Below are positions 1-64,000 of a stretch of DNA of 64,000 nucleotides, piece after piece. Numbering within the stretch: position 1 is the stretch's first letter; every line of letters starts with the position of its first letter. Source of the stretch: Pseudarthrobacter siccitolerans (lineage in GTDB: Bacteria; Actinomycetota; Actinomycetes; Actinomycetales; Micrococcaceae); the NCBI RefSeq assembly GCF_030823375.1, contig NZ_JAUSXB010000001.1, forward strand, positions 1,612,001 to 1,676,000. The letters run 5' to 3'. The translations under genes and the position numbers were made by a program. The notes below the pieces were generated by a model that was given only the letters and a program-made list of their open reading frames with translations, had not been told where the DNA came from and did no database searches.

Positions 1-83
1 TCCACGACCGTGACCGGTACCGGGAGCTCGCGGGCTCAGATGCGACTGACGGGTTCTTCCCTCCATGGCGTCGGCCCCACTGA
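1..83 (+). CDS. C-terminal end of an unidentified protein (partial)
   Basis: The reading frame entering from the left edge stays open to a TGA at 81-83. It encodes about 26 charged, plausible residues beginning HDRDRYRELAG. The next gene starts 78 bases downstream on the same strand. The piece is too short to assign a family, and a chance open frame is possible. Confidence 0.3.
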   Translation, partial: HDRDRYRELAGSDATDGFFPPWRRPH

Positions 84-161
84 AAATGGTCCACCCGTCT
101 GTGTTGCCGCAGGAGTAGGCTTGCGTGCGCCACGTCCAGCGCCTGGAGTCGGAAGGACTTC

Positions 162-1127
162 ATGTCCACGAACAGGATTCACACCAGGATTCCGCTCAGT
201 CGTCGCGCCATCTACGCTGTTGGTGTGCGGGCGCTCGGACCTGTTTACTCGCGGGCAGGGTCCGCATACCTCGCTGGACGTGAGCGGCCCGCGGCGCTCG
301 CCATTGCCGGGCGCCTCGTGGCCGCCGGGTCGGAGGTGACGCTGGGTTACTGGCCGCGCCAAGGTGAGTCGTCCGCGGAGGTGACCGCAGAGGAGTTCGC
401 CACGCTCGATGCCCTTGGGCAATCCGGCGCCTATGGAAATGGTGCCGCCGTGTCCCTGAAGGCGGCACGTGTCGGGTTCGACGCGGACGTGGTCCGCCGC
501 CTGGCGGTGCTGGCTGCGGAACGGCATGTCAGGTTAGTCTTCGATGCTCATTCGCCTGCCGAGGCCGACCGGACCCTGGATTTGGCCCGCATGGCTCATA
601 GCGAGGGAGCCTCCGTCGGAGTGGCCCTGCCCACGCGCTGGCGGCGGAGCGCCGAGGACGCGGTCATGGCGTCCGAATGCGGTCTCTCGGTTCGTGTGGT
701 TAAGGGGCAGTGGCCGGACGCCGTGGCCCGCAACAGGTTGAGCGTTGAGGATACACTGCGCTCATCTTTTCTCGGTTTGGTCGAACGACTTGTAAGACTC
801 GACGTGCGCTTCGCCGTGGCGACCCACGACGTCGTCCTGCTGGAGCACACGCTCAAGCGCGCCGCCGCTTTAGGGAGCCCACCTGAGGTGGAACTGCTTC
901 TGGGCATGCCCATCCGGCGGGCGCTGGAGGTCGCTCGTCGAGCTGGTGCATCGACGAGGTTCTACGTCAGTTTCGGCTACCCGGGATTGCCGTACCCGTT
1001 CCGGTCCATCCTCCTGCGACCGCGGCTGGCGTGGCTGCTCACACAGGGGGTCGTCCTCGGGGGACGCAACCAGGTAATTCAGCAGCGTGCTGCGCTCGGG
1101 CCACAAACCACGGGAAATGAAGATTAG
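162..1127 (+). CDS. Proline dehydrogenase-like protein
   Basis: This 321-residue protein resembles the beta/alpha-barrel of FAD-dependent proline dehydrogenases, which oxidise L-proline to pyrroline-5-carboxylate. Visible family segments are RVVKGQW near residue 180, FAVATHD near 218 and YVSFGYPGLPYPFR near 268, the last matching the barrel-end region that carries the Arg pair binding the substrate carboxylate. The ATG at 162 has GGAAGG eight bases upstream. No P5C dehydrogenase lies beside it, so it may be a divergent paralogue rather than the main proline catabolic enzyme. It ends tail to tail with the glycosyltransferase gene, the two stop codons overlapping at 1124-1127. Family membership is fairly sure; the substrate is inferred. 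Confidence 0.72.
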   Translation: MSTNRIHTRIPLSRRAIYAVGVRALGPVYSRAGSAYLAGRERPAALAIAGRLVAAGSEVTLGYWPRQGESSAEVTAEEFATLDALGQSGAYGNGAAVSLKAARVGFDADVVRRLAVLAAERHVRLVFDAHSPAEADRTLDLARMAHSEGASVGVALPTRWRRSAEDAVMASECGLSVRVVKGQWPDAVARNRLSVEDTLRSSFLGLVERLVRLDVRFAVATHDVVLLEHTLKRAAALGSPPEVELLLGMPIRRALEVARRAGASTRFYVSFGYPGLPYPFRSILLRPRLAWLLTQGVVLGGRNQVIQQRAALGPQTTGNED

Positions 1128-2368
1128 CGGTCAGGCACGTCGTTCCTGGCTGCCCTCTCAAGAATCTGATGCATGGCTTCCAGTCCAGCCTTCATTGACA
1201 GGCGGGAGTCGTAATAGTTCCGTGCTGCCGCTGCCATGGTTTGCTTCTCATGGCGGCCGGCAGCAACAGCCTGACGGCATGCCGCCGCTAAAGCTTGAGG
1301 GTTCTCGGGCGCACTGACCCAGCCAAAGCCGCCTTCCACGCACATTGCAGCCACATCACCGAGGACCGTTGTGATAATAGGGACACCCGCCGCTAATGAC
1401 TCTCCAACTTTTGAGGGGATCGTCCCACGAAACACGGGCCTGTCCAGCAGTGTTACAAGCTGGAAATCGGCGGCGGCATAAACAGCGGCCATGTCGGCGA
1501 ACGGAACCCTGCCAAGAAAAGTGACGTTGTCTACGGACAGGGAATTGGCCAACGCCTGCACCTCATCCAAAGAAGCGCCGTCACCAACGATGATAAAATC
1601 CATACCGGATTCAACGCCCAGTGACGCAGCAGCGGTGACGATGGTTTCAACGTCCTGCATCTTGCCGACATTACCTGCGTAGGCTATGAGCCAACGGTCA
1701 GGCGAAGACACACGGTTGCGGAACTCGGCAACCTCAGCAGGATCAGGCGCTGAGCGCTCAGCACCCCAGTTATACAAAACTGAAACAGCGCGGGGTGGCA
1801 CTCCCCGCTGTTGGAGAGTCGAAGCCATGGAGGGCGCGATCGCTACAATGTGCGCAGCGTTTCCATAGACGACTTTCAGCAAAGCGTGGAGCACTACGTT
1901 CACTGGCTTGCGAAGGAACGCCGGCTTGACCATCCCAGAGTCGAGCACCGATTCAGGCCATAAATCCTGAATGTGCAGGACATAGGGAATACGGTGCACC
2001 CACCGAAGGTACAGCACGGTTGCACAAACGCTCATGGGAGTCGCGTACACGTAAATGATTTGGCGGTCGCGAAACCAGCGTGCATGCAGCAAGGACATGC
2101 TGGCGAACGTCACAAATGACACCATCCGGCGCAATCCGCTCGTGTCATGACTTACATATTGTGGAACTCGCAAAGTCCGAAAGCCGGGGCCATCATCCAG
2201 CTGCCTCCAGCGCTGGCGATACCCGGGATAAACCTTGCCGGCAGGGTAGTTTGGAAATCCCGTCAATACTTTTACATCATGGCCCTCGGCACCGAAATAT
2301 TGCGCCAGCGACGTGGGAATTAGAGCCGGCTCAGGGTGGAACCACTGGGTCAAAATACCTATCTTCAT
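1124..2368 (-). CDS. WbuB-like GT4 glycosyltransferase
   Basis: A 414-residue cytosolic GT4 enzyme. The start MKIGILTQWFHPEP and the segment FPNYPAGKVYPGY are typical of the WbuB/WcaI group. The C-terminal donor-binding region carries PSKVGESLAAGVPI. The ATG at 2368 has AGGAGG seven bases upstream, so an upstream in-frame start was rejected. It is the last gene of the leftward EPS operon. WbuB proteins travel with the fnl/cap genes for UDP-L-FucNAc, which are present here, so transfer of N-acetyl-L-fucosamine is a reasonable inference. The acceptor is unknown. Confidence 0.85.
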   Translation of the reverse strand: MKIGILTQWFHPEPALIPTSLAQYFGAEGHDVKVLTGFPNYPAGKVYPGYRQRWRQLDDGPGFRTLRVPQYVSHDTSGLRRMVSFVTFASMSLLHARWFRDRQIIYVYATPMSVCATVLYLRWVHRIPYVLHIQDLWPESVLDSGMVKPAFLRKPVNVVLHALLKVVYGNAAHIVAIAPSMASTLQQRGVPPRAVSVLYNWGAERSAPDPAEVAEFRNRVSSPDRWLIAYAGNVGKMQDVETIVTAAASLGVESGMDFIIVGDGASLDEVQALANSLSVDNVTFLGRVPFADMAAVYAAADFQLVTLLDRPVFRGTIPSKVGESLAAGVPIITTVLGDVAAMCVEGGFGWVSAPENPQALAAACRQAVAAGRHEKQTMAAAARNYYDSRLSMKAGLEAMHQILERAARNDVPDR

Positions 2369-2438
2369 CGAGACCTCCTCCGCCTGAATAATCATCGCTC
2401 TAAATAACGAATGGCCGCTGGGATGGCGGCCAAATCAT

Positions 2439-3077
2439 TTACCCGGCATCGCGCTTGGGGCCAAAGTCATCAACCTCTGCAGGAGATAGTGTCTCTACAA
2501 CGCCGTCGGCCCGAAGGACTTTGAAAGCAGTGGCAATGAGGATTCCGAGGTCCAACAGAGGGCCTGCATTGGAAACGTATTCCAGGTCCTTCTCAATACG
2601 GAGACTCCACGGCGCTTCAGCGCGGTAGGCTAGCTGAGCCAATCCCGTGAGCCCCTGGGGCACCAATACCCGTTGAGCCTGCTCCGCGGTATAGCGTGCG
2701 TACTGCTCGGGCAGCGCCGGACGGGGCCCCACGAAGCTCATGTCCCCGCGAACTATGTTCACCAGTTGGGGAAGCTCATCCAAACTGTACCGGCGCAATT
2801 TCTCGCCCAGCGGCGGCACGAGATTCAGGTCTGCAGGAATGCATCCGCCACCGATTTCTTCCGCATCGTTGACCAGGGTGCGGAATTTGAGGATCCAAAA
2901 AACTCTGCCGTACTGGCCCACCCGTTGTTGCCGAAACAGAATCGGCCGCCCCATCAGCACCGCTATAAGAATCGCGATCAATGCGAAGATCGGCGAGAGA
3001 ACAACAAGCAGCAAGGCCGCTACAGCCTTCTCCAGGACGGCGCGTTTCGCCAAGTAAGTTCGAGCATCATGATCCAT
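2439..3077 (-). CDS. Undecaprenyl-phosphate sugar phosphotransferase
   Basis: A 212-residue bacterial sugar transferase corresponding to the C-terminal catalytic part of WcaJ/WbaP enzymes. It transfers a sugar-1-phosphate from a UDP-sugar to undecaprenyl phosphate at the inner membrane. A hydrophobic helix spans about residues 18-42. The basic FRQQRVGQ and LKFRTL segments and the catalytic Asp-Glu in SLDELPQL follow, then FVGPRPALPEQY. It lies between capF and the WbuB-like gene on the same strand. It is one of two such initiators in locus I; the pglC-like gene at 16.2 kb is the other. The sugar it uses cannot be read from the sequence. Confidence 0.88.
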   Translation of the reverse strand: MDHDARTYLAKRAVLEKAVAALLLVVLSPIFALIAILIAVLMGRPILFRQQRVGQYGRVFWILKFRTLVNDAEEIGGGCIPADLNLVPPLGEKLRRYSLDELPQLVNIVRGDMSFVGPRPALPEQYARYTAEQAQRVLVPQGLTGLAQLAYRAEAPWSLRIEKDLEYVSNAGPLLDLGILIATAFKVLRADGVVETLSPAEVDDFGPKRDAG

Positions 3078-3185
3078 CCTTATTTACGTCCTGAATGCCG
3101 GAAGGATCGCACTACCAGAAGTGCACGAAAGCATGCCATACAGTATGTCCTCCTCGAGATTGGATCGACAGACACGATAGTTCTC

Positions 3186-4283
3186 CTAAACGAAACTCGA
3201 AAACGTATCCGGTCGCTTGGGATCATAAAGGTCGTTTGTCCAGAACATCGTAGATAGGTCAGTGCTACCAGTGTTCTTAATATTGTGCGTCCAAAGCGTT
3301 GGCATGTCTATCGCCACAGGTTCTGAACCATGCACTGCGAAACGGAGAACGCTGTGACTGAACAGACATCGCATCGCGATTTCTGCCTCACCGGACAGTA
3401 CAACAAATCTTTCAACCTTCCTGCGGTGGAAGTGCTGGCCGCGGGTGAAGCCGGAGACGGTCGTTGAAAAAGACGTTTGTCCCTCTCCGCCCTGGGAGCG
3501 GCACACTTCGAAGAAACTGCCTCTGGCATCCGTACGTCTGTCCAAAGCAAATGGCAGTTTCCGGGGCTGCTGCAATCGAAAAGATCGATAGGTATTAAAC
3601 AGCCCCAAGTCGAAGTTCGATTCCAGCGCCGGGATATCTCCTTTGCGATATATATATGCGATGTCTTGAAGCTGAGCCAGAACGGCTGAGACCGTCCGCG
3701 AGACCGTGAAGGACTTCATATCCTCCATTGGAACGATCCCAAGGAGGATATCAGCGGCATCTTGTGCATGCAGAAGAACCAGGTCCCTGTCATCCAGTAT
3801 TTCGGCGCTCTGTTCCGCGCTAAGCAAATGGCAGAAAGTTGCCACCACGGAGTTATAAAACGGCCGCCCGTGTTCGCCGAATAGGTTGGGAAGTAAAACG
3901 TCGGTGAAGCTCGCGCCAACAGATTCAGCTGCGGCCCGCAGGATGACCGCCGCCTCCGCCTTTGACTGCCCGTAAACAGAAGAGTTGCCGGCCTGCACGG
4001 AGTTGGCGTACACGATATGCGACGGCGGAGAGGGAACGCAACACAAAATATCGGCCAGTTGCGTTGCAAACTCGAGGTTCCCATCATGGACCTCTCGATC
4101 TGAACCGCGATTCACGCCAGCGAGATGAATGAGGCGGTCGCTCCCGCCCACGACAGCCATAGCCCGTTGCCGATGGAGTTTCGAGCCCAAGCCGATCGGC
4201 TCGAGCCCATACCCCATACTGAGGGCAGCCGCGCGAGTGTGCAAGCCAAGGAAACCACCCGCCCCCGTGAGTGCGATCTTCAT
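3186..4283 (-). CDS. capF: CapF/FnlB bifunctional epimerase-reductase of UDP-L-FucNAc synthesis
   Basis: 365 residues with two domains. The N-terminal short-chain dehydrogenase domain starts with the Rossmann loop LTGAGGFLGLHT. The C-terminal cupin, from about residue 260, carries metal-ligand motifs around FTRGQHFHRRKVERF and THNIKN. CapF converts the CapE product to UDP-N-acetyl-6-deoxy-L-talosamine by C3 epimerisation in the cupin and C4 reduction in the SDR domain; CapG then gives UDP-L-FucNAc. The start codon overlaps the capE stop by four bases, so the pair is translationally coupled. Length and domain order fit the family. About 108 bases separate it from the next gene. Confidence 0.88.
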   Translation of the reverse strand: MKIALTGAGGFLGLHTRAAALSMGYGLEPIGLGSKLHRQRAMAVVGGSDRLIHLAGVNRGSDREVHDGNLEFATQLADILCCVPSPPSHIVYANSVQAGNSSVYGQSKAEAAVILRAAAESVGASFTDVLLPNLFGEHGRPFYNSVVATFCHLLSAEQSAEILDDRDLVLLHAQDAADILLGIVPMEDMKSFTVSRTVSAVLAQLQDIAYIYRKGDIPALESNFDLGLFNTYRSFRLQQPRKLPFALDRRTDARGSFFEVCRSQGGEGQTSFSTTVSGFTRGQHFHRRKVERFVVLSGEAEIAMRCLFSHSVLRFAVHGSEPVAIDMPTLWTHNIKNTGSTDLSTMFWTNDLYDPKRPDTFSSFV

Positions 4284-5365
4284 AAGAGCGAATCGATGCG
4301 GGAGGTTTTCCCTGCCAGTGCCAGTTCCCTTCGTACTTCAGGGAGGGTAAGCAGCAACTCCTCGATTTGGTTAACGGTCAACCGCTCAACTGTATGCGAG
4401 TCGTAGTCAGAATAGAAGGCTTGCGCGATGTCACCTGAATCAAAGTACTTGCTGTAATTCATGTCCCGCTTGTCAGCCGGCACCTTGAAGTAATCGCCCA
4501 TGTCCTGCGCCCTCGTGAGCTCTTCCCGAGTAGCCAACGCTTCCGAGAGCTTTTCAGCGTGGCGTGTACCGATAACCTCAACGTCACTTTCCGAAGCGAA
4601 CAAATTTGCGACTGCCTGAGCCAGGTCAGCTATTGTGGAGGCGGGCGCCTTTTTGACAAAGAGGTCACCTTGTTGGGCATGTGTAAAAGCGAATTCAACG
4701 AGACTGACAGAGTCGGCAAGCGACATCAGAAACCGCGTCATCTTGGGGTTGGTAACGGTTAGCGGCTTACCCGCCTTAAGTTGGTCTATGAATAGCGGTA
4801 TTACTGAGCCGCGGGAGTACATAACATTTCCGTACCGCACGCAGGAGACGATGGTCCCGGCGTCCGGATTATTCAATCCATGAGACTGCGCGACTTTTTC
4901 CATCATTGCTTTACTCATCCCCATCGCATTGACAGGATAAACCGCCTTGTCCGTACTCAGGCATACAACCGACGCTATGCCGTTCTTTTCGGCGGCGCGA
5001 ACGACATTCTCGCTGCCGGTTATATTTGTTCTAACAGCTTCCATTGGGAAAAACTCGCAGGAGGGAACCTGCTTCAACGCGGCTGCATGAAACAGGTAAT
5101 CGGCGGACTTAGTGGCGCGGTCTACGCTGTCAAAGTCACGCACATCGCCGACATAGAACTTCAGCCGCGAATCAGGCAACTCATGCCGCATGGCGTCTTG
5201 TTTTGCCTCGTCACGGCTCAGGATTCGGACCTGCTCAGCTCCGTTCTCAAGCAGCTTCTTTGCAACTGTATGGCCAAATGAACCTGTTCCACCAGTAATT
5301 ACAATCCGTTTTCCAGCGTATGGAGAGTTATCCACAGTAGGGCCTTCCGTTTCCAGTGTGAGCAT
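4280..5365 (-). CDS. capE: CapE/FnlA UDP-GlcNAc 4,6-dehydratase/5-epimerase
   Basis: A 361-residue extended SDR that starts UDP-L-FucNAc synthesis by 4,6-dehydration and C5 epimerisation of UDP-GlcNAc. The NADP loop is ITGGTGSFGHTV near residue 20. The active-site segment STDKAVYPVNAMGMSK has Met in place of the usual SDR tyrosine, as expected for this inverting dehydratase group. I chose the ATG at 5365; an in-frame TTG nine codons upstream would overlap pglE and has no ribosome site. It sits eight bases after pglE and overlaps capF by four bases, within one leftward operon. Confidence 0.88.
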   Translation of the reverse strand: MLTLETEGPTVDNSPYAGKRIVITGGTGSFGHTVAKKLLENGAEQVRILSRDEAKQDAMRHELPDSRLKFYVGDVRDFDSVDRATKSADYLFHAAALKQVPSCEFFPMEAVRTNITGSENVVRAAEKNGIASVVCLSTDKAVYPVNAMGMSKAMMEKVAQSHGLNNPDAGTIVSCVRYGNVMYSRGSVIPLFIDQLKAGKPLTVTNPKMTRFLMSLADSVSLVEFAFTHAQQGDLFVKKAPASTIADLAQAVANLFASESDVEVIGTRHAEKLSEALATREELTRAQDMGDYFKVPADKRDMNYSKYFDSGDIAQAFYSDYDSHTVERLTVNQIEELLLTLPEVRRELALAGKTSRIDSLL

Positions 5366-5373
5366 CAGTTTTC

Positions 5374-6498
5374 TTAAGCCAGGAATGAGCAAATTTGGCC
5401 AATAACGCGCGAAAACTCCTCGGTGGTCAAAGCAGAACCCGAGGGAAGAGCGAGACCCGTCTTGAAAAATCGCTCTGCCGTACCGTCAATAAGACATTCC
5501 GCGCCGGAGAAGACGGGTTGAAGGTGCATTGGCTTCCAGAGCGGGCGGCTCTCAATGTTCCCTGCAGCCATGTGCACGGCCAGATCTTGGGCGGTAAACC
5601 CGGCCGACCGAGGGTCCACTATCACCGAGGTCAGCCAACAATTATCCTCGTGGTCGTCACGAGCACCGAAAATCTCCACACCATCTACGGCCGCGAAAAA
5701 CTCACGATAGTTGTCGCGATGGTAACGGCGCTTGGAAAGCATCTCATCCAAGCGCAAGAGTTGCGCACGGCCCATGGCGGCCAAGAGATTGCTCATTCGG
5801 TAGTTGTAGCCAATGTCAGTGTGTTCGTAGTGGGCGACAGGCTCCCTTGCCTGGGTGGCCAGATATCGCGTGCGCGCAGCAATGGCGCCGTCTCCGGTCA
5901 GGAGCATTCCCCCGCCGGACGTTGTCATGATCTTGTTTCCGTTGAAGGACAGAATGGCTGTATCCCCGAACGAGCCGGCCGCTTTACCTTCGCGGGTGGC
6001 GCCCAATGATTCTGCCGCGTCGGCAATAACCACCATTCCGAACCGCTCGGCGATGCGGTTGATTTCACTGAAATCGCACACCTTTCCCAGCAAATCCACC
6101 GGCAGGATCGCTTTCGCTGGACGAGATTCAGCTACGAGCTTCTCTGCCGCTTCCTCCAACAAGGCCGTGCTGATGTTGCCTGAAGCATCACTGTCAATGA
6201 AGTAGGGGTGCGCTCCCGTGTAGCAGATGGCATTTGCAGTTGCTGCGAAAGTCATCGTCGAGGTCAGCACTATGTCGTCAGCGCCAATACCATGGCTTAG
6301 CAGCGCCAAATGAAGTGCCGCTGTTCCCGACGCCAGGGCCACCCCGTAGGCGGCACCTACCCTTTCTGATACTTCGACCTCAAATTCATCCACATCGGGA
6401 CCCAGCGGTGCCACCCACCCAGACCGAAGTGCATCCAGTACAAACTTTTCTTCCAAACCCCCAACGTCGGGTGATGACATGTAAATCCTGGTGCTCAT
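5374..6498 (-). CDS. pglE: PglE-type PLP aminotransferase (DegT/DnrJ/EryC1 family)
   Basis: 374 residues of the sugar aminotransferase fold. The PLP Schiff-base lysine is expected in SFNGNKIMTTSGGG near residue 187. ASGTAALHLAL and ADAAESLGA are further family segments. In the bacillosamine route this enzyme aminates UDP-4-keto-6-deoxy-GlcNAc at C4 using glutamate. Its ATG overlaps the stop of the upstream pglF-like dehydratase by four bases, which pairs the two steps. A pglD-like acetyltransferase for the next step lies at 15.6 kb. The 4-amino assignment rests on this context; some relatives act at C3. Confidence 0.84.
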   Translation of the reverse strand: MSTRIYMSSPDVGGLEEKFVLDALRSGWVAPLGPDVDEFEVEVSERVGAAYGVALASGTAALHLALLSHGIGADDIVLTSTMTFAATANAICYTGAHPYFIDSDASGNISTALLEEAAEKLVAESRPAKAILPVDLLGKVCDFSEINRIAERFGMVVIADAAESLGATREGKAAGSFGDTAILSFNGNKIMTTSGGGMLLTGDGAIAARTRYLATQAREPVAHYEHTDIGYNYRMSNLLAAMGRAQLLRLDEMLSKRRYHRDNYREFFAAVDGVEIFGARDDHEDNCWLTSVIVDPRSAGFTAQDLAVHMAAGNIESRPLWKPMHLQPVFSGAECLIDGTAERFFKTGLALPSGSALTTEEFSRVIGQICSFLA

Positions 6499-8309
6499 TG
6501 CAGGCTCTCCAAGCTCTGGGCAGCCTGCAGTCCGTTTCGCACCTGGGAGTTCGCTGGACCCCAGTGATTCAGCAGGAGCTCACTGGGGGACAAAGGTGGC
6601 ACGCCTGTATGGCTGATCTTCGGATGAATCGGGCGTTCATCTGTTTCCCCCGCCCCTACAAGTTCCTCGTGCAGCTTCTCCCCCTGGCGAAGCCCGGTGA
6701 TGGAGATGCTGATTTTGCGGCCCGACTTCGCGATCATCCGTTGGGCCACGTCCATGATTCGGACGGGTTCTCCCATGTCCAAAATCAGGGCCTCCCCTGG
6801 ACAACCGATCGCTCCTGCCTGTACAACCAGCTGGCAGGCCTCTGGAATGGTCATGAAATACCGGGTCACCTCCGGGTGGGTCAGGGTGAGCGGACCCCCC
6901 GCCTCGATTTGCAACCTGAAGGTAGGCAACATTGAGCCGCGGCTGCCGATGACGTTGCCAAACCGCACCGACAAATAGGTCTTCTTTGTATCGGCGGCAA
7001 ACCAGGCAGTAAGTCTTTCGCCCAGTCGCTTGGAGTAACCTAAAACGCTTGTTGGATTCGCTGCCTTGTCAGTGGATATGTTGACAAAAGTTTCGACATC
7101 CGCCGCCCTCGCTGCGCGCAGGACATTAAGCGTTCCAAGAACGTTGGTCTGCCAAGCTTCGTTCGGGTATTGCTCAAGCATTGGAAGATGTTTCAACGCA
7201 GCGGCGTGGAACACAACCTCAGGCCGCCGCTTTAAAAATATGTCCTGAATGGTCTTCTCATCGCGAATGTCAGCAAGTACTACTTCCTCCGTATCGAGCA
7301 GTCCGTGACCCGAAATCGAAATTTGTGTTCCTTGCAGGCCTGTCTCATCACGGTCGAGCATGATGACTTCAGCGGGCGAAAACCGCATAACTTCCCGGCA
7401 AAGCTCAGATCCTATCGATCCGCCTGCGCCTGTCACCAGGATGCGCTTGTTCGTAATGAAGCCTGCGATCGAGTCCAGCTCAGTGTCAACGGCGTGGCGG
7501 CCAATGAGGTCGGAAATTGACACGTCCCGCAAGTCATTGAGTCGGGTATGGCCTTCTAGGATGTCTGCGAGCAGGGGCAGGACCAAGAGCCGAAGACCGG
7601 CGGCATCCGCATCGTCGGAAACCTGCCGCAGTAGTTCAGCCTCTGCCCGCGCAATGGCGAAAATCAAGACTTCAGCGCCCGTGTCATGTGCTACCTGCGC
7701 CAACTGGTCGCGGCCTCCCAGCACGGGGACGCCTTCCAGATGGAAATTCCGGAGTCTGGGATCGTCGTCGATGATTCCAACAGGACGAAAAGGCGAATAC
7801 CTGTCCCTATTCATCTGCTGGATCACGTGCTGCCCCAGGTGACCTGCCCCGTACACAAGGGTGGGAGTTGCCGACTCCCCTGGACGGAGACGTCGATCGC
7901 AATATGTCCGATGTACTAGACGCGCGCCGGCCATCAGCACAAAAGCCACAAGCAGTCCGATCAAAGGGGAGCTGCGAGGAAAATCGTCAGAAGCGGGAAC
8001 CAAGAGCCTGCCAACCGTCAGAACCAGGCCAACGCTACCAACCACCAACATGAGGTTTACAGCGTCGTACCGGGAGCCATACGGGTGAAGGTAGCGGTAA
8101 AGGCCAAAGGCCCATCCCGACAGGGCCTGCAGAGTGACGGCCAGAAGCACCGCAACGGCCACCACCAAGGGGGATATCGCCGTAGCATCGAAATCCATCC
8201 GAATCAGGGTGGCGATGGGTAAGGCTATTGTCCAGATTCCGGCGTCAACAAGGTATTCTCGCCATCGAAATATTTGCCCTGGCTTTGGCCGGAGATCTGT
8301 ACGTGTCAT
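6495..8309 (-). CDS. pglF: PglF/WbpM-like membrane UDP-GlcNAc 4,6-dehydratase
   Basis: About 604 residues: an N-terminal bundle of four membrane helices, a CoA-binding-like Rossmann segment (YGAGHLGQHVI), then a catalytic SDR domain with VTGAGGSIGSEL and STDKAANPTSVLGYSK. In this family the SDR Tyr is usually Met; here the residue is Leu. It makes UDP-4-keto-6-deoxy-GlcNAc, the substrate of the overlapping aminotransferase gene. Start is uncertain: ATG at 8309 puts residue 1 just before the first membrane segment, while in-frame ATGs at 8396 and 8435 add a tail without clear homology. None has a strong ribosome site. Confidence 0.85.
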   Translation of the reverse strand: MTRTDLRPKPGQIFRWREYLVDAGIWTIALPIATLIRMDFDATAISPLVVAVAVLLAVTLQALSGWAFGLYRYLHPYGSRYDAVNLMLVVGSVGLVLTVGRLLVPASDDFPRSSPLIGLLVAFVLMAGARLVHRTYCDRRLRPGESATPTLVYGAGHLGQHVIQQMNRDRYSPFRPVGIIDDDPRLRNFHLEGVPVLGGRDQLAQVAHDTGAEVLIFAIARAEAELLRQVSDDADAAGLRLLVLPLLADILEGHTRLNDLRDVSISDLIGRHAVDTELDSIAGFITNKRILVTGAGGSIGSELCREVMRFSPAEVIMLDRDETGLQGTQISISGHGLLDTEEVVLADIRDEKTIQDIFLKRRPEVVFHAAALKHLPMLEQYPNEAWQTNVLGTLNVLRAARAADVETFVNISTDKAANPTSVLGYSKRLGERLTAWFAADTKKTYLSVRFGNVIGSRGSMLPTFRLQIEAGGPLTLTHPEVTRYFMTIPEACQLVVQAGAIGCPGEALILDMGEPVRIMDVAQRMIAKSGRKISISITGLRQGEKLHEELVGAGETDERPIHPKISHTGVPPLSPSELLLNHWGPANSQVRNGLQAAQSLESLQ

Positions 8310-8768
8310 TTGGACAGTTTTTTGGACTCGTTGTTGTGCTAATTTCACACTGCGAGCAAGATTTGGGTGCGGAACGCCGCCGAAATGTCCGGTCATGGGC
8401 TGCCATCGAGGAGAGTCGCTCGGACGGCGCTTCATACCGTCACACGCGCCAACAGAAATAGGGCTCAGCTCGTAGGTGGGTTCCCGCCTGACGGAACTAA
8501 TGTTGAAACGCTAAATCTAGTGATGGGAGGAAACCACAGTAGGGGCTACTCTATTTTTGAACATCCACTACCTGCCCTGTTACTCAAGGGGTGGCTCTCG
8601 CGTTGACAGTGGCAGAATTCCCTAGTGGGACTCCAGCACTCCGAGGCGGAACGCCGCCAGTAGGAACTCCTGCTACTCATGGCTTCTACTGGCGCGGGGA
8701 AGCGCTCATTGGTCCAGAAAAAACTGCTTGGAGCTCATTCGTCCGCCTCTGCCTGACTTCTCGAACTC
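8310..8768. other. Intergenic region, possible promoter of the pglF operon
   Basis: About 460 bases between the BY-kinase stop and the chosen pglF start. I see no supported gene. Short imperfect inverted repeats such as ggcggaacgccgcc occur near 8644. The distance suggests that the pglF-pglE-capE-capF-transferase-GT unit has its own promoter, but no clear -35/-10 pair was found. Confidence 0.3.
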
Positions 8769-10100
8769 CTAGGCATGATCAGAATGCGAGTGGCGACGGG
8801 AACCTTTGTCAACCTTGTTGAGTACTAGGCCCAGCAAACGAGCATTGACAGCCGTCAAGTTCGAAATGGCTTCGGAAAGATCCGCACTCGTTGTCCTTCC
8901 GTCCGCACCGACCACTAGAACTACTCCGCTGGCCATCGAACCTAACACCGCGGGATCGGTGACCGGCAGGAGTGGTGGCGCATCGATAACTATGACCTCG
9001 TAGTCGGTCTCAAACCGAGCCATGAGCTTTTCCATGCTCGGAGAGCCTAAGAGGTTACTCGGGTTCGGCGCCACGCTTCCGGAAGTAAGAACGTGGAGCG
9101 CTTCATCGGGCCCCCATTTCTCGATGGCGTCCTCCAATGCAACAGTGTGCGATAGCACATCGGACAGTCCAACCGAACGATCGATGCGCAGGTACTCGGC
9201 AATCTTTGGATGTCGCAGGTCGGCGTCCACTAACAGCACCTTGGTCCCGTTCTCAGCTAACACGATCGCGAGGTTCGTGGCTATAAATGTCTTGCCCTCC
9301 CGGGGAATTGACGACGAGACAACTACTGTCTGTGCGCCACCGTCCAAGTTGGTGAAATGCAAATGTGTCCGTAGCTGGCGGAAGCTCTCAGCACGCTGAC
9401 CAAGACGGCCTCCAGAATCAACCACCAGTTCATTTTTTGCACTTGCATCTGCTTTGAAACTCCCAAGAACACTCGCCTTGGCAATCCGCTCCACGTCGGA
9501 GCGGCTTCGAACGTGGGTATCAAGTATCTCGCGAAGGTATGCGTACCCGGCTCCCGCAAGGAGTCCGAACAGCGCTCCTAGGACAAGATTGAGAGGCACC
9601 GTTGGTGACGAAGGGGTACCTGGGACTGCTGCTTCCTCGAAAACACTCAGACGGACAAACTTCACGGCTTCGATGTCGTTTACGGCGGTTATGAGCTGCT
9701 TGGCGGTTGAATTGGCGATCTTGGCAGCCACCTGAGGGTCAGGGTCAGTGGCAGATACGTCTATAAGTGCGGTTTGCGGTGGAGTGGAGGCTGCGACCTT
9801 GGTTGCGAGCGCTTGCACTCCTCCATCCAAAACCAGTTCCTTGTCGACGGCCTGGAGCACCCTGGGGCTTGTTGCCAAACTCACATACGACGAGACGCGC
9901 TTCTCCGCGAATGAGATGCCCGCGGATGCGTCAGCTGCGGAAGAACCCGCTTCTACAGTGACAAAAAGTTTGCTTGTTGCTCGAAACTGAGGAGTCTGCA
10001 GGAACGTATAACCAGCGGCTGCTAGCAGTCCCAAGAGGGTGAGTGCGAGGATGGCAATCCACCGTTGCCTGAGGACACGCACGTAGTCTTCTAATTCCAT
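8769..10100 (-). CDS. Wzz/BY-kinase-like polysaccharide co-polymerase without tyrosine tail
   Basis: 443 residues combining a Wzz chain-length domain with a cytoplasmic BY-kinase domain. Membrane helices lie near 15-35 and 170-190. Walker A is SSIPREGKT near 263-271, Walker A' LLVDADLRHP near 289-298, Walker B IVIDAPP near 370-376. The ATG at 10100 has GGTGA nearby. Two oddities: the P-loop reads PREGK where family members usually have PGEGK, and the last 76 residues contain no tyrosine, although BY-kinases normally autophosphorylate a C-terminal Tyr cluster. It may act as a non-phosphorylating chain-length regulator. The paralogue at 52.4 kb keeps PGEGK and a Tyr cluster. Confidence 0.87.
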   Translation of the reverse strand: MELEDYVRVLRQRWIAILALTLLGLLAAAGYTFLQTPQFRATSKLFVTVEAGSSAADASAGISFAEKRVSSYVSLATSPRVLQAVDKELVLDGGVQALATKVAASTPPQTALIDVSATDPDPQVAAKIANSTAKQLITAVNDIEAVKFVRLSVFEEAAVPGTPSSPTVPLNLVLGALFGLLAGAGYAYLREILDTHVRSRSDVERIAKASVLGSFKADASAKNELVVDSGGRLGQRAESFRQLRTHLHFTNLDGGAQTVVVSSSIPREGKTFIATNLAIVLAENGTKVLLVDADLRHPKIAEYLRIDRSVGLSDVLSHTVALEDAIEKWGPDEALHVLTSGSVAPNPSNLLGSPSMEKLMARFETDYEVIVIDAPPLLPVTDPAVLGSMASGVVLVVGADGRTTSADLSEAISNLTAVNARLLGLVLNKVDKGSRRHSHSDHA

Positions 10101-10432
10101 GAGTTCACCAGCATTTTCCGCCACCAAAGCAGCACATCAATCAAACCCTTTAGATGCTCACGCACTGGCCTCGATTAAAACATGTCATTTTACCTGGGAC
10201 CACCCACGCGCTGAGCCACGCTCAGGCATGGCAAGGAAGATCATCAAGTATTCGAGTATTAGTGGAGTCAAAAAGACTTACGCAGGGCGTCAAGTGGACA
10301 AGCCGCCCAGGACGAGGAAGGACCTGCCACCGAAGCCAGTGCCGCTGGAAGGGGTCCGCGGCGAGCGCCTACGTGGTTTACTGATAGCCAGCTAACAGGC
10401 TGACGGAATTCCAACACCGTTGCGGAGAACGT
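10101..10432. promoter_or_regulatory. Divergent intergenic region between BY-kinase and capG
   Basis: 332 bases separate the two divergent start codons, so promoters for both EPS transcription units should lie here. I found no gene and no convincing consensus -35/-10 pair or long inverted repeat. The capG ATG at 10433 is preceded by GCGGAGAA. Confidence 0.35.
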
Positions 10433-11578
10433 ATGGAGGCCTTAAAGGGCAAGCTGAAAATCATGACAGTTGTTGGGACGCGTCCCGAGATTATCAGGCT
10501 CGCCGCCACAATCAAGCGTCTTGATAAGTACACCAACCATGTCTTGGTGCATACCGGACAAAACTACGACTATGAGCTGAACGAGATCTTTTTCGAGGAC
10601 TTGGCTCTACCCAAACCTGATCACTTTCTCGCTGCCGACACCAGATCGCTCGGTGCAGTTCTCGGATCCATCCTCTCCTCCGTGGAAAAGGTCCTCCTGG
10701 AAGAGAAACCCGATGCAATGGTGGTGCTTGGCGACACAAATAGCTGCATCTCCGCTGTGATGGCACGGCGAATGAAGATCCCCGTTTATCACATGGAAGC
10801 AGGCAACAGGTGCTTCGATGAGAACGTTCCGGAGGAAGTCAATCGACGGCTGGTCGATCACGTAGCAGACTACAACCTCGTTTACACAGAGCATGCACGT
10901 CGAAATCTGCTGGCTGAGGGCATCCATCCCTCCCGCATTCTTTTGACAGGGTCTCCGATGCGCGAGGTTCTTGATGCCAATATGGCTGCGATCGAAGCCA
11001 GCGACGTCCTCGAGCGCGAAGGGCTCCGCCCGGACGAATATTTCCTAGTCAGCCTGCACCGTGAAGAGAACGTGGACAATAGCCAGCGTTTGGGCCAAGT
11101 GTTGCACGCGCTGAACAGGCTTGTCGATACCTTTGGCATTCCAGTCTTGATCTCAACCCATCCCCGTACGCGACAAAGGCTTGCCGAGCAACCCGATGAA
11201 CTTAAAGCGGGCCTGGGGTTTCATCCGCCGTTCGGATTCAATGACTACGTCCGGCTGCAAAAGTCAGCAAAGCTTGTTCTTTCAGACAGTGGGACCATAA
11301 GCGAAGAATCCCTGATGCTGCAATTTCCAGCAGTGACTCTGCGGGACTTCATAGAACGGCCGGAGTCGGTAGACACTGGCGGGATCATTACGACTGGGCT
11401 GCGCGCTAACGAGATTATTGACTCGGTTCGGATGACGTTGCAGCAGATCGACGAAGACGGTTTCCCTTCAGTTCCTAATGAATACCAGATTCAGGACGCG
11501 TCGCGCAGAACCGTAAACTTTATCCGTTCAACTGTTCACAGCCATGCGGCCCGAGCGGGGATCCGCGAAACACCTTAA
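10433..11578 (+). CDS. capG: CapG/FnlC UDP-N-acetylglucosamine 2-epimerase-like enzyme
   Basis: 381 residues of the WecB fold. MTVVGTRPEI is at the N-terminus, VVLGDTNS follows, and NRCFDENVPEEVNRR is characteristic of the CapG/FnlC branch rather than classical WecB. SDSGTISEE lies in the nucleotide-binding half. It epimerises C2 of UDP-N-acetyl-L-pneumosamine/talosamine intermediates to give UDP-L-FucNAc, completing the capE-capF route. It opens the rightward unit with the flippase and a glycosyltransferase, divergent from the BY-kinase. Confidence 0.87.
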   Translation: MEALKGKLKIMTVVGTRPEIIRLAATIKRLDKYTNHVLVHTGQNYDYELNEIFFEDLALPKPDHFLAADTRSLGAVLGSILSSVEKVLLEEKPDAMVVLGDTNSCISAVMARRMKIPVYHMEAGNRCFDENVPEEVNRRLVDHVADYNLVYTEHARRNLLAEGIHPSRILLTGSPMREVLDANMAAIEASDVLEREGLRPDEYFLVSLHREENVDNSQRLGQVLHALNRLVDTFGIPVLISTHPRTRQRLAEQPDELKAGLGFHPPFGFNDYVRLQKSAKLVLSDSGTISEESLMLQFPAVTLRDFIERPESVDTGGIITTGLRANEIIDSVRMTLQQIDEDGFPSVPNEYQIQDASRRTVNFIRSTVHSHAARAGIRETP

Positions 11579-11614
11579 AAAAGTTCTAGGAATTTCTCGC
11601 TCGATTGGAAGCAA

Positions 11615-12787
11615 ATGCTCAGGGTAGTCAAGGCTCTGATTGCTAATGGCCTGTTCAGCATCATGAGCCTCCTCTTGTCCGTCATGATTGCACGATTAGG
11701 CGGAAGCGATGATTTGGGCATGTTCGGTGTAGCCTTTGCAGCCTATCTTCTGATACAGCTCATCGTGCGGGATGCAGGAGCGAACACACTCAGCGCAACC
11801 CTTCCCACTGCCGGAAGAATCAGAACTACGGCCGGACGCATTTCCCTAATGGGGATTGTTTTGGCAGTACCCGTCCTTCTGGTGGGCTTGATATTCAGCT
11901 ATCCATACATGGCCATCCTAGGATGCGCGGTCCATGGTATTTGCCTCTATGACTATTCAAAGACTTTGAGCCTTAGCTTGGGTAACGGGAAAATGGCCAT
12001 CGCGCAGGACTCGATCCTGTTCACAGTGTTCTTGATTGCCTCCGTACTGGCAATCACGGGGAGAATCGGCCCTGTTGGTTTGATGGCTGTCTGGGCTGGT
12101 TGTGGGGCCGTGGTTGGCTATCTCGTGTCGCTGAAACAAGTTTTCAAGCTGACCCCTACGTGGGCTGGCAGCCCGGCCGAACTAAGGGCCAGTTTGGGCT
12201 TCGGCCTTCAATCCCTCATGGGCGCCGGTTCCGTCCACGTACTGACGTTTCTTCTGGCGGGCGTAGCTGGGCCGATACTCGTGGGGGCAATACGAGGCGC
12301 CAGCACAATCGTCGGGCCTGCAAACCTCATTACGTCCACCCTTCAGCCATTGCTCATTACATCCTTTGCTCGCACAGCACCTGAGGAAGGAGCCGTGTCA
12401 ATGAGGGCAGTGGTCAAGAGCTCGGCAGGGATCACATGGGCAAATCTTGTGTTAGTGGCCGGTTTGGTGCTTATTGGTTACAACTTCGGCGGCATGCTTC
12501 TGGGAGCAGCTTGGGAAGACTCTGCCCCACTGTTGATTGTGGTGGCATGCGATTCCATTTTCGTTGCCTTGGGATGTGCTCCCCTTGCTGCCCACAGAAG
12601 CATCTGGGCGGCCGGGCGACTGGCAAGCATCAATACTTTGACAGCATTTTCCCGTATTCCGTTGGTTCTGGTAGGAGCTGCGCTTGGGGGAGCGCTGGGA
12701 GCCGCCGGCGCTTTCTTGTTCGTGACCATCGCTAACACGGCTGCGCTGTGGCTATCCCTGCACCAGCTGCATAAGCAATGGAGATAA
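11615..12787 (+). CDS. Wzx-type polysaccharide flippase
   Basis: 390 residues, almost entirely hydrophobic, with roughly 12 predicted membrane helices and short polar loops, as in the MOP-superfamily oligosaccharide flippases. These move undecaprenyl-diphosphate-linked repeat units across the membrane. The N-terminal ANGLFSIMSLLLSVMIARLGG matches the usual first helix. It follows capG by 36 bases on the same strand and precedes a glycosyltransferase. Sequence alone does not define the transported unit. Confidence 0.8.
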   Translation: MLRVVKALIANGLFSIMSLLLSVMIARLGGSDDLGMFGVAFAAYLLIQLIVRDAGANTLSATLPTAGRIRTTAGRISLMGIVLAVPVLLVGLIFSYPYMAILGCAVHGICLYDYSKTLSLSLGNGKMAIAQDSILFTVFLIASVLAITGRIGPVGLMAVWAGCGAVVGYLVSLKQVFKLTPTWAGSPAELRASLGFGLQSLMGAGSVHVLTFLLAGVAGPILVGAIRGASTIVGPANLITSTLQPLLITSFARTAPEEGAVSMRAVVKSSAGITWANLVLVAGLVLIGYNFGGMLLGAAWEDSAPLLIVVACDSIFVALGCAPLAAHRSIWAAGRLASINTLTAFSRIPLVLVGAALGGALGAAGAFLFVTIANTAALWLSLHQLHKQWR

Positions 12788-12862
12788 GCAGCAGTTTCTT
12801 GCCGAGCGTACCCTCGGCGGCACCACCCAATTCCACTCATTTTCGTATTGCAGGGAGTCCAC

Positions 12863-14011
12863 ATGAAAATAGTTGTTTTTACCTCGTTTTTTACTCCAGC
12901 TTTCCTAGGGGGAGGGCCGATACGGACGTTGGCGGCGATGGTTCGAGGAGCTCCCCCAACCTTCGACACGGCAGTGGTGACGGGAAACACGGATCTCGGA
13001 TGCAGCGAACCGATGAATGTCATCGGGGAGCGGTGGGTGGAGCATGAAGGATCAAGGGTGTTTTACTGCAATGCCCGTTCCTGGACTTCTCTTTTTCGAG
13101 GGATGTGCGCGGTGAGGTCTTGGCAGCCGGACGTTGTTTACGTAAACAGTTTTTTCGACGCCAGGTATTCGATACTTCCGCAATTCCTTTTCATGGCCAA
13201 ATTCTTCCTTCCAAATATCTTCGTCATCGCACCTCGGGGTGAGTTCAGCACCGGGGCTTTGAGTATCAAGGGGACCAAGAAGCGCGCATACATATTCGTG
13301 TTCCGGTCGCTGCGGCTCCACAAAAGGGTTTTGTGGCACGCTTCCACAGCCAACGAAGAACACGACATCCGCGCCGCGGTCGGCGTTAGTGCACGGATCC
13401 TTGTTCGGGAGGATGATACGTTACTCCCCTCTGCTGCCGCCCCGCCCAAAACACGTCCGGAACCTGGAATCTTGCGGGCGGTGAGCCTGTCTCGGATTTC
13501 GCCTATGAAAGGCGTCCTCACCCTGTTGGAGGGACTGCAACGCGTCGGCGAGCCTGTGCTGTTGGACATTATCGGCCCGGCGGAGGACGTCGACTACTCC
13601 GAGCAGTGCCATGCTGCCGCGGCCGCTGCGCCGGCCAACGTCCGCATCAACTTCCTGGGGGCGAAAGATCCCAACGAGGTGCGCGGGACTCTGGCTGCCT
13701 ATGATGTCCTGTTGAGTCCGACACGGGGGGAAAACTTTGGGCACGTTATCGCTGAGGCATTGTCTGTGAGCTGTCCGGTCCTGTGCGCAGATGTTACCCC
13801 CTGGACACAGGTGCTGACAGCGGGTGGGGGTGATGTGGTTACTGAGAACACAGCAGCCGGATGGGCGCGGGCGGTAGAATCCTATGCCCGGCTTTCTGAT
13901 ACGGAGCGTTTCGAACGACGGCTCGCCGCTGGGAAAGCTTACGAGCAATGGAAATCCAATTCATCGGATCCACATTTCTTCACGTTGCTGCAGAAACACA
14001 TATCCCCATAG
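12863..14011 (+). CDS. GT4 glycosyltransferase
   Basis: 382 residues with the two-Rossmann GT-B organisation. The N-terminus MKIVVFTSFFTPAFLGGGPI is an acceptor-domain start. The C-terminal EX7E motif reads ENFGHVIAE near residue 295. The ATG at 12863 has GGGAG eight bases upstream; a TTG fifteen bases earlier was rejected. It probably adds one sugar to the lipid-linked repeat unit of locus I. Donor and acceptor are not predictable. The end is convergent with the polymerase-like gene, 79 bases apart. Confidence 0.85.
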   Translation: MKIVVFTSFFTPAFLGGGPIRTLAAMVRGAPPTFDTAVVTGNTDLGCSEPMNVIGERWVEHEGSRVFYCNARSWTSLFRGMCAVRSWQPDVVYVNSFFDARYSILPQFLFMAKFFLPNIFVIAPRGEFSTGALSIKGTKKRAYIFVFRSLRLHKRVLWHASTANEEHDIRAAVGVSARILVREDDTLLPSAAAPPKTRPEPGILRAVSLSRISPMKGVLTLLEGLQRVGEPVLLDIIGPAEDVDYSEQCHAAAAAAPANVRINFLGAKDPNEVRGTLAAYDVLLSPTRGENFGHVIAEALSVSCPVLCADVTPWTQVLTAGGGDVVTENTAAGWARAVESYARLSDTERFERRLAAGKAYEQWKSNSSDPHFFTLLQKHISP

Positions 14012-14090
14012 GACACGGGCCAGCGAACGGGCGAGGAATCACATGGCTGAATCGCTATAACCGTTGCCTGCCGCCGCTTCGACATTGAAT

Positions 14091-15401
14091 TTAAGGTGGA
14101 AGCGGGAGCGCTGGCCGTAACTTCTTTTCACGCGCACGCTTGTCCAGTGCCAGAACAGCGAACAATATCAGGATTATCAGCAGACGCGACCCCTCGCGTG
14201 AGGCATAGGTGAACGACCCACCCCACACGAGGTCAAGCAAGCCTGCCGAGAGAATCGTTAGTGCAACGGCTTTGAGCAGATGTCGGCGTTCGGTCATGGG
14301 AAGAGCTTCCGCGGCCGTCCATTTCGTATCCAGCCAATTCACCGCAAACCCTATCAAGGGTATAGATGCTAACACTCCAATAATCCCGAAGTTGAACAGC
14401 CATTCACCGGCAAACAGGGCGGCTTCCGAGTGCCCGGTTCCCGCGAGCTCCGGAGCGAACAGCGTGGCTAGCTCCGCTCCGAAACCGATGGGCTTGTCGG
14501 GCCAAATCGCTCGGGGGACAAGCGCTACGGCGCTCGTGGAGAAGGAAGATCCCCAGGTGTGGGGCAAATTACCCGCCCACTCCATGCCGATCAGCTGCGA
14601 AAAGCGCATCATGGGGCCGACAACCGATTCCAGCCCTGTTTCCTTTTGCCCGCTTGGGTTAAGAGATGCCGCAAAGTTTGCCCGGTTCTGCGCCAGGTAC
14701 ATGAGTGCAGGGCCGAGGATCACAATCAGGCCGATCTTCATCAGGCGGCCACGCCAACGTTGCGCCACAGTGGTAACCACAGCTATGCCCAGCGCCCCAA
14801 GGTTTAGACGCCCAAACCCCGTGAAGACGTATGTCATGTAGGCGAGGACGGCGGCCCCGAAAATCAGATACGAGACCAAGCCGTTGCGGCTGGGGTCACG
14901 GAAGGCGGCTACACCGTAGAGGATAATGCCCACGAATGCCGCAGCTTCAGCCAGCGGCGGTTCGGTGAAACCGCGCGCGCTCAGTACTACGCCGGCAGCC
15001 GCGACAAAAAGTCCCAGCCACTTCCCCCATGATGCTATCCGTGGATCAACGTCGTCACACTGCGGCGGGGTGTCCCGATCTCTGGGCTTCCAGGACAGGT
15101 AATAGTTGAGGACCTGCCCGAAGAACAAGATGTTTACCGCGGCCAGCAGGTAGGGCAGGGGGCCAAAGACCGGGTTGACAATGAGGTAAAGCGTGGAATA
15201 GTACCCAAAAAGGCCCGTGCCTAGCATGTAGACTCCCGGGGCGGAGATCCGGCGTCCGCCGTGGGTGATGAATCCCACAGAGGAGTGCGCTATGCCAGCG
15301 ACGGACACGGCGACGGCTGCAATGGTGTCTTGCTCGATGAAATTCAGCCCGACGCCGAGACCCAGCCAAAGAATGGCGAACGGGGAAAAAAAGCGCCTCA
15401 C
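14091..15401 (-). CDS. Putative Wzy-type polysaccharide polymerase
   Basis: 436 residues with about 11-12 hydrophobic helices and a larger extracytoplasmic loop in the C-terminal half around SLNPSGQKETGLESV and TWGSSFSTSA. This layout is usual for Wzy polymerases, which are recognised more by topology and context than by sequence. It would join flipped repeat units in locus I. The start is a GTG; an overlapping ATG frame upstream is different. No other polymerase candidate lies in locus I, which supports the assignment. An O-antigen ligase role is the main alternative. Confidence 0.65.
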   Translation of the reverse strand: MRRFFSPFAILWLGLGVGLNFIEQDTIAAVAVSVAGIAHSSVGFITHGGRRISAPGVYMLGTGLFGYYSTLYLIVNPVFGPLPYLLAAVNILFFGQVLNYYLSWKPRDRDTPPQCDDVDPRIASWGKWLGLFVAAAGVVLSARGFTEPPLAEAAAFVGIILYGVAAFRDPSRNGLVSYLIFGAAVLAYMTYVFTGFGRLNLGALGIAVVTTVAQRWRGRLMKIGLIVILGPALMYLAQNRANFAASLNPSGQKETGLESVVGPMMRFSQLIGMEWAGNLPHTWGSSFSTSAVALVPRAIWPDKPIGFGAELATLFAPELAGTGHSEAALFAGEWLFNFGIIGVLASIPLIGFAVNWLDTKWTAAEALPMTERRHLLKAVALTILSAGLLDLVWGGSFTYASREGSRLLIILILFAVLALDKRAREKKLRPALPLPP

Positions 15402-15630
15402 AAGTCGAAACGTACATGACGGACAAGGCTGAAATCAACTCGCTAGTGCAACATACGCGGAAAGCGCTACTTAGGTCGGTGATTGCGCTCCCATCTATCC
15501 GGAGATGTCATTGCTGGTCGAGATTTAGTAAGGCTTATCAAAAGCTGGTGGAAGTCACTCCCGAAACGAAAAAGAGTTACCCGAAATCCGTCCAAACAAG
15601 ACATGGCATCGCGGGTGGCCAGCAAGGTTG

Positions 15631-16227
15631 TCACCAGCGGCCGGGGACGCCCTTGACGATATGGCCGGCAGGGACATCCCTAGTCACGACAGACCCAGCA
15701 CCGATAAAAGACCCGGCGCCAACTCGCAAGCCTTGGATGACCACGGCCCCGGACCCGACTGTTACGCCTTCCTCAAGGGTCACGGACCCGGATATGTTAG
15801 CGCCCGGCAAAACCGTGACGTAGTCCTCCAGGACGGCGTCGTGCCCGACCGTGGCGTTGTAGTAAACCTGAACGTGGTTACCCACCGTCACACTCGAGGA
15901 GACGTGGCAATGCGCCAAAAATACACACCCGCGCCCAATTGTAGATTCGGGGCCAATGAGGGAACGCGGATGGATGACGTTGTAGGCAGTTAGGCCGCGC
16001 CGCTCAAAGTCCAGTGAAAATTCCTTCCGCACTGAAGTACTTGCGATGCCCACGACAAAATCCCCAGAAGTGACAGTACCTGGACGCTGCACTTCCAGAC
16101 CACGGATAACCTTTCCTGCCAGGCTGTCATCAACAAAGCAGATCAGTGGCCTGTCCGCTGCCGCCCTCGCCAGGATGGCATCATAGGTTTCCCTCCCAAG
16201 CCCTCCAGCACCCACGATGTGAAGCAT
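15631..16227 (-). CDS. pglD: PglD/NeuD-type sugar O/N-acetyltransferase
   Basis: 198 residues: an N-terminal Rossmann-like UDP-sugar-binding part beginning MLHIVGAGGLGRETYDAI and a left-handed beta-helix of hexapeptide repeats from about residue 95 (IGPESTIGRGCVFLAHCHVS, VLEDYVTVLPGANISG). In PglD a His in this region is the catalytic base and acetyl-CoA acetylates the 4-amino group to give UDP-diNAcBac. The gene overlaps the preceding phosphoglycosyl transferase by one base (TGATG), so the two are coupled, as pglC and pglD often are. Together with pglF and pglE this completes the bacillosamine-type route. Confidence 0.84.
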   Translation of the reverse strand: MLHIVGAGGLGRETYDAILARAAADRPLICFVDDSLAGKVIRGLEVQRPGTVTSGDFVVGIASTSVRKEFSLDFERRGLTAYNVIHPRSLIGPESTIGRGCVFLAHCHVSSSVTVGNHVQVYYNATVGHDAVLEDYVTVLPGANISGSVTLEEGVTVGSGAVVIQGLRVGAGSFIGAGSVVTRDVPAGHIVKGVPGRW

Positions 16228-16850
16228 CAGTCATCCTCGGTCGATTCGAAGTCGGGTGTTGTGCCGCCCTGCCCGTAGATAGCACTTGGCATCAGTAGGG
16301 CCTTCGGCGTGAGCGCAAGGATCCGCAAATCAAGGGGAATTGACTTGTTGTCGACATACCAGATGTCCAGTTCAATACGCTGATCCCACGGTAACGCGTT
16401 GCGACCGTTAACTTGCGCCCAACCTGTTAGCCCTGGCCGCACCTCCAGACGGCGCCGCTGATGGATGTTGTACTGATCCACCTGCGATTTAACGGTGGGG
16501 CGCGGTCCAACAAGGGACATCTCTCCGCGCAAGACATTCCACATCTGCGGCAGCTCATCCAAGCTGCTCGCACGTAATAAACGGCCCGGTCTCGTAATCC
16601 GGGGGTCAGATTCAGAAACCACGATGCCAGTCCCGCGGTACTCCGCGCCAACGCTCATGGTTCTGAGCTTCAGCAGTTCGAAGGGTTCGCCATCCTTTCC
16701 AATTCGTTCTTGACGGTAGAGGGCCGGGCCCCCGTCAGTGAGGTGGATCGCTATTGCAGCGGCAGCCATAATGGGTGCTCCGACGATCAGGCTCGTCGTA
16801 GCGCCAATGACATCGAGCCAGCGACTCAAGTTTGGGGCCCCGAGCCACAA
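16227..16850 (-). CDS. pglC: PglC-like phosphoglycosyl transferase
   Basis: 207 residues of the monotopic phosphoglycosyl transferase family. A re-entrant membrane helix is predicted near residues 12-36 and the catalytic Asp-Glu lies in SSLDELPQMW. FVGPRPTVKSQVDQY and RPGLTGWAQVNGRN follow. It would load a UDP-sugar phosphate, likely diacetylbacillosamine phosphate given the coupled pglD, onto undecaprenyl phosphate to start repeat-unit assembly. The start appears to be TTG at 16850, with TGAGG eight bases upstream; an inner TTG is an alternative. Confidence 0.86.
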   Translation of the reverse strand: MWLGAPNLSRWLDVIGATTSLIVGAPIMAAAAIAIHLTDGGPALYRQERIGKDGEPFELLKLRTMSVGAEYRGTGIVVSESDPRITRPGRLLRASSLDELPQMWNVLRGEMSLVGPRPTVKSQVDQYNIHQRRRLEVRPGLTGWAQVNGRNALPWDQRIELDIWYVDNKSIPLDLRILALTPKALLMPSAIYGQGGTTPDFESTEDD

Positions 16851-16926
16851 GTGAAGGCCTCAGTAACTTCCTCGGAGATAGCAATTAGAGTCATGATTCT
16901 CGCACCGCCAGTCGTGATGATCCCCA

Positions 16927-16955
16927 ATTATAGGTTCTTCATGAACCCGGTTGAA
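16927..16955 (-). promoter_or_regulatory. Candidate promoter of the pglC-pglD unit
   Basis: On the minus strand a perfect TATAAT lies at 16932-16927 with a weak TTCAAC 17 bases upstream. It would start transcription about 70 bases before the TTG start of the phosphoglycosyl transferase. Only the -10 is strong. Confidence 0.4.
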
Positions 16956-17040
16956 GAGCCAAACCCGATAACAACGGCCAACAAGCCTCCTCTAGAATGT
17001 TCCGCGACGACGCCCACCACTTCGTTCTATCCTAGGGATC

Positions 17041-17646
17041 ATGGAGTCCGAAAGGGCCTCGCACAGTCCTCCGCCTGGAGGCAGTCACGATGTCCGCAAT
17101 CACCGTATTCGAAAGCTGATCGATGCCATCATCTGCGGCATCCTTCTAGTAGCTGCATGGGTCATTGTTGGAATTTTCCTCTACGTGGTTCCAGCAGTGG
17201 ACGCTCCTGAACGGTCGGATGCCATCGTAGTCCTGGCGCCTCCTATTGACACGGGCCGCTTGGAGTACGCCGAAATTCTCATGTCGGAGGGCTATGCAAC
17301 AACGCTCGTTGTTTCGCTACCTGAGCACGTGAGTGGCCAGAGTCCCACCGACATTTGCAGTGCGAACCGCCCCTATCGGGTCATCTGTTTCAGTCCGGAC
17401 CCGGTTACCACCCAAGGCGAAGCCAAAGCTATCAAGAGGTTGAGCGAACAATACGCTTGGCAAAGTATCACTGTGGTGACAGACGACTTTCATGTTGCAC
17501 GCTCCAGGACCCTCATTGAGCGGTGCTACCCCAAGCAGCTGTACATGGCAGCTGTACGGAATGATCGGTCCCTCACTGACTGGGCGTACAGGTACGTCTA
17601 TGAAAGCGCCGCATTAGTGAAGGCAGCCGTAGATTGGGGTTGCTGA
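17041..17646 (+). CDS. YdcF/DUF218 family membrane-anchored protein
   Basis: 201 residues: a cytoplasmic N-terminus, one hydrophobic helix near 25-47 (IICGILLVAAWVIVGIFLYV), then an extracytoplasmic DUF218 domain. Family motifs are DAIVVLAPP near 61, the conserved TTQGEA near 123 and VVTDDFHVARSR near 144. DUF218 proteins such as YdcF and SanA act in envelope or lipid-carrier metabolism; their chemistry is poorly defined. It diverges from pglC and converges on bkdC, so it is probably a single gene at the edge of locus I. A role in polysaccharide assembly is only suggested by position. Confidence 0.75.
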   Translation: MESERASHSPPPGGSHDVRNHRIRKLIDAIICGILLVAAWVIVGIFLYVVPAVDAPERSDAIVVLAPPIDTGRLEYAEILMSEGYATTLVVSLPEHVSGQSPTDICSANRPYRVICFSPDPVTTQGEAKAIKRLSEQYAWQSITVVTDDFHVARSRTLIERCYPKQLYMAAVRNDRSLTDWAYRYVYESAALVKAAVDWGC

Positions 17647-17687
17647 GCAGGAATAGCACAGCACGTGCCCGAGTGGCAATGGCAAGG

Positions 17688-17720
17688 CGTACGACGGCAG
17701 CACGCGGCCGCCGTCGTACG
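17688..17720. terminator. Bidirectional hairpin between ydcF-like gene and bkdC
   Basis: An exact 11-bp inverted repeat, CGTACGACGGC and GCCGTCGTACG, flanks an 11-base loop between two convergent genes. No U-tract follows, so the termination role is inferred from position. Confidence 0.55.
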
Positions 17721-17743
17721 TCCCGCCTCCGGGCGGTAGCGAC

Positions 17744-19249
17744 TCAGATGTCGGCCAGGAGGGTACTGGGCTTTTCGATCGCGTCCGCCACGAACCGCAG
17801 GAAGCCGGCGGCGGTGCCGCCGTCACACACGCGGTGGTCGAAGGTCAGCGTCAGCTCGGTGACCTTGCGGACGGCCAGCTCTCCGTTGACCACCCACGGC
17901 TTGTCGATGATCCGGCCGACGCCGAGAATCGCCACTTCCGGGTGGTTGATGATCGCCGCGGAGCCATCCACACCGAACACCCCGTAGTTGTTCAGAGTAA
18001 ACGTGCCGCTGCCGAGTTCAGTGGGCGTTGCCTTGCCATCGCGCGCGACGGCGGTAAGGCGCCGGATCTCCGCGTCCAGCTCGCGGGCGGTCAGCTTCCC
18101 GGCCGAGCGGACAGAGGGCACTACCAGCCCGCGGTCGGTCTGGGCAGCGATGCCCAGGTTGATCCCATCGAACGAGACAATCTCCTGCGACCCGTCGGCC
18201 CCGGTTTCGATCCGGGTGTTCAGCTGCGGGTACTTCTTCAGCCCCGCGGTGACAAAGCGGGTGATGAATGCGAGCAGGCCCGGCACCTCCGAGCTGCCTG
18301 CCTTAAGTCCCTTACGGAGTTCCACGAGGGCGGTGGCGTCGACGTCCACCCAGACAGTCGCCTCCGGAATCTCCGACCGGCTCCGTGTCATGTTCGCGGC
18401 AACGGCCTTGCGCACTCCCGTGACCGGTGTCCGGGAGGATATGGTCAGCCCGGTGCGGGCATCCACGCCACCCTCCGGCGCCTCGACGTTGTTACTTGGC
18501 GTTGGGGCCACGACCGCAGGGTTCCCTGGCCGAGCGTGCGAGGTCAGGGGGCGGGTGGGGAGGATAGCAGCCTCTACGTCCTTGCGCATGATCAGGCCTC
18601 CCTCGCCGGAGCCGGGGAGCTCGCCGAGGTCGACGCCATGTTCCCGCGCCATCCGACGGACCAAAGGGGAAATCACCGCGCCCAGCTTGCCCGGGACCCG
18701 CGTGCGCAGGAGGGAGAGGTCGTCAGCCCCGGTAGTTGAGCTTGTCAAAACCTCGGAAGTTTCCACCGGCTCAACCACCGAGACAGAAGCTTTCGGAGCC
18801 CGGGTACGCCGGGCAACACCTTGACCGCCCGGAGTGCCATAACCGATCAAGACGTTCCCGGACCCGGCCTTCTCCTCCTCGCGGTAGGTTTCGGCTTCTT
18901 TGGTTTCGACAGGCTTGGTTTCGACAGGCTCAACCAACGGGTCACCGAGTTCGGTTTCGACGGGCTTGGTTTCCGGTTCGGAGGTTTCGACAGGCTTGGT
19001 TTCGACAGGCTCAACCACCGAGATCAGCGGCTTGCCCACGTCCAGGGTCTCCCCCGGCTGCCCGTGCAGCTCCGCAACAATCCCGGCATACGGCGACGGC
19101 ACCTCAACCGTGGACTTCGCGGTTTCCACCTCGGCGATCGGCTGGTCCACGGAGATCGAGTCCCCTACGGAGACGTGCCACGAAACGAGTTCGGCTTCGG
19201 TGAGGCCCTCGCCCAGGTCCGGCAACAAAAACACACGTGTTTCACTCAT
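17744..19249 (-). CDS. bkdC: Branched-chain 2-oxoacid dehydrogenase E2 (dihydrolipoyl acyltransferase)
   Basis: 501 residues. The N-terminal lipoyl domain has the lipoylated Lys in VETAKSTVEVPSPYAG near 40-55. A long linker spans about 80-190. The E3-binding domain contains ISPLVRRMAREHGVDLGELP. The C-terminal catalytic domain ends with the HXXXDG motif in DHRVCDGGTA. It transfers branched acyl groups from E1 to CoA. ATG 19249 has GGAGAA seven bases upstream and starts two bases after the bkdB stop. The linker is odd: residues such as VEPVETKPVET recur because the DNA contains tandem copies of a palindromic repeat (18902-19017), in frame, with another decayed copy at 18731-18780. Confidence 0.92.
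   Translation of the reverse strand: MSETRVFLLPDLGEGLTEAELVSWHVSVGDSISVDQPIAEVETAKSTVEVPSPYAGIVAELHGQPGETLDVGKPLISVVEPVETKPVETSEPETKPVETELGDPLVEPVETKPVETKEAETYREEEKAGSGNVLIGYGTPGGQGVARRTRAPKASVSVVEPVETSEVLTSSTTGADDLSLLRTRVPGKLGAVISPLVRRMAREHGVDLGELPGSGEGGLIMRKDVEAAILPTRPLTSHARPGNPAVVAPTPSNNVEAPEGGVDARTGLTISSRTPVTGVRKAVAANMTRSRSEIPEATVWVDVDATALVELRKGLKAGSSEVPGLLAFITRFVTAGLKKYPQLNTRIETGADGSQEIVSFDGINLGIAAQTDRGLVVPSVRSAGKLTARELDAEIRRLTAVARDGKATPTELGSGTFTLNNYGVFGVDGSAAIINHPEVAILGVGRIIDKPWVVNGELAVRKVTELTLTFDHRVCDGGTAAGFLRFVADAIEKPSTLLADI
18731..18780. repeat. Decayed copy of the GGTTGAGCC-type palindromic repeat in bkdC
   Basis: The segment reads ggtagttgagcttgtcaaaa, then a short spacer, then ttccaccggctcaaccaccg. 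The halves form an imperfect inverted repeat related to the intact units 150 bases away. It is in frame in the E2 linker and encodes the VVEPVETSEV stretch. Confidence 0.6.
18902..19017. repeat. Tandem palindromic repeat units inside the bkdC linker
   Basis: Five units beginning ggtttcgacaggct or a one-base variant start at 18902, 18917, 18953, 18983 and 18998. Two are complete as ggtttcgacaggctcaacca (18917-18936 and 18998-19017). The reverse complement TGGTTGAGCCTGTCGAAACC resembles an intergenic repeat I recall as common in Arthrobacter and relatives. Read on the coding strand the units give VEPVETK-type residues without breaking the frame. Confidence 0.75.
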
Positions 19250-19251
19250 GG

Positions 19252-20364
19252 TCAGTTCTCCCACTGAAGGTCGTCGACGGCGTCGAGGATGCGGTCCACG
19301 CCGGGCAGGTAATACTTCTCAAGCTTGGGCGCCGGATACGGGATGTCGAACCCCGTGACGCGGCGGATGGGGGCGGCCAGGTAGTGGAAGCAGCGCTCCT
19401 GCACCCGGGCCACGATCTCCGAGGACACGGACGCGAACCCGTGGGCCTCGGCGATCACCACGGCCCGGCCGGTCTTCCGCACCGACTCGCACACCGTCGC
19501 ATCGTCGAACGGCACAATCGTCCTCACGTCGATCACCTCCAAGGACCGCCCTTCTAAAGAAGCCGCCTCGGCGGCAGCAAGCGCGGTGGGGACGGACGGC
19601 CCGTAGGCGATCAGCGTGGCGTCAGTGCCGGGACGCGCGACGGCGGCCCGCCCCTCAGTGGCAAGGCCCGCCGTCGTGCCTTCCACGTAAGAGGACCGCA
19701 GCGTAGACAAATCAACGAGGTCCTTGGACCAGTAGAGCTTCTTCGGCTCCATAAACACCACAGGATCGTCCGAGTCGATGGCCTCCCGGAGCATCCGGTA
19801 CCCGTCCGCCACGGTGGCCGGGGTGAACACCTTCAGCCCGGCGGTGTGGGCATAGTAGGACTCGGAGGAGTCGCAGTGGTGCTCCACTCCCCCGATGCCC
19901 CCGCCGTAGGGCACCCGGATCACCATGGGCAGCTTCACCGCACCGCGGGTCCGGTTGTGCATCTTGGCCACGTGGCTGATGATCTGCTCGAACGCAGGGT
20001 AGGCAAACGCGTCGAACTGCATCTCGATCACCGGGCGCATCCCGTTGATGGCCATCCCCACGGCCATGCCCACAATGCCGGACTCGGCCAGCGGGGTGTC
20101 AAAGCAGCGCTGCTCCCCAAACGTCCTGGTGAGCCCGTCCGTAATGCGGAACACCCCGCCCAGCGTCCCCACGTCCTCGCCGAACACCAGGACGGAGGAA
20201 TCCGCGTGCATCGCGTCGGCCAGTGCAGTGTTGAGGGCCTTGGCCATGGTGACCTGCTGCGGCCCCGCAGCCTCGGCAGACGCAGCGGCGGAGGCGGCTG
20301 CCCGGGCGGTGGCGGCGCTCACGTTGCCGTTGGCCTCGGATGATGTGGTGATGGTGGGGCTCAC
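19252..20364 (-). CDS. bkdB: Branched-chain 2-oxoacid dehydrogenase E1 beta subunit
   Basis: 370 residues of the transketolase-like E1 beta family. After an Ala-rich N-terminal tail of about 38 residues come MAKALNTALADAM, VFGEDVGTLGGVF and LAESGIVGMAVGMA, which contribute to the thiamine diphosphate pocket. RVPYGGGIGGVEHH is also typical. With the alpha subunit it decarboxylates branched 2-oxoacids and acylates the E2 lipoyl group. Its ATG overlaps the bkdA stop by four bases. The long Ala-rich extension before residue 38 is unusual but encoded without a better internal start. Confidence 0.92.
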   Translation of the reverse strand: MSPTITTSSEANGNVSAATARAAASAAASAEAAGPQQVTMAKALNTALADAMHADSSVLVFGEDVGTLGGVFRITDGLTRTFGEQRCFDTPLAESGIVGMAVGMAINGMRPVIEMQFDAFAYPAFEQIISHVAKMHNRTRGAVKLPMVIRVPYGGGIGGVEHHCDSSESYYAHTAGLKVFTPATVADGYRMLREAIDSDDPVVFMEPKKLYWSKDLVDLSTLRSSYVEGTTAGLATEGRAAVARPGTDATLIAYGPSVPTALAAAEAASLEGRSLEVIDVRTIVPFDDATVCESVRKTGRAVVIAEAHGFASVSSEIVARVQERCFHYLAAPIRRVTGFDIPYPAPKLEKYYLPGVDRILDAVDDLQWEN

Positions 20365-21617
20365 TTGCCGGCCTCCTGTGCTGATGAATTCTGGGATCCG
20401 GGGTTCTGGGATGATGCGGCTGCTGCGTCGCGGGCGAGTTCGTCGGCGAGCAGGGCGGACTGTTCCTTCAACTGCGGCGTAGGCGCAGAGAACACGTGGC
20501 GGAAGAGTTCCTGCGGATCCAACCGCACGTCCTCGCTGAGCCCTTCACGCAACTGGCCGGCCACCGCTTCAGCGTAGGAAAGGATACGCGCCTCGGTCGG
20601 CTCGTCCAGCAGGCCGCGGCCGGTCAGGTAGGTCCGCATCCGGTTGATCGGGTCCTTGGCCCGCCACTCGGCAACCTCGCTGTTCTCCCGGTAGCGCGTG
20701 TCGTCGTCGGCGTTGGTATGCGCCTGCATGCGGTAGGTGTTGGCCTCCACCAGCAGGGGGCCGGAGCCTTCCCTGGCCAGTTTCACGGCCCGGTCCAGGA
20801 CCGCGAGGAGCGCGACGACGTCGTTGCCGTCCACGCGTTCGCCGGCCATGCCGTAGCCCACGGCCTTGTGGGCGAGCGACGGCGCCACGGACTGGTGTGC
20901 CAGCGGCACCGAGATGGCGTACTTGTTGTTTTGGACGAAGAAGATGACGGGCAGGTGGAAGACCGCGGCGAAGTTCAGGGCCTCGTGGAAGTCGCCTTCG
21001 CTGGTGGCGCCGTCACCGCACATGGCCAGCACCACGGTGTCCTCGCCGCGGAGCTTGGCCGCGTGGGCCACGCCGACGCCGTGCAGCAGCTGCGTGGTCA
21101 GCGGGGTGCACTGGATGCCCACCTTGTGCTTGAGGGGATCGAACCCGCCGTGCCAGTCGCCGCGGAAGATAGTCATCACCTCCACGGGGTCCACGCCACG
21201 CGTCATCACGGCGACGGCGTCACGGTAGGTGGGGAACATCCAGTCACCGTCGGACAGGCACAGCGCGGCCGCCACCTGGCAGGCTTCCTGGCCATGGCTG
21301 GACGGATACACGGCCATGCGGCCCTGCCGGACGAGCGCCGAGTTCTGGTCGTTGACGCGGCGTCCGACGACGAGCTGCTCGTAAGCGGCCAGCAGTTCGT
21401 CATCGCCGGGCAAAGGGTACTCGTGGCCGGGTTCGGTGCCCTGCTCGCGCTCGGAGATGAGCCGGCCGTCCGGGTCCACCATCTGGATCTGGTGCCGGGC
21501 CGGGAGCATGTAATCCTCGGCAGTGATGCCGAACTTTTTGGCAGTTTCGGAGAGGGCGTCCCCGGCGGGTGCCTTGCCGACCTGGTCCCGTGCTGCGTGG
21601 TCTGCGGAGATCGTCAT
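20361..21617 (-). CDS. bkdA: Branched-chain 2-oxoacid dehydrogenase E1 alpha subunit
   Basis: 418 residues. The thiamine diphosphate motif is GDGATSEGDFHEALNFAA near 208 followed by VIFFVQNN near 231. YPSSHGQEACQVAAAL and YRDAVAVMTRG are also E1 alpha hallmarks. It is the first gene of the bkdA-bkdB-bkdC operon, which feeds branched-chain amino acid breakdown and supplies primers for branched fatty acids, the main membrane lipids of Micrococcaceae. ATG 21617 has GAAGGACGG upstream. The divergent position just beyond it, where an Lrp-type bkd regulator would be expected, holds only a decayed Lrp gene. Confidence 0.92.
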   Translation of the reverse strand: MTISADHAARDQVGKAPAGDALSETAKKFGITAEDYMLPARHQIQMVDPDGRLISEREQGTEPGHEYPLPGDDELLAAYEQLVVGRRVNDQNSALVRQGRMAVYPSSHGQEACQVAAALCLSDGDWMFPTYRDAVAVMTRGVDPVEVMTIFRGDWHGGFDPLKHKVGIQCTPLTTQLLHGVGVAHAAKLRGEDTVVLAMCGDGATSEGDFHEALNFAAVFHLPVIFFVQNNKYAISVPLAHQSVAPSLAHKAVGYGMAGERVDGNDVVALLAVLDRAVKLAREGSGPLLVEANTYRMQAHTNADDDTRYRENSEVAEWRAKDPINRMRTYLTGRGLLDEPTEARILSYAEAVAGQLREGLSEDVRLDPQELFRHVFSAPTPQLKEQSALLADELARDAAAASSQNPGSQNSSAQEAGK

Positions 21618-21654
21618 TGTTCCGTCCTTCTGTTGCCACTATTCAGTCCCAGTA

Positions 21655-21985
21655 TCTGCCCGTGGAAGGTTTCGTATCCAGCACCTTGATGAATCGTGGA
21701 GAAGCTGTTCAAATTCGGCGAGATGAGAAGACGAATTGTAAGTGTGAGCCGCATTACTGACACGGGCCTAGACGAAATGCCAGTACAAGGTGCCCGGACC
21801 GACCCCGTCCCGCTGGACGTCATCGACCGCAGGATCATTTCTGAGTCACCCGGGACAGCCGCATGTCCGTCGCAGTTTGGCCGAGGTCGTCCACATCTCG
21901 CGGGCGCACGCGTAAACGCGGATCGGAAGGCTCACCGGCAAAGGGTGCTGTCCAGATTCAGGGCGCTCGTGGACTCCGATCGCTG
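21655..21985 (+). pseudogene. Decayed Lrp/AsnC-family regulator gene
   Basis: The DNA from about 21655, including the presumed upstream region, aligns by eye with 24530-24860, the 5' part of the intact Lrp gene. Shared stretches include gtcccgctggacgtcatcgac versus the intact gacgacatagac, and the HTH-coding segment. Frameshifts and lost bases break the frame after ISE, and the C-terminal ligand-binding part is missing. It lies divergent to bkdA, the usual place for a bkd regulator. Confidence 0.7.
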
Positions 21986-22086
21986 GCGCAATCCGCTTCG
22001 GCTCAGACCAATCCTCGGCTCTTTGTGTTCCGAATCACAATAGACCAGCGGGATCTCCTCACTGGCCGTTGACTGAGGAGTGAATT

Positions 22087-22791
22087 GTGAATCGAAAATC
22101 CGTAGTGGCCCTCGGGGCCTCAGCTGCCGCATTAATTGCTGCAACCACAATGGCAGCGGGGCCAGTGCAGGCCCATGACTCCAGAGCAGAAGAGAAAACC
22201 GTCACCTTGACCGCGAAGCTGAGACAGCTTAACGGCTCCGGGGCCTCCGGCACGGCGACCGCCGTCGTTCGAGGGGAAACGATCAAGCACATTGAGGTTC
22301 ATGCCAGGGGTCTGACCCCTGATGCGCCGCATGCCCAGCACATCCACTACGGCGAGCAGGCCATGAACGAGTGCCCCACGCTCAAGCTGGACGTCAACAA
22401 GGACGGCAGGCTCACCACCGTTGAGGGCGTTCCCGCGTACGGGCCGGTTGTCGTGTCGCTCAATACGACAGGCGACACCACCCCTGCCAGCTTCCTGGAC
22501 GTCGCGCGCTTCCCGGTCTCCAAGGATGGCCGCTACAACTACAGCCGCAACAACATCAAGTTCACGGATGTGGCAGGCACGGGTTACCCCGGAGCCGGCG
22601 GGCTTGGGACGGCCAAGCAGATCGCCGACGCTGTCCGCGATGGTGAGGGCGTGCTGGTTATTCACGGCCTGGATTACGACGAAAACGGCATCTACAACTT
22701 CAGCAGTCCCGAAGGCGCGAGTGAGCTGAACCCGGACCTCCCGGCAGAGGCGACTGACCCGGCTGTCTGCGGCGTCCTTGAAGAGCGCTGA
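22087..22791 (+). CDS. Secreted CHRD-like protein
   Basis: 234 residues with a clear signal peptide: a basic start, a hydrophobic Ala-rich core and a likely cleavage after VQAHD-region residues near 29. The following part, with HIEVHARGLTPDAPHAQHIH, resembles CHRD domains, a poorly understood fold of secreted proteins. Residues CPTLKLDVNKDGRLTTVEG look like a Dockerin- or EF-hand-like Ca-binding loop. The start is GTG at 22087 with GAGGAG six to eleven bases upstream. It stands alone and is followed by a terminator. Function unknown; export is well supported. Confidence 0.7.
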   Translation: MNRKSVVALGASAAALIAATTMAAGPVQAHDSRAEEKTVTLTAKLRQLNGSGASGTATAVVRGETIKHIEVHARGLTPDAPHAQHIHYGEQAMNECPTLKLDVNKDGRLTTVEGVPAYGPVVVSLNTTGDTTPASFLDVARFPVSKDGRYNYSRNNIKFTDVAGTGYPGAGGLGTAKQIADAVRDGEGVLVIHGLDYDENGIYNFSSPEGASELNPDLPAEATDPAVCGVLEER

Positions 22792-22844
22792 GCCCTCACT
22801 CGTGCCAGGCGACGGTTGGAGGAATCAGCCCCGCCCATGAAACC

Positions 22845-22874
22845 GATGGTCCGCTTCTAAGGAGGCGGACCATC
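22845..22874 (+). terminator. Hairpin after the CHRD-like gene
   Basis: A perfect 10-bp inverted repeat, GATGGTCCGC and GCGGACCATC, with a 10-base loop lies 54 bases after the stop codon and is followed by the T-rich cttcttg. Confidence 0.65.
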
Positions 22875-23258
22875 CTTCTTGTATGCATACCTGGTCCATT
22901 GGCTGGTTTACCCCGCTTAGTCGGGGGCCGGTAAATGTTGGGCGGGGGCGGCTCCCAAAAGTCAGGGCCACGTGCTGTCGGTTCCAGTTCCTCCACATCA
23001 AGATGAAGCTGCTGGTGTTGGGGACTTCGGGCCAGGAAACGTTGACGGATCTTCACCAGCAGCTCCATAACGGCACCAGCGGGCACTTTCATGGCTCAGA
23101 AGAACTCTTGGAATGCCTCGTGACGTGGTCACCGGCGGCCAAAACGACGTACTTGCCATTCCTGATTTTCCGGGGCCACGTTTCCGGGTCGGCGGACCAG
23201 ATGGCGGAGGATAATGGCGTTCAAAGGCCAAGGAGAGCGGGGGCGGAAGGAGGCGGTC

Positions 23259-23849
23259 ATGGAGAACCATCAGACCCTGACGGGCGAGGCCATCGATGCT
23301 GGCCGCGCCGGACCGCCGATGACTGCTGCCGCGGAGTTGTTCAAGGCCGTGGCCCACCCGGTCCGGGCGCACATACTGGAGCTGCTCTCCCAGGGCGAGT
23401 CCTCCATTCCCGAGCTGTGCGAGGGTACGGGGGTGAAGGCTACGCACCTGTCCCGGCACCTTAATCAGATGCGCGGGCAGCATCTGATTCAGTGCCAGTG
23501 GACCGGCGGCCGGCTGGTGTACCGGCTCGCATACCCGCAGGCCACAGAACTGCTGGCCGCCGCCCGGTCCGTACTTCAGGCACGGACGGCTGCCGCTGTG
23601 AGCTCCCTAGGCACGGCGCGTGAGGAACAGCCCTTCCCGGCCCTCTCAGACGGGCAGTTCTTCGCACTGGAAGCATCGCTGGAATCCCGTTCGGTCATCG
23701 GGGACGCGTGCCAGGCAATAGCTGCACGAACCGGCTGCAGCCCGGAAGAGGCATCCGGGCAGCTCCTCAGCACAGCCCGCAGCAGTAGGATCACCCTCCT
23801 GGAAGCCGCCCGCGACGAACTCCGCAAAGAACAGGAACGCCCCAGCTGA
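23259..23849 (+). CDS. ArsR-type HTH regulator with ANTAR-like C-terminal domain
   Basis: 196 residues. Residues 21-95 form an ArsR-family winged helix (LFKAVAHPVRAHILELL, then recognition helix KATHLSRHLNQM). No metal-binding Cys pair is evident. Residues 131-190 match the spacing of ANTAR RNA-binding domains: ALEASLESRSVIGDACQAIA, then G-C-S-P-E-E-A and L-x3-A-R-x6-L-x3-A. ANTAR proteins bind twin-hairpin leaders and prevent termination; they usually follow GAF, PAS or receiver domains, so an ArsR partner is unusual. ATG 23259 has AGGAGG six bases upstream; an earlier in-frame ATG was rejected. The ANTAR call is from pattern only. Confidence 0.72.
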   Translation: MENHQTLTGEAIDAGRAGPPMTAAAELFKAVAHPVRAHILELLSQGESSIPELCEGTGVKATHLSRHLNQMRGQHLIQCQWTGGRLVYRLAYPQATELLAAARSVLQARTAAAVSSLGTAREEQPFPALSDGQFFALEASLESRSVIGDACQAIAARTGCSPEEASGQLLSTARSSRITLLEAARDELRKEQERPS

Positions 23850-24108
23850 CCTTGGCACGCCTCCCCCGGCGCTGCGCGTTGACCGCCGAAATCCATGCCG
23901 TCCGGCCTGCCGGCGTGTAATAGTCCATTTGTTATGGCAGATGCCTTGACCTCTCCCTATGGTCGGGATCACACTCGTTGGTGACGGATTGACCAAAACG
24001 TCTTTTCGTCAATAGTTGGAAGTTTTCTCCTCACTGGTCTCAGAGGAAGGCACCGCACCATGTGCCTGGGGTATCCCTTTATTGGGGGCTCACGGTGCGG
24101 GGATAGAC

Positions 24109-24136
24109 GCGGAGGGGACAGCGTGGTCCCCTCCGC
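24109..24136 (+). other. Strong hairpin with AGCGTG hexaloop (ANTAR-target-like)
   Basis: A perfect 11-bp stem, GCGGAGGGGAC and GTCCCCTCCGC, closes a six-base loop AGCGTG. The loop has A at position 1 and G at position 4, as in known ANTAR-target hairpins. It lies downstream of the ANTAR-like gene and 120 bases before the next start codon. No U-tract follows. A plain terminator is the alternative. Confidence 0.5.
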
Positions 24137-24144
24137 CCTTGACT

Positions 24145-24174
24145 CTCCCGAGGGATCAGACATTCCTTCGGGAG
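24145..24174 (+). other. Second hairpin next to the hexaloop hairpin
   Basis: CTCCCGAGGG and CCTTCGGGAG form a 10-bp stem with one G-U pair and a 10-base loop. It starts eight bases after the first hairpin. Its loop does not match the A1/G4 rule. The pair could be a two-hairpin leader or tandem terminators. Confidence 0.4.
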
Positions 24175-24256
24175 ACGGGACTGCCAAGGGCTACCCGTCT
24201 GCAGGGCCGAGGCGGCATTTCACATACAGGAATGACAAACGGTGGGAGTATCTGCA

Positions 24257-24478
24257 ATGGGCATTGAAAAGCTGTGGGACCGGCTCGAGCCAGACACGCA
24301 GCAATGGCTGATCGATAATCCAGGGTGCAGGATCCTTCCCCGGACCGTGGTGGCCGCGATCATCAAGTCCACCGGAGCCGAGTTCAAGCAGGACCAGCAT
24401 GGTGAAGTCCTCCTCTCCCCCAGCGACTCCGACTTCATCCGCAGCACAGCGGACCTGTACGAGGCCCGGCAGTCCTGA
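24257..24478 (+). CDS. Small hypothetical protein
   Basis: 73 residues beginning MGIEKLWDRLEPDTQQWL, soluble and mildly acidic, without signal peptide or membrane helix. I do not recognise the family. ATG 24257 has GGTGGGAG eight bases upstream. Its leader contains the two hairpins at 24109-24174, so it is the gene most likely controlled by that structure. The start five codons upstream lacks a ribosome site. Confidence 0.6.
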   Translation: MGIEKLWDRLEPDTQQWLIDNPGCRILPRTVVAAIIKSTGAEFKQDQHGEVLLSPSDSDFIRSTADLYEARQS

Positions 24479-24649
24479 CTTCGCGTAGCCGCAATTCCTG
24501 AATTTGCCATCACCCCTTCCCACAGGCCGCTCACAGAAGGTTTTGTATCCGGAACCTGGTTGGCGCGTGGAGAAGCTGTCCGATTCTGCCTACACTGAGA
24601 GACGAATCGTAAGCGTGACCCACATTACTGACAGGGGCCGTGGGCAAGG

Positions 24650-25114
24650 ATGGCAACCAGGGACGGCGGGACGGAACCCGTCCCGCTGGACGACATAGAC
24701 CGCAGCATCATCTCCGAGCTGACCCGGGACGGCCGCATGTCCGTTACGCAGGTGGCGGAGAACGTCCACATTTCCCGGGCGCACGCGTACACCCGCATCG
24801 GCAGGCTCACCTCTGAGGGTGTGCTGTCCAAGTTCACGGCGCTCGTGGACCCGATCAAAGCCGGCCTCCGGTCGTCCGCCTACGTGACCCTGAAGCTGAA
24901 GCAGGATGCCTGGCGCGAACTGCGTGACCAGCTCGGGGCCATCCCGGAGGTGCACCACGTGGCTCTGGTGGGCGGCGACTTCGACGTGATCCTTCTGGTC
25001 CGCGCCGTGGACAACATCGACCTGCGGCGGGTCATTTTCGACCAGCTGCAGTCGATGCCTGGAGTGCTAGATACGCAGACGTTCCTGGTGTTCGAGGATG
25101 TCGATACCCGGTAA
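24650..25114 (+). CDS. Lrp/AsnC-family transcriptional regulator
   Basis: 154 residues. An AsnC-type helix-turn-helix spans about 13-60 (DDIDRSIISELTRDGRMSVT, then HISRAHAYTRI). The C-terminal RAM ligand-binding domain spans 68-150 and includes the conserved GGDFDVILLV. Such proteins sense amino acids and, in bkd systems, activate branched-chain catabolic genes. A decayed copy lies divergent to bkdA 3 kb away and a 90-base fragment of the 3' half lies at 47.6 kb, so this may be the surviving bkd regulator. The ATG at 24650 has an imperfect upstream site (GGGCAAGG). Confidence 0.88.
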   Translation: MATRDGGTEPVPLDDIDRSIISELTRDGRMSVTQVAENVHISRAHAYTRIGRLTSEGVLSKFTALVDPIKAGLRSSAYVTLKLKQDAWRELRDQLGAIPEVHHVALVGGDFDVILLVRAVDNIDLRRVIFDQLQSMPGVLDTQTFLVFEDVDTR

Positions 25115-25117
25115 TTG

Positions 25118-25222
25118 TTAGTGGCGCGCCTTTGCCTTGATAAGCCCTGCGGCCAGAAGGCCTACGGCACCAAGAGATCCCAGCATGCCGCTAAGAGCTA
25201 CAACGTATTCGGTGACAGTCAT
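25118..25222 (-). CDS. 34-residue membrane micropeptide
   Basis: A short frame beginning MTVTEYVVALSGMLGSLG encodes one hydrophobic helix of about 20 residues followed by a basic end (KAKARH). GGAGGGAGCAGGAA stands directly before the ATG at 25222, a strong ribosome site. It ends four bases from the Lrp stop, convergent. The first 15 residues resemble the 52-residue membrane peptides at 44.1 and 49.5 kb (TVTVSDYALALCALLG), which may be kinship or membrane-helix bias. Confidence 0.5.
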   Translation of the reverse strand: MTVTEYVVALSGMLGSLGAVGLLAAGLIKAKARH

Positions 25223-25688
25223 TTCCTGCTCCCTCCGTACTGCCCTGTACTGCCTGGAAGTCCTCAAACTACGCCCGAAGACAGAAAATCCCGTGAAGAA
25301 TCGCCCGCAGATTAGGTCAAGGTTCGTGCAGCACGAGGTTCATGACCAGGTTTAGGTAAGCGGACCAGAAGTTTTGCCGGGGGCCGGCCACACCCCGGGC
25401 TTATACGGCGATCTGCCTTCGCGGCACTACCCGTTTAGGGTGAGGCGGCCTTTATTCACGGGCCAAGGAACGCCCGTGTACAAATCCGAGTCTGGCGCCA
25501 GTTGCGAGTAGTAGCGCCCAAAACCAAGTAGTGCCCTGCGTAGCTGCCAGCGCTTTCGGGTACCGCTACGCGTTGTTACCCTCTGGCGCATTCGGCAAAT
25601 ATTGGGTCATCGATCCACCGAATGGCGCCTGGATGGGGCCGCTCATGGGGGAACGGGTTCTCAATCTCACTCAACAAGGAGTCTTTCC
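25223..25688. other. Long leader region of the SipW-type operon
   Basis: 466 bases without a supported gene. A 7-bp stem with 8-base loop (CACGGGC, GCCCGTG) lies at 25457-25478. The promoter of the exported-protein operon should be here, but I see no strong consensus and no riboswitch I can name. Confidence 0.3.
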
Positions 25689-26153
25689 ATGCGCCAGATG
25701 ACCAAGAAGAACAAGATCGCCGCTGCTGCAGCTTCCGTGGCACTCGTTGCCGTCGGCGGCGGCGCAGCGTACGCCTACTGGAGCACCACGGGTGGCGGTT
25801 ATGGTACGGCCACTGCCGGTTCCGACAATGCTGTTGTCATCCACGCTGCATTCGACGACGGAATCACGCCCGGTGTCAACGGCGCCAAGACCATCAAGTA
25901 CACGGCGGATAACCCTAACACCAGCAGCACCCCGGTGACCTTGAACACGGCGACGACGGTGAGCACCAGCGCGGCGGACTGCAAGGGTTCCTGGTTCACT
26001 GCCACCGTACCGACCGCTACCACGACGGTGGCTGGAAATGCAGTTGGCGCTGCCTTGACAGGGACCGGAACGCTGACCCTGAACGATGACCCGGCTGTCG
26101 ACCAGAACGCCTGCAAGGGCGCCACCATCACAGTGACCGTCACCAGCCACTAA
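25689..26153 (+). CDS. Exported protein with SipW-type signal peptide
   Basis: 154 residues. A basic start (MRQMTKKNK) and hydrophobic core end in GGAAYAYWSTTGGG, the A-Y-x-Y-W pattern of SipW-dependent precursors such as those of TasA-like fibre and camelysin proteins. The mature part is Thr/Ala-rich with beta-strand character and two cysteines that may form a disulfide. ATG 25689 has AAGGAG seven bases upstream. It heads a four-gene run with two other proteins carrying the same leader type. A matrix or fibre subunit is an inference; no cognate signal peptidase gene is in the window. Confidence 0.7.
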   Translation: MRQMTKKNKIAAAAASVALVAVGGGAAYAYWSTTGGGYGTATAGSDNAVVIHAAFDDGITPGVNGAKTIKYTADNPNTSSTPVTLNTATTVSTSAADCKGSWFTATVPTATTTVAGNAVGAALTGTGTLTLNDDPAVDQNACKGATITVTVTSH

Positions 26154-26231
26154 CCAACCTGCGGGCCGGGGACGGGTGAAAACCCTGTTCCCGGCTTGCA
26201 GTCATTTGCACCAAATGGAAAGGGGCACGCG

Positions 26232-27377
26232 GTGCGCAAGAAGGACGGACACCCGCAGCATCGTTTGCGGACTGCCACTAAGGTGGCGCTGATCAGCCTC
26301 GCCGTGATGCTGGCGAGCGCGGGCGCGTTGTTCGCCGCGGCCCAGAACCCCAAACCCGGGATCACCGTCCAGGTCTCCCCGGCCAGCCAGTCTGTCCAGC
26401 AGGGACAGGGCGCCGCCTACACAGTGTCCCTTACGTCCACCGGCGCCTTTAGCGGCCCGGTGACCCTCTCCCTCGCCGGGCTCCCCTCCGCCGCCACCGG
26501 CACATTCTCGCAGTCTTCAGTGAGCTTGAGTTCCGGGTCCACGGCAACGGCGAACCTGAACGTCACTACTGCCGCGAACACGCCGGCAGGCACGAATACC
26601 CTGACCATCACGGGCACCAGCGGCAAGGTTTCCGGCAGCGTCGCCGCGGGCCTCACCGTCAACAACAAAATGTCCACAGCCTTCTCAATCGCCGCCACCC
26701 CGGATTCCCTCGCCGTCCCGCCGGGCGCGACCGCCGTCTATACGCTGCAGCTGACGCGAAACAACTTCTCCAGCCCGGTGAGCTTCACTGTCCTGGGCGG
26801 GCTTCCCGCCGGCGCCACGGCATCGTTCTCGCCCAACCCCGTTGCCGGAAACTCCACAACACTGCAGGTCGAAACCGCGGCCGCTTCCCCGAAGGGAAGC
26901 TACAACCTGTACCTGGTGGGCACCGGGAAAGACTCGGCCGGCAAGTCGCAGTACGCCTATGCGAACGTCCAGCTCGTCCTTGACTCCACCATCAAGCAGT
27001 TCGCCCTGTCAGGAAATGTCCCCGGATCGCTTTCCCCCGGGTCATCCGCCGGACTGGACCTGCAGATCCAAAATCCCAACAACAAGTCCCTGTCCCTGAC
27101 CAACATCTCCGTCGCCGTTGCCGGGGTCACCAGGAGCGCGGACGCCGCCGCCAGGAACCTGTCCTGCACCGCGGCGGACTTCAGGGTCGCCCAGTACAGC
27201 GGCCCGTACCCGCTGACAGTACCTACCAGTACTACCGGCCCCAGTTCCCTTAGCGGGCTCGGGATCGCCATCACCGCCTGGCCGCAGGTGACGATGCTGG
27301 ATACCTCCGCCAACCAGGACGGCTGCAAAGGCGCAACCCTCCAGCTCACATACTCAGGATCAGGACAGGGGAACTGA
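26232..27377 (+). CDS. Exported Ig-like domain protein
   Basis: 381 residues. A signal anchor or peptide spans about 17-36 (VALISLAVMLASAGALFAAA). Two beta-sandwich repeats follow, near 45-125 and 130-230; both contain GLP[SA]-A-x-A-[ST]-F or GLPAGATASFSPNP signatures of secreted Ig-like modules. The C-terminal third has a Cys pair and ends QDGCKGATLQLTYSGSG, similar to the ends of the first and third operon proteins (QNACKGATITVTVTS, ACQGATFHLPVTAE). GTG 26232 has GGAAAGGGG upstream. Likely a surface or matrix component; function unknown. Confidence 0.7.
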   Translation: MRKKDGHPQHRLRTATKVALISLAVMLASAGALFAAAQNPKPGITVQVSPASQSVQQGQGAAYTVSLTSTGAFSGPVTLSLAGLPSAATGTFSQSSVSLSSGSTATANLNVTTAANTPAGTNTLTITGTSGKVSGSVAAGLTVNNKMSTAFSIAATPDSLAVPPGATAVYTLQLTRNNFSSPVSFTVLGGLPAGATASFSPNPVAGNSTTLQVETAAASPKGSYNLYLVGTGKDSAGKSQYAYANVQLVLDSTIKQFALSGNVPGSLSPGSSAGLDLQIQNPNNKSLSLTNISVAVAGVTRSADAAARNLSCTAADFRVAQYSGPYPLTVPTSTTGPSSLSGLGIAITAWPQVTMLDTSANQDGCKGATLQLTYSGSGQGN

Positions 27378-27378
27378 G

Positions 27379-27882
27379 ATGACCACCACCACCAGGACTG
27401 CCCGCGCCAGCCGCGGCCTTAAGGCAGCGGCCCTCGCCGCAAGCCTGATTGCCGCAGGGGCCGGAACGGCCTACGCCTATTGGAGCAGCGCGGGCGCCGG
27501 CAGCGGATCCGCCGCCGCCGGCACTATGCAGCCCATCACCGTGGACGCGCTCGTTGCCGGGGACAGCCCCCAGGCGACTCTCGTCCCGGGCGGTACTGCC
27601 GACGTCGTCCTGCAGCTCAACAACCCCAACCCCTACGCGGTGCAGGTCTACACCATCTCCCCCAACGGCCCTGCCACAGCTGACACGGCGCATCCGGGCT
27701 GCACCACCACCGGAGTCACCTTCACCGGAACCGCCGCGCCGCTGACCCCGGCAACGTTCGTCGCGGCAAACTCGTCCACCCTGCTCACCCTTCCCGGATC
27801 GGCCGCCATGGATACCACCTCACTCGCAGCCTGCCAGGGCGCTACCTTCCACCTTCCCGTCACGGCGGAGGCGCGCAAATGA
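27379..27882 (+). CDS. Exported protein with SipW-type signal peptide (paralogue)
   Basis: 167 residues. The leader contains AGAGTAYAYWSSAG, the same A-Y-x-Y-W motif as the protein at 25.7 kb, followed by a Ser/Gly/Ala spacer and a beta-rich domain with NNPNPYAVQVYTIS. The C-terminus repeats the CQGAT pattern. It begins one base after the preceding stop and overlaps the next gene by four bases, so all are co-transcribed. Likely a paralogue of the first gene and a structural or envelope protein. Confidence 0.7.
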   Translation: MTTTTRTARASRGLKAAALAASLIAAGAGTAYAYWSSAGAGSGSAAAGTMQPITVDALVAGDSPQATLVPGGTADVVLQLNNPNPYAVQVYTISPNGPATADTAHPGCTTTGVTFTGTAAPLTPATFVAANSSTLLTLPGSAAMDTTSLAACQGATFHLPVTAEARK

Positions 27883-30059
27883 GCCTCGCCATCCGGAAGA
27901 TGCCGCTGGGCCTCCGCCTCCCCTCGGCGCGGCTGGCCTGGATCGTCACCGCGCTCCTGCTCCTGCTCGGCACGGCCACCGCGGCCTACGGGTTCTGGGC
28001 CTCCATCACCAGCAGCAACGCGGCTGCCACCGCCGACATCCTGGCGCCGGGATCCAAACCCGACGTCACCGCAAACGGCACTGCCGTGTCCGTGACCTGG
28101 GCCGGCGGGACCACTGTCAACGGGCATGCGGCCACCGGGTACACCGTCACCAGGTATTCGGCCGACACCGGCGGCACGGGAACTGCGGCCACCGACGGCT
28201 GCGCCGGGACCGTCGCCACGCTCACCTGTACTGAACAGAATGTCCCCGGTGGCACCTGGTACTACACGGTCACCCCAACCATCTCCCTCTGGAGCGGTGC
28301 GGAAAGCCCGCGCAGCACCGGCATCAGCACCGACTCGGTAGCCCCGGTGGCTACCGTGCAGTCAGTCTCGCCAACCCCCAACGCCGCCGGGTGGAACAAC
28401 ACCGGCCCCGTCACCGTGACCATCACGGCCGACGACGGTGCCGCCGGCTCCGGCGTCGCCTCCATCACCTACGCGGTGGACGGCGACGCGATGCAGACAG
28501 TGAGCGGTGCCGTCGCCACCGTCACGGTCAGCGGCGACGGAACGCACACCCTGTCCTACTTCGCCACGGACAAGGCGGGCAACGCCGGCATTGCGCAGAC
28601 GCATACTGTCAACATCGACAGCGCTGCACCTGCCACCCCCGATTTCACTACCGTGCCCGCGTATGTGTTTTCCGGCAATGTCGCCAATGTGCAAATCAAA
28701 GGCACGTCAGAAGCCGGGGCTCAAATCACCCTCGCTGCCAGCGATGCTGGTGCCGCCCACTCGGTGACGGTTACGCCCAAGCCCATTGCAACGCCGGCGG
28801 GAACCTGGTCCGCCAGCCTTGACCTAACAAGCCTTAACCAGGGAACGGTCACCTACACAGCAACCGCCACTGACGCCGCCAGCAACACCAGCACGGCAAG
28901 GACAACCACCAACACTAAAGACACGGTGGCCCCTTCGCCGGCACAGGCCCTCAATATCCCGCCCTACATCGCCAAAGGCAAAGACTCGGCAGTGCTTGTC
29001 TCGGGCACAGCGGAGGCATTGGGGATTGTGACCGTTACCGCCACGGATTCCGGCGGTAAGACAGCCTTCAACACGGCAACGGCAGTCAGCTCTGGCGACT
29101 GGTCCCTCAACCTCAATTGCTCCTCGTTGGTTGATGGAACCATCACCTACACCGTCACTGTCACGGACGCTGCCGGGAACACCAGCACTCCGGTGACGCC
29201 CAGTCCGGCGAGCATGAAGGACACAGTCACCCCTGTTCTTACGATCAGTGCACCGATGTACGTCAACAGCAGCACAGCCAACACAGGGGTGGAGGTGAGC
29301 GGAACCGCCGAGACGGGAGCGGCGGTAAGCGTCACTGTCAGGGACTCCACCCTCAAGAGTGTGACCACCACCTTCACGGCTACGGGAACGTCCTGGAACA
29401 TAATCATGAACCTGTCGCAACTCAGCGATGGCACCCTTACCTATACGGCTGCCTCCAGCGACCCGGCAGGCAACAGCACCACAGCCACTGCTAACGGCAC
29501 TACCAGCAAGGACACGGCGGCCCCCACGGTGAAGGGCATCGTCCTTACGAACCCCACGGGATCAACCCCGGGTAAAGCAGACGCGGGAGACACCCTGACC
29601 ATCGAATATTCCGAAGCCCTGGATGCCATCAAGCTGTGTTCCAAATGGGACAACTCGGGATTACAGACCCTCGCTGGCAACAACGATGTCACCGTCACCT
29701 TCAACCACAGCACCAACGGTGGCACGAGCAACACTATGACCGTGTCAAGCAAGACTTGCACACTGAACCTTGGAACCATCTCGCTTGGAGCCAACGCCAA
29801 TTACGCCGCAACCACAGCACCCGTCGTGTTCGTTGGGGCTAATACCGGTCAAACAAGCACCGGGGCGAGCACAGTGACCTGGAATCCCGGTGCCAAGTCC
29901 CTGATCATCAGGCTCGGCGACACCAAAAACAACACCGGGACACAAGGATCCAGTGTTCCGCTGGATGGCCCAACGTATGCGCCAGCCACAGGCCTGGCAG
30001 ACCTGGCAGGCAACTCGCTGGGGACCGCCGGCTTCACTGCCCCGGCAAGCGGCTTCTAA
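27879..30059 (+). CDS. Large exported multi-Ig-domain protein with SipW-like leader
   Basis: 726 residues. The leader ends TATAAYGFWASITSSNA, a variant of the SipW-type motif. A fibronectin/Ig-like module (near 45-150) is followed by at least four Ig-like repeats. Each repeat ends with a variant of DAAGNTSTP and KDTVAP, and repeats share [VI]SGTAE and TVTATD strands. The last 190 residues contain two Cys and a domain ending LADLAGNSLG, as in other Ig-like/Big-domain adhesins. There is no LPXTG anchor or C-terminal membrane helix, so it is probably released or bound through partners. Adhesion or matrix role is inferred. Confidence 0.72.
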   Translation: MSLAIRKMPLGLRLPSARLAWIVTALLLLLGTATAAYGFWASITSSNAAATADILAPGSKPDVTANGTAVSVTWAGGTTVNGHAATGYTVTRYSADTGGTGTAATDGCAGTVATLTCTEQNVPGGTWYYTVTPTISLWSGAESPRSTGISTDSVAPVATVQSVSPTPNAAGWNNTGPVTVTITADDGAAGSGVASITYAVDGDAMQTVSGAVATVTVSGDGTHTLSYFATDKAGNAGIAQTHTVNIDSAAPATPDFTTVPAYVFSGNVANVQIKGTSEAGAQITLAASDAGAAHSVTVTPKPIATPAGTWSASLDLTSLNQGTVTYTATATDAASNTSTARTTTNTKDTVAPSPAQALNIPPYIAKGKDSAVLVSGTAEALGIVTVTATDSGGKTAFNTATAVSSGDWSLNLNCSSLVDGTITYTVTVTDAAGNTSTPVTPSPASMKDTVTPVLTISAPMYVNSSTANTGVEVSGTAETGAAVSVTVRDSTLKSVTTTFTATGTSWNIIMNLSQLSDGTLTYTAASSDPAGNSTTATANGTTSKDTAAPTVKGIVLTNPTGSTPGKADAGDTLTIEYSEALDAIKLCSKWDNSGLQTLAGNNDVTVTFNHSTNGGTSNTMTVSSKTCTLNLGTISLGANANYAATTAPVVFVGANTGQTSTGASTVTWNPGAKSLIIRLGDTKNNTGTQGSSVPLDGPTYAPATGLADLAGNSLGTAGFTAPASGF

Positions 30060-30067
30060 GACGAGGC

Positions 30068-30108
30068 CAGCCCAGCTCTCCTTCGGTAACAGAAAGAGAG
30101 TTGGGCTG
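30068..30108. terminator. Hairpin between the exported-protein operon and the cupredoxin gene
   Basis: CAGCCCAGCTCTC pairs with GAGAGTTGGGCTG over 13 bp (one G-U pair) with a 15-base loop. It is nine bases after a stop codon and before a convergent gene, fitting a bidirectional terminator. Confidence 0.7.
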
Positions 30109-30165
30109 CCGCCGTGCTTCTGGACTATTGCTGGAAGTTCCTGACCATGCCTACCTCCCCAGCCG

Positions 30166-31131
30166 TCAGTCTTCGACGATCACCTTACCCACCATGCCCA
30201 TGTAGTCGTGGAGTGCGCAGATGTACTTGAAGGTTCCCGTAGCGGTGAACGTGACGTCGAACGTGGAATGCGGGCCAGCGTCCGCGGGGATGATTCCGGA
30301 ACTGAGGTCACCGCCGCTGTAATGGCTGGGATCACCGATTGGGGCGAAAACGTCCGCCGGTTCATTGCCGAAGGTGACCGTGTGCGGTGCTTCCATTCCC
30401 GGGTTGATGAAATGGACTGTATCGCCCACATGCACTGTCACGGTCGGCTGGACGAAGCGCATGACCATGGCGATGCCATCGTCATCACCGGCGAAGACCT
30501 TGTGGTTGCTCGCATGCCTGGCCAGCGCGTCGTCAAGTTTCATTCCGTCCTTAAGAATGGCTTCCTCCTGGGCCGCTGATGAACGGTCGTAGTCCCGCTG
30601 GGAATGCGGGTACGCAGACCCTCGATCCTGGACGTGAACTGTGCCCTTCATGGCCATGCCGTGAACCACGCAGTAGTAGGTGAAGTCACCCTCGTGCTGA
30701 AACTTCAACTTGTAGCTCTTCTCCGAGGGGAACCCTGGAACTTCCACGTTCGACAGGATGCCCGAGTTGTAATACGAATGACCGTCGTACTGGCCACCGC
30801 CTCGCTTGAACAGCTGGTCTGGGTTGGCCGGGTTGAAGGGCTCCAGGGACTGGCCGGCGGCCAGGAACGTCACCGTGTGGATCTCGGCGGCGTTCGCCTG
30901 CCAGTTGATGCTGTCCCCTTCGTTGACCGTGATGTCAGAGGGGAGGAAAGCCATGCCCTGAATTTCCTGGTCCCAGGATTCAGAACCTACCTGGACTGTC
31001 CAGGTCCGGGGGGCCGATGAGGAAGCCCCTGCAGGCCCGGCCCATGCCACTGACAGGGCAAGGGCAATAGCGGCCCCAAAAATGAACGGAATTTTGTGGA
31101 ATCTCAAACGGATTCCCTGACTGTGTTGCAT
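30166..31131 (-). CDS. Secreted double-cupredoxin (blue copper) protein
   Basis: 321 residues. A signal peptide covers about 1-36 (FGAAIALALSVAWAGPAGAS). Two plastocyanin-like domains follow. Domain 1 has copper ligands H85 (EIHTVTF), C154, H157 and a Met in YYCVVHGMAMKG. Domain 2 has H250 (APHTVTF), C305, H308 and a Met in YICALHDYMGMVG. Both type-1 copper sites therefore look complete. It may carry electrons or store copper outside the membrane; no oxidase or nitrite reductase gene adjoins it. ATG 31131 has a GAGAGAG site; an upstream in-frame extension lacks signal-peptide sense. Confidence 0.85.
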   Translation of the reverse strand: MQHSQGIRLRFHKIPFIFGAAIALALSVAWAGPAGASSSAPRTWTVQVGSESWDQEIQGMAFLPSDITVNEGDSINWQANAAEIHTVTFLAAGQSLEPFNPANPDQLFKRGGGQYDGHSYYNSGILSNVEVPGFPSEKSYKLKFQHEGDFTYYCVVHGMAMKGTVHVQDRGSAYPHSQRDYDRSSAAQEEAILKDGMKLDDALARHASNHKVFAGDDDGIAMVMRFVQPTVTVHVGDTVHFINPGMEAPHTVTFGNEPADVFAPIGDPSHYSGGDLSSGIIPADAGPHSTFDVTFTATGTFKYICALHDYMGMVGKVIVED

Positions 31132-31649
31132 CGAAATGCTCTCTCTTGGAATGATGCTCAGCCTGTCAAGGCCGACGCTCGGCGTGGCCGGTCCGCCTCC
31201 CGTTGGGAGGGCTGCAAACTGGTCACCCTTTCTGGGAGCAAGGATCCCCGGCTGTCCATGCTGCGGCCCTCGAACTCCAAAAGTTTCAAGGCTCACGGGC
31301 CGGACATGCACCGCTAGCGGTGCCGCGCATGACTAAATTCTGATTCCAAGCGCCTTCGCAGTCGTGCAGTGGACGGAATGCACGGAAGAGGGGACGCAGT
31401 TATCACAATGCGCGCTCATCCCACCGTTGTCCAGATCATTCGGAAGGGAACCTGCCCTCGACAGGATGGCTGGCTGCCGCGCTACCCGTGACACTAAAAT
31501 TGGGTGTTCCCCACCATCGGCATGTTCATTCACGACGGCGGCGCGCACGGTGCCACCCGAGCCTGCGGGACGGCCTGGAACAGGTTCGAAGCTTCGGCGA
31601 TCTGCAGGCCCTGCTAAGCGCCACCGGCAACGCTGGGAAGTAACCCGCC
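31132..31649. other. Region without a supported gene
   Basis: About 520 bases. Open frames here have no ribosome site or family resemblance. A 28-codon minus-strand frame at about 31336-31422 is Cys/His-rich (HCDNC, then H-x3-HC) and could be a zinc-binding micropeptide, but support is weak. Confidence 0.25.
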
Positions 31650-32030
31650 TTACCCGGCTTGACTGGCCTTCCCTACACCGCCGGAGCCAGCGAAAAGCCG
31701 GATCCGGACTATTCGGACCACGACTCCCGTCAAGACCAGACCGACTCCCAGGGCCATGAGAATCCAGACAGGTACGGAATCGGAATCGATATTCCGGTAG
31801 CACGCGGCCGCCGCCCCGATGCCGGCTTGCTCCAGGTCAAGCAGTTCAGCAGCGCGGCTGTTCGGAAGCAACGGGCTGCCGCAGAGAGGGCCGGCCGGCT
31901 GTAACCCGATGAAGAAGCCAAGGATGTACACGTCCAATCCCGCAGCAATAATCCAGATCCATGTCCGCTGCTGCCAAAACCCCAGTTTTCCGGCAGAAGC
32001 GGCTTTCGCCGAAGAATCACGCGTCGCCAT
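31650..32030 (-). CDS. Hypothetical membrane protein with two helices
   Basis: 126 residues. Hydrophobic segments lie near 25-44 (WIWIIAAGLDVYILGFFIGL) and 90-110 (WILMALGVGLVLTGVVVRIV), with a polar loop holding two Cys between them, which would sit outside the cell. I do not recognise the family. ATG 32030 has a poor ribosome site. The topology is the main support that it is real. Confidence 0.5.
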   Translation of the reverse strand: MATRDSSAKAASAGKLGFWQQRTWIWIIAAGLDVYILGFFIGLQPAGPLCGSPLLPNSRAAELLDLEQAGIGAAAACYRNIDSDSVPVWILMALGVGLVLTGVVVRIVRIRLFAGSGGVGKASQAG

Positions 32031-32496
32031 TATCCGAGCATAACCGGCACTCCATCATTCACTGCACCTTGTCAACCCTGGTCCCATCCAAGCGCGGACC
32101 TTCCGCACGAGCCTTACCTGTGTCCCTTCGCCCGCCCACGGTCCCTTCGCCCGCCCACGCACCTGGGCGAGCACAGTATGTGCCAACCAGTTCCTATGGC
32201 CACCCAAGAGACGCGACCGTTCTTGGCGCCGCCCTTGCTTTCCTTTGATTTCCGGCAGGCCTCGGACATTTGGCTTCAGCCGCCCCAAGACCGCCACGGC
32301 AATATCCCCGGTTGGATGGGCTGCGGCCCATCCGGTGGTGGTTCCCGGCCCTTGGACGGTAACCACACCCGCGGTACCCTGCTGCTGTGAGTTCCATAGC
32401 GCGGTGCCAACCGACAGGTTTGCGGGGTTTTGGCCCGCCTACGACGGGCTTCCGCTGCTGGGGAGAATCACTACTCGATGGTTAGGGAGGAAGACG
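32031..32496. other. Intergenic region
   Basis: 466 bases between a divergent pair of genes. No gene is supported. A direct repeat of cgcccgcccacg occurs at 32129-32160. Promoters for both neighbours probably lie here. Confidence 0.25.
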
Positions 32497-32802
32497 ATGA
32501 ACATTGGCTCACAACCAGAAATGCCCCGGGACGTACCGGAAGCTGATGCCCTTGAGCAGCAGACGCCTGTCCTGCCAGAGGATTCCGACCTGCCCGCTGT
32601 TTTGGACCCGCTGCCTGATGACGCCCCGGAAGCGGATGTTATCGAGCAACACACCGGTGTGAAGCCCGGCAGTACGGGCTTCACGGGGATAGCCGGCGCC
32701 GCAGAAGCGGACGCCGCGGAAGCGGACTTGGTCGAACAGGCCGTGGCCCCCTCCCTCGACGACGAAGAGGACTACCCTGACGCCCGTGAAGAGGAATTGT
32801 AG
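32497..32802 (+). CDS. Small acidic protein with EADxxEQ repeats
   Basis: 101 residues, very acidic and probably disordered. Three copies of a motif occur: PEADALEQQTPVL near 15, PEADVIEQHTGV near 46 and AEADLVEQAV near 75. ATG 32497 has GGGAGG seven bases upstream, a strong site that overrides a longer upstream frame. I do not recognise a function. The even spacing of about 30 residues suggests a repeated binding or turn element. Confidence 0.62.
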   Translation: MNIGSQPEMPRDVPEADALEQQTPVLPEDSDLPAVLDPLPDDAPEADVIEQHTGVKPGSTGFTGIAGAAEADAAEADLVEQAVAPSLDDEEDYPDAREEEL

Positions 32803-33134
32803 AACAGAAGGCAGCCCGGTGCCCCGAACCCCGGCGACTGGCGCGGTGCCGTTTGCGCGGAACGAGCAGTCGGTGCCGGGTGAAGCCGTCAACCGGGCCC
32901 AGCCCGCATTAGGCCGGGACTAAGTCTTTGGCAGACTCGGTCCACGTCACTGGGAAAGTCTGAAACGGCCCGCTAGTTTTCCCACCGGCGGAACAACTCT
33001 GAAGCAAACAGTTCAGCTGCAGCGTGATGAGCGCTTCATCGTAGACCAGAGTTCTGGCACGTCCGGAGGGGCGACCAGCTCGATGCTGATGCAATGGTTT
33101 CGCTGCGCTCTCACCGCCGCGCAAGGCGAAAGAG
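32803..33134. other. Region without a supported gene
   Basis: 332 bases downstream of convergent genes. Minus-strand frames here (for example ISIELVAPPDVPELW) look coding-like in short patches but lack a start and are broken, so this may hold a degraded gene. Confidence 0.25.
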
Positions 33135-33461
33135 TCAGTGGGCTGCTTCGTACTGGGCCAGAATTTCGGCACCGACACGGCCGCGGTTGTTCACGGTAAT
33201 GCCTTGCGCTTGGGCCCAAGCGCGGACCTGTGCTGTTGTCGGGGCGATGTTCTCGCGGGTGGGGCGGCGCTTGGTCCGGGCCCTTGGGGCTTCTTTGCGT
33301 CCGGCCTCAACATACGGGCGCAGGATCGAGCGCAGTTCTTCGGCGTGGCTGCTATTGAGGTCGATCTCGTAGGGATTGCCGTCGAGGGCGAAGCTCACCG
33401 TCTCGTCGGCGTCGCTGCCATCCAAGTCATCTACAAGAATCATGATTTGTTTAATCGCCAC
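33135..33461 (-). CDS. lsr2: Lsr2 nucleoid-associated protein
   Basis: 108 residues. The N-terminal oligomerisation domain contains ILVDDLDGSDADETVSFALD and YEIDLNSSHAEELR. The C-terminal DNA-binding domain has the AT-hook-like NNRGRVGAEI near 92-101. Lsr2 is the actinobacterial H-NS counterpart that silences AT-rich, often foreign, DNA. The gene starts (GTG, weak ribosome site) 33 bases after the ftsH-like stop on the same strand, so it may be co-transcribed. Its linker has several Arg/Lys (RARTKRRPTREN), usual for the family. Confidence 0.92.
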   Translation of the reverse strand: MAIKQIMILVDDLDGSDADETVSFALDGNPYEIDLNSSHAEELRSILRPYVEAGRKEAPRARTKRRPTRENIAPTTAQVRAWAQAQGITVNNRGRVGAEILAQYEAAH

Positions 33462-33494
33462 TTAAAGACACTACCAGCGGCCTATGTGTTCCCC

Positions 33495-35474
33495 TCATAT
33501 CGCGGTTGTTGTCTGGTGATGCTGCGGCAAAGCTTTTGCCTCGGGGCGCTGCAGGCCTGCGGTTTCATAGATTTCTTGTTCATCGAGGGTTTCTTTTTCC
33601 AGGAGTCGTTGGGCAAGGTTGTCGAGGCGCCAGCGGTTTTCCTGCAGGAGTGCCAGGGCGCGCTGGTGGCATTGCTCCACCAGGGTCCGTACTTCCTCGG
33701 CGACGACGTCCAGCATGCCTTCGGAGACACCGGCAGCGCGCGGGTCCCCTTCTTCGGGGAGGACCTGGACCGGCCCGATGCGTTTTGACATGCCCCACCG
33801 GCCAACCATCATCCGGGCAAGGTGGGTGCTGGTCTGCAGGTCGCTTTCGGCGCCGGTGGTGACGACTCCGAAGACGAGGTCTTCGGCCGCCATGCCACCC
33901 AGTGCACCGACGATCCTGCCCTTGAGATAGTTTTCGTCGTACCCGTACCGGTCTGTATCGGGTGTGGAAAGGGTGACGCCGAGGGCACGGCCGCGCGGGA
34001 TGATGGAGATTTTCCGGACTGGATCGGCGCCGGGCTCGAGCATTCCCAGAAGTGCGTGCCCGGACTCGTGGTAGGCGGTGCGCCTGCGTTCCTCCGGAGG
34101 CATAACCACGTTCCTGACGGTGCCCAGCTGGACCTTTTCCAGCGCGTCAAGCAGGTCCCGCTGCGTGACTGCAGGGTGGGAGCGTTTGACGGCCAGCAAT
34201 GCTGCCTCGTTGACGAGGTTGGCCAGTTCGGCGCCGGTCATGCCTGGGGTGATGCGGCTGATGGCATCAAGGTCCATATCAGCGGCGAGCTTGATGTTTC
34301 CGGCGTGGACGCGCAGGATCTGGGCACGGCCTGCCTGATCGGGGGCGTGGACGGTGATGGAGCGGTCGAACCGGCCCGGGCGCAGCAGGGCCGGGTCGAG
34401 GACGTCGGGCCGGTTTGTGGCCGCCAGAACAACGATTCCTTCGGACGAGGAGAATCCGTCCATTTCGGTGAGGATCTGGTTCAGGGTTTGTTCGCGTTCA
34501 TCGTGTCCGCCGACGGCAAGGGAGCCGCTTCTCTTGCGCCCGATAGCGTCGATCTCATCGATGAAAATGATTGAAGGGGCAGCGCTGCGGGCGGCCTGGA
34601 AGAGCTCACGGACCCGGCTGGCCCCGACCCCGACGACCATTTCAACGAACTCGGAGGAACTGGCGTGGAAGAAAGGTACCCCGGCTTCACCGGCAGTGGC
34701 CCGGGCCAGCAAGGTTTTCCCGGTCCCCGGAGGGCCGCTGAGAAGGACGCCTTTGGGTGGTTTGGCGCCGATCGCCTGGTACCTCTTGGGGTCTTTAAGG
34801 AAGTCAACGACTTCAGAGATCTCGGCCTCGACCTCATCAATGCCGGCAACGTCCTGGAACGATACCCGGACCTTGTCGGGGTCCACGGGCTGAAACTTTT
34901 TCCCGGCCCCGAAGCCGCCCATTCCGAGCATGCCCGACTGCTTCTTGAACAGCCAAAGGTAAAAGAGGACCAGGAGCGCGATGGGGGCCATTGAGATCAG
35001 CAGGTTTGTCAGGACCCCGCGTTCCTCAACGAGCGGGGTGGCCCGGACCGTGACGTCGTTCTGCTCGAGTTCGCTCAGCAGGTTGTCATCAGCAAAGAGG
35101 GGCCGCTCAGTGGTGAACTGGTTGTAGTTCCTGCCGTCGCTGTCGGGCAGGGGCTTTCCGCTGCGTAGGCTACCCTCGATGCTCTGGCCCTTTGCGAAGA
35201 TCTCCGCAATGTTGTTCTCCCGCACCTGAGCCTTGAATTCGGTGTAAGGGACGGATTGTGGCTGGTTCTGCTGGTCCTGAACCGTCAGGGCAGCGAACAC
35301 GGCCACGTACAGGGCGGCAATCAGTAGAGTCCGCCACCACCGCCGCGATTTTCCGGGCTCGGGCCGGGGCGCCGGCAGGCCCTCCGTCCGCCACGGCACC
35401 TTGGGCCGGGAACCAGAGGGGGACGCGGGACCGTTCTCGCCCAGCTTGTTTTGACGTGCGGCAGGATCGTTCAC
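33495..35474 (-). CDS. ftsH: FtsH-type ATP-dependent zinc metalloprotease
   Basis: 659 residues. Membrane helices lie near 47-66 and 154-176 with an extracytoplasmic domain between them. The AAA module has Walker A GPPGTGKT at 247-254, Walker B IIFIDE at 302-307 and the second region of homology with [17 protein letters not shown]. The protease site is HESGH at 469-473. It degrades misfolded and regulatory membrane proteins. GTG 35474 has GGAGG five to nine bases upstream. The housekeeping ftsH normally sits beside hpt-tilS and folE genes; here the neighbours are lsr2, DUF4193 and hsp20, so this is probably an accessory copy. Confidence 0.94.
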
Positions 35475-35599
35475 GATTCACCTCCGAAATCCATAACTTT
35501 CGGTGTTCACGTTTTAGCTACAGTCCCGGCCCGCCGTCAACCCAGCCCGTCCACCTATTTCCCTGGTGCGGCGATCGACGTTGCAGCGGGCGAGGCGGT

Positions 35600-35899
35600 T
35601 CAGTCCTCGCATTCGGTGCAGTACTTGTTTCCGTCCCTTTCCTTGGCGAGCTGGCTGCGGTGGTGAACAAGGAAGCAGGACATACAGGTGAATTCGTCCG
35701 CCTGGACCGGGATGATCTGGACCAGCAGTTCCTCGCCGGACAGGTCTGCGCCGGGCAGTTCGAAAGCTTCGGCGAGATCGGCCTCATCGACGTCGATGAC
35801 CGCCCCCTTGGGGGTGGCACCATCTGTCTTGAGCTCCTCGAGGGACTCGGTGGCCTCATCTTCTACCGTCGCCCGTGGGGCGTCGTAGTCAACGGACAC
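35600..35899 (-). CDS. DUF4193 zinc-ribbon protein
   Basis: 99 residues with an acidic N-terminal half and a C-terminal zinc ribbon: CMSC near 72-75, HH and CTEC near 95-98. This matches DUF4193, a small actinobacterial family of unknown role often linked to stress or RNA polymerase-associated functions by context only. The start is GTG with GGAGAA upstream. It lies 126 bases upstream of ftsH on the same strand. Confidence 0.82.
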   Translation of the reverse strand: MSVDYDAPRATVEDEATESLEELKTDGATPKGAVIDVDEADLAEAFELPGADLSGEELLVQIIPVQADEFTCMSCFLVHHRSQLAKERDGNKYCTECED

Positions 35900-36079
35900 T
35901 CAGTTTCTCCTTCACTTCCAATCTGTCAGGGATCCCTGCTAAACCCGGCACGGTGGCGCCTTATTCCCTGCCAGCTCCCCGGCGGGGAAACCCGAAAAAG
36001 CGGGGGCCGGGATGGAAGATTTTCGCCCTCCGGGTTGTTTATTTTGGCGGACCAAAGAAGTATCGAAAGGAGTTCCGCC

Positions 36080-36688
36080 ATGATTCGCATAGCAATCGTG
36101 CTGGGGAGCACCCGCCCGGGACGGCTCGGAAAGGCTATGTCCGAGTGGGTGCACGCACGGGCAGCGGAGCGCGAGGACGCGGCGTTCGAGGTCCTGGACG
36201 TCGCCGATTTCAATCTGCCGCTGCTGGATGAGCCCCTGCCGCCGTCCACAGGCAGGTACAGCCACGTGCACACGAAGGCCTGGTCCGACGCGGTGGCCGC
36301 TTTCGATGGCTACATTTTTGTCACTGGCGAATACAACCATTCCGTTCCCGGGGCGCTGAAGAACGCCCTGGACTACCTTTACAAGGAATGGAACAACAAG
36401 GCCGCCGGGTTCGTTAGCTACGGAAGCGCCGGTGGTACCCGGGCGGTGGAGCACTTGCGGACCATTGCCGGGGAACTGCAAATGGCGGACGTCCGTGCCC
36501 AGGTCGCCCTGTCCCTGGCCAGTGAGTTTGAAAACTACCGGACGTTCACGCCCTCGGAGGCTTCGGAGAAGAACCTGCAGACCCTTCTTGACCAGGTCAT
36601 TGCCTGGGCCGGTGCGCTAAAGGTCCTGCGCCCGGTCAAGGATGAGGACAAGCGTTCCTATGTTCTTGCCGCCCCGGGCAGTGAGTAG
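36080..36688 (+). CDS. NADPH-dependent FMN reductase family protein
   Basis: 202 residues of flavodoxin-like fold. The FMN phosphate loop is GSTRPGRLGKAMSEW near 9-23. GEYNHSVPGALKNALDYL near 91 is the diagnostic second loop. Members reduce FMN, quinones, azo dyes or chromate with NAD(P)H. ATG 36080 has AAGGAG seven bases upstream; the very long frame upstream of it is an artefact. It may contribute redox stress defence with its neighbours. Substrate unknown. Confidence 0.86.
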   Translation: MIRIAIVLGSTRPGRLGKAMSEWVHARAAEREDAAFEVLDVADFNLPLLDEPLPPSTGRYSHVHTKAWSDAVAAFDGYIFVTGEYNHSVPGALKNALDYLYKEWNNKAAGFVSYGSAGGTRAVEHLRTIAGELQMADVRAQVALSLASEFENYRTFTPSEASEKNLQTLLDQVIAWAGALKVLRPVKDEDKRSYVLAAPGSE

Positions 36689-36735
36689 GTCGAGAACGGG
36701 CAACATTTCCTGAACGCGTGCGGGAGGGAGCAGCA

Positions 36736-37005
36736 ATGAGTGCCGAGCTTGAGCAGCTGCGGGTCCTGGCAACAGTAATCGGGGCCGCCGAGGCGACCTT
36801 GGACGCCGCGTATGCGGCATTGCGGGGCTCGGCGTCGGCTCTGCTCGCCAGCGGGGCCTCGTCCTTGGCGGAGGTGAGCGAGGCCTCGGGACTGTGTGAG
36901 GGTGAGCTCCTGGACCTGCTCACCCTGGCAGCAGATGACCTGGCCTTCGAGCACCTGTTCCAGGAAGGTCCGCCGGGCCCGGACGGACCTGCCGCGGAAC
37001 GCTAG
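36736..37005 (+). CDS. Small hypothetical helical protein
   Basis: 89 residues, Ala/Leu-rich and largely helical, starting MSAELEQLRVLATVIGAAEA. A middle stretch SSLAEVSEASGLCEGELLDLL could be a helix-turn-helix, but this is weak. ATG 36736 has GGGAGG seven or more bases upstream. It lies 47 bases after the FMN reductase on the same strand and probably shares its transcript. Family not recognised. Confidence 0.55.
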   Translation: MSAELEQLRVLATVIGAAEATLDAAYAALRGSASALLASGASSLAEVSEASGLCEGELLDLLTLAADDLAFEHLFQEGPPGPDGPAAER

Positions 37006-37024
37006 ACAGGTCCGCAGGAAGCCC

Positions 37025-37053
37025 TTATCACCACAGCTTCGTGGGCGTATCTT
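37025..37053 (+). promoter_or_regulatory. Candidate promoter of the first hsp20 gene
   Basis: TTATCA at 37025-37030 and TATCTT at 37048-37053 are spaced by 17 bases, giving a leader of about 70 bases. No HspR (HAIR) or HrcA (CIRCE) inverted repeat was seen near it. Confidence 0.45.
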
Positions 37054-37130
37054 ATTGGTGTCCACAAAGGGATCCCGGCCTGGTCCGGCGGTTGCCGAAA
37101 GGCCGGGCAGCAGAGAAGGAGGTGGCCGCG

Positions 37131-37607
37131 ATGGCCAACATTATGCGCTGGGGTGGCGCTGACATCACTGAACCCTTCCGCCGGCTCCTGGAAGGGGATA
37201 TGGCTTCCTGGCTTCGGGTTGAGGAATACCGTGACGCCGGGTCCATGGTGGTCAAGGCCGAAGTCCCGGGAATCGATCCTGAGAAAGACGTCGACATCGA
37301 ACTGGTCGGAAACGACCTGCGGATCAACGTACGGCACGAGGAGAAGTCCGAACACAAGGACAAAGAGGGCTACCGCTCCGAGTTCCGGTACGGGACCTTC
37401 TCCCGCAACGTAAGCCTGCCAGGGCACGTCAGCGAAAGTGACATCCGGGCGACCTACCATGACGGGATCCTCGAAATCCGCATCCCGCTGCCCGAAGAGA
37501 CAGGGACGGCGTCCCGGAAAATCCCCGTCAGCAGAGGAGGCACTGCTGCCGGATCCGGCGCCGGCACCACTGCTGGTTCAGCCGGAACAGGCGGGACCCA
37601 GGCCTAA
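37131..37607 (+). CDS. hsp20: Hsp20 small heat-shock protein
   Basis: 158 residues. The alpha-crystallin domain spans about 30-135, with VVKAEVPGIDPEKDVDIEL and the terminal GILEIRIPLPEE carrying the I-x-I/V anchor. The C-terminal 25 residues are Gly/Ala/Thr-rich and flexible. It holds unfolding proteins for refolding by DnaK and ClpB systems. ATG 37131 has AAGGAGG upstream. A second, quite different Hsp20 lies 1.3 kb away on the opposite strand. Confidence 0.92.
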   Translation: MANIMRWGGADITEPFRRLLEGDMASWLRVEEYRDAGSMVVKAEVPGIDPEKDVDIELVGNDLRINVRHEEKSEHKDKEGYRSEFRYGTFSRNVSLPGHVSESDIRATYHDGILEIRIPLPEETGTASRKIPVSRGGTAAGSGAGTTAGSAGTGGTQA

Positions 37608-37653
37608 AGCGTCCGCCGCCGGCCGGTAACGGAGGGCGGGCCTGGATCGACTC

Positions 37654-37732
37654 TGGACGTTGGGGTGCAACGTCCAGGCAGTAAAGGCCGAACGCAAACC
37701 CGTGGCCGGCCAGCCGGATATACCGGCCACGG
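37654..37732. terminator. Tandem hairpins between convergent genes
   Basis: Hairpin one pairs TGGACGTT (37654-37661) with AACGTCCA (37669-37676). Hairpin two pairs CCGTGGCCGG (37700-37709) with CCGGCCACGG (37723-37732). Both lie between the stop of hsp20 and the stop of the convergent gene. Confidence 0.6.
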
Positions 37733-37810
37733 GACGGTCCGCCCCCACCCGGGCATGGAACCCTCCCGGATGCGGCACCTGCAGGCGGCAATGCGGGCGA
37801 GCCGGTTCGC

Positions 37811-38131
37811 TTACTGTTCAAGGACGCTGTCGATCAGGTCCTTGAGAATTTCCCAAAAGTCCCGGGCGCGCAGCGATGTAACCGGTCCTCTTCCCTGGGC
37901 CTGCCGCACGGCATTCGCCACGGCAATCGTCTCGGCGAACAGTTCAGCAGTGACAGCCGGGACGCGTTCGGATTCGAGGGCGAGGATGTGTTCGACCATG
38001 GCTCGGGAGTGCTTCCCAGTCTCCCCGTCCCGATCCATGCCCAGTCTGCTCGGTTCAAGACGTGCCTTTGCTGTGTCGAATCCACGGTCGACATGCGGTG
38101 CGAAACCGTCGTCCATGTACTGAATTGTCAA
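37811..38131 (-). CDS. Small hypothetical protein
   Basis: 106 residues if read from TTG 38131, which has GGAGG with ideal eight-base spacing; an ATG five codons in is the alternative. It starts TIQYMDDGFAPHVDRGFD and has helical, charged composition, no signal peptide and no membrane helix. Family not recognised. It lies between the two hsp20 genes, downstream of the second on the same strand but beyond a terminator. Confidence 0.55.
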   Translation of the reverse strand: MTIQYMDDGFAPHVDRGFDTAKARLEPSRLGMDRDGETGKHSRAMVEHILALESERVPAVTAELFAETIAVANAVRQAQGRGPVTSLRARDFWEILKDLIDSVLEQ

Positions 38132-38263
38132 TGTCCCTACCTCCAATCACGTCGCCTCAGGGCAATTTGGCCTGTTGGGCAAGGATGCCCTGTTGCATCG
38201 GATGGCACCGTGCCCAAGTCCAAGACAATCCCGAGGTGTTGTTGTGGTTCGCGGTGCGGCATG

Positions 38264-38301
38264 AAAGCGGTCCCCGGGCCGCGGGGACCGGGGACCGCTT
38301 T
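38264..38301. terminator. Terminator downstream of the second hsp20 gene
   Basis: AAAGCGGTCCCC pairs with GGGGACCGCTTT over 12 bp with a GC-rich 14-base loop; a short T or A run flanks each side. It is about 115 bases after the hsp20 stop on the minus strand. Confidence 0.6.
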
Positions 38302-38416
38302 TTCGGGGACGGATGCCCTTGCCTCGATGCTGCTTGTGCGCTGAAGTCGCCGTGGCGTCATGCGATGAAACCAGCCGCCCTGGTGCAGCCTTGGCCTCGG
38401 CACCCGTCCGGGTCAG

Positions 38417-38845
38417 TTAAGCGTTGATCTGCTGCTGTTGCGTGTTGGCTCCGGACATGATTTCGATCTTCCGGGGCTGCGCCTTCTCGGCCACCGGGAT
38501 GCGAAGCGTCAGGACGCCACCGCCGTAGCCGGCTTTCACATGTTCGGTATCGAGCGCTTCGCCCAGGATCAGCTGGCGGCTAAAGACACCGCGCGGCCGC
38601 TCGGAAGCGATCAACTCAACACCTTCACCAACAGTGTCCTTGCGCTCGGCATGGACGGTGAGAACGTTCTGCTCAACGTTCACGTCGATCGACTCGGCCT
38701 CCACACCAGGCAGGTCAACCGCCACCACGAATTCGTTGCCTTCACGCCAGGCATCCAAAGGCATCGCGGCCGGATGTGCCGTCGAACCCAAGACCTGCTG
38801 CGTCAGCCGGTCAAGCTGGCGGAACGGATCACTCATCATCAACAT
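38417..38845 (-). CDS. hsp20: Hsp20 small heat-shock protein (second)
   Basis: 142 residues. The alpha-crystallin domain spans about 28-130, with [20 protein letters not shown] and [20 protein letters not shown], including the conserved G-x-L. It has a short helical N-terminus ([14 protein letters not shown]) typical of the actinobacterial Hsp18 class. ATG 38845 has AAGGAGG upstream. A good promoter and a palindrome lie in its 5' region, so it is probably regulated separately from the first hsp20. Confidence 0.92.
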
Positions 38846-38855
38846 GACATACCTC

Positions 38856-38868
38856 CTTGATCATCAAG
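38856..38868 (-). promoter_or_regulatory. Palindrome overlapping the hsp20 ribosome site
   Basis: CTTGATGATCAAG on the minus strand is a 13-base palindrome whose CAAG end runs into the AAGGAGG ribosome site. It could be an operator or a weak RNA hairpin that hides the site at low temperature. It is neither a CIRCE nor a full HAIR sequence. Confidence 0.4.
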
Positions 38869-38898
38869 TGACCGGATCTATATCCGCTGACATAGATT

Positions 38899-38927
38899 CT
38901 TATAGCACCGGGGCCAAAAACGGACAA
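38899..38927 (-). promoter_or_regulatory. Promoter of the second hsp20 gene
   Basis: On the minus strand TTGTCC (38927-38922) and TATAAG (38904-38899) are separated by exactly 17 bases. Transcription would start near 38892, giving a leader of about 47 bases. Confidence 0.6.
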
Positions 38928-39333
38928 GAGGTTGCACCGAAAAATCATTGCAAACTCCGGGAAAGCGTTCCTGCTGGACGTGGCACCCGAGTCCGCACCG
39001 GGATGGGAGCGGCAGCAGTTTGGCAACGGCGAAGCCAAGGCAATGAAGGGGCGTCGGAGGCCTGCAGGCCTTCTTGGACCTGAGCGCCGGCGGCCCGCAA
39101 GCTGCAGGGGACCCAGGCAAGAACCAAGTAGCCCCTAATGCAAAAGAGAGGTACTTCCACTTATATAAAAGGCACCTGACGCCGACCTACGCTGATTTCA
39201 CCGCCGGTAAACGGCGTTGCAAATAGAAGGTCCCACGAGGCAGTGGCCAACACCGCTGGCTCGCAAGTGGACGTTCTCCCGTTCATGGCAAGTCTTCGAA
39301 GTGATGGCCCCTGCAAAAAATACGGGAGCAACC

Positions 39334-39933
39334 ATGACTTTCGATGATATGCAGCTGCGTCCCCGCACCCTCAAGCCCCTCCCCCAGCCAAGGCCACGCC
39401 GTGACCTGCGTTTCCGGGGACTGCCCTTCACATTCGGCGAGCGCGTGGCCGGAGAGGGCACCGAGGGCTGGCGCAGCGGATTCCAAAAGCTCTATCAGGC
39501 TGCAAGCGCCCGGACGGGCCGGATGACCCGGTTCGCCGCAGTTGGGGCGCTCGGAACGCTGGTCAACCTGCTGGTTATGGCACTGCTGGTGCACGGCCTA
39601 GTGGACATCAACTACGTCCCGGCTGCGGTGGTGGCCGCTGAAGTCTCAATCCTGCACAATTTTGTGCTCCAGGAACGGTTTGTATTTCGCGACATGCGTG
39701 ACGGCGCCGGCTCCTGGCGGGCCCGGTTGACTCACCACCAGCTGTTCAACAGCGCCGAGGCACTGGTCCGGCTTCCGTTCCTGATCCTGCTCGTCGATCT
39801 GATGCACATCTGGGCGCTCCTTGCGCAGGCCGTGACGCTGGCCCTCGCGTTCGTCGGCCGGTTCCTCTTCACCAGCCGGGTGGTTTACCGGCGCAAGCAA
39901 CCGGCTCGCAACCGCGAACCTGCAACCCCGTAG
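39334..39933 (+). CDS. GtrA family membrane protein
   Basis: 199 residues with four hydrophobic helices between about 65 and 185. The family segment FAAVGALGTLVNLLVMALLV opens the domain and ILHNFVLQERFVF is the usual second signature. GtrA proteins move polyprenyl-phosphate-linked sugars across the membrane or support GT-C enzymes. ATG 39334 has GGGAG seven bases upstream; earlier in-frame starts lack sites. The following GT2 and GT-C genes suggest the three work together in a polyprenyl-phosphate-sugar route. Confidence 0.85.
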   Translation: MTFDDMQLRPRTLKPLPQPRPRRDLRFRGLPFTFGERVAGEGTEGWRSGFQKLYQAASARTGRMTRFAAVGALGTLVNLLVMALLVHGLVDINYVPAAVVAAEVSILHNFVLQERFVFRDMRDGAGSWRARLTHHQLFNSAEALVRLPFLILLVDLMHIWALLAQAVTLALAFVGRFLFTSRVVYRRKQPARNREPATP

Positions 39934-40142
39934 GGGACACCGCCGCAATAACCCTGATTCCTTTTTGATGCTCGGCACTGTAGGCACATACCTGCCCAAT
40001 CTGGCCCAGCACGGTTTTTGACCCGGCCCATAGACCGACGCCGGAGCCAGCACCCTACCGCCCCGGCTTATGTCCGTGGTGAAGGCCGCCCTGGTCTGGT
40101 CACCAACAAGGACCAGACCCCTTGCAGCAAGGGATACTCCTC

Positions 40143-41741
40143 ATGAAAATGCCCAGCCTCATCACCGTTGCCAGCCACACGAGCTTCGGTTGGCTTATGC
40201 CGCCCACTGACGAAGAAAAGTATTCCTACCTCCGCACCCCGCAGCACCGCTGGATGTTCGGGGTTTCTGCCCTGGCCACGGGCGGGGTGACGGTCAGTTT
40301 CGTCGGCCTGGCCACCGAGTCCTACTGGACACTGGTGTTCATCCTGCCCCTCGTCCTGCTTGTGGCCGAACAGCTGCTGAGCTTGCGGACTTCAACCTTC
40401 CCTCGGCGCTTGTCCCTGGCTGACCACGCAGCCACCGTCGAATTGTGGAACCCAAGCCATGTCCCGAGTATCGACGTCTTCATTCCCACCTGCGGAGAGG
40501 ACCTGGATGTGCTGGCCAACACGGCTCATCACGTCAGTAATCTGGCATGGCCTGGCGACCTAAAGGTCTACGTGCTCGACGACGCCGGGCGCGGCGAGGT
40601 CCGCGATCTCGCCGCCCGCAACGGCTTTGCTTACCTGGCCCGCCCTGGCAGCGCGCATAAAAAGGCCGGAAACCTCCAGCATGCCTACGAGCGCACGTCC
40701 GGCGACCACATCGTCATCTTCGATGCGGACTTTGTGCCGCGGCCTGACTTCCTCCTGGAGCTCGTGCCGTACATGGACGACCCCACCGTCGGCATCGTGC
40801 AAAGCCCGCAGCACTTCTACACCGACCGATCGATGTCCTGGCTGGAGCGGTGCGCCGGAGCCACACAAGAGTTGTTCTACCGCTTCATCCAGCCCTCGCG
40901 CGATGCGGTGGGCGGGGCAATCTGCGTGGGCACGTCGGCCGTCTACCGCCGCAAAGCGCTCGCCGCGATCGGCGGCTTCCCGCTGATCGGCCACAGCGAG
41001 GACGTCTACACCGGCCTGCACATGCAGGAACGCGGCTACCAGCTGAAGTACGTTCCCACGCTGGTTTCACGGGGCCAGTCACCCACGGACATCGATTCCT
41101 TCATCGCACAGCAGTACCGGTGGTGCGAAGGCTCCATGTCACTGGTGGCGGCGGAATCATTCCACAACACCGAGTCACTGACCCTCCGGCAGCGGATGAG
41201 CTTCTGGTCGGGTTTCCTCTACTACATGAGCACCGCGATGATTGCCCTGACGGCGCCAGTTCCCCTGTTGGTAATGGCGTTTCTGTTTCCGCAGAACGTC
41301 ACCCCTCTCTATTCCCTGCCCCTCCTGGGCGCGGTGGTCCTGTGGCTGGTTGTGTTGCCAATGGTCTCCCTGGGCCGATGGCGGGTCGAGGTTTTGCGGG
41401 TGCAGGCCATTTACGGTTTCGCCCATCTTTTCTGCATCGCCGACATGTTCAGGGGCCTGGTTTCGGAATGGGTGCCAACCGGCAGCACGTCCGCGCAGGT
41501 GCCCATCGGCCAGCGGGTCCGTTCCTTCATGGGCCCCTACGTGCTGGTCACACAGGCGCTGACCTTGGCCGGCCTGGGTGCTGCGGCCTTCCGGTTCGGG
41601 CTGGAACAGTTCTGGGCCACCATAGCCCTCTTCGCGCTCTCGGCCTACGTCTTCGTCCCGGTGGGGGCGCTCGCGCTGGGCTGGGAGCGACCCGCCGTCG
41701 CCAGGACGGCGCCGGCAACCATGATGGAGGAGACGGCATGA
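40143..41741 (+). CDS. Membrane GT2 glycosyltransferase (cellulose synthase-like)
   Basis: 532 residues. Two N-terminal helices are followed by a cytosolic GT2 domain with the substrate Asp in VLDDAGRGEV, the DXD-type motif FDADFVPR near 202, a catalytic Asp in HSEDVYTGL near 295 and QQYRW near 331. Four or more helices follow. This D, DXD, D, QXXRW set is that of processive synthases such as cellulose and hyaluronan synthases. ATG 40143 follows AAGGGA. The next gene overlaps it by four bases. The polymer made is unknown; no PilZ domain or BcsB partner is present. Confidence 0.87.
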   Translation: MKMPSLITVASHTSFGWLMPPTDEEKYSYLRTPQHRWMFGVSALATGGVTVSFVGLATESYWTLVFILPLVLLVAEQLLSLRTSTFPRRLSLADHAATVELWNPSHVPSIDVFIPTCGEDLDVLANTAHHVSNLAWPGDLKVYVLDDAGRGEVRDLAARNGFAYLARPGSAHKKAGNLQHAYERTSGDHIVIFDADFVPRPDFLLELVPYMDDPTVGIVQSPQHFYTDRSMSWLERCAGATQELFYRFIQPSRDAVGGAICVGTSAVYRRKALAAIGGFPLIGHSEDVYTGLHMQERGYQLKYVPTLVSRGQSPTDIDSFIAQQYRWCEGSMSLVAAESFHNTESLTLRQRMSFWSGFLYYMSTAMIALTAPVPLLVMAFLFPQNVTPLYSLPLLGAVVLWLVVLPMVSLGRWRVEVLRVQAIYGFAHLFCIADMFRGLVSEWVPTGSTSAQVPIGQRVRSFMGPYVLVTQALTLAGLGAAAFRFGLEQFWATIALFALSAYVFVPVGALALGWERPAVARTAPATMMEETA

Positions 41742-43300
41742 GCATCACGAACGAGACCCGTCCGACGTGGCGGGCCGCCGCAGAGTCCTTCCTTCCGCCC
41801 GCCAAAAGGGCCGGGGCAGACAAGTACATCCGGCATATCCCGATCGCCCTGATCCTGCTGGTGCAGGCGGTCTCAGCCTTGCGGCTGAGCAACACGGCCT
41901 TCCAGGATGAGGCGCTTTACCTCTACACCGGCGGCTGGATCCTGCAATCCTGGACCGACCCCCACGTTGAGGTGTACACCCATCCCGAGGTGTTCTTCTC
42001 GGGCTCTCCGATGCTCTACCCAGTGCTGGCGGCGTTGCTGGATCATCTCGGCGGCCTGGGCCTTGCCCGGCTGTTCTCCACAGCATGCATGCTCAGTGCA
42101 ACCCTCGCGGTCTACTGGGGCGCGAGCGTCCTCTTCGAACACCATCCGCGGCCGCGAACGGCAGGTGTCTTCTCCGCCTTCGTTTTTGCCCTGTCCGCGC
42201 CGGTGACCTTCCTGTCCAACTTCGCCACCTTCGACGCTCCCAGCTTCACCCTGGTCGCGTGGGCGGCAGCCCTGAGTATCTGGTCGAGCAAGCGCAACCG
42301 ATCAGTCCTGTGGGGCGTGCCGATCGGTGCCCTGTGCTCCCTGGCGGTGCTGCTGAAGTACTCTTCCGCCGTCGACGTCCCGTTCGTCATGGTGCTGACC
42401 CTGGTGGTGGGGTGGGCGGTGCGATCCACCCGCTGGCGCTCGGTGGCGCGCGGGGCAGTTGCCGGGATGACCACACTGGCAATTCTTATCGGCTGCGTAC
42501 TGACGTGGGCCTCGGACCTCGTTGTCGGCCTCCAGGCGACCACCACCAACCGGACCGAGCTGGTGCAGAAATTGCCTGCCTGGACTCTCGTGAGCGACGT
42601 CGGGGGCTGGGCCGGCATCACCTTTGCCTTGATGATCGCCGGCGGGATTTTCCTGATGCGCCGCCAGCCCATCCTCGCCGCGGTGCTGCTCGCGGGAACG
42701 CTGGCGGCCACCGGTTTCCAGATCTGGATGGGCGAGGCGGCGTCCCTGCACAAACACCTGACGCTGGGCATCATCTTCGGTGCCCCGTTGGCCGGGGTCA
42801 TGCTCTCGGCCCTGGTGCGCGCAGCGCGGCGGCTCTCCGTCCTGCTCGTCGTCGGGATTTGCTACGCCACGCTCATCAGCGGGCTCATCCAGTCTGAGAA
42901 GCTGTTCCACGACTGGCCCAACACCACCCCGCTGCGGGATACGGTCACGTACGCGGTTGACTCAATGCCGTGGATACGGGCGCTGGCTGAGGTCCCCGAA
43001 CCCCTTACGTACTCGCTGGAAGAAAAGACCGACCCGTGGCAGTGGACGGCGACCTACGAACACTCGTTCTTCTATAACGACCCCACAGCAGCCGGCAAGG
43101 CACCGCTCGAGGGATTGGAGGCCTACCAGAACGCACTGGCCGACAACTACTTCCAGCTGGTCGTCCTGGACGGCAGCACCGGCATTGGCCGGCAGCTGCG
43201 GCCGGAGGAGTTCGGATTCACCCGCACTGACACGGTGACCGACCCCGCCAGTGGCCACACATGGCGGATCTACCAGAGGTTTGATCAGATTCCGAAGTGA
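41738..43300 (+). CDS. GT-C membrane glycosyltransferase (PMT/ArnT-like)
   Basis: 520 residues with about 10-12 helices. The first periplasmic loop has the conserved acidic pair in FQDEALYLYTGGWI near 55, followed by HPEVFFSGSPMLYP, as in PMT/GT39 and GT83 enzymes that use polyprenyl-phosphate sugars. The C-terminal 100 residues form a soluble outer domain. The ATG lies inside the preceding gene (ATGA overlap), so translation is coupled. It probably attaches a sugar to the polymer or protein made or handled with the upstream GtrA and GT2 proteins. Confidence 0.8.
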   Translation: MSITNETRPTWRAAAESFLPPAKRAGADKYIRHIPIALILLVQAVSALRLSNTAFQDEALYLYTGGWILQSWTDPHVEVYTHPEVFFSGSPMLYPVLAALLDHLGGLGLARLFSTACMLSATLAVYWGASVLFEHHPRPRTAGVFSAFVFALSAPVTFLSNFATFDAPSFTLVAWAAALSIWSSKRNRSVLWGVPIGALCSLAVLLKYSSAVDVPFVMVLTLVVGWAVRSTRWRSVARGAVAGMTTLAILIGCVLTWASDLVVGLQATTTNRTELVQKLPAWTLVSDVGGWAGITFALMIAGGIFLMRRQPILAAVLLAGTLAATGFQIWMGEAASLHKHLTLGIIFGAPLAGVMLSALVRAARRLSVLLVVGICYATLISGLIQSEKLFHDWPNTTPLRDTVTYAVDSMPWIRALAEVPEPLTYSLEEKTDPWQWTATYEHSFFYNDPTAAGKAPLEGLEAYQNALADNYFQLVVLDGSTGIGRQLRPEEFGFTRTDTVTDPASGHTWRIYQRFDQIPK

Positions 43301-43750
43301 GTGCGGGGAAATCGATGAAGCCGATCCAGCACAGCCGGATTCAGGGTTTACCGGAGATGTCCAGCTTCTGGGCCTGCTGTGGCTGGTGGTGGGGATCGTC
43401 GTCGCGCCCGTGCTGTACAAGACGGGGCGGATGGGCGCCCGGAACTGCCGGTTACGACGGCGGCGGGGGAACCTGAAGCTGCCGACGTTCAGTAGAGAGG
43501 GTTGCGCACAAAGCCCAGGCGTACGGGGCGCCCATCGCCGTCTGCGGAAGGCCGCTGAGGACTATACCGCGCGGTAGCCGGTATTGGGGAAATGAGCGCT
43601 GCGGGCCTGGATTCAGGTGCTCAGCGCTCCTGCTTTCCCGGCTAGGGAATCCCGTAGCGAAAATGAGGAGGTGCCTCGCAATCAGCGGGAGTACGACGGC
43701 GGCACCCACCAGAGTGCCGGCTCGCACCGCCGCCAAGGGGCAGGGAGAGG
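43301..43750. other. Region without a supported gene
   Basis: 450 bases between the GT-C gene and the decayed ATPase gene. One plus-strand frame contains a hydrophobic patch (LLGLLWLVVGIVVAPVLY, near 43360) but has no start with a ribosome site. It may be rearranged DNA left by the cassette duplication. Confidence 0.3.
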
Positions 43751-43885
43751 CTACCGGTACCCGTCCACAATGGCGGCAGCGATCATACCGAACCGTCCGC
43801 ACAACTAATGTCGCGGCGTCCGCAGTTGCGGCTGCCCTGCGTCCTCTGCTCGGGCGCCTGCATTCTGATCCGCCGGATGTGGCAT
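43751..43885 (-). pseudogene. Internally deleted remnant of the MinD/ParA-like ATPase gene
   Basis: The first 27 codons (MPHPADQNAGARAEDAGQPQ) match the start of the intact ATPase gene at 49256 and stop early. A few bases later the DNA encodes IAAAIVDGYR and a stop, the exact last residues of the intact protein. About 1.2 kb, the whole ATPase core, has been deleted, leaving both ends in order. Confidence 0.8.
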
Positions 43886-43968
43886 GTCTGTCTCCCGGAC
43901 GGTTCTGCGCCACTCGTTCAATCAGTGTGTCTAGGGGGTCAGCAGGAAGCGCTGCCCGCTGCCCACCG

Positions 43969-44088
43969 TCAGTGGTGGATGAGGGCGGCCGATACCACAG
44001 TTGCCGTGAGCATCAGGAGAACGGCAAGGATCGTGTAGCCCACCCACTTGGGACGGCTTTTGTGGGGGTTGATATCGACATACGGCAT
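43969..44088 (-). CDS. 39-residue membrane micropeptide (left cassette)
   Basis: Starts MPYVDINPHKSRPKWVGY, then one hydrophobic helix of about 20 residues to the end. The copy at 49341-49460 is 39 residues too and shares MPYVDINPHK-x-RPKW plus helix character, with third-base changes, so the frame appears protein-selected. Basic residues before the helix predict an N-in, C-out topology. It begins two bases after the stop of the 52-residue peptide gene. Family not recognised. Confidence 0.68.
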   Translation of the reverse strand: MPYVDINPHKSRPKWVGYTILAVLLMLTATVVSAALIHH

Positions 44089-44090
44089 GG

Positions 44091-44249
44091 TCAGCGCTGG
44101 TTACCTCTGTGTGCGGTCCGGACGGGGATCCCGAGTGTGCGGCGCTTGAGCCGCAGCATCTGGTACAGGACAACGAAGGGAACCAGCAAAGTGCCCAGTA
44201 GAGCGCACAACGCCAGGGCGTAGTCAGACACGGTCACAGTACTCTCCAT
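44091..44249 (-). CDS. 52-residue membrane micropeptide (left cassette)
   Basis: Starts MESTVTVSDYALALCALLG, with a helix over about 9-31 and a basic C-terminal tail (RLKRRTLGIPVRTAHRGNQR). The copy at 49463-49621 keeps the length, helix, LKRR and RGN-x-R end. The topology should be N-out, C-in, opposite to the neighbouring 39-residue peptide. The ATG follows AAGGGAA at a long distance. It is first in the cassette, downstream of a promoter conserved in both copies. Confidence 0.68.
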   Translation of the reverse strand: MESTVTVSDYALALCALLGTLLVPFVVLYQMLRLKRRTLGIPVRTAHRGNQR

Positions 44250-44276
44250 CGGTCACAAGTTCCCTTACTGCCCACC

Positions 44277-44305
44277 ACCTAAGCATGTGACAACCCGATT
44301 GACAA
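44277..44305 (-). promoter_or_regulatory. Conserved cassette promoter, left copy
   Basis: TTGTCA (44305-44300) and TTAGGT (44282-44277) are spaced by 17 bases on the minus strand, 27 bases before the ATG. The right cassette has the same two hexamers with the same spacing, while the spacer differs. Confidence 0.6.
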
Positions 44306-44323
44306 GTCACGTCAATCGGGTTG
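44291..44323. promoter_or_regulatory. Perfect 13-bp inverted repeat over the cassette -35 region
   Basis: CAACCCGATTGAC and GTCAATCGGGTTG flank a seven-base spacer. The right arm in the other cassette is only partly conserved. It overlaps the -35 box, so it could be an operator; it could also end a rightward transcript. Confidence 0.5.
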
Positions 44324-44359
44324 CTACAACAGAGCAAACATCTTCAGCGGAGGGGACCC

Positions 44360-44488
44360 TTGCATAACGACGTTACGCTGAGTTTTTTCGGGTGGGTAGC
44401 AGTTGTTTCAGTGATAGCTTCGGGCGGTTTGCTGAACAGAGCCGTAGTCGGCGGTGGCGTGCCCATGCCACCCATAGCTCTCCACTAG
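44360..44488 (+). CDS. Possible 42-residue membrane micropeptide
   Basis: A TTG at 44360 preceded by GGAGGGG (five bases away) opens a 42-codon frame with one hydrophobic stretch (LSFFGWVAVVSVIASGGLL). It ends just before the IS3 element. There is no second copy to support it. Confidence 0.3.
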   Translation: MHNDVTLSFFGWVAVVSVIASGGLLNRAVVGGGVPMPPIALH

Positions 44489-44529
44489 CTCAGGGTTCGT
44501 GGGGTTACCCGCAAATCGTGGACAGTTGA

Positions 44530-45414
44530 TCAGGCGGCTTGTGCCGGCTGAAGTTTATTGCTGGTGAGGAATTGTTCGTGTTCCACCGGCGTGATGTAAC
44601 CCAGGGCTGAGTGAAGCCGGGAGCGGTTGTAGAACTCCTCGATCCAGCGTCCTGTTTCCCGGATCGCGTCCTGCCTGTTTGCCCACCGGCGCCGGTCGTA
44701 AAACTCGGTTTTCAGGGTCGACCAGAAGGACTCCTGCATCGCGTTGTCCCAGCACACGCCGGTCCGCCCGACGGACTGCCTGATGCCCAGTCCAGAGCAG
44801 ACGTCGTTGAGCTGGGCGGAGGTGTACTGGGTGCCGCGGTCTGCATGGAACACGACCCCGGCCGGGCCGCCGCCGCGCAGGACGTAGGCCATGCGCAGCG
44901 CCCGCTCCACCAGGCTGGTGGTTTGGGTGGAGTCCATCGCCCACCCAATCACACGCCGGGAGCAGGCATCCCTGACAGCACACAAATACACCCACCCTTC
45001 ACCGGTGCGCAGGTACGTAATGTCCGAGATCCAGACAGCATCCAAAGCCCCGGTGTCCCACTTTCTGGCCACCAGATCAGGGATCGAATGCACCCGCGCC
45101 TCACCGATCGGGGCTACCGGCCGGAACCGCCGCGGCGAGATCCCTTCCAGGCCTTGCCGGCGCATCGAGGCGGCCACGGTCTTCCGGTCAACGCCGGTCC
45201 CGTTCCTGGCCAACGCGGCCTGCACCCTGGGCGCCCCGTAGATCCCGGTCGAATCCCGGTGCACCCGCCGGACCTTCGCATCCAGTTGCGCCCGCAGCAC
45301 GGTCCGCTCCGACTCCTCGGAGCTTCGTCGGCGCCAGGCGTAGAACCCGGACCGGGACACACGCAAAAGCCGGGCCATCCGCTGGACCGGGTAGTTAGCC
45401 TTCTCGGCCTCCAT
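44530..45414 (-). CDS. IS3-family transposase OrfB (DDE integrase)
   Basis: 294 residues. An N-terminal HTH_21-like region (SRSGFYAWRRR) precedes the rve integrase core. Catalytic residues are the first Asp in WISDITYLRTGEGW near 130, the second in VFHADRGTQYTS near 191 and the Glu in NAMQESFWSTLKTEF near 227. The gene overlaps orfA at TGATG. In this family a fusion OrfAB is usually made by frameshifting. The gene is full length. Confidence 0.93.
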   Translation of the reverse strand: MEAEKANYPVQRMARLLRVSRSGFYAWRRRSSEESERTVLRAQLDAKVRRVHRDSTGIYGAPRVQAALARNGTGVDRKTVAASMRRQGLEGISPRRFRPVAPIGEARVHSIPDLVARKWDTGALDAVWISDITYLRTGEGWVYLCAVRDACSRRVIGWAMDSTQTTSLVERALRMAYVLRGGGPAGVVFHADRGTQYTSAQLNDVCSGLGIRQSVGRTGVCWDNAMQESFWSTLKTEFYDRRRWANRQDAIRETGRWIEEFYNRSRLHSALGYITPVEHEQFLTSNKLQPAQAA

Positions 45415-45725
45415 CAGCTCGAAGCATTCCGATTCTGCTGCTTGGAAGCGAAGAAGGCTGCGGCTTTTCCCAGGAACTCGTTATCCATCCGCAGCTGCGC
45501 GTTCTCCCTGCGCAAACGCTCCAGCTCAGACTTCTCCGTCTCAGCCGCAGCGAACTCCTCGGGAGCCTCCAGGCGGGCCCGTTCCTGAGCCACCCACCGG
45601 CCCAGCAACTGCTCACCCAGACCCAGCTCCCGGGCCACCGGCGCGACCGGCCGGCCCGTATCGATGACAAGGCGCGCAGCCTCCCGCCGATACTCGGGAG
45701 TGAATTTACGTCGTGTCGTGCTCAC
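45414..45725 (-). CDS. IS3-family OrfA (HTH protein)
   Basis: 103 residues with an N-terminal helix-turn-helix (KFTPEYRREAARLVIDTGRP, then VAPVARELGLGEQLLGRW) and a C-terminal leucine-zipper coiled coil (EKSELERLRRENAQLRMDNE). It recognises the element ends. A GGGAAAAG run near the end is a weak candidate slip site for the OrfAB fusion. Confidence 0.92.
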   Translation of the reverse strand: MSTTRRKFTPEYRREAARLVIDTGRPVAPVARELGLGEQLLGRWVAQERARLEAPEEFAAAETEKSELERLRRENAQLRMDNEFLGKAAAFFASKQQNRNASS

Positions 45726-45924
45726 AAGAACACCTTCCCGCAGAATCCCAGGATCCCGCTACTTCAGGTGTCCACCAACAGAGGTTAACCCCATTCGCAT
45801 ATTCGGGGCCGAAACGACGAAAACCCGCACCGGCGCCCGCCTATCCGCGTTGCCCTCGGCAACTAAGGGGTAATACGGTAACCAATGGCATGCACTGTCT
45901 CTACTCACGGGGGTCTTTTGGAGT

Positions 45925-46135
45925 TGTCCCGGAGCCGCTTGCGGAGTCTGAGCTTGGCGACGTCCAGCCAGATGATGGGCAGCGAGCAACTGGCCTCTCT
46001 GGCTACGAAGCTGGAGGCCGAACTGAGCGACGATGTCACGATGGCGACGTGTCCACTGCGCTGCCGCGCCTGCTCCAGATAGCGTCTCCTGCCCCTGCTC
46101 AAGGAAGCCTTCAGGTTTGCACAGGATCAGCGAAA
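45925..46135 (+). pseudogene. Decayed HPt-domain gene fragment
   Basis: In one frame the DNA encodes LATSSQMMGSEQLASLATKL, which looks like the helix following the phospho-His of HPt domains. Continuation of the domain (GDVSTALPRLLQ, then LLPLLKEAFRFAQD) needs two further frame changes. It lies directly upstream of an HPt-like gene, so it may be a broken paralogue. Confidence 0.45.
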
Positions 46136-46175
46136 AACAGCCCATTCCCAGGATCTTGTCTCCTAGCCTTAATTT

Positions 46176-46622
46176 ATGACAAGTTCCAACACCCCTCGGC
46201 CCCCTGTCCCAATGCTCCCTGCCGCACAGGTCCGGGCCTTCCACAGCCGGAGAATGGCCGTGAGCCCCGCTGGCCATGACATTCCGATACTGGACTCGGC
46301 GATCCTTGATGAACTTGAGGAAGAACTTCCCGATCACGGACTCATGCGCCGGTTCGCGGCAGACTATGCCGCACTCTGGAAGCATCGCCTCAAACGCCTT
46401 GCCGCAGCCATCGAAGACCAGGACAGGGATGCTGCCCTGGATGCGGCAATCAGCGTCAAAGTTTCATCCGCAATGATTGGCGGGCTGCGGGTGGCACGAA
46501 TCGCGGAACTTCTGGAGCAAGCCATCCGTGAAGACATTCTGGACAACGGCCGAACGACGCTGACCAGTATTGCGGAAGCCGGCGGCGCCACCGTGAAAGA
46601 AATCGAACTCCGCTACTCATGA
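46176..46622 (+). CDS. HPt-like protein lacking the phospho-acceptor histidine
   Basis: 148 residues. After a Pro-rich start, residues 38-120 form a four-helix HPt-like domain: LDSAILDELEEELPDHGLMRRF, then AAISVKVSSAMIGGLRVARIAELLE. In true HPt proteins the latter reads close to AHSLKGSS, with His as phosphate carrier; here that position is Ile92. It may bind a partner without carrying phosphate, or be a diverging copy. It converges on an OmpR-type regulator gene 32 bases away. Confidence 0.65.
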   Translation: MTSSNTPRPPVPMLPAAQVRAFHSRRMAVSPAGHDIPILDSAILDELEEELPDHGLMRRFAADYAALWKHRLKRLAAAIEDQDRDAALDAAISVKVSSAMIGGLRVARIAELLEQAIREDILDNGRTTLTSIAEAGGATVKEIELRYS

Positions 46623-46654
46623 GTGAGCGGCGTATGCGCAATGCCCGCTCTCAG

Positions 46655-47410
46655 TTAGGCGTCGCCTGAGCGCTTCCTGACCAGGCAGTAGCCCACGCCG
46701 CGGACCGTCTGCAGCCAACGCGGAGATTGAGGATCGTCCCGGAGCTTGCGCCGGAGATTACCAACGTGCACCTCCACTGCGCGTTCATCTGCCTCGCTGA
46801 TGTACCCTCCGCCTGCGTTGAATCCTCCGCGGAGAGTCTCGACGAGTTGTCTTCGGGAACGGACAGCTCCGGCGCTCCGAAGCAGTTCATGAAGGAGATC
46901 AAATTCGCTGCGCGTCAGGTCCAGCCCCTCTCCCCCCACCTTGACGGTCCGCATCCTGTGGTCAAGAGTCAATCCGTTGTGCCGGAGCACCGACTCCTCG
47001 CGCCCGGACTCACTCGAAGGAGGCTGTGGCATAGATACCGGCGCCGCCGGGGACAGCTGCGGCCGGGGCCTGCGCAGCATCGCCGCAATCCTTGCCCTCA
47101 TCTCGCGCGGACGAAAAGGCTTCGTGACGTAGTCATCCGCTCCCGCCTGAAGCGCGGTCAAGACGTCGGACTCAGCCGTTCGCCCGGTCAGCATGAGGAC
47201 GTAGGCGTCACTGAACTGCCGGATCCGCCGCAAAGCCTCAAGCCCATCAATGTCCGGCATCCCCACGTCCAAGGTGACCACGCAGGGCTGCAGGTCCCGG
47301 ACCATCTCCACCCCCGAGCGTCCGTCATCCGCTGTGTATACTTCGAAGCCGGCCTGCCCGAGCACTCCCGCAAGAAGATTTCGCATATCCGCATCATCTT
47401 CGACAATCAC
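46655..47410 (-). CDS. OmpR-family response regulator
   Basis: 251 residues. The receiver domain (1-110) has the acidic pair in VEDDAD, phospho-acceptor Asp48 in VVTLDVGMPD, Thr75 and Lys97 in DDYVTKPF. A flexible Pro-rich linker leads to a winged-helix DNA-binding domain (about 150-245) ending LQTVRGVGYCLV. All key residues are present. No sensor kinase gene adjoins, so it is an orphan regulator here. The start is probably GTG 47410, since a stop codon lies five codons upstream. Confidence 0.88.
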   Translation of the reverse strand: MIVEDDADMRNLLAGVLGQAGFEVYTADDGRSGVEMVRDLQPCVVTLDVGMPDIDGLEALRRIRQFSDAYVLMLTGRTAESDVLTALQAGADDYVTKPFRPREMRARIAAMLRRPRPQLSPAAPVSMPQPPSSESGREESVLRHNGLTLDHRMRTVKVGGEGLDLTRSEFDLLHELLRSAGAVRSRRQLVETLRGGFNAGGGYISEADERAVEVHVGNLRRKLRDDPQSPRWLQTVRGVGYCLVRKRSGDA

Positions 47411-47640
47411 CGCCCGCCCATATCACTCATAGCTGCCCCCTCAGCTGCTAGGTCTCCCCGAACCGGCCCAGCGCCGTCCAGGAAACCCGGCCTGTGGCCA
47501 ATTTACCCGGAACGTGGCAGAAATACCCCCTTGGGGGTTCGCCTTTGGCCAGTCTCTTCCTCGAAAGGGACCTGCCCCTGAGGTCTTAGTAGGATTTCTG
47601 TCGAGCAGCTGCCGCCATGCCGGAGGTAAGAAATGCCCTG

Positions 47641-47730
47641 AGAGGCGGCGGCCCGGACGTGATCCTTCTTGTCGCGCCGTGGGCAAACTTAGATCTGCGA
47701 CGGGTCATCTTTGACCAGCTGCAGAATTGG
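47641..47730 (+). pseudogene. Fragment of an Lrp gene (C-terminal domain)
   Basis: The DNA encodes DVILLVAPWANLDLRRVIFD followed by QLQ. The intact Lrp has DVILLVRAVDNIDLRRVIFD and QLQ. Nothing of the rest of the gene is present. It is a second relic of the same Lrp family in the window. Confidence 0.75.
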
Positions 47731-47909
47731 CTGCTTGCTCGGCCACAACTCTGGTCAAGATCGGCTCAGGCCAAGGAGCAACCCAAGAAGAGTTAGATTT
47801 CGACGGCGGAAGGCAGCACCAGTGTCACGCCTTCTCCAAAGCGCGAGGGACGCCCCTGCGAAATGAGACACTTAGGCCCAAGCCGCCTGCACGCCTCGCG
47901 GCCGGAGCT

Positions 47910-49256
47910 TTAGCGGTACCCGTCCACAATCGCCGCTGCGATCTCCCTGTAAGCACGTCGGGTCTCAGGCTTCAGCACGTCGAGAGTAACCAGATCGCCA
48001 TCTGCGACACCACGGTCGTGCGGGACGGCGATCAGCTCCCTGCAGATGCCGGAGAGGTGCTCCTCGATGGCGTCCTTGTCCACGCGGGAGGAGACTTCGT
48101 CCTTATCAGTGATCACCACAATGGCGTTCCGGGCCAGGTCCTCGTACCCATGGCCGGCCAGCCAGTGCAGGGTGCTGCGGGCACGCTTGGCACCGCTCAC
48201 GGCATAGCCGGCGGCGATGACGAGATTGTCAGCGGACTGCAGGATTCCGCTCATGGCGTTGTGCGTGACGCCGGTGCCGCAGTCAGTCAGCGCGACCGAG
48301 TAGTAGCTGGAGATGAGCTTGCGGATCCGCAGGTACTCGGCGGCCGTCAGGGAGTCCGAGACCTCCGGGTCCTGCTCTCCCGCGATCAGGTGGAGGCGGC
48401 CGGCGTGGTGCATGTAGCGGGCCAGTCCGGTGAGGGAGTCAATGGAGTCGATGTTGCGGAGCAGGTCCGTGATGGTGCGCGGGCTGGACTGCTGGTAGAT
48501 TCCCTCCCCCAAGGCGCGTTCCACCAGGTCACCGGAATCTGGGTTGGCGTCGATCGCGCACGGCGCGTCACCTCGGTACTCCGCCAGGGTCAGGCCGACC
48601 CCCACCGTGGTGGAGGTCTTGCCGATCCCGCCCTTGAGGCTCAGGATCGCGGTGTTGTAACTGCCCTGCAGTTGCCGGGAAATGCGGCGCCCCAGTTCTT
48701 CTTCCTGGCGTTGCTTCGCGCCGGGGCCCATATTCCAGGCCCCGCCGGTCATGTTGTAGATCGCTCCGCGGAAACCGCCCACAGGGCGCGGCTTCTGCTC
48801 TTTCACAAACAGCCCGGGCGAGCTGATGAAGTCAGGCATAGGGCTTTCCGCAATGGCGTCGGCAACGGTGGGCCGGCTGCGGCGGAACGTGGGAGTTTCG
48901 GAGGGAGCGTCAGACCGCGGCGGCGCGGCTTCAGTGTCAGCGCCGGCTGGCACGGAGGGACCGGTGTCCTGCCAGGCAGCCTGCGCGGATGCCGGCGACC
49001 GGGTGGGGGCCGGAACGCGGATTGCTGGCTTTGCCTTATCGGCTGCGGCGGCCGCCTCAGCCCAGGAAGTCCTTCTCGTCACGGGCTGGCCGGCGTCGGG
49101 CTGACTCGAAGTGTTAGGTGTTACAGCTGGCATGGTTCCTGTCCGGGCATCCGACAGCTCGTCGTCGGCGCGACGAAGGTCACGGCGTCGGCGCCGCTGC
49201 GGCTGCCCTGCATCCTCTGCATGAGCGCGTGCGTTCTGATCCGCCGGATCGGGCAT
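47910..49256 (-). CDS. MinD/ParA-like ATPase with long disordered N-terminus (right cassette)
   Basis: 448 residues. Residues 1-155 are Pro/Ala/Arg-rich and disordered. The deviant Walker A is LKGGIGKTST at 207-216 and the switch region AIDANPDSGDLVERALGEG follows. This resembles the MinD/EspI-type ATPases of Actinobacteria rather than plasmid ParA with a ParB partner; no parB or type VII secretion gene is nearby. ATG 49256 has GGGGGA upstream. It is last in a cassette with two membrane micropeptides, 84 bases downstream. MinD proteins work by ATP-dependent membrane or partner binding, so the peptides are candidate membrane partners. Confidence 0.85.
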   Translation of the reverse strand: MPDPADQNARAHAEDAGQPQRRRRRDLRRADDELSDARTGTMPAVTPNTSSQPDAGQPVTRRTSWAEAAAAADKAKPAIRVPAPTRSPASAQAAWQDTGPSVPAGADTEAAPPRSDAPSETPTFRRSRPTVADAIAESPMPDFISSPGLFVKEQKPRPVGGFRGAIYNMTGGAWNMGPGAKQRQEEELGRRISRQLQGSYNTAILSLKGGIGKTSTTVGVGLTLAEYRGDAPCAIDANPDSGDLVERALGEGIYQQSSPRTITDLLRNIDSIDSLTGLARYMHHAGRLHLIAGEQDPEVSDSLTAAEYLRIRKLISSYYSVALTDCGTGVTHNAMSGILQSADNLVIAAGYAVSGAKRARSTLHWLAGHGYEDLARNAIVVITDKDEVSSRVDKDAIEEHLSGICRELIAVPHDRGVADGDLVTLDVLKPETRRAYREIAAAIVDGYR

Positions 49257-49340
49257 ATATGTCCCCCAGGACGTTTCGGCAAACTGTCTTGCTGCGCTAG
49301 TTTAATCAGTAAGTCTAGGGGCTTGGACAGACAAAACCGT

Positions 49341-49460
49341 TCAGAAGCGCGCGAGCGCGGCTCCCACCACTGCCGCGGTGAGGACTAGGAGGATGGCCAA
49401 GACGGCGTAGCCCTGCCACTTGGGGCGGCCTTTGTGGGGATTGATATCGACGTATGGCAT
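49341..49460 (-). CDS. 39-residue membrane micropeptide (right cassette)
   Basis: Starts MPYVDINPHKGRPKWQGY, followed by one helix (LAILLVLTAAVVGAALA). It matches the left-cassette peptide at 26 or so of 39 residues, with the first ten identical. It starts two bases after the stop of the 52-residue peptide. Predicted N-in, C-out. Confidence 0.7.
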   Translation of the reverse strand: MPYVDINPHKGRPKWQGYAVLAILLVLTAAVVGAALARF

Positions 49461-49462
49461 GG

Positions 49463-49621
49463 CTATCGGCGGTTACCTCGTGGTGCGACGGGGGCGGCGA
49501 TCCGGACGGCCCGGCGCTTAAGCCAGAGCACTTGGTGCAGGACAAGGACGGGAATCAACAGCGTGGCCAAAAGCACGCACAGCGAAAATGCATACTCAGA
49601 AATAGCCACAATAGCCTCCAT
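49463..49621 (-). CDS. 52-residue membrane micropeptide (right cassette)
   Basis: Starts MEAIVAISEYAFSLCVLLA; helix about 9-31, then LWLKRRAVRIAAPV and the RGNRR end. Same length as the left copy, with conservative changes spread over the protein. It opens the cassette downstream of the shared promoter. Confidence 0.7.
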   Translation of the reverse strand: MEAIVAISEYAFSLCVLLATLLIPVLVLHQVLWLKRRAVRIAAPVAPRGNRR

Positions 49622-49646
49622 CGGTCAGGTGATCCCGTTCACTCCG

Positions 49647-49675
49647 ACCTAACCACGTGACCAGTGCAATGACAA
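49647..49675 (-). promoter_or_regulatory. Conserved cassette promoter, right copy
   Basis: TTGTCA (49675-49670) and TTAGGT (49652-49647) with 17-base spacing, 25 bases before the ATG. It is identical in hexamers and spacing to the left copy. Confidence 0.6.
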
Positions 49676-49707
49676 GTTGCGTTGAGAGGAGGCGCCCCAT
49701 GCAGGAG

Positions 49708-49824
49708 CTACCTTCGTAATGCGATCAGTACGACACCGACGGTCACGACGGCCAACGTAATGAGTAGAAAATAGCAAAGTACCCTTATTTTTCGCTGCCT
49801 CAGCTCCCTGCGCGAGTACCGCAT
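49708..49824 (-). CDS. Possible 38-residue membrane micropeptide
   Basis: From ATG 49824, with GGAGG ten bases upstream, the frame encodes MRYSRRELRQRKIRV, then one helix (LCYFLLITLAVVTVGVVLIA) and a basic end. An ATG nine codons earlier is possible. It lies upstream of the right cassette on the same strand. The strongly basic start predicts N-in topology. No second copy was found. Confidence 0.42.
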   Translation of the reverse strand: MRYSRRELRQRKIRVLCYFLLITLAVVTVGVVLIALRR

Positions 49825-49851
49825 GTCGTATGTGCCTCCATACCTACCCAT

Positions 49852-50563
49852 GCCGTGACGGTACAAACACATCCTCAAGTCTTCATCAAGTCAACAGAAT
49901 GTGTCGACTGCTAACGACTGCTGTGATTGTCCCAAATCGCGTCTGTGATCGCTACGGTTCAACTGCAGACGCTTGAAGAACCAGCGGCCTGCTCGCGGCC
50001 ATGCGGCGGCACAGGTGATGCTTTGGTCACATTACTTACTCGGCAAGTGCCAGATCGACTGGTGCGCCTACCTGCCCGCGGTAGCCATTGTGCTTGCCCC
50101 CGTTTTTACGAGCTGGTCGCCTAAAGATTGTCTAGGGATAAACCAATTCGCATTCTTGGAGCAATGCGAAGATGCGGTGGAGAGAATCGCCCCTCCCTCC
50201 TGGTGTGACTTGAAGCCGGGGCTTGGCCTGCTACTCATAAGGTCGGCCGCATACCAGAGTCCTTGGGGTAACACTACGAGGATTTCGTCCTTGCGGCCAC
50301 AGCCCAAGTAGAAAAACGTCGTTGACAACGACAAGCGGCAGTTGCATCGTCTTTTGCGCACCGTGCAGACTCTCGCTTCCCTGTCGAGGCCCTCAGTCCG
50401 TATCTATAGCATCGCCTGTCCGGAATCGATGTCAGCCGGTATTCAGCATCGAAATTACGTGACGAGCACAACAGCGCAGCAATTGCGGAGCCTGCCTGAC
50501 GCCGACTCACACCTAACTACCGTGTAGTCTTTGAATATCTAGGGAGCTTTTCTAGGGGGTAGG
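49852..50563. other. Region without a supported gene
   Basis: About 710 bases. Open frames here lack ribosome sites and family resemblance. The base composition falls towards the right, marking the boundary of the lower-GC EPS locus II. Confidence 0.3.
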
Positions 50564-51580
50564 TTGGCTCGTTTAGCATGGGTGGATTCTGCCCGGGGCA
50601 TAGCGATAACGCTCGTGGTCCTGTTACACACTTCGGGCTGGCTCACCGAGGCTGGGTTGGGCATTCCCTTCTGGGAAACATTCAATGCGGCATTTTCAAC
50701 GCTTCGAATGCCACTGTTTTTCATGCTCGCGGGGCTATTCGCTGCAAAGTGGGTTGCACACTCATGGGTAAATCTCTGGACAGAAAAGCTCTCGCTGCTT
50801 TACTGGATCTTCCTCATCTGGTCTGGCCTCGGAGCCGTGTTCGCGGTTCTTAGCTTGGGCATCAACGGCGGCCAATTTGAGGTAGTGAAGACCCTGGGGG
50901 CACTTGGACTAAGCCTGATCCGACCGCGGTTCGAAGTGTGGTTCATCTGGGCACTCGCATTGTTCTTCATAACTGCAAAACTGTCTAAACGCGCTACCTT
51001 TCTTCCACAAGCCTTGGTGGCGGGAGCTCTGTCCATAGCGATCTCATCTGGTTACACAACGAGCAATATTGGATGGAATGGAGCGACACAGTATTATATT
51101 TTCTTCCTTGCAGGGCTGCACCTGCGAGGCCAGATAATTGAGTTTGCGAATCGACTAACGCCCGTCAACTGCCTCGCCCTGGTCTTAGCGTGGAGCCCTG
51201 GCGCACTATGGCTCGCCACTGGGTCCCCGGCCGGGGCAATACCTGGGGTGTTGTTCCTAGGGACAGTTTTTGGAATGATTGCCGGCTTGTCCTTTAGCAA
51301 ACTGCTTATTCCCGTAACCCCGTTGCTGCAACTCGGCACGAAAACTTTGCCGGTCTATGTTCTGCATACACCTATCGCGATATTGGCCTCCCTCGCTTTC
51401 GCACAGGGCTTCATGGAATGGGCGCCTTTGTGGCTGCGCGCCGTAATGCCCATCGCGGTTGCAGCCGCAGCCATATTCTGCTCTCTAGGAATCTACTCCC
51501 TTGGGGCAAAGTCTGTATTATTTCGCGCACCGCGATGGTTTGTGATCCAGGGCACGCGACTCTTCTCGCGGGCTGACTAA
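50564..51580 (+). CDS. Acyltransferase-3 family membrane protein
   Basis: 338 residues with about ten helices. The family start WVDSARGIAITLVVLLHTSG includes the conserved Arg-Gly and the catalytic-type His. RMPLFFMLAGLF follows. These enzymes acylate sugars of exopolysaccharide, O-antigen or peptidoglycan at the membrane. The probable start is TTG 50564 after GGGGGT. It stands apart at the left of EPS locus II and may decorate its polymer. Confidence 0.82.
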   Translation: MARLAWVDSARGIAITLVVLLHTSGWLTEAGLGIPFWETFNAAFSTLRMPLFFMLAGLFAAKWVAHSWVNLWTEKLSLLYWIFLIWSGLGAVFAVLSLGINGGQFEVVKTLGALGLSLIRPRFEVWFIWALALFFITAKLSKRATFLPQALVAGALSIAISSGYTTSNIGWNGATQYYIFFLAGLHLRGQIIEFANRLTPVNCLALVLAWSPGALWLATGSPAGAIPGVLFLGTVFGMIAGLSFSKLLIPVTPLLQLGTKTLPVYVLHTPIAILASLAFAQGFMEWAPLWLRAVMPIAVAAAAIFCSLGIYSLGAKSVLFRAPRWFVIQGTRLFSRAD

Positions 51581-52253
51581 GGCCTGCCCTCCTAATGAAT
51601 CACATGCACTGTTCAATTTGGTCCAGTGCGGCATGCCCGTCCGAACAAAAAGCCGCTCCACCGGGCATCACACCCTGACCCACTGGGACTACCGAGGTAC
51701 AGTTTGCAAGCGCTCCTGGGAGATTGCCATAGCGACATTCACGAGGGGTGCGTTCGTCATTCTTCGGAAAAAACTTGCGCCGGAGAGCGTCAAAAACTGC
51801 CATGTATGCATTCATACAGCCGAACCATCAAGATAAACCCATGCAGCAGATCAAGATTTGCGCAGCGGTTCAAGACCGCTCTCGATCCCACGGAACCCCC
51901 CAGGAACGCTTCATAAGTTATCTTGGAAGACTTGCGTCGGCGCACCGTTAACCGACACCACCAGACGTAGCTCGCTACACCTGGTGGTGTCGTTGCATTT
52001 TCGATCTCGCACGTCCCGCGGCCACGTTCCGGTCCTCACTTGGGTCAGGATGATCGGCAGCATCATCTGACATCCACAGAGGCCGCACGTTGTACTCCCT
52101 CCTGCTCGTAGAGTTACAGAGTGTAGAAAACGCTGGGAAGTCACAGCCGTGGTTCCCCTTAACCTTGACCGGCCGGGCGAAGGAGACTAGGTCAGCTGAC
52201 GTGACTGCCCGCGTAGCAAAAACACGTATATATCAGCGGTGCCACCCGAATAA
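51581..52253. other. Non-coding region with a 40-base palindromic hairpin
   Basis: About 670 bases without a supported gene. At 51953-51992 CGACACCACCAG and CTGGTGGTGTCG form a perfect 12-bp stem; inside it GTAGC and GCTAC pair again after a 2x2 mismatch. A T-rich stretch (ttgcatttt) follows, so it may terminate rightward transcription, though it is 370 bases past the acyltransferase stop. Confidence 0.45.
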
Positions 52254-52280
52254 TTGATGCCGTGGAAACGTCGCTATAAT
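52254..52280 (+). promoter_or_regulatory. Candidate promoter of the second BY-kinase gene
   Basis: A perfect TATAAT at 52275-52280 has TTGATG 15 bases upstream, a shorter gap than ideal. The leader to the TTG start would be about 75 bases. Confidence 0.45.
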
Positions 52281-52360
52281 TGCAGAGACTGCACGGACAT
52301 GAGCGTTCTGGTGGCGTGCCACTCGGCGGGTCCCAGCAAAAAACAACAGGGGGCCCAACG

Positions 52361-53854
52361 TTGGATCTGCATGACTACCTGAGAATTCTGAGGCGCCACT
52401 GGCTTTTGATCGCTGCGGCAACCTTCGCGGGCCTACTCGTCGGAGGTGCTAGTTCTATCATCACCCGGCCCACATACACGGCGGACACGCAATTATTTGT
52501 GGCGACCCAGAGTTCCGGTTCAGTCACTGAACTCCAACAAGGCAACACGTTTAGTCAGGCGCGCGTGCAATCTTATGTGAAAACTGTGACAACCCCTGTG
52601 GTTCTGCAGCCCGCGATCGACAGTTTGGGGCTAGATGTCACAGCAGAATCACTAGCGGAACGAGTCACGGCGACAACCGACATCAATACTGTCCTTATTA
52701 AGATTTCCGTCTCCGATAGCTCTCCTGCTCAGGCTGCTGCAATCGCCCAAGCCGTCTCTAACAGCTTGATCAAGACAGTAGACACACTTGAGACCCCCCG
52801 AACGGGTGGCACCTCCCCGGTCAGCCTGTCAGTGATCGACCCTGCCGACGCTCCGCTAGCGCCGTCTGCCCCGAATACCAAACTCAATTTATTCGCGGGA
52901 CTGTGCATCGGTGCAGCCCTTGGTGTGGGCGGCTCCGTATTACGCACGAAGTTGGACAACCGCATCAGGGGCGAAAGCGATTTGCGTCACCTAACCGATG
53001 CGCCGCTGCTGGGCGGCATAACTTTCGATCAAGACGCCGTCAAGAAGCCTCTGCTGACTCAAACCGCGCCCCAAAGTCCCCGTGCGGAGTCGTTTCGGCA
53101 GCTTCGGACTAATTTGCAGTTTGCAAACGTCACCGGTGAAGCACGGACGGTTCTCCTTACTTCTTCGCTGCCTGGTGAGGGCAAAAGCACAACAGCTACA
53201 AACCTTGCGATTGCCTTGGCTCAAGCTGGACAGACGGTTTGTTTGGTTGATGCTGACCTCCGGCGCCCGATGGTCCACGAATACTTAGGCCTAGACAAAA
53301 GTGTTGGTCTAACAACTGCTCTCGTTGGCGACATGGACATTAACGAGTTGTTGCAGCCTTGGGGTGACGATGACTTGTTCGTCCTGGTATCCGGTCAGAT
53401 TCCACCTAATCCCAGCGAACTGTTGGGATCCCAAGCGATGCGCGCAGTAATTGAAAGACTTGAGTCTACGTTCGACACAGTGGTGATTGATGCCCCACCC
53501 TTGCTACCAGTCACTGACGCCGCCGTACTGTCGCAGCACGTGGGTGGTGTCGTCGTCGTCGTTGGATCCAGCAAGCTCAAGCATCAAGATCTGCAGAAGT
53601 CCCTAAGTGCCCTCAGCATGGTTGGCGCCACTTTGTTGGGCGTGGTCTTGAATCGTCTTCCCGCCAAAGGCCCCGACGCCTACGCCTACAGCTATTACAG
53701 CAGCGAACCAGGTTCTCGTGACATGGAGGGTTTAAGGTCCGACAGGCACGCCAGCAGCCGCCAGGCCGTCCCTGTACCTGAAACGTTGGTCCCGCGTGAA
53801 GAATACGCTCGCCCCGCGAATGTGTATCCGTCCCTAAAGTTCAGGAATGAGTAA
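52361..53854 (+). CDS. Wzz/BY-kinase polysaccharide co-polymerase with Tyr cluster
   Basis: 497 residues. Wzz helices lie near 15-36 and 178-196. The kinase has Walker A SSLPGEGKST at 268-277, Walker A' CLVDADLRRP at 294-303 and Walker B VVIDAPP at 374-380. The C-terminus holds the expected Tyr cluster at 441-446 (YAYSYY). Phosphorylation of this tail controls chain length and export. The TTG at 52361 has GGGGG seven bases upstream and gives the usual family start (DLHDYLRILRRHW). It ends about 10 bases from an IS21 remnant, so its last residues may have been altered by that insertion. Confidence 0.9.
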   Translation: MDLHDYLRILRRHWLLIAAATFAGLLVGGASSIITRPTYTADTQLFVATQSSGSVTELQQGNTFSQARVQSYVKTVTTPVVLQPAIDSLGLDVTAESLAERVTATTDINTVLIKISVSDSSPAQAAAIAQAVSNSLIKTVDTLETPRTGGTSPVSLSVIDPADAPLAPSAPNTKLNLFAGLCIGAALGVGGSVLRTKLDNRIRGESDLRHLTDAPLLGGITFDQDAVKKPLLTQTAPQSPRAESFRQLRTNLQFANVTGEARTVLLTSSLPGEGKSTTATNLAIALAQAGQTVCLVDADLRRPMVHEYLGLDKSVGLTTALVGDMDINELLQPWGDDDLFVLVSGQIPPNPSELLGSQAMRAVIERLESTFDTVVIDAPPLLPVTDAAVLSQHVGGVVVVVGSSKLKHQDLQKSLSALSMVGATLLGVVLNRLPAKGPDAYAYSYYSSEPGSRDMEGLRSDRHASSRQAVPVPETLVPREEYARPANVYPSLKFRNE

Positions 53855-53859
53855 TAGAA

Positions 53860-54485
53860 GAATAAACTGGATCCGTCGGAGGGAGGCGGCTTTGTCCACG
53901 TGCTCGGGGTCCGTGAAGATCCGGTGCCTGGCCCACCGCCGCTCGTGGCTGGCGAGCAGCCGGCTATCGGCGCTTACGGTCACTTTTTCTAGGTCTGCTT
54001 CGACGTCCACGATCCGCCCGATCGCGCCCGGGTCCACGGAATAGTCGTTGGAGAAGACCCGCACGTTGTAGTCCCGTGGCAGCCGAATGCTGCTGCGGAA
54101 GGCGAACGCGGGCGCCACCGGAGTCAACAGCTGCATCGCGTCCCGGTCACGGACGAAGAGCTCGGCCGGACGGCCGTGCCGGGTCCGGGAGTAGCGGGCG
54201 TTCGCCCGCGGCAGCCAGTCCGCGAGCTGGTCCTTGAAATCCAGCCGGGACGCGAACGTCCGGCCGGGCATGGAGCCCTGGCGGAAGTAGCAGTTCATCC
54301 GCTCCACCATGCCCCTGGATTCCGGATCCCGTGCCGGCAACTGCCGGATCTCGCAGCCCAGCACGCCGCCGCCGGCTCGGTCAGCCGGCCCTGGCCGATC
54401 CCTGACTCGTTGTCCCAGACTAGCTGATTGGGCACTGCACCGGCCTCCTGCAGCAGCGACCACATTCCGCCCAGCAGATCAAAGG
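53860..54485 (-). pseudogene. Truncated and frameshifted IS21-family transposase (istA) remnant
   Basis: Encoded pieces match the IstA C-terminal half: LLQEAGAVPNQLVWDNESGI, then in another frame LPARDPESRGMVERMN with the catalytic Glu, and RDYNVRVFSNDYSVDPGAIG. A frameshift lies near 54370. The 5' half is cut by the ISL3 element at 54486 and the 3' end is lost at the BY-kinase junction. No istB is present. Confidence 0.78.
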
Positions 54486-55857
54486 GGCTCTTCAAGGTTC
54501 CCGGGGAATGGTCTGCTGAGGTGAATGCTCATGCTGCCATTTCGGGCTGCACTTTTAAAGAGAATATGCGATTTGTAGTTGTCCCGATTTCCGATAGCCG
54601 CGCGCGGTTCGCTTGATGTTTTTATTGCAGTGTTGTCAGCCTCTACCTTGGCCGTGGTTGCACCGGTGACGATGAGGACTTCGATCTCTTTCCACCATCG
54701 GCACACGGTCCGGTAGAGTCTGTTTGTTTCCGGCATCGCGGCGCGTGCCACGAGGTCAGCAAGCGCGTTCTTGGCCGCACCCACGTCCTCGAGAGAGCTG
54801 GTGTTCAGCAGGCTCCGGAGCTGTTCCTTGACCCGCCAGGCAGCCTCGAGACTGCCGGTCGGGTCGTCAGCGGCGAACACTCCCGCCAGCCGGTGGCGGC
54901 CCCGTTCTGAAAGATTTTCATTTGCTTTCAGCAGCAGCATCCGGTTCGCCCAGGCAGGGTCCGTGGTCCTGCCCCGCCGGCCCGAACCTGCTGCGACAAG
55001 CCCTGCCGGACCGTGGTGAGCATGTCGCTGGCCAACATGGTCATGTGGAAAAGATCCACCGACACCGCCGTGCGCGGCAACCACGTCCGCAGCGCCTTCC
55101 GGAACGCCGCGGACGGGTCGATCGCGACGACCTGCACCCGAGCCGCCACTGAAGGGGCCGGGCGAACAGCCACTCGCCGACGCCCTTGTGGTCCCTGCCG
55201 TCCACGATCCCCAGGACCTGGCCGGTGTCCAGATCAACGATCGCGGTCATCCACCGCTTGTACTGGGTTCAGGCCTTCGTGGCAGGGTCCTGGAAGAACT
55301 GCACGGAGCGGCAGCGGTACTCATCGATGCCCAACACCCTCGGCGCCAGCAAGTACACGTCCGGAAGGCGGAGGGCAGCGTCACCGATGACCTGCTGGAC
55401 CAGCCAACCACGAAATCCCGAACGCCATCGCCGTCTCGGAAACCGCACGACCGGAATCGATGACCGCGTCCACCAGCAAATCACGGAGCCAGCGTGTAGA
55501 TCGTGCCCGGCGCGGGATCTGCGGCGTCGCTTCGCAAAACGATTTCCGCTCACACAAATACTCGTCACAGCACCAGCGCCGCTTGTCCCAAAGGAGCACC
55601 ATCACGCCCGCGACCGGAATGTCGCGCAGCTTCCGACAGCGGCGCTCCTTGACCCGGGAAGCGATCACTCCGCAGCTCGGGCACCCCGGCGGGAACGTGG
55701 ACTCCACAGTGACGTTGCGGATCCCGCCCGGGAGCAGAACGGTGCCGACGACCCGGTAATCAGGCAGGTTGAAGATCAAGCTGGCAGCATCATGGCCAGC
55801 CCCAGTAGGCTCTAACAAGGCTCGTGGTTCCTGTTCGGGTTGAATGCGTAGTAACAC
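54479..55857 (-). pseudogene. Decayed ISL3-family transposase gene
   Basis: The N-terminal zinc-binding part (FPPGCPSCGVIASRVKERRC, then RRWCCDEYLC) and the DDE core (VVAIDPSAAFRKALRTWLP, LFHMTMLASDML; C-terminal ALADLVARAAMPETN, KVEADNTAIKTSSEPRAAIG) are in at least three different frames. Several frameshifts make it inactive. Confidence 0.8.
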
Positions 55858-55929
55858 TCATCCCAGCAGGACCACGAGTCCTCTGCTTGCTACAACACGA
55901 ACCTATTTCCCCGGGAACCGCGAAGAGCC
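54486..55929 (-). mobile_element. ISL3-family element, 1444 bp, with inverted repeats
   Basis: The ends GGCTCTTCaaGGTTCCCG (54486 on) and the complement of CGGGAACCgcGAAGAGCC (to 55929) form 23-bp inverted repeats with two differences. No 8-bp target duplication is visible, so one flank was probably lost later. The left end lies inside an istA remnant. Confidence 0.75.
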
Positions 55930-55952
55930 GTTAAGAACATTCCGCGGATCTC

Positions 55953-56099
55953 ATGGCCGCCTCCGAGATCATCGGCTCCTACCACGATCTTTGGCGGCCC
56001 TTCGCCATCAACGGCAGCACCCAGACCTTCGCCCCCGTCATCACAAACGAACAGCAGCCCATTCTCGACGCGATCCGAAGTTCGAAACTCACGCAGTAA
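55953..56099 (+). CDS. Short unrecognised frame, possible gene remnant
   Basis: 48 codons with coding-like composition (MAASEIIGSYHDLWRPFAIN) immediately right of the ISL3 element. The ribosome site is poor. It may be the tail of a gene interrupted by the insertion. No function assigned. Confidence 0.28.
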   Translation: MAASEIIGSYHDLWRPFAINGSTQTFAPVITNEQQPILDAIRSSKLTQ

Positions 56100-56334
56100 G
56101 CCAATGAGTCAGGTCAGGGAAGCACCAAATCGCACTACGCGCGATCCCGGGCTCGTAGCTGATCCGGTCGGTGGACGCCGCTGGGCATACTCGGGCCGAA
56201 CCCGACCCCGTGGTCACAGGTATCACCACTAGGGCTGTGGCACTTTTCGACCACGCCAGGTACGTTCACTTCGAAATGTAGGAACTCTTGAGAAGACGAG
56301 AAATATTCTCATTCAGAGAAGTCAAGTGTGCGCA

Positions 56335-57639
56335 TTACCTCGTGGTCTCATTCCTGGGCTGATGATCCGGATGGGCGAGGCCGCCGCGTGAAGTTGCACT
56401 GAATTTATTCCAGAAATACGCGACTAAAGTGGCCAATATCAGCAAACTGACTCCACGCCAAAACGACCTTGACGGATACTGAATGCTCATCACCAGCACT
56501 ATTGACGACATGCCCAGGACGACGGCCACCACTAGGGGGTTGCGGCTGGTCATACCGATAGCAACGCCGACCGCAGCGATCAGTGAGATTAGGAAAAATA
56601 GCGCGACCTGACCTAGAGCACCAGTAGCCCCATACCATTCACCGACCATGGACAGCGGGATCCAGGCAAAAGGCCATAGCCGCTCTTGATCAAACGTGTC
56701 AAGGTTAAGAAATTGCGACGGTAGCGGGTTCGCATTGAGCAATAAAAGGCGAGCTGAGGGCGCTCTGGCCACGGATAATTCCGTAATAGGAACAGACGCT
56801 GTTACGGATGAAACCAAGAGCTGAATGGCGACCACCCACTGGGTCGGGTCGATAAATCGAGGTATACGATCGTCGCGAAGCAGAGCACCTAGCGCGAGCA
56901 ATCCATGGGACTGCCCCCGAACGGTCAATGACAGGGTAAAAGCCGCCAAGGCGGCGTAAGTCGATACATAAAGTCCGAATATAGCTATTAAAACTGATGA
57001 CAAGGATCTCCGACGCCAGCAAGTCACCGCGAATACTAACAAGACAGCCAAAGGAAAAGCTACTGCCATACGCGTTCCGACGACGGCCCCTGATACAAAC
57101 CACATCGTGCCTAAGGCGACTTGCAGTAGCCTATCCCGCTTCGTTGCTGTACCAGCAATACCTATAACTAGGGCGGTTAGGCCTAAGACAGGGCCGATGA
57201 AGCCGGTAAGTCGTATGAAAAAGTCAATTCCGTCGGTCCGTGCATAAATCATTCGACTGAAGAAGCTCGGTCCTTGCCCTAGCAGCCATACGACGTACCC
57301 AGTGAACGAGGCGGCAAGTGAATAGCGCTGGTAAAGAGGCCAATTGGATGTAGCGACACCGGGGACGCCTCCGGATCCCCGAAGGCGTTTTGGCAGCATG
57401 ATGGCTGCCAAAATAGAACCAATTGCAGCCCAAAAAAAGGCCTCAGTTGCGCCAGGATCCCCAATCACTCCTCTGGGGAGACCTGACCCATTATTTAGCG
57501 CAGACCATGTCCAAAGTGTCCCGCCAAATGTCCCGAGGAGTGCCAGTAGTGAGCCCGTGACCAAACCCGGCCAGGCGGGCGCGCTTTTCCATCGGACCAC
57601 AATGCCGAGTAATAGTAGACCCCATACTATCCACTGCAT
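56335..57639 (-). CDS. Putative Wzy-type polymerase of EPS locus II
   Basis: 434 residues with about 11 hydrophobic helices and a large outer loop in the C-terminal half around SVARAPSARLLLLNANPLPS. Topology and position among flippase and glycosyltransferase genes point to the repeat-unit polymerase; sequence similarity alone cannot prove it. ATG 57639 has GGAGG nine bases upstream. It is the last gene of a leftward five-gene operon. It shows no close similarity to the locus I candidate. Confidence 0.62.
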   Translation of the reverse strand: MQWIVWGLLLLGIVVRWKSAPAWPGLVTGSLLALLGTFGGTLWTWSALNNGSGLPRGVIGDPGATEAFFWAAIGSILAAIMLPKRLRGSGGVPGVATSNWPLYQRYSLAASFTGYVVWLLGQGPSFFSRMIYARTDGIDFFIRLTGFIGPVLGLTALVIGIAGTATKRDRLLQVALGTMWFVSGAVVGTRMAVAFPLAVLLVFAVTCWRRRSLSSVLIAIFGLYVSTYAALAAFTLSLTVRGQSHGLLALGALLRDDRIPRFIDPTQWVVAIQLLVSSVTASVPITELSVARAPSARLLLLNANPLPSQFLNLDTFDQERLWPFAWIPLSMVGEWYGATGALGQVALFFLISLIAAVGVAIGMTSRNPLVVAVVLGMSSIVLVMSIQYPSRSFWRGVSLLILATLVAYFWNKFSATSRGGLAHPDHQPRNETTR

Positions 57640-57716
57640 CCTACTGGCCTCCGTCTTGTTGTTCCCTGGGGTAGATCATGATTCCTCACCTGCCGCAGGC
57701 CACAAGTACGACGTCG

Positions 57717-58229
57717 TCATAGATCTCGAATTATCCGTGCCGGTACTCCGGCAACCAGCGTATTTGCAGGAACGTCGCGCGTGACGACTGCGCCGGCGGC
57801 TACGATGCACCCAGGCCCGACGGAGACCCCGCCTAGGATTATTGCGCCCGCGCCAACCCACGCACCCTCGCCGATGCGGATCGGCCTGAAATCCACAAGT
57901 CCCGCACGTTTACTTGAGGGTCCGATCCGGTGCGTAGACGTAAGAAATTGGGCTCTCATGCCGACATTTACCGACCGCTCGAAAGTTACAGGCGCTCTCG
58001 CGTCGAGATAACAACCTGCGTTGATGAACACATCGTCGCTTAAACTAAGGTGGTCACCGGTGATGTGAACTCCATCAAGAATCATGCTGTCTCCGACGCT
58101 TACACCAGCTTCGCGCAGCAGGGCGCGGCGCAGCCTATGGGGTACGAGTACACCCCTTGCTACTGCGCGTAGGGCACGACTCAGTGCCCATCTACCGACA
58201 CGTGCTGACTTGTACACATGAATATTCAT
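57717..58229 (-). CDS. Hexapeptide-repeat acetyltransferase
   Basis: 170 residues with left-handed beta-helix repeats (IGEGAWVGAGAIILGGVSVG, GCIVAAGAVVTRDVPANTLV) and the catalytic-type His in FLTSTHRIG, as in WbbJ/LacA/colanic acid acetyltransferases. It would O-acetylate a sugar of the repeat unit using acetyl-CoA. ATG 58229 starts just after the stop of the flippase gene. Confidence 0.85.
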   Translation of the reverse strand: MNIHVYKSARVGRWALSRALRAVARGVLVPHRLRRALLREAGVSVGDSMILDGVHITGDHLSLSDDVFINAGCYLDARAPVTFERSVNVGMRAQFLTSTHRIGPSSKRAGLVDFRPIRIGEGAWVGAGAIILGGVSVGPGCIVAAGAVVTRDVPANTLVAGVPARIIRDL

Positions 58230-58231
58230 AA

Positions 58232-59464
58232 TCAAACTTTCCGCTCAAGTCGGCGCGCTGTTTGACGACCGGCTCGTCGAAGTGCACTTGCTCTCTCAGC
58301 TACGACTAGACTAATTGCCCCGATCACCTGCAGCACTGAAATGCTAGCCGCCGCACTAGCAACTCCATTCATCAGGGCTCCGACGGCAACGCAAGGAACA
58401 GCGATGACCAGTTCTCCCCACCTGACCATTCGCAGCCTCACAAGCTCGTTTCGGCGCTTCAAGACCATGGAAAAAACAGCAGCTCCTAGGCTGGCGATGG
58501 CACCCAAGCCCAGTCCGGCAGCTGCCAAGCGCGCTTCGTCTACGTGACTGCCAACAACAAAGGCGAGCCAGGCATCTGGTACGAGGAGAATCACAGCGAC
58601 CCACACCACCCCGCAGCCCGTTAGTAGGCCAACCGTTACCTTCAGCGGTGTTGGCCATTTGCCGCCTGCACTATCAAGGCTCTGAATGACTGGCGCCAGA
58701 ACAACGGGAACAGCCAGCACGACTACTCCAAGAGGCGCGAGCAGGGTCTCTGCAAGCCGGATGCCAGCTACGGCTTCCGGACCCGCCAGGGTGTTAATAA
58801 CACCAATACTCAAAAGCCCGACGATCGCAAAAACCAGCCATTCCTGCCCCCCCGTCAGTAGTAGGGATCGCCTACTCCTAAGCCACTGCAGAAGGGGGTC
58901 GACCTCCTCTGAGGAGTGACGAAGCCCTACCAGGGCGAGACACAAGCCAAAAACGCTTCCAACCACCAACCCGAACGCAGCCGTAGCCAAGTCGTAAGGG
59001 ATAGCCGCGAAATATGCGCACGCCAGGAAGCCGGCCGCTCCGACCATTGGCGACGCGTCCACAGCCAGAAGTCTTGAGCGGCGGTCGGCCGACTTCGCCA
59101 AAATTGCACGCGCGCAGTCCAAAGTGCCGAGAACGAGCGGCGTTAGGGCAACGGCAATAGATCCAGCCATACCGACTCCGCCCTTCAATGCGATCAGCAG
59201 CATCACTCCGCCGGGCAAAAGGGCAACACCACTCAAGGACCCCAATATCGCCAGTAGACCGGGCCGTCCGTGGCGTAGCACAATCGCGGGCACAAGTATG
59301 GCCCGTACCCCTGCGATCCACTGAGATTCGATCGTCCAAGCAATGAAAAAAGCGGCTAATGCCACTGTGTCAAGTTTATGAGCTGCCGTTATAGAGACTA
59401 GGAAATTTGGGAGCAAGAGCAGTGCCTGACCAAAAATACGCCCAAGGGCATTCCCGATGATCAC
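58232..59464 (-). CDS. Wzx-like flippase of EPS locus II
   Basis: 410 residues with roughly 12 helices and few polar loops. No close family motif is readable, but size, topology and the gene context fit a MOP-type polysaccharide flippase. The start is GTG. It is 28 bases after the upstream glycosyltransferase and nearly touches the acetyltransferase gene. Confidence 0.65.
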   Translation of the reverse strand: MIIGNALGRIFGQALLLLPNFLVSITAAHKLDTVALAAFFIAWTIESQWIAGVRAILVPAIVLRHGRPGLLAILGSLSGVALLPGGVMLLIALKGGVGMAGSIAVALTPLVLGTLDCARAILAKSADRRSRLLAVDASPMVGAAGFLACAYFAAIPYDLATAAFGLVVGSVFGLCLALVGLRHSSEEVDPLLQWLRSRRSLLLTGGQEWLVFAIVGLLSIGVINTLAGPEAVAGIRLAETLLAPLGVVVLAVPVVLAPVIQSLDSAGGKWPTPLKVTVGLLTGCGVVWVAVILLVPDAWLAFVVGSHVDEARLAAAGLGLGAIASLGAAVFSMVLKRRNELVRLRMVRWGELVIAVPCVAVGALMNGVASAAASISVLQVIGAISLVVAERASALRRAGRQTARRLERKV

Positions 59465-59492
59465 GGCATCACTGTTTCGGAAACGGGATGCC

Positions 59493-60716
59493 TCACAGCC
59501 GGAACCTATGCTTCAGAAATTTTGCCGATGCCGCCACAGGGTTGTGCCGCAAAGCGACCCTCCACCTATGGGTCTTGGGCAGGCCAACAGGCTCCCGAAA
59601 ACCCTGTTGCAATATTTTTACAATCGCGCCAGCATCCAAACGATTACCGACAGCATCTACTTCCGAGACTATGTAACTCAACCGACTCCGCAACTGTTCT
59701 TGGCCGTATTTCTCTAAGCCCGTTGCATCGGCGGCGGACACGGTGAAGCTGTCTCTCCCTAGGCGCCGGGCCATGGTCAGCCAGTGATCTGTATTAGACG
59801 CATAAGAGAACCCTGACAGGCTTTGGAATTCCCAGGGGGTATTATCGCGAAACTCCCGCGATCGATAGGCAACGGGAAGGCCACACCCCAACGCTTCCAA
59901 GATGACATTACCAAAAGACTCGCCTCGATCAGCCCAGTGCATGAATACGTCAGCAGCCCAGTACTCAGCTCGCAGCACCTCGTCGTCAGCTATGGTCTGC
60001 AGCACCTCTATCCGCGGTAGCGCGGGCAAGGCGTCAACTAGTTTCCTAGGAGCCCCTATGAGTCGCAGCCTGTAGTTCGGCGTATTAGCTACGCACTCCG
60101 CGAGCTTTAAGTAGCCAGCCAAAGTCCACTTCTCAGCAATAGGCGAGCCTATGCGGAGAATGACTTTCTCATTAGGCAGGATTTGCCGAGCCGCACGCGC
60201 ATCTAACCGTTCCGTCGAGGTAGGGCGGCGAAAAAATGAAAAGTCCTGTGGATTAGGGATAATCCGCCGTACATGACTCAGCGACCCGTACTGGGCAGAA
60301 TGTTGAGTTGCGAGCCAATCGCCGAGCAGACCTACGACGTGGGAACGTGTACCTTGGCTCCGGAGACCTTTTTCGATGGTTCTACCAAGACCTTGCCCAA
60401 ATATGTCATGAGTAAGCACTGCAGGCGCGAAGTCCTCGCAGTATGACAAGAGGCGGCTAACCCACGTCGTGGTGGCACCGCTAGGTGCACCGTGATGGAT
60501 GTGCAGCAGGTCAGGCGTGAAGAGCCCGATGTCGGACAGATCATTGGTTACTTCCACCCCCATCTGCCACAACTGCCTCAAACGAGCCGAGTGCGGGGAA
60601 CTCGGGCAGTACAGTTTCACGTGTGCACCAGCGTCCTTCCAAGTTTCGGCGAAAGCTAAAGCCGACCGGGAAGTGCCTCCCATGGACTCATCGTGGAAAG
60701 CGACGAGAACGCGCAT
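59493..60716 (-). CDS. GT4 glycosyltransferase
   Basis: 407 residues. Acceptor-domain start MRVLVAFHDESMGGTSRSAL; C-terminal donor-domain EX7E motif ESFGNVILE followed by ALGCGLPVAY. The GT-B fold is clear although the overall sequence is diverged. It adds a sugar to the locus II repeat unit. It follows the next gene by 15 bases in the same operon. Donor unknown. Confidence 0.8.
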   Translation of the reverse strand: MRVLVAFHDESMGGTSRSALAFAETWKDAGAHVKLYCPSSPHSARLRQLWQMGVEVTNDLSDIGLFTPDLLHIHHGAPSGATTTWVSRLLSYCEDFAPAVLTHDIFGQGLGRTIEKGLRSQGTRSHVVGLLGDWLATQHSAQYGSLSHVRRIIPNPQDFSFFRRPTSTERLDARAARQILPNEKVILRIGSPIAEKWTLAGYLKLAECVANTPNYRLRLIGAPRKLVDALPALPRIEVLQTIADDEVLRAEYWAADVFMHWADRGESFGNVILEALGCGLPVAYRSREFRDNTPWEFQSLSGFSYASNTDHWLTMARRLGRDSFTVSAADATGLEKYGQEQLRSRLSYIVSEVDAVGNRLDAGAIVKILQQGFREPVGLPKTHRWRVALRHNPVAASAKFLKHRFRL

Positions 60717-60731
60717 AAAATAACGTCCTAT

Positions 60732-61883
60732 TCAATACTTATAGGGGCGGACTTCTTCGCTGGCTCTTTCGGATTTGTAGGACCCAGTTATAGCCACGGC
60801 AAAGCATCTTGCGAACCGTTCGGGAGTCCAGCGAAGTATTTCCGGATCACGAATGCGCCCGGTCCACTCACGCTTCGACTGCTTCATCCTGTCAGCAAGA
60901 TCATTGAGGCCTGGCTGCGCTACGAAGACACCGGGCATGTTTCGAACGGAAGGTACTACACCACAGTTCTCAGAGACGACCACATGCATCCCGCTAGCAA
61001 GCGCTTCATTAACGACAAGTCCCCAAACCTCAACATCAGAGGCCAGGACCAAGGTGTGCTGGCGAGCCAGCAACTGGGCGATGTCTTCGTTTGGAACGTA
61101 GTCTGTGAAGTTAATATATGAGGAACCTTCAGCAACGCGGCTTAGCTGCTCCCTCTCAGGGCCACGTCCGACGATAAGCAAGGTGTCTTCTGGTCCTCGT
61201 GCAGCATTGAATGACCGAATAATCTCATCCACCCGCTTGCGCGCAATAAACTGTCCGATGTAGACGAATCGGTGTCCGCCTTCAGTCTGTAGCTCAATTG
61301 AAGCGGCGTCCGCTACACCCCGGAACTTATAGACGTCGACGGCGTTGAATCCCTCCAAAATTTTCCTATCCGGAACACGCATCTGCTGAACTGCAGCCCG
61401 GGCAGCGGCGCCGGGTACTACGGTTACGTGCATCGAAGAGAAAAACAGTCGACGCAACCAGGAGATTGGTCCTCGCGAATAGCCTTGCGACGCTAGCGTG
61501 CTCTCATAGAAGCCCACCCTGCGACGCCGGCGAAGAAGGCATAAAATCAGCAGCTGCCAATAGATGGGCGATTCCCATCCCCCAAATACGACAACCTCCG
61601 AGGCGGAAGCACGCCAAAGATCGGGAAGATTCCAGGACAAGTAGTACCGAGCTTCTCCGTGGCGAAATTTCCTAGTTTTGAAAACGAAGAAGGACAGATT
61701 ACTTTCGTCGCTAGGCTTCCAGTCGTCGCCCCGATTGGCGGAGCCATCCTTCGCGATGCTGGCCGCTGACTCTAACAGACCAATAGTTAGCGGCATGATT
61801 GAGCTCAGCGAATTCCACACCGGCAGGCGATAGGGAGCCGCAAAGTTAGTAACCCACAATACCACCGGACGAGCACTGACCAC
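60732..61883 (-). CDS. GT4 glycosyltransferase
   Basis: 383 residues from GTG 61883, which has AAGGAA seven bases upstream; earlier in-frame starts would leave almost no room for the divergent promoters. The N-terminus VLWVTNFAAPYRLPVWNSL is typical of acceptor domains. FVYIGQFIARKRVDEIIRSF and the EX7E motif EVWGLVVNE mark the donor domain. It opens the leftward operon of locus II. Confidence 0.82.
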   Translation of the reverse strand: MVSARPVVLWVTNFAAPYRLPVWNSLSSIMPLTIGLLESAASIAKDGSANRGDDWKPSDESNLSFFVFKTRKFRHGEARYYLSWNLPDLWRASASEVVVFGGWESPIYWQLLILCLLRRRRRVGFYESTLASQGYSRGPISWLRRLFFSSMHVTVVPGAAARAAVQQMRVPDRKILEGFNAVDVYKFRGVADAASIELQTEGGHRFVYIGQFIARKRVDEIIRSFNAARGPEDTLLIVGRGPEREQLSRVAEGSSYINFTDYVPNEDIAQLLARQHTLVLASDVEVWGLVVNEALASGMHVVVSENCGVVPSVRNMPGVFVAQPGLNDLADRMKQSKREWTGRIRDPEILRWTPERFARCFAVAITGSYKSERASEEVRPYKY

Positions 61884-61951
61884 TGAGTTATTCCTTGCAA
61901 TTAGACGAGACAATGTCACCGCTCAGCGGGCAAATATGGTGTAATTATAGC
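61884..61951. promoter_or_regulatory. Short divergent promoter region of EPS locus II
   Basis: 68 bases separate two divergent genes. A plus-strand TAATTATAG lies 7-15 bases before the rightward ATG, so that transcript may be leaderless. On the minus strand TCTAAT at 61905-61900 is a possible -10. Confidence 0.4.
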
Positions 61952-63211
61952 ATGGTGACAGGTGGCAACTTGAATAGCAGCGTCGGATCGTTTCCTTTAA
62001 GGCTTGCAATCAGTGCACCTTACCCGGAAGGGTCCATACTAAAACTGGCAGGTTATGCCAACGCCGAGCAGCAGCTGACTGAATTAATAATGCCTTCTAG
62101 GCGTGTCGCGCGTGCTATAGGTCACATGGCAAACTTGACGGGTTTGAAAAATGCCGCAGGACGCCTTCAGCGAGGTGTGACAAGTGACATCCCTCTAACT
62201 GAGATCTATCCGCAGTTTGAACTACAGAGACAACTTTCGCAGTTAATGCCGCCGTTGCTTTACTCGGGAGTTGACACCTGGCGCCTGAAGAGGAAATTCG
62301 ATTCAGTCGTAGCGGGCCGCAACTTATCCGCGGCCGATGCAATAGTTTGTATGCCTGGTGCCGCTCTACTGACCTACCAGCAACACCCCAACCTGCGAAA
62401 AGTGCATCACCAAGTTGACGGCCTCCCGAGTCATTTGAACGAAGTTCTCGACGAACACTACGGAAGAGGCGTAGCGCCACTAGAACGTGTAAGTCGTGAA
62501 AAATGCGAGATACTTGAACAAGAGCTTTTGGAAGCAGACCATGTGATTAGCCCGTCGAGGTCTCTAAGCGCGCAGTTAGGCCGGCTCGGCATTGACGAGA
62601 ACAAGATCATCCCTGCTCCATATGGCGTCGATTTGTCGGCTTTTGCACCGCGGGCAGAACGTCACCTAATTCCAACTCATAAAGCTAGAGTGCTATACGT
62701 GGGGCAGATCAGTTATCGCAAAGGAATTCCCTTTCTCTTTGAAGCGGCTAAGCACTCGTCAACTGAGGTCCTGCTGGTTGGTAATGTGGTAGACAAATCA
62801 CTAACGGAGAGCATGCCCGACGAAGTTACCTACTTGGGCCCCAAATCTCACAGCGAAGTAGCCCGGCTTATGGCTGAGGTCGACGCCTTTGTATTTCCAA
62901 CCCTGGAAGATGCGTTCGGACTCGTGGTGCTAGAAGCCGCTGGTAGTGGTCTTCCTGTGATAACCACTCGTGAAGCAGGGGCTTCGGAGCTCTTAGACCC
63001 GCGGGACGTGAGGTTGGTCGATGCTGGGTCTAGCGTCCAACTTCTTGAAGCGCTGGACAACGTGGACGTTCTTAGACCGAACGAACGAAACGAGCGCGCT
63101 GAGCGGATCCGATCGTCAGCAGGGGACACCAAGCTCTTACCTGACTGGCGCAATTGGGCTTCGAATGTGCTAAGGACCTTGGCGGCGAATCAACGAGAGG
63201 GGGAGAAATAG
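61952..63211 (+). CDS. GT4 glycosyltransferase
   Basis: 419 residues. GT-B donor-domain features: VLYVGQISYRKGIPFLFEA near 248 and DAFGLVVLEAAGSGLPV near 325, where Asp stands at the first EX7E position. The N-terminal part (LRLAISAPYPEGSILKLAGY) is the acceptor half. ATG 61952 has no ribosome site but sits close to a -10-like TATAG, suggesting a leaderless message; TTG 61970 with AGGTGG upstream is an alternative start. It is followed after four bases by another glycosyltransferase. Confidence 0.8.
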   Translation: MVTGGNLNSSVGSFPLRLAISAPYPEGSILKLAGYANAEQQLTELIMPSRRVARAIGHMANLTGLKNAAGRLQRGVTSDIPLTEIYPQFELQRQLSQLMPPLLYSGVDTWRLKRKFDSVVAGRNLSAADAIVCMPGAALLTYQQHPNLRKVHHQVDGLPSHLNEVLDEHYGRGVAPLERVSREKCEILEQELLEADHVISPSRSLSAQLGRLGIDENKIIPAPYGVDLSAFAPRAERHLIPTHKARVLYVGQISYRKGIPFLFEAAKHSSTEVLLVGNVVDKSLTESMPDEVTYLGPKSHSEVARLMAEVDAFVFPTLEDAFGLVVLEAAGSGLPVITTREAGASELLDPRDVRLVDAGSSVQLLEALDNVDVLRPNERNERAERIRSSAGDTKLLPDWRNWASNVLRTLAANQREGEK

Positions 63212-63215
63212 CATT

Positions 63216-64000
63216 ATGCCTTTGAAGATTATCCAGGTTGCAACGCTGATCTCGCCTGATGCTTCTTACGGCGGCCCAGTTACGGTGGCCTTAAATCAAT
63301 GTCGAGAGTTGCTCGCCAAGGGCCACGACGTGACACTGTTGGCGGCGGCGTCTGGTTTCGAACAGCCGTTCCCGACTGAAATACAAGGTGTGCCCGTAAA
63401 ACTATTTCCAGCCCGGCAGGTGCTTCCAAAGGTCGGCTTTGCGGGGATAGCTGCACCTAGCATGTTGGCCTGGCTACAGCGACATGCACATCTCGCAGAT
63501 GTTATACATGTTCACATGGCAAGAGACTTTGTAACTCTGCCAGCAGCACTCCTAGCGGTGCAAAAGAAGACACCGTTGTATTTGCAATGCCACGGCATGA
63601 TCGACCCTTCGAACAAGGTCCTAGCACAGCCGTTGGACTTATTGTTGACGCGACCTATTCTGCGCAGGGCAAGGGGAATCTTTTACCTGACACCGACAGA
63701 GAGGTCAGCGCTAGCCTCCGTTGCGGGTCCGACACTTCCGTTGAGGAAACTGGCAAATGGAGTACCACACTCGAATGTCAAACCGCGCCGCGATGATTCT
63801 GAACCCGAGGTCTTGTTCTTAGCCCGGTTACATAAGCGTAAAAGACCGCTTCTGTTTGTGGATGCGGCAAGCGAACTGAACCGGAATTATCCTAGAGTCA
63901 AGTTTGCACTGGTGGGTCCGGATGAAGGGGAAGGGGCAGAAGTAGCACACCGTTGCTCATCGATTGCCAACACCTCATGGGAAGGGCCTCTGGATTCGGA
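63216..64000 (+). CDS. GT4 glycosyltransferase (partial, runs off the right edge)
   Basis: At least 261 residues, open to the window end. Start MPLKIIQVATLISPDASYGG, with GAGGGGGAG nine bases or more upstream. GGPV near 19, VIHVHMARDF near 90 and the linker start EVLFLARLHKRKRPLLFVDA near 205 show the N-terminal domain and the beginning of the donor domain; the EX7E motif lies outside the window. It is probably co-transcribed with the preceding gene. Confidence 0.82.
   Translation, partial: MPLKIIQVATLISPDASYGGPVTVALNQCRELLAKGHDVTLLAAASGFEQPFPTEIQGVPVKLFPARQVLPKVGFAGIAAPSMLAWLQRHAHLADVIHVHMARDFVTLPAALLAVQKKTPLYLQCHGMIDPSNKVLAQPLDLLLTRPILRRARGIFYLTPTERSALASVAGPTLPLRKLANGVPHSNVKPRRDDSEPEVLFLARLHKRKRPLLFVDAASELNRNYPRVKFALVGPDEGEGAEVAHRCSSIANTSWEGPLDS

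Follow-up and report, generated by a model that had tools for sequence, protein, structure and literature searches.

Two loci for membrane micropeptides and an ATPase

The window, by which we mean the whole 64,000-nucleotide stretch of Pseudarthrobacter siccitolerans DNA that was analysed, contains two homologous minus-strand loci. As the first-pass annotation had described, both encode two peptides (here p52 and p39) in the same order and on the same strand with a 2-nt gap, and an intact 448-residue ATPase is found on the right only, the left counterpart being a remnant. A third peptide ORF, p47, lies upstream of the right-hand p52-p39 pair. The features are as follows.

Right-hand locus
49708..49851, minus strand: p47, third one-helix micropeptide, 47 aa (ORF list, 17-row alignment, dN/dS)
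49648..49675, minus strand: promoter-like TTGTCA-N16-TTAGGT before right p52 (consensus match only)
49463..49621, minus strand: right p52, one-helix peptide with acidic N- and basic C-terminus, predicted C-in
49341..49460, minus strand: right p39, one-helix peptide with N-tail PYVDINPHKxRPKW, predicted N-in
49257..49325, minus strand: conserved non-coding ATPase leader, CCTAGACTTACTG ... GGGGGACA, with promoter-like TAGACT (alignment of 33 intergenic regions)
47910..49256, minus strand: MinD/ParA-like ATPase, 448 aa, KGGIGKT Walker A

Left-hand locus
44277..44305, minus strand: promoter-like element before left p52, overlapping the palindrome TTGACGTGACTTGTCAA (44297-44315)
44091..44249, minus strand: left p52
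43969..44088, minus strand: left p39
43800..43885, minus strand: 5' piece of the left ATPase remnant (first ~30 codons, with a frameshift)
43751..43783, minus strand: 3' piece of the left ATPase remnant (last ~10 codons with the stop)

The 52-residue ORF proposed initially is real, but its start is doubtful. A GTG at codon 5 (49609 in the right copy) would yield a peptide of 48 aa, and is the likelier true start because a conserved GGAG directly precedes it and several relatives have no ATG. In the left-hand locus, the 5' end of the ATPase gene runs directly into its 3' end, with the middle gone. An insertion element, probably IS3, lies beside this copy. The 19-mer palindrome TTGACGTGACTTGTCAA occurs only once in the genome, even when up to 3 mismatches are allowed.

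The two loci had been regarded as a duplicated cassette. Homology of the copies is borne out by 72% DNA identity over 284 nt of the pair, but the left pair is nearer to that of another species (88%, the same figure for L183 and L098; 85% for others), and local or tandem duplication was thus rejected. The right pair is itself closest to another species' pair (L038, 80%). The left and right pairs are homologues of different lineages, with the left pair probably acquired, given its 88% identity to another species' pair as against 72% to the right one.

Elements of the TTGNCA-N16-18-TNNNNT type precede the p52-p39 pair in 26 of 37 upstream regions. The ATPase has a TAGA[CA]T leader of its own, present in 37/37 ATPase loci with p39 in the stretch (the window included; 4 not adjacent) and in 19 of the 21 without a sound p39, a group that takes in L044 and L096, where p39 is broken, and L068 and L079, which have just p52/p47. 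These 58 regions are those for which the ATPase alignment reached the start. RNA folding of five leaders gave z-scores of 0.12, -0.69, 0.29, 0.59 and -1.62; this is no convincing structure, so we discarded the idea of a structured RNA in the p39-ATPase interval and term the leader promoter-like. The Rfam scan returned a single sub-threshold match, within the ATPase gene (23 bits against 42.5). Judging from these motifs, the pair and the ATPase are likely to be two neighbouring transcription units with separate promoter-like leaders.

The peptides are conserved and of opposite polarity

Using our own Nei-Gojobori script, we determined dN/dS for the peptide ORFs, a check the first-pass annotation had suggested. 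Between the left and right copies the ratio is 0.26 for p39 (dN 0.222, dS 0.868) and 0.41 for p52 (dN 0.297, dS 0.733). Genus-wide medians are 0.23 for p39 (2224 pairs), 0.25 for the p52 core (375 pairs), both well below 1, and 0.40 for p47 (32 pairs), compared with 1.12 for p39 shifted by one base (171 pairs). The peptide ORFs are therefore under purifying selection, and chance ORFs were rejected as an explanation. The N-terminal tail of p39, PYVDINPHKxRPKW, is near-invariant, and p47 is conserved across the 17-row alignment.

The opposite topology anticipated for p52 and p39 agrees with the distribution of charge. Among matches of 30-70 aa, the N-terminal side is the more positive in 38/38 p39 and 23/23 p47 sequences, and the C-terminal side in 37/37 p52 sequences; the basic N-tail of p47 is likewise predicted to lie inside. 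Directly upstream of p39, a one-helix ORF of opposite polarity was found in 101 of 127 distinct contexts, which take in close relatives and are not independent, versus 14 of 3000 random sites; the gap is exactly 2 nt in 64 contexts. The p52-p39 pair is the conserved unit. It is not an obligatory one, since p39 occurs in exopolysaccharide-type loci with no p52-like partner upstream.

A Pfam/NCBIfam search of the peptides produced sub-threshold matches only, among them DUF4044 (14.9 bits, cut-off 21.8), VPAMP_CTERM (19.4, 32), UbiA (15.1, 34.2) and DUF5345 (17.8, 27). The p39 and p47 HMMs hit each other, which probably reflects shared helix composition; no homology is claimed. The p39 family is present in 127 of 198 sampled genus-group genomes (E 1e-3), and in the samples searched the pair is restricted to two groups of the family, Arthrobacter sensu lato and one further genus. 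Plasmid carriage was considered and rejected, as right p39 has no match in 72,556 plasmid records, though some p39-bearing contigs are small (71-74 kb). The pair is apparently undescribed, with no account in the matching titles and abstract starts, a partial coverage with few subscription journals in which a motif-only mention is possible.

A MinD/ParA-type ATPase that seems to lack a membrane helix

The ATPase is a member of the ParA/MinD (SIMIBI) superfamily by domain score (PF01656, 26.2 bits against a cut-off of 25.4), by fold and by its deviant-type KGGIGKT Walker A, invariant in 18 ATPase sequences. It is not MinD as defined by the TIGR01968 and TIGR01969 equivalogs (19.2/212.9 and 22.9/201.75 bits), nor BcsQ as defined by TIGR03371 (12.1/157.85 bits). 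MinD has a C-terminal amphipathic membrane-targeting helix. In the fold model used for searches, which is of moderate quality (pLDDT 76; a first model with pLDDT 44 was left out), the last residue (309) aligns with E. coli MinD residue 251 and the chain stops there. Set against the MinD/ParA (Soj) family, the ATPase has no C-terminal extension at the position of MinD's helix, and from this model it seems to lack that helix. A further difference is an N-terminus of ~150 aa with very low predicted structure, which nevertheless carries short conserved motifs.

None of the 28 window ORFs scanned belongs to the MinC, MinE or ParB families. EspI-like proteins are ATPases associated with ESX/type VII secretion; the type VII core component EccB has no match in the genome, and likewise none in 14 control genomes. 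The MinD/ParA proteins of Clavibacter plasmids pCI2 and pCM2_1106 are 53-57% identical over 299-359 matched residues and share the C-terminus of the window ATPase, but have a short N-terminal domain, differing from the Arthrobacter N-terminus. Their neighbours are a SCO6880-family protein, an ATP-binding protein, a C40 peptidase, a TraM-recognition protein and a MobF relaxase, whereas the Arthrobacter gene is chromosomal and outside such a conjugation operon; no conjugation family was found among the 28 window ORFs, and hence the ATPase is not encoded among conjugation genes. By sequence, it is nonetheless related to these conjugation-plasmid ATPases. Phages were likewise discounted: phage records contain only distant relatives of the ATPase (27-29% identity, 3 of 50,697 records).

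The ATPase is found in 179 of 198 genomes (E 1e-15), and the literature listings, partial in coverage, hold no description of its role. The order MBL-fold gene, ATPase, MFS gene also exists without the peptides and was recognised by eye in g18, a different genus of the same family, whose closeness to Arthrobacter rests on the shared gene order.

Is the peptide pair the membrane partner of the ATPase?

The adjacency seen in the window is conserved and dN/dS is low, so neither of the two outcomes that the first-pass annotation had named as refuting was found. Leaving aside the window's own ATPase, p39 lies within 400 nt upstream of 33 of 61 ATPases (60 loci), farther off in 4 and absent in 24, with a same-strand spacing of 83-144 nt. 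In the ATPase tree, adjacency is clustered yet present on well separated branches, requiring ~9-10 changes, possibly one too many as the window ATPase was scored "none" though adjacent. Among the matches listed (139 p39 rows), 110 genomes have p39 and a strong ATPase match (E below 1e-100), 54 the ATPase only, 7 p39 only and 27 neither (Fisher OR 7.9, p 7e-7, statistics that ignore phylogeny); the p39-less set includes 10 genomes with weak or partial matches (nine above 1e-10, plus G152).

The peptides had been proposed as natural candidates for the partner of the ATPase. This is supported by the adjacency and co-presence, and it is possible that they are its membrane partner. However, 54 of 164 strong-ATPase genomes have no strong p39 and 7 have p39 alone; the peptides are therefore not dedicated to the ATPase, and an obligatory partnership was rejected. 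As each is found without the other, the p52-p39 pair resembles a portable module of the membrane rather than a component tied to the ATPase system.

Other peptide contexts are consistent with such portability. Other p39s have phosphorelay/EAL genes or else an exopolysaccharide locus as neighbours, and orphan p52-p39 pairs were found in 12 loci (98 of 108 listed genes covered by the neighbour scan), 8 of them within ~6 kb of RR/Hpt/EAL-type genes. Conversely, 18 of the 150 Hpt places among the matches listed lie within 10 kb of p39, compared with 0.7 expected. In random samples of ATPase neighbours, the first 25 Pfam families listed for the peptide-linked set (118 of 300 genes) include EAL (4), PAS (4) and response-regulator (3 of 118) families, which are absent from the first 25 listed for the peptide-less set (110 of 233). 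Polysaccharide-type neighbours differ between species. The linkage to signalling genes may reflect a shared insertion hot spot.

Our tentative preference, short of confidence, is for a membrane dock of two peptides that is portable and for which the ATPase is one facultative client. A docking role for p52-p39, suggested by topology and conservation, is likewise plausible at best. With the basic C-tail of p52 and the near-invariant N-tail of p39 both cytoplasmic, the two would lie antiparallel in the membrane as bitopic micropeptides, often in a trio with p47, and could form a small hetero-oligomer. The two tails would then offer a site at which soluble proteins of the envelope or of signalling could dock. 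For the main lineage, this would have the pair place the ATPase at the membrane, with ATP switching the ATPase; elsewhere, the same kind of pair may serve clients whose genes lie close to phosphorelay/EAL genes or to an exopolysaccharide locus. A wider reading, in which the antiparallel pair is a generic plug-in dock re-used within one genus group to recruit different cytoplasmic switches to the membrane (a MinD/ParA-type ATPase in one lineage, a phosphorelay/c-di-GMP module in another), we consider unlikely.

The evidence can also be read in other ways. The ATPase could be vertically inherited between its MBL-fold and MFS flanks, and the peptides, whose client would be an envelope or signalling enzyme, could have settled in an insertion-prone interval with no functional link between them. 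The peptide-free MBL-ATPase-MFS order, g18 included, the separate leaders and the occurrence of peptides at unrelated places fit this account, which we still find rather unlikely in view of the regular same-strand upstream placement (33/61, 83-144 nt) on well separated ATPase-tree branches. That same fixed order and tight spacing, the co-presence (OR 7.9) and an ATPase in which no C-terminal membrane helix is apparent would all suit a dedicated receptor, akin to a minimal Min or partition system. This is quite unlikely given the genomes that have one partner alone (54/164 and 7) and the ATPase's own leader. Furthermore, the p39 N-tail is nearly unchanged in the six genomes read (L143-L148) of the 7 with no strong ATPase match, and six loci from other genera of the family have no such peptide within ~1 kb upstream of the ATPase. 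Toxic peptides of a mobile type I toxin-antitoxin or stress module are very improbable: size, single helix, several loci and the insertion element beside the left copy are in keeping with this, but the conserved part of p39 is a polar tail and not the helix only, and two or three different peptides, each with a set polarity, are retained as a group.

Relation to known systems and significance

KdpF, CydX and AcrZ are bitopic small membrane regulators of bacteria. The peptides described here share their size and single helix, adding the conserved antiparallel pairing and the PYVDINPHKxRPKW tail. BcsR-BcsQ, of c-di-GMP-linked cellulose secretion, also combines a MinD-like ATPase with a short partner, but BcsR is soluble whereas p39 and p52 are predicted to span the membrane.

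Annotation often misses peptides of ~40 residues, few of which come with a conserved partner. The hosts are culturable soil bacteria related to Arthrobacter. Should the p52-p39 pair dock an ATPase of the ParA type, it would give that class a minimal membrane receptor made of two peptides; should it dock several clients, it would illustrate modular membrane scaffolding on a small scale.

Results

Organisation of the two copies

The host genome comprises two contigs, with the window located on the 4.43-Mb contig. On the minus strand, the right copy is ordered p47, p52, p39 (predicted one-helix membrane micropeptides) and a MinD/ParA-like ATPase, while the left copy retains p52, p39 and the two ends of the ATPase gene. 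The first-pass annotation had likewise described an ATPase intact on the right only and a two-base gap between the peptide genes; the p52-p39 gap is indeed 2 nt in both copies.

Features of the region (window coordinates)
43969-44088, minus: p39, left copy
44091-44249, minus: p52, left copy
44297-44315, minus: palindromic TTGACGTGACTTGTCAATC, operator-like, before left p52
44530-45725, minus: two-ORF insertion-element-like gene pair (294 and 103 aa), adjoining the left cassette
46176-46622, plus: Hpt-like gene (22.1 bits, under the cut-off of 24.6)
46655-47410, minus: OmpR-type response regulator, between the two copies
47910-49256, minus: ATPase gene, right copy, intact
49257-49325, minus: ATPase gene leader, non-coding, conserved
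49341-49460, minus: p39, right copy, small ORF
49463-49621, minus: p52, right copy, small ORF
49708-49851, minus: p47, right copy, small ORF
50564-51580, plus: acyltransferase, near the cassettes
52280-53854, plus: Wzz-BY-kinase-like polysaccharide co-polymerase, near the cassettes

A genome search for TTGACGTGACTTGTCAATC allowing up to 3 mismatches gave no second match. Glycosyltransferases flank the region on either side.

The two copies had been read as a duplicated cassette, a view we rejected on comparing the left pair of p52 and p39 (296-nt query) with its relatives. One other species (L183/L098) has a pair that matches it with 88% identity over 287 nt, and pairs of further species reach 85%, but identity to the right pair is only 72% (284 nt). 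The nearest relatives of the right pair (80%) form a different set. The left pair is thus probably derived from another lineage. The adjoining element, which we take to be IS3-like, possibly had a role in the arrival of the left cassette or in the ATPase deletion.

Selection and membrane polarity

The peptides are under selection. Nei-Gojobori dN/dS between the window copies is 0.26 for p39 and 0.41 for p52, well below the value near 1 against which the annotation had proposed to check them, and genus medians (pairs with pS 0.05-0.6) are 0.23 for p39, 0.25 for the 33-codon p52 core and 0.40 for p47; shifting the p39 block by one base gave 1.12. Among 26 aligned p39 sequences 16 columns are invariant, nine of them within the first 15 residues. 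On sequence grounds, all three look like real genes. All p39 (38/38) and p47 (23/23) matches counted show N>C charge polarity, versus C>N in all 37 of p52, so p52 should lie antiparallel to p39 and p47, in line with the opposite topology predicted earlier for the two peptides. The 52-residue peptide is probably shorter than annotated: a conserved GGAG immediately preceding the GTG at codon 5 suggests 48 aa.

Pairing and distribution

The p52-p39 pair is the unit. An opposite-polarity one-helix ORF lies directly upstream on the same strand in 101 of 127 distinct p39 contexts (2-nt gap in 64 of these), compared to 14 of 3000 random sites; in L152, L154 and L159 such an ORF is visible by eye below threshold. 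All 79 named p39 loci fetched belong to Arthrobacter sensu lato (here Arthrobacter, Pseudarthrobacter and Paenarthrobacter). p39 matches occur in 15 of 245 family genomes at E 1e-3, ten from the same genus, one from g18 and four, weak and partial, from g32 (both other genera of the family), and in 5 of 198 order genomes, all same genus. Across these 245 and 198 genomes, no strong match was found beyond the genus group, g18 excepted, nor did plasmid records yield any p39 match. The g18 genome (G214) carries p47-, p52- and p39-like ORFs in preserved order (L132), on a different contig from the ATPase and presumably flanked by flagellar rod genes and a sortase-like gene.

Linkage to the ATPase

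Adjacency in other genomes, as the annotation had asked, was borne out in part of the 60 fetched 20-kb loci: p39 lies <400 nt upstream of 33 of 61 ATPases and farther away for 4, with no sound p39 found around the other 24. On the ATPase tree p39 adjacency is clustered, yet requires ~9-10 changes. Among the matches listed, 110 genomes have both ATPase and p39, 54 ATPase only, 7 p39 only and 27 neither (Fisher p 7e-7, OR 7.9, kinship of genomes ignored).

The linkage is facultative. The ATPase leader is strongly conserved whether or not the peptides are present: TAGA[CA]T occurs between -90 and -45 in all 37 loci that have p39 in the stretch and in 19/21 others. A separate promoter-like element precedes the pair in 26/37. 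With separate leaders, pair and ATPase are, as judged by sequence, two adjoining units, together often, not always. One locus (L045, G064) contains two intact ATPases, each behind p39, and a third, broken copy within 20 kb. In the window's own genome, a distant paralogue (27%; L002, contig C2, 34068-35195) sits on the 71-kb contig beside a peptidase-like gene and a small two-helix protein gene, in what we assume to be a conjugation-like neighbourhood.

Other settings of p39

Eight loci (L143-L150), six from genomes lacking a strong ATPase match, carry p39 alone, 3' of an exopolysaccharide-type locus that presumably includes undecaprenyl-phosphate sugar transferase, UDP-glucose dehydrogenase, DUF4012-like and VanZ-like genes; an upstream opposite-polarity partner was sought in these loci and none found. 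A further 12 loci (L151-L162) hold a second type of pair, with response-regulator, Hpt or EAL-type genes within ~6 kb in eight; Pfam assignments for 98 neighbouring genes include six response regulators, five EAL, plus PAS and GGDEF. Among the matches listed, a p39 occurs no more than 10 kb away from 18 of 150 Hpt places, versus 0.7 expected at random. In the window, the Hpt-like gene and OmpR-type regulator separate the left and right copies, and this kind of combination is seen again near orphan p39 loci.

Discussion

The sequence comparisons show pairing, selection, charge polarity and facultative linkage, whereas docking is inferred. Compared with two possible alternatives, a dedicated receptor of the ATPase and mere neighbours with no functional link, the reading that fits best is a portable antiparallel micropeptide pair, the cytoplasmic tails of which would serve as docking sites for soluble proteins, the ATPase often among them.
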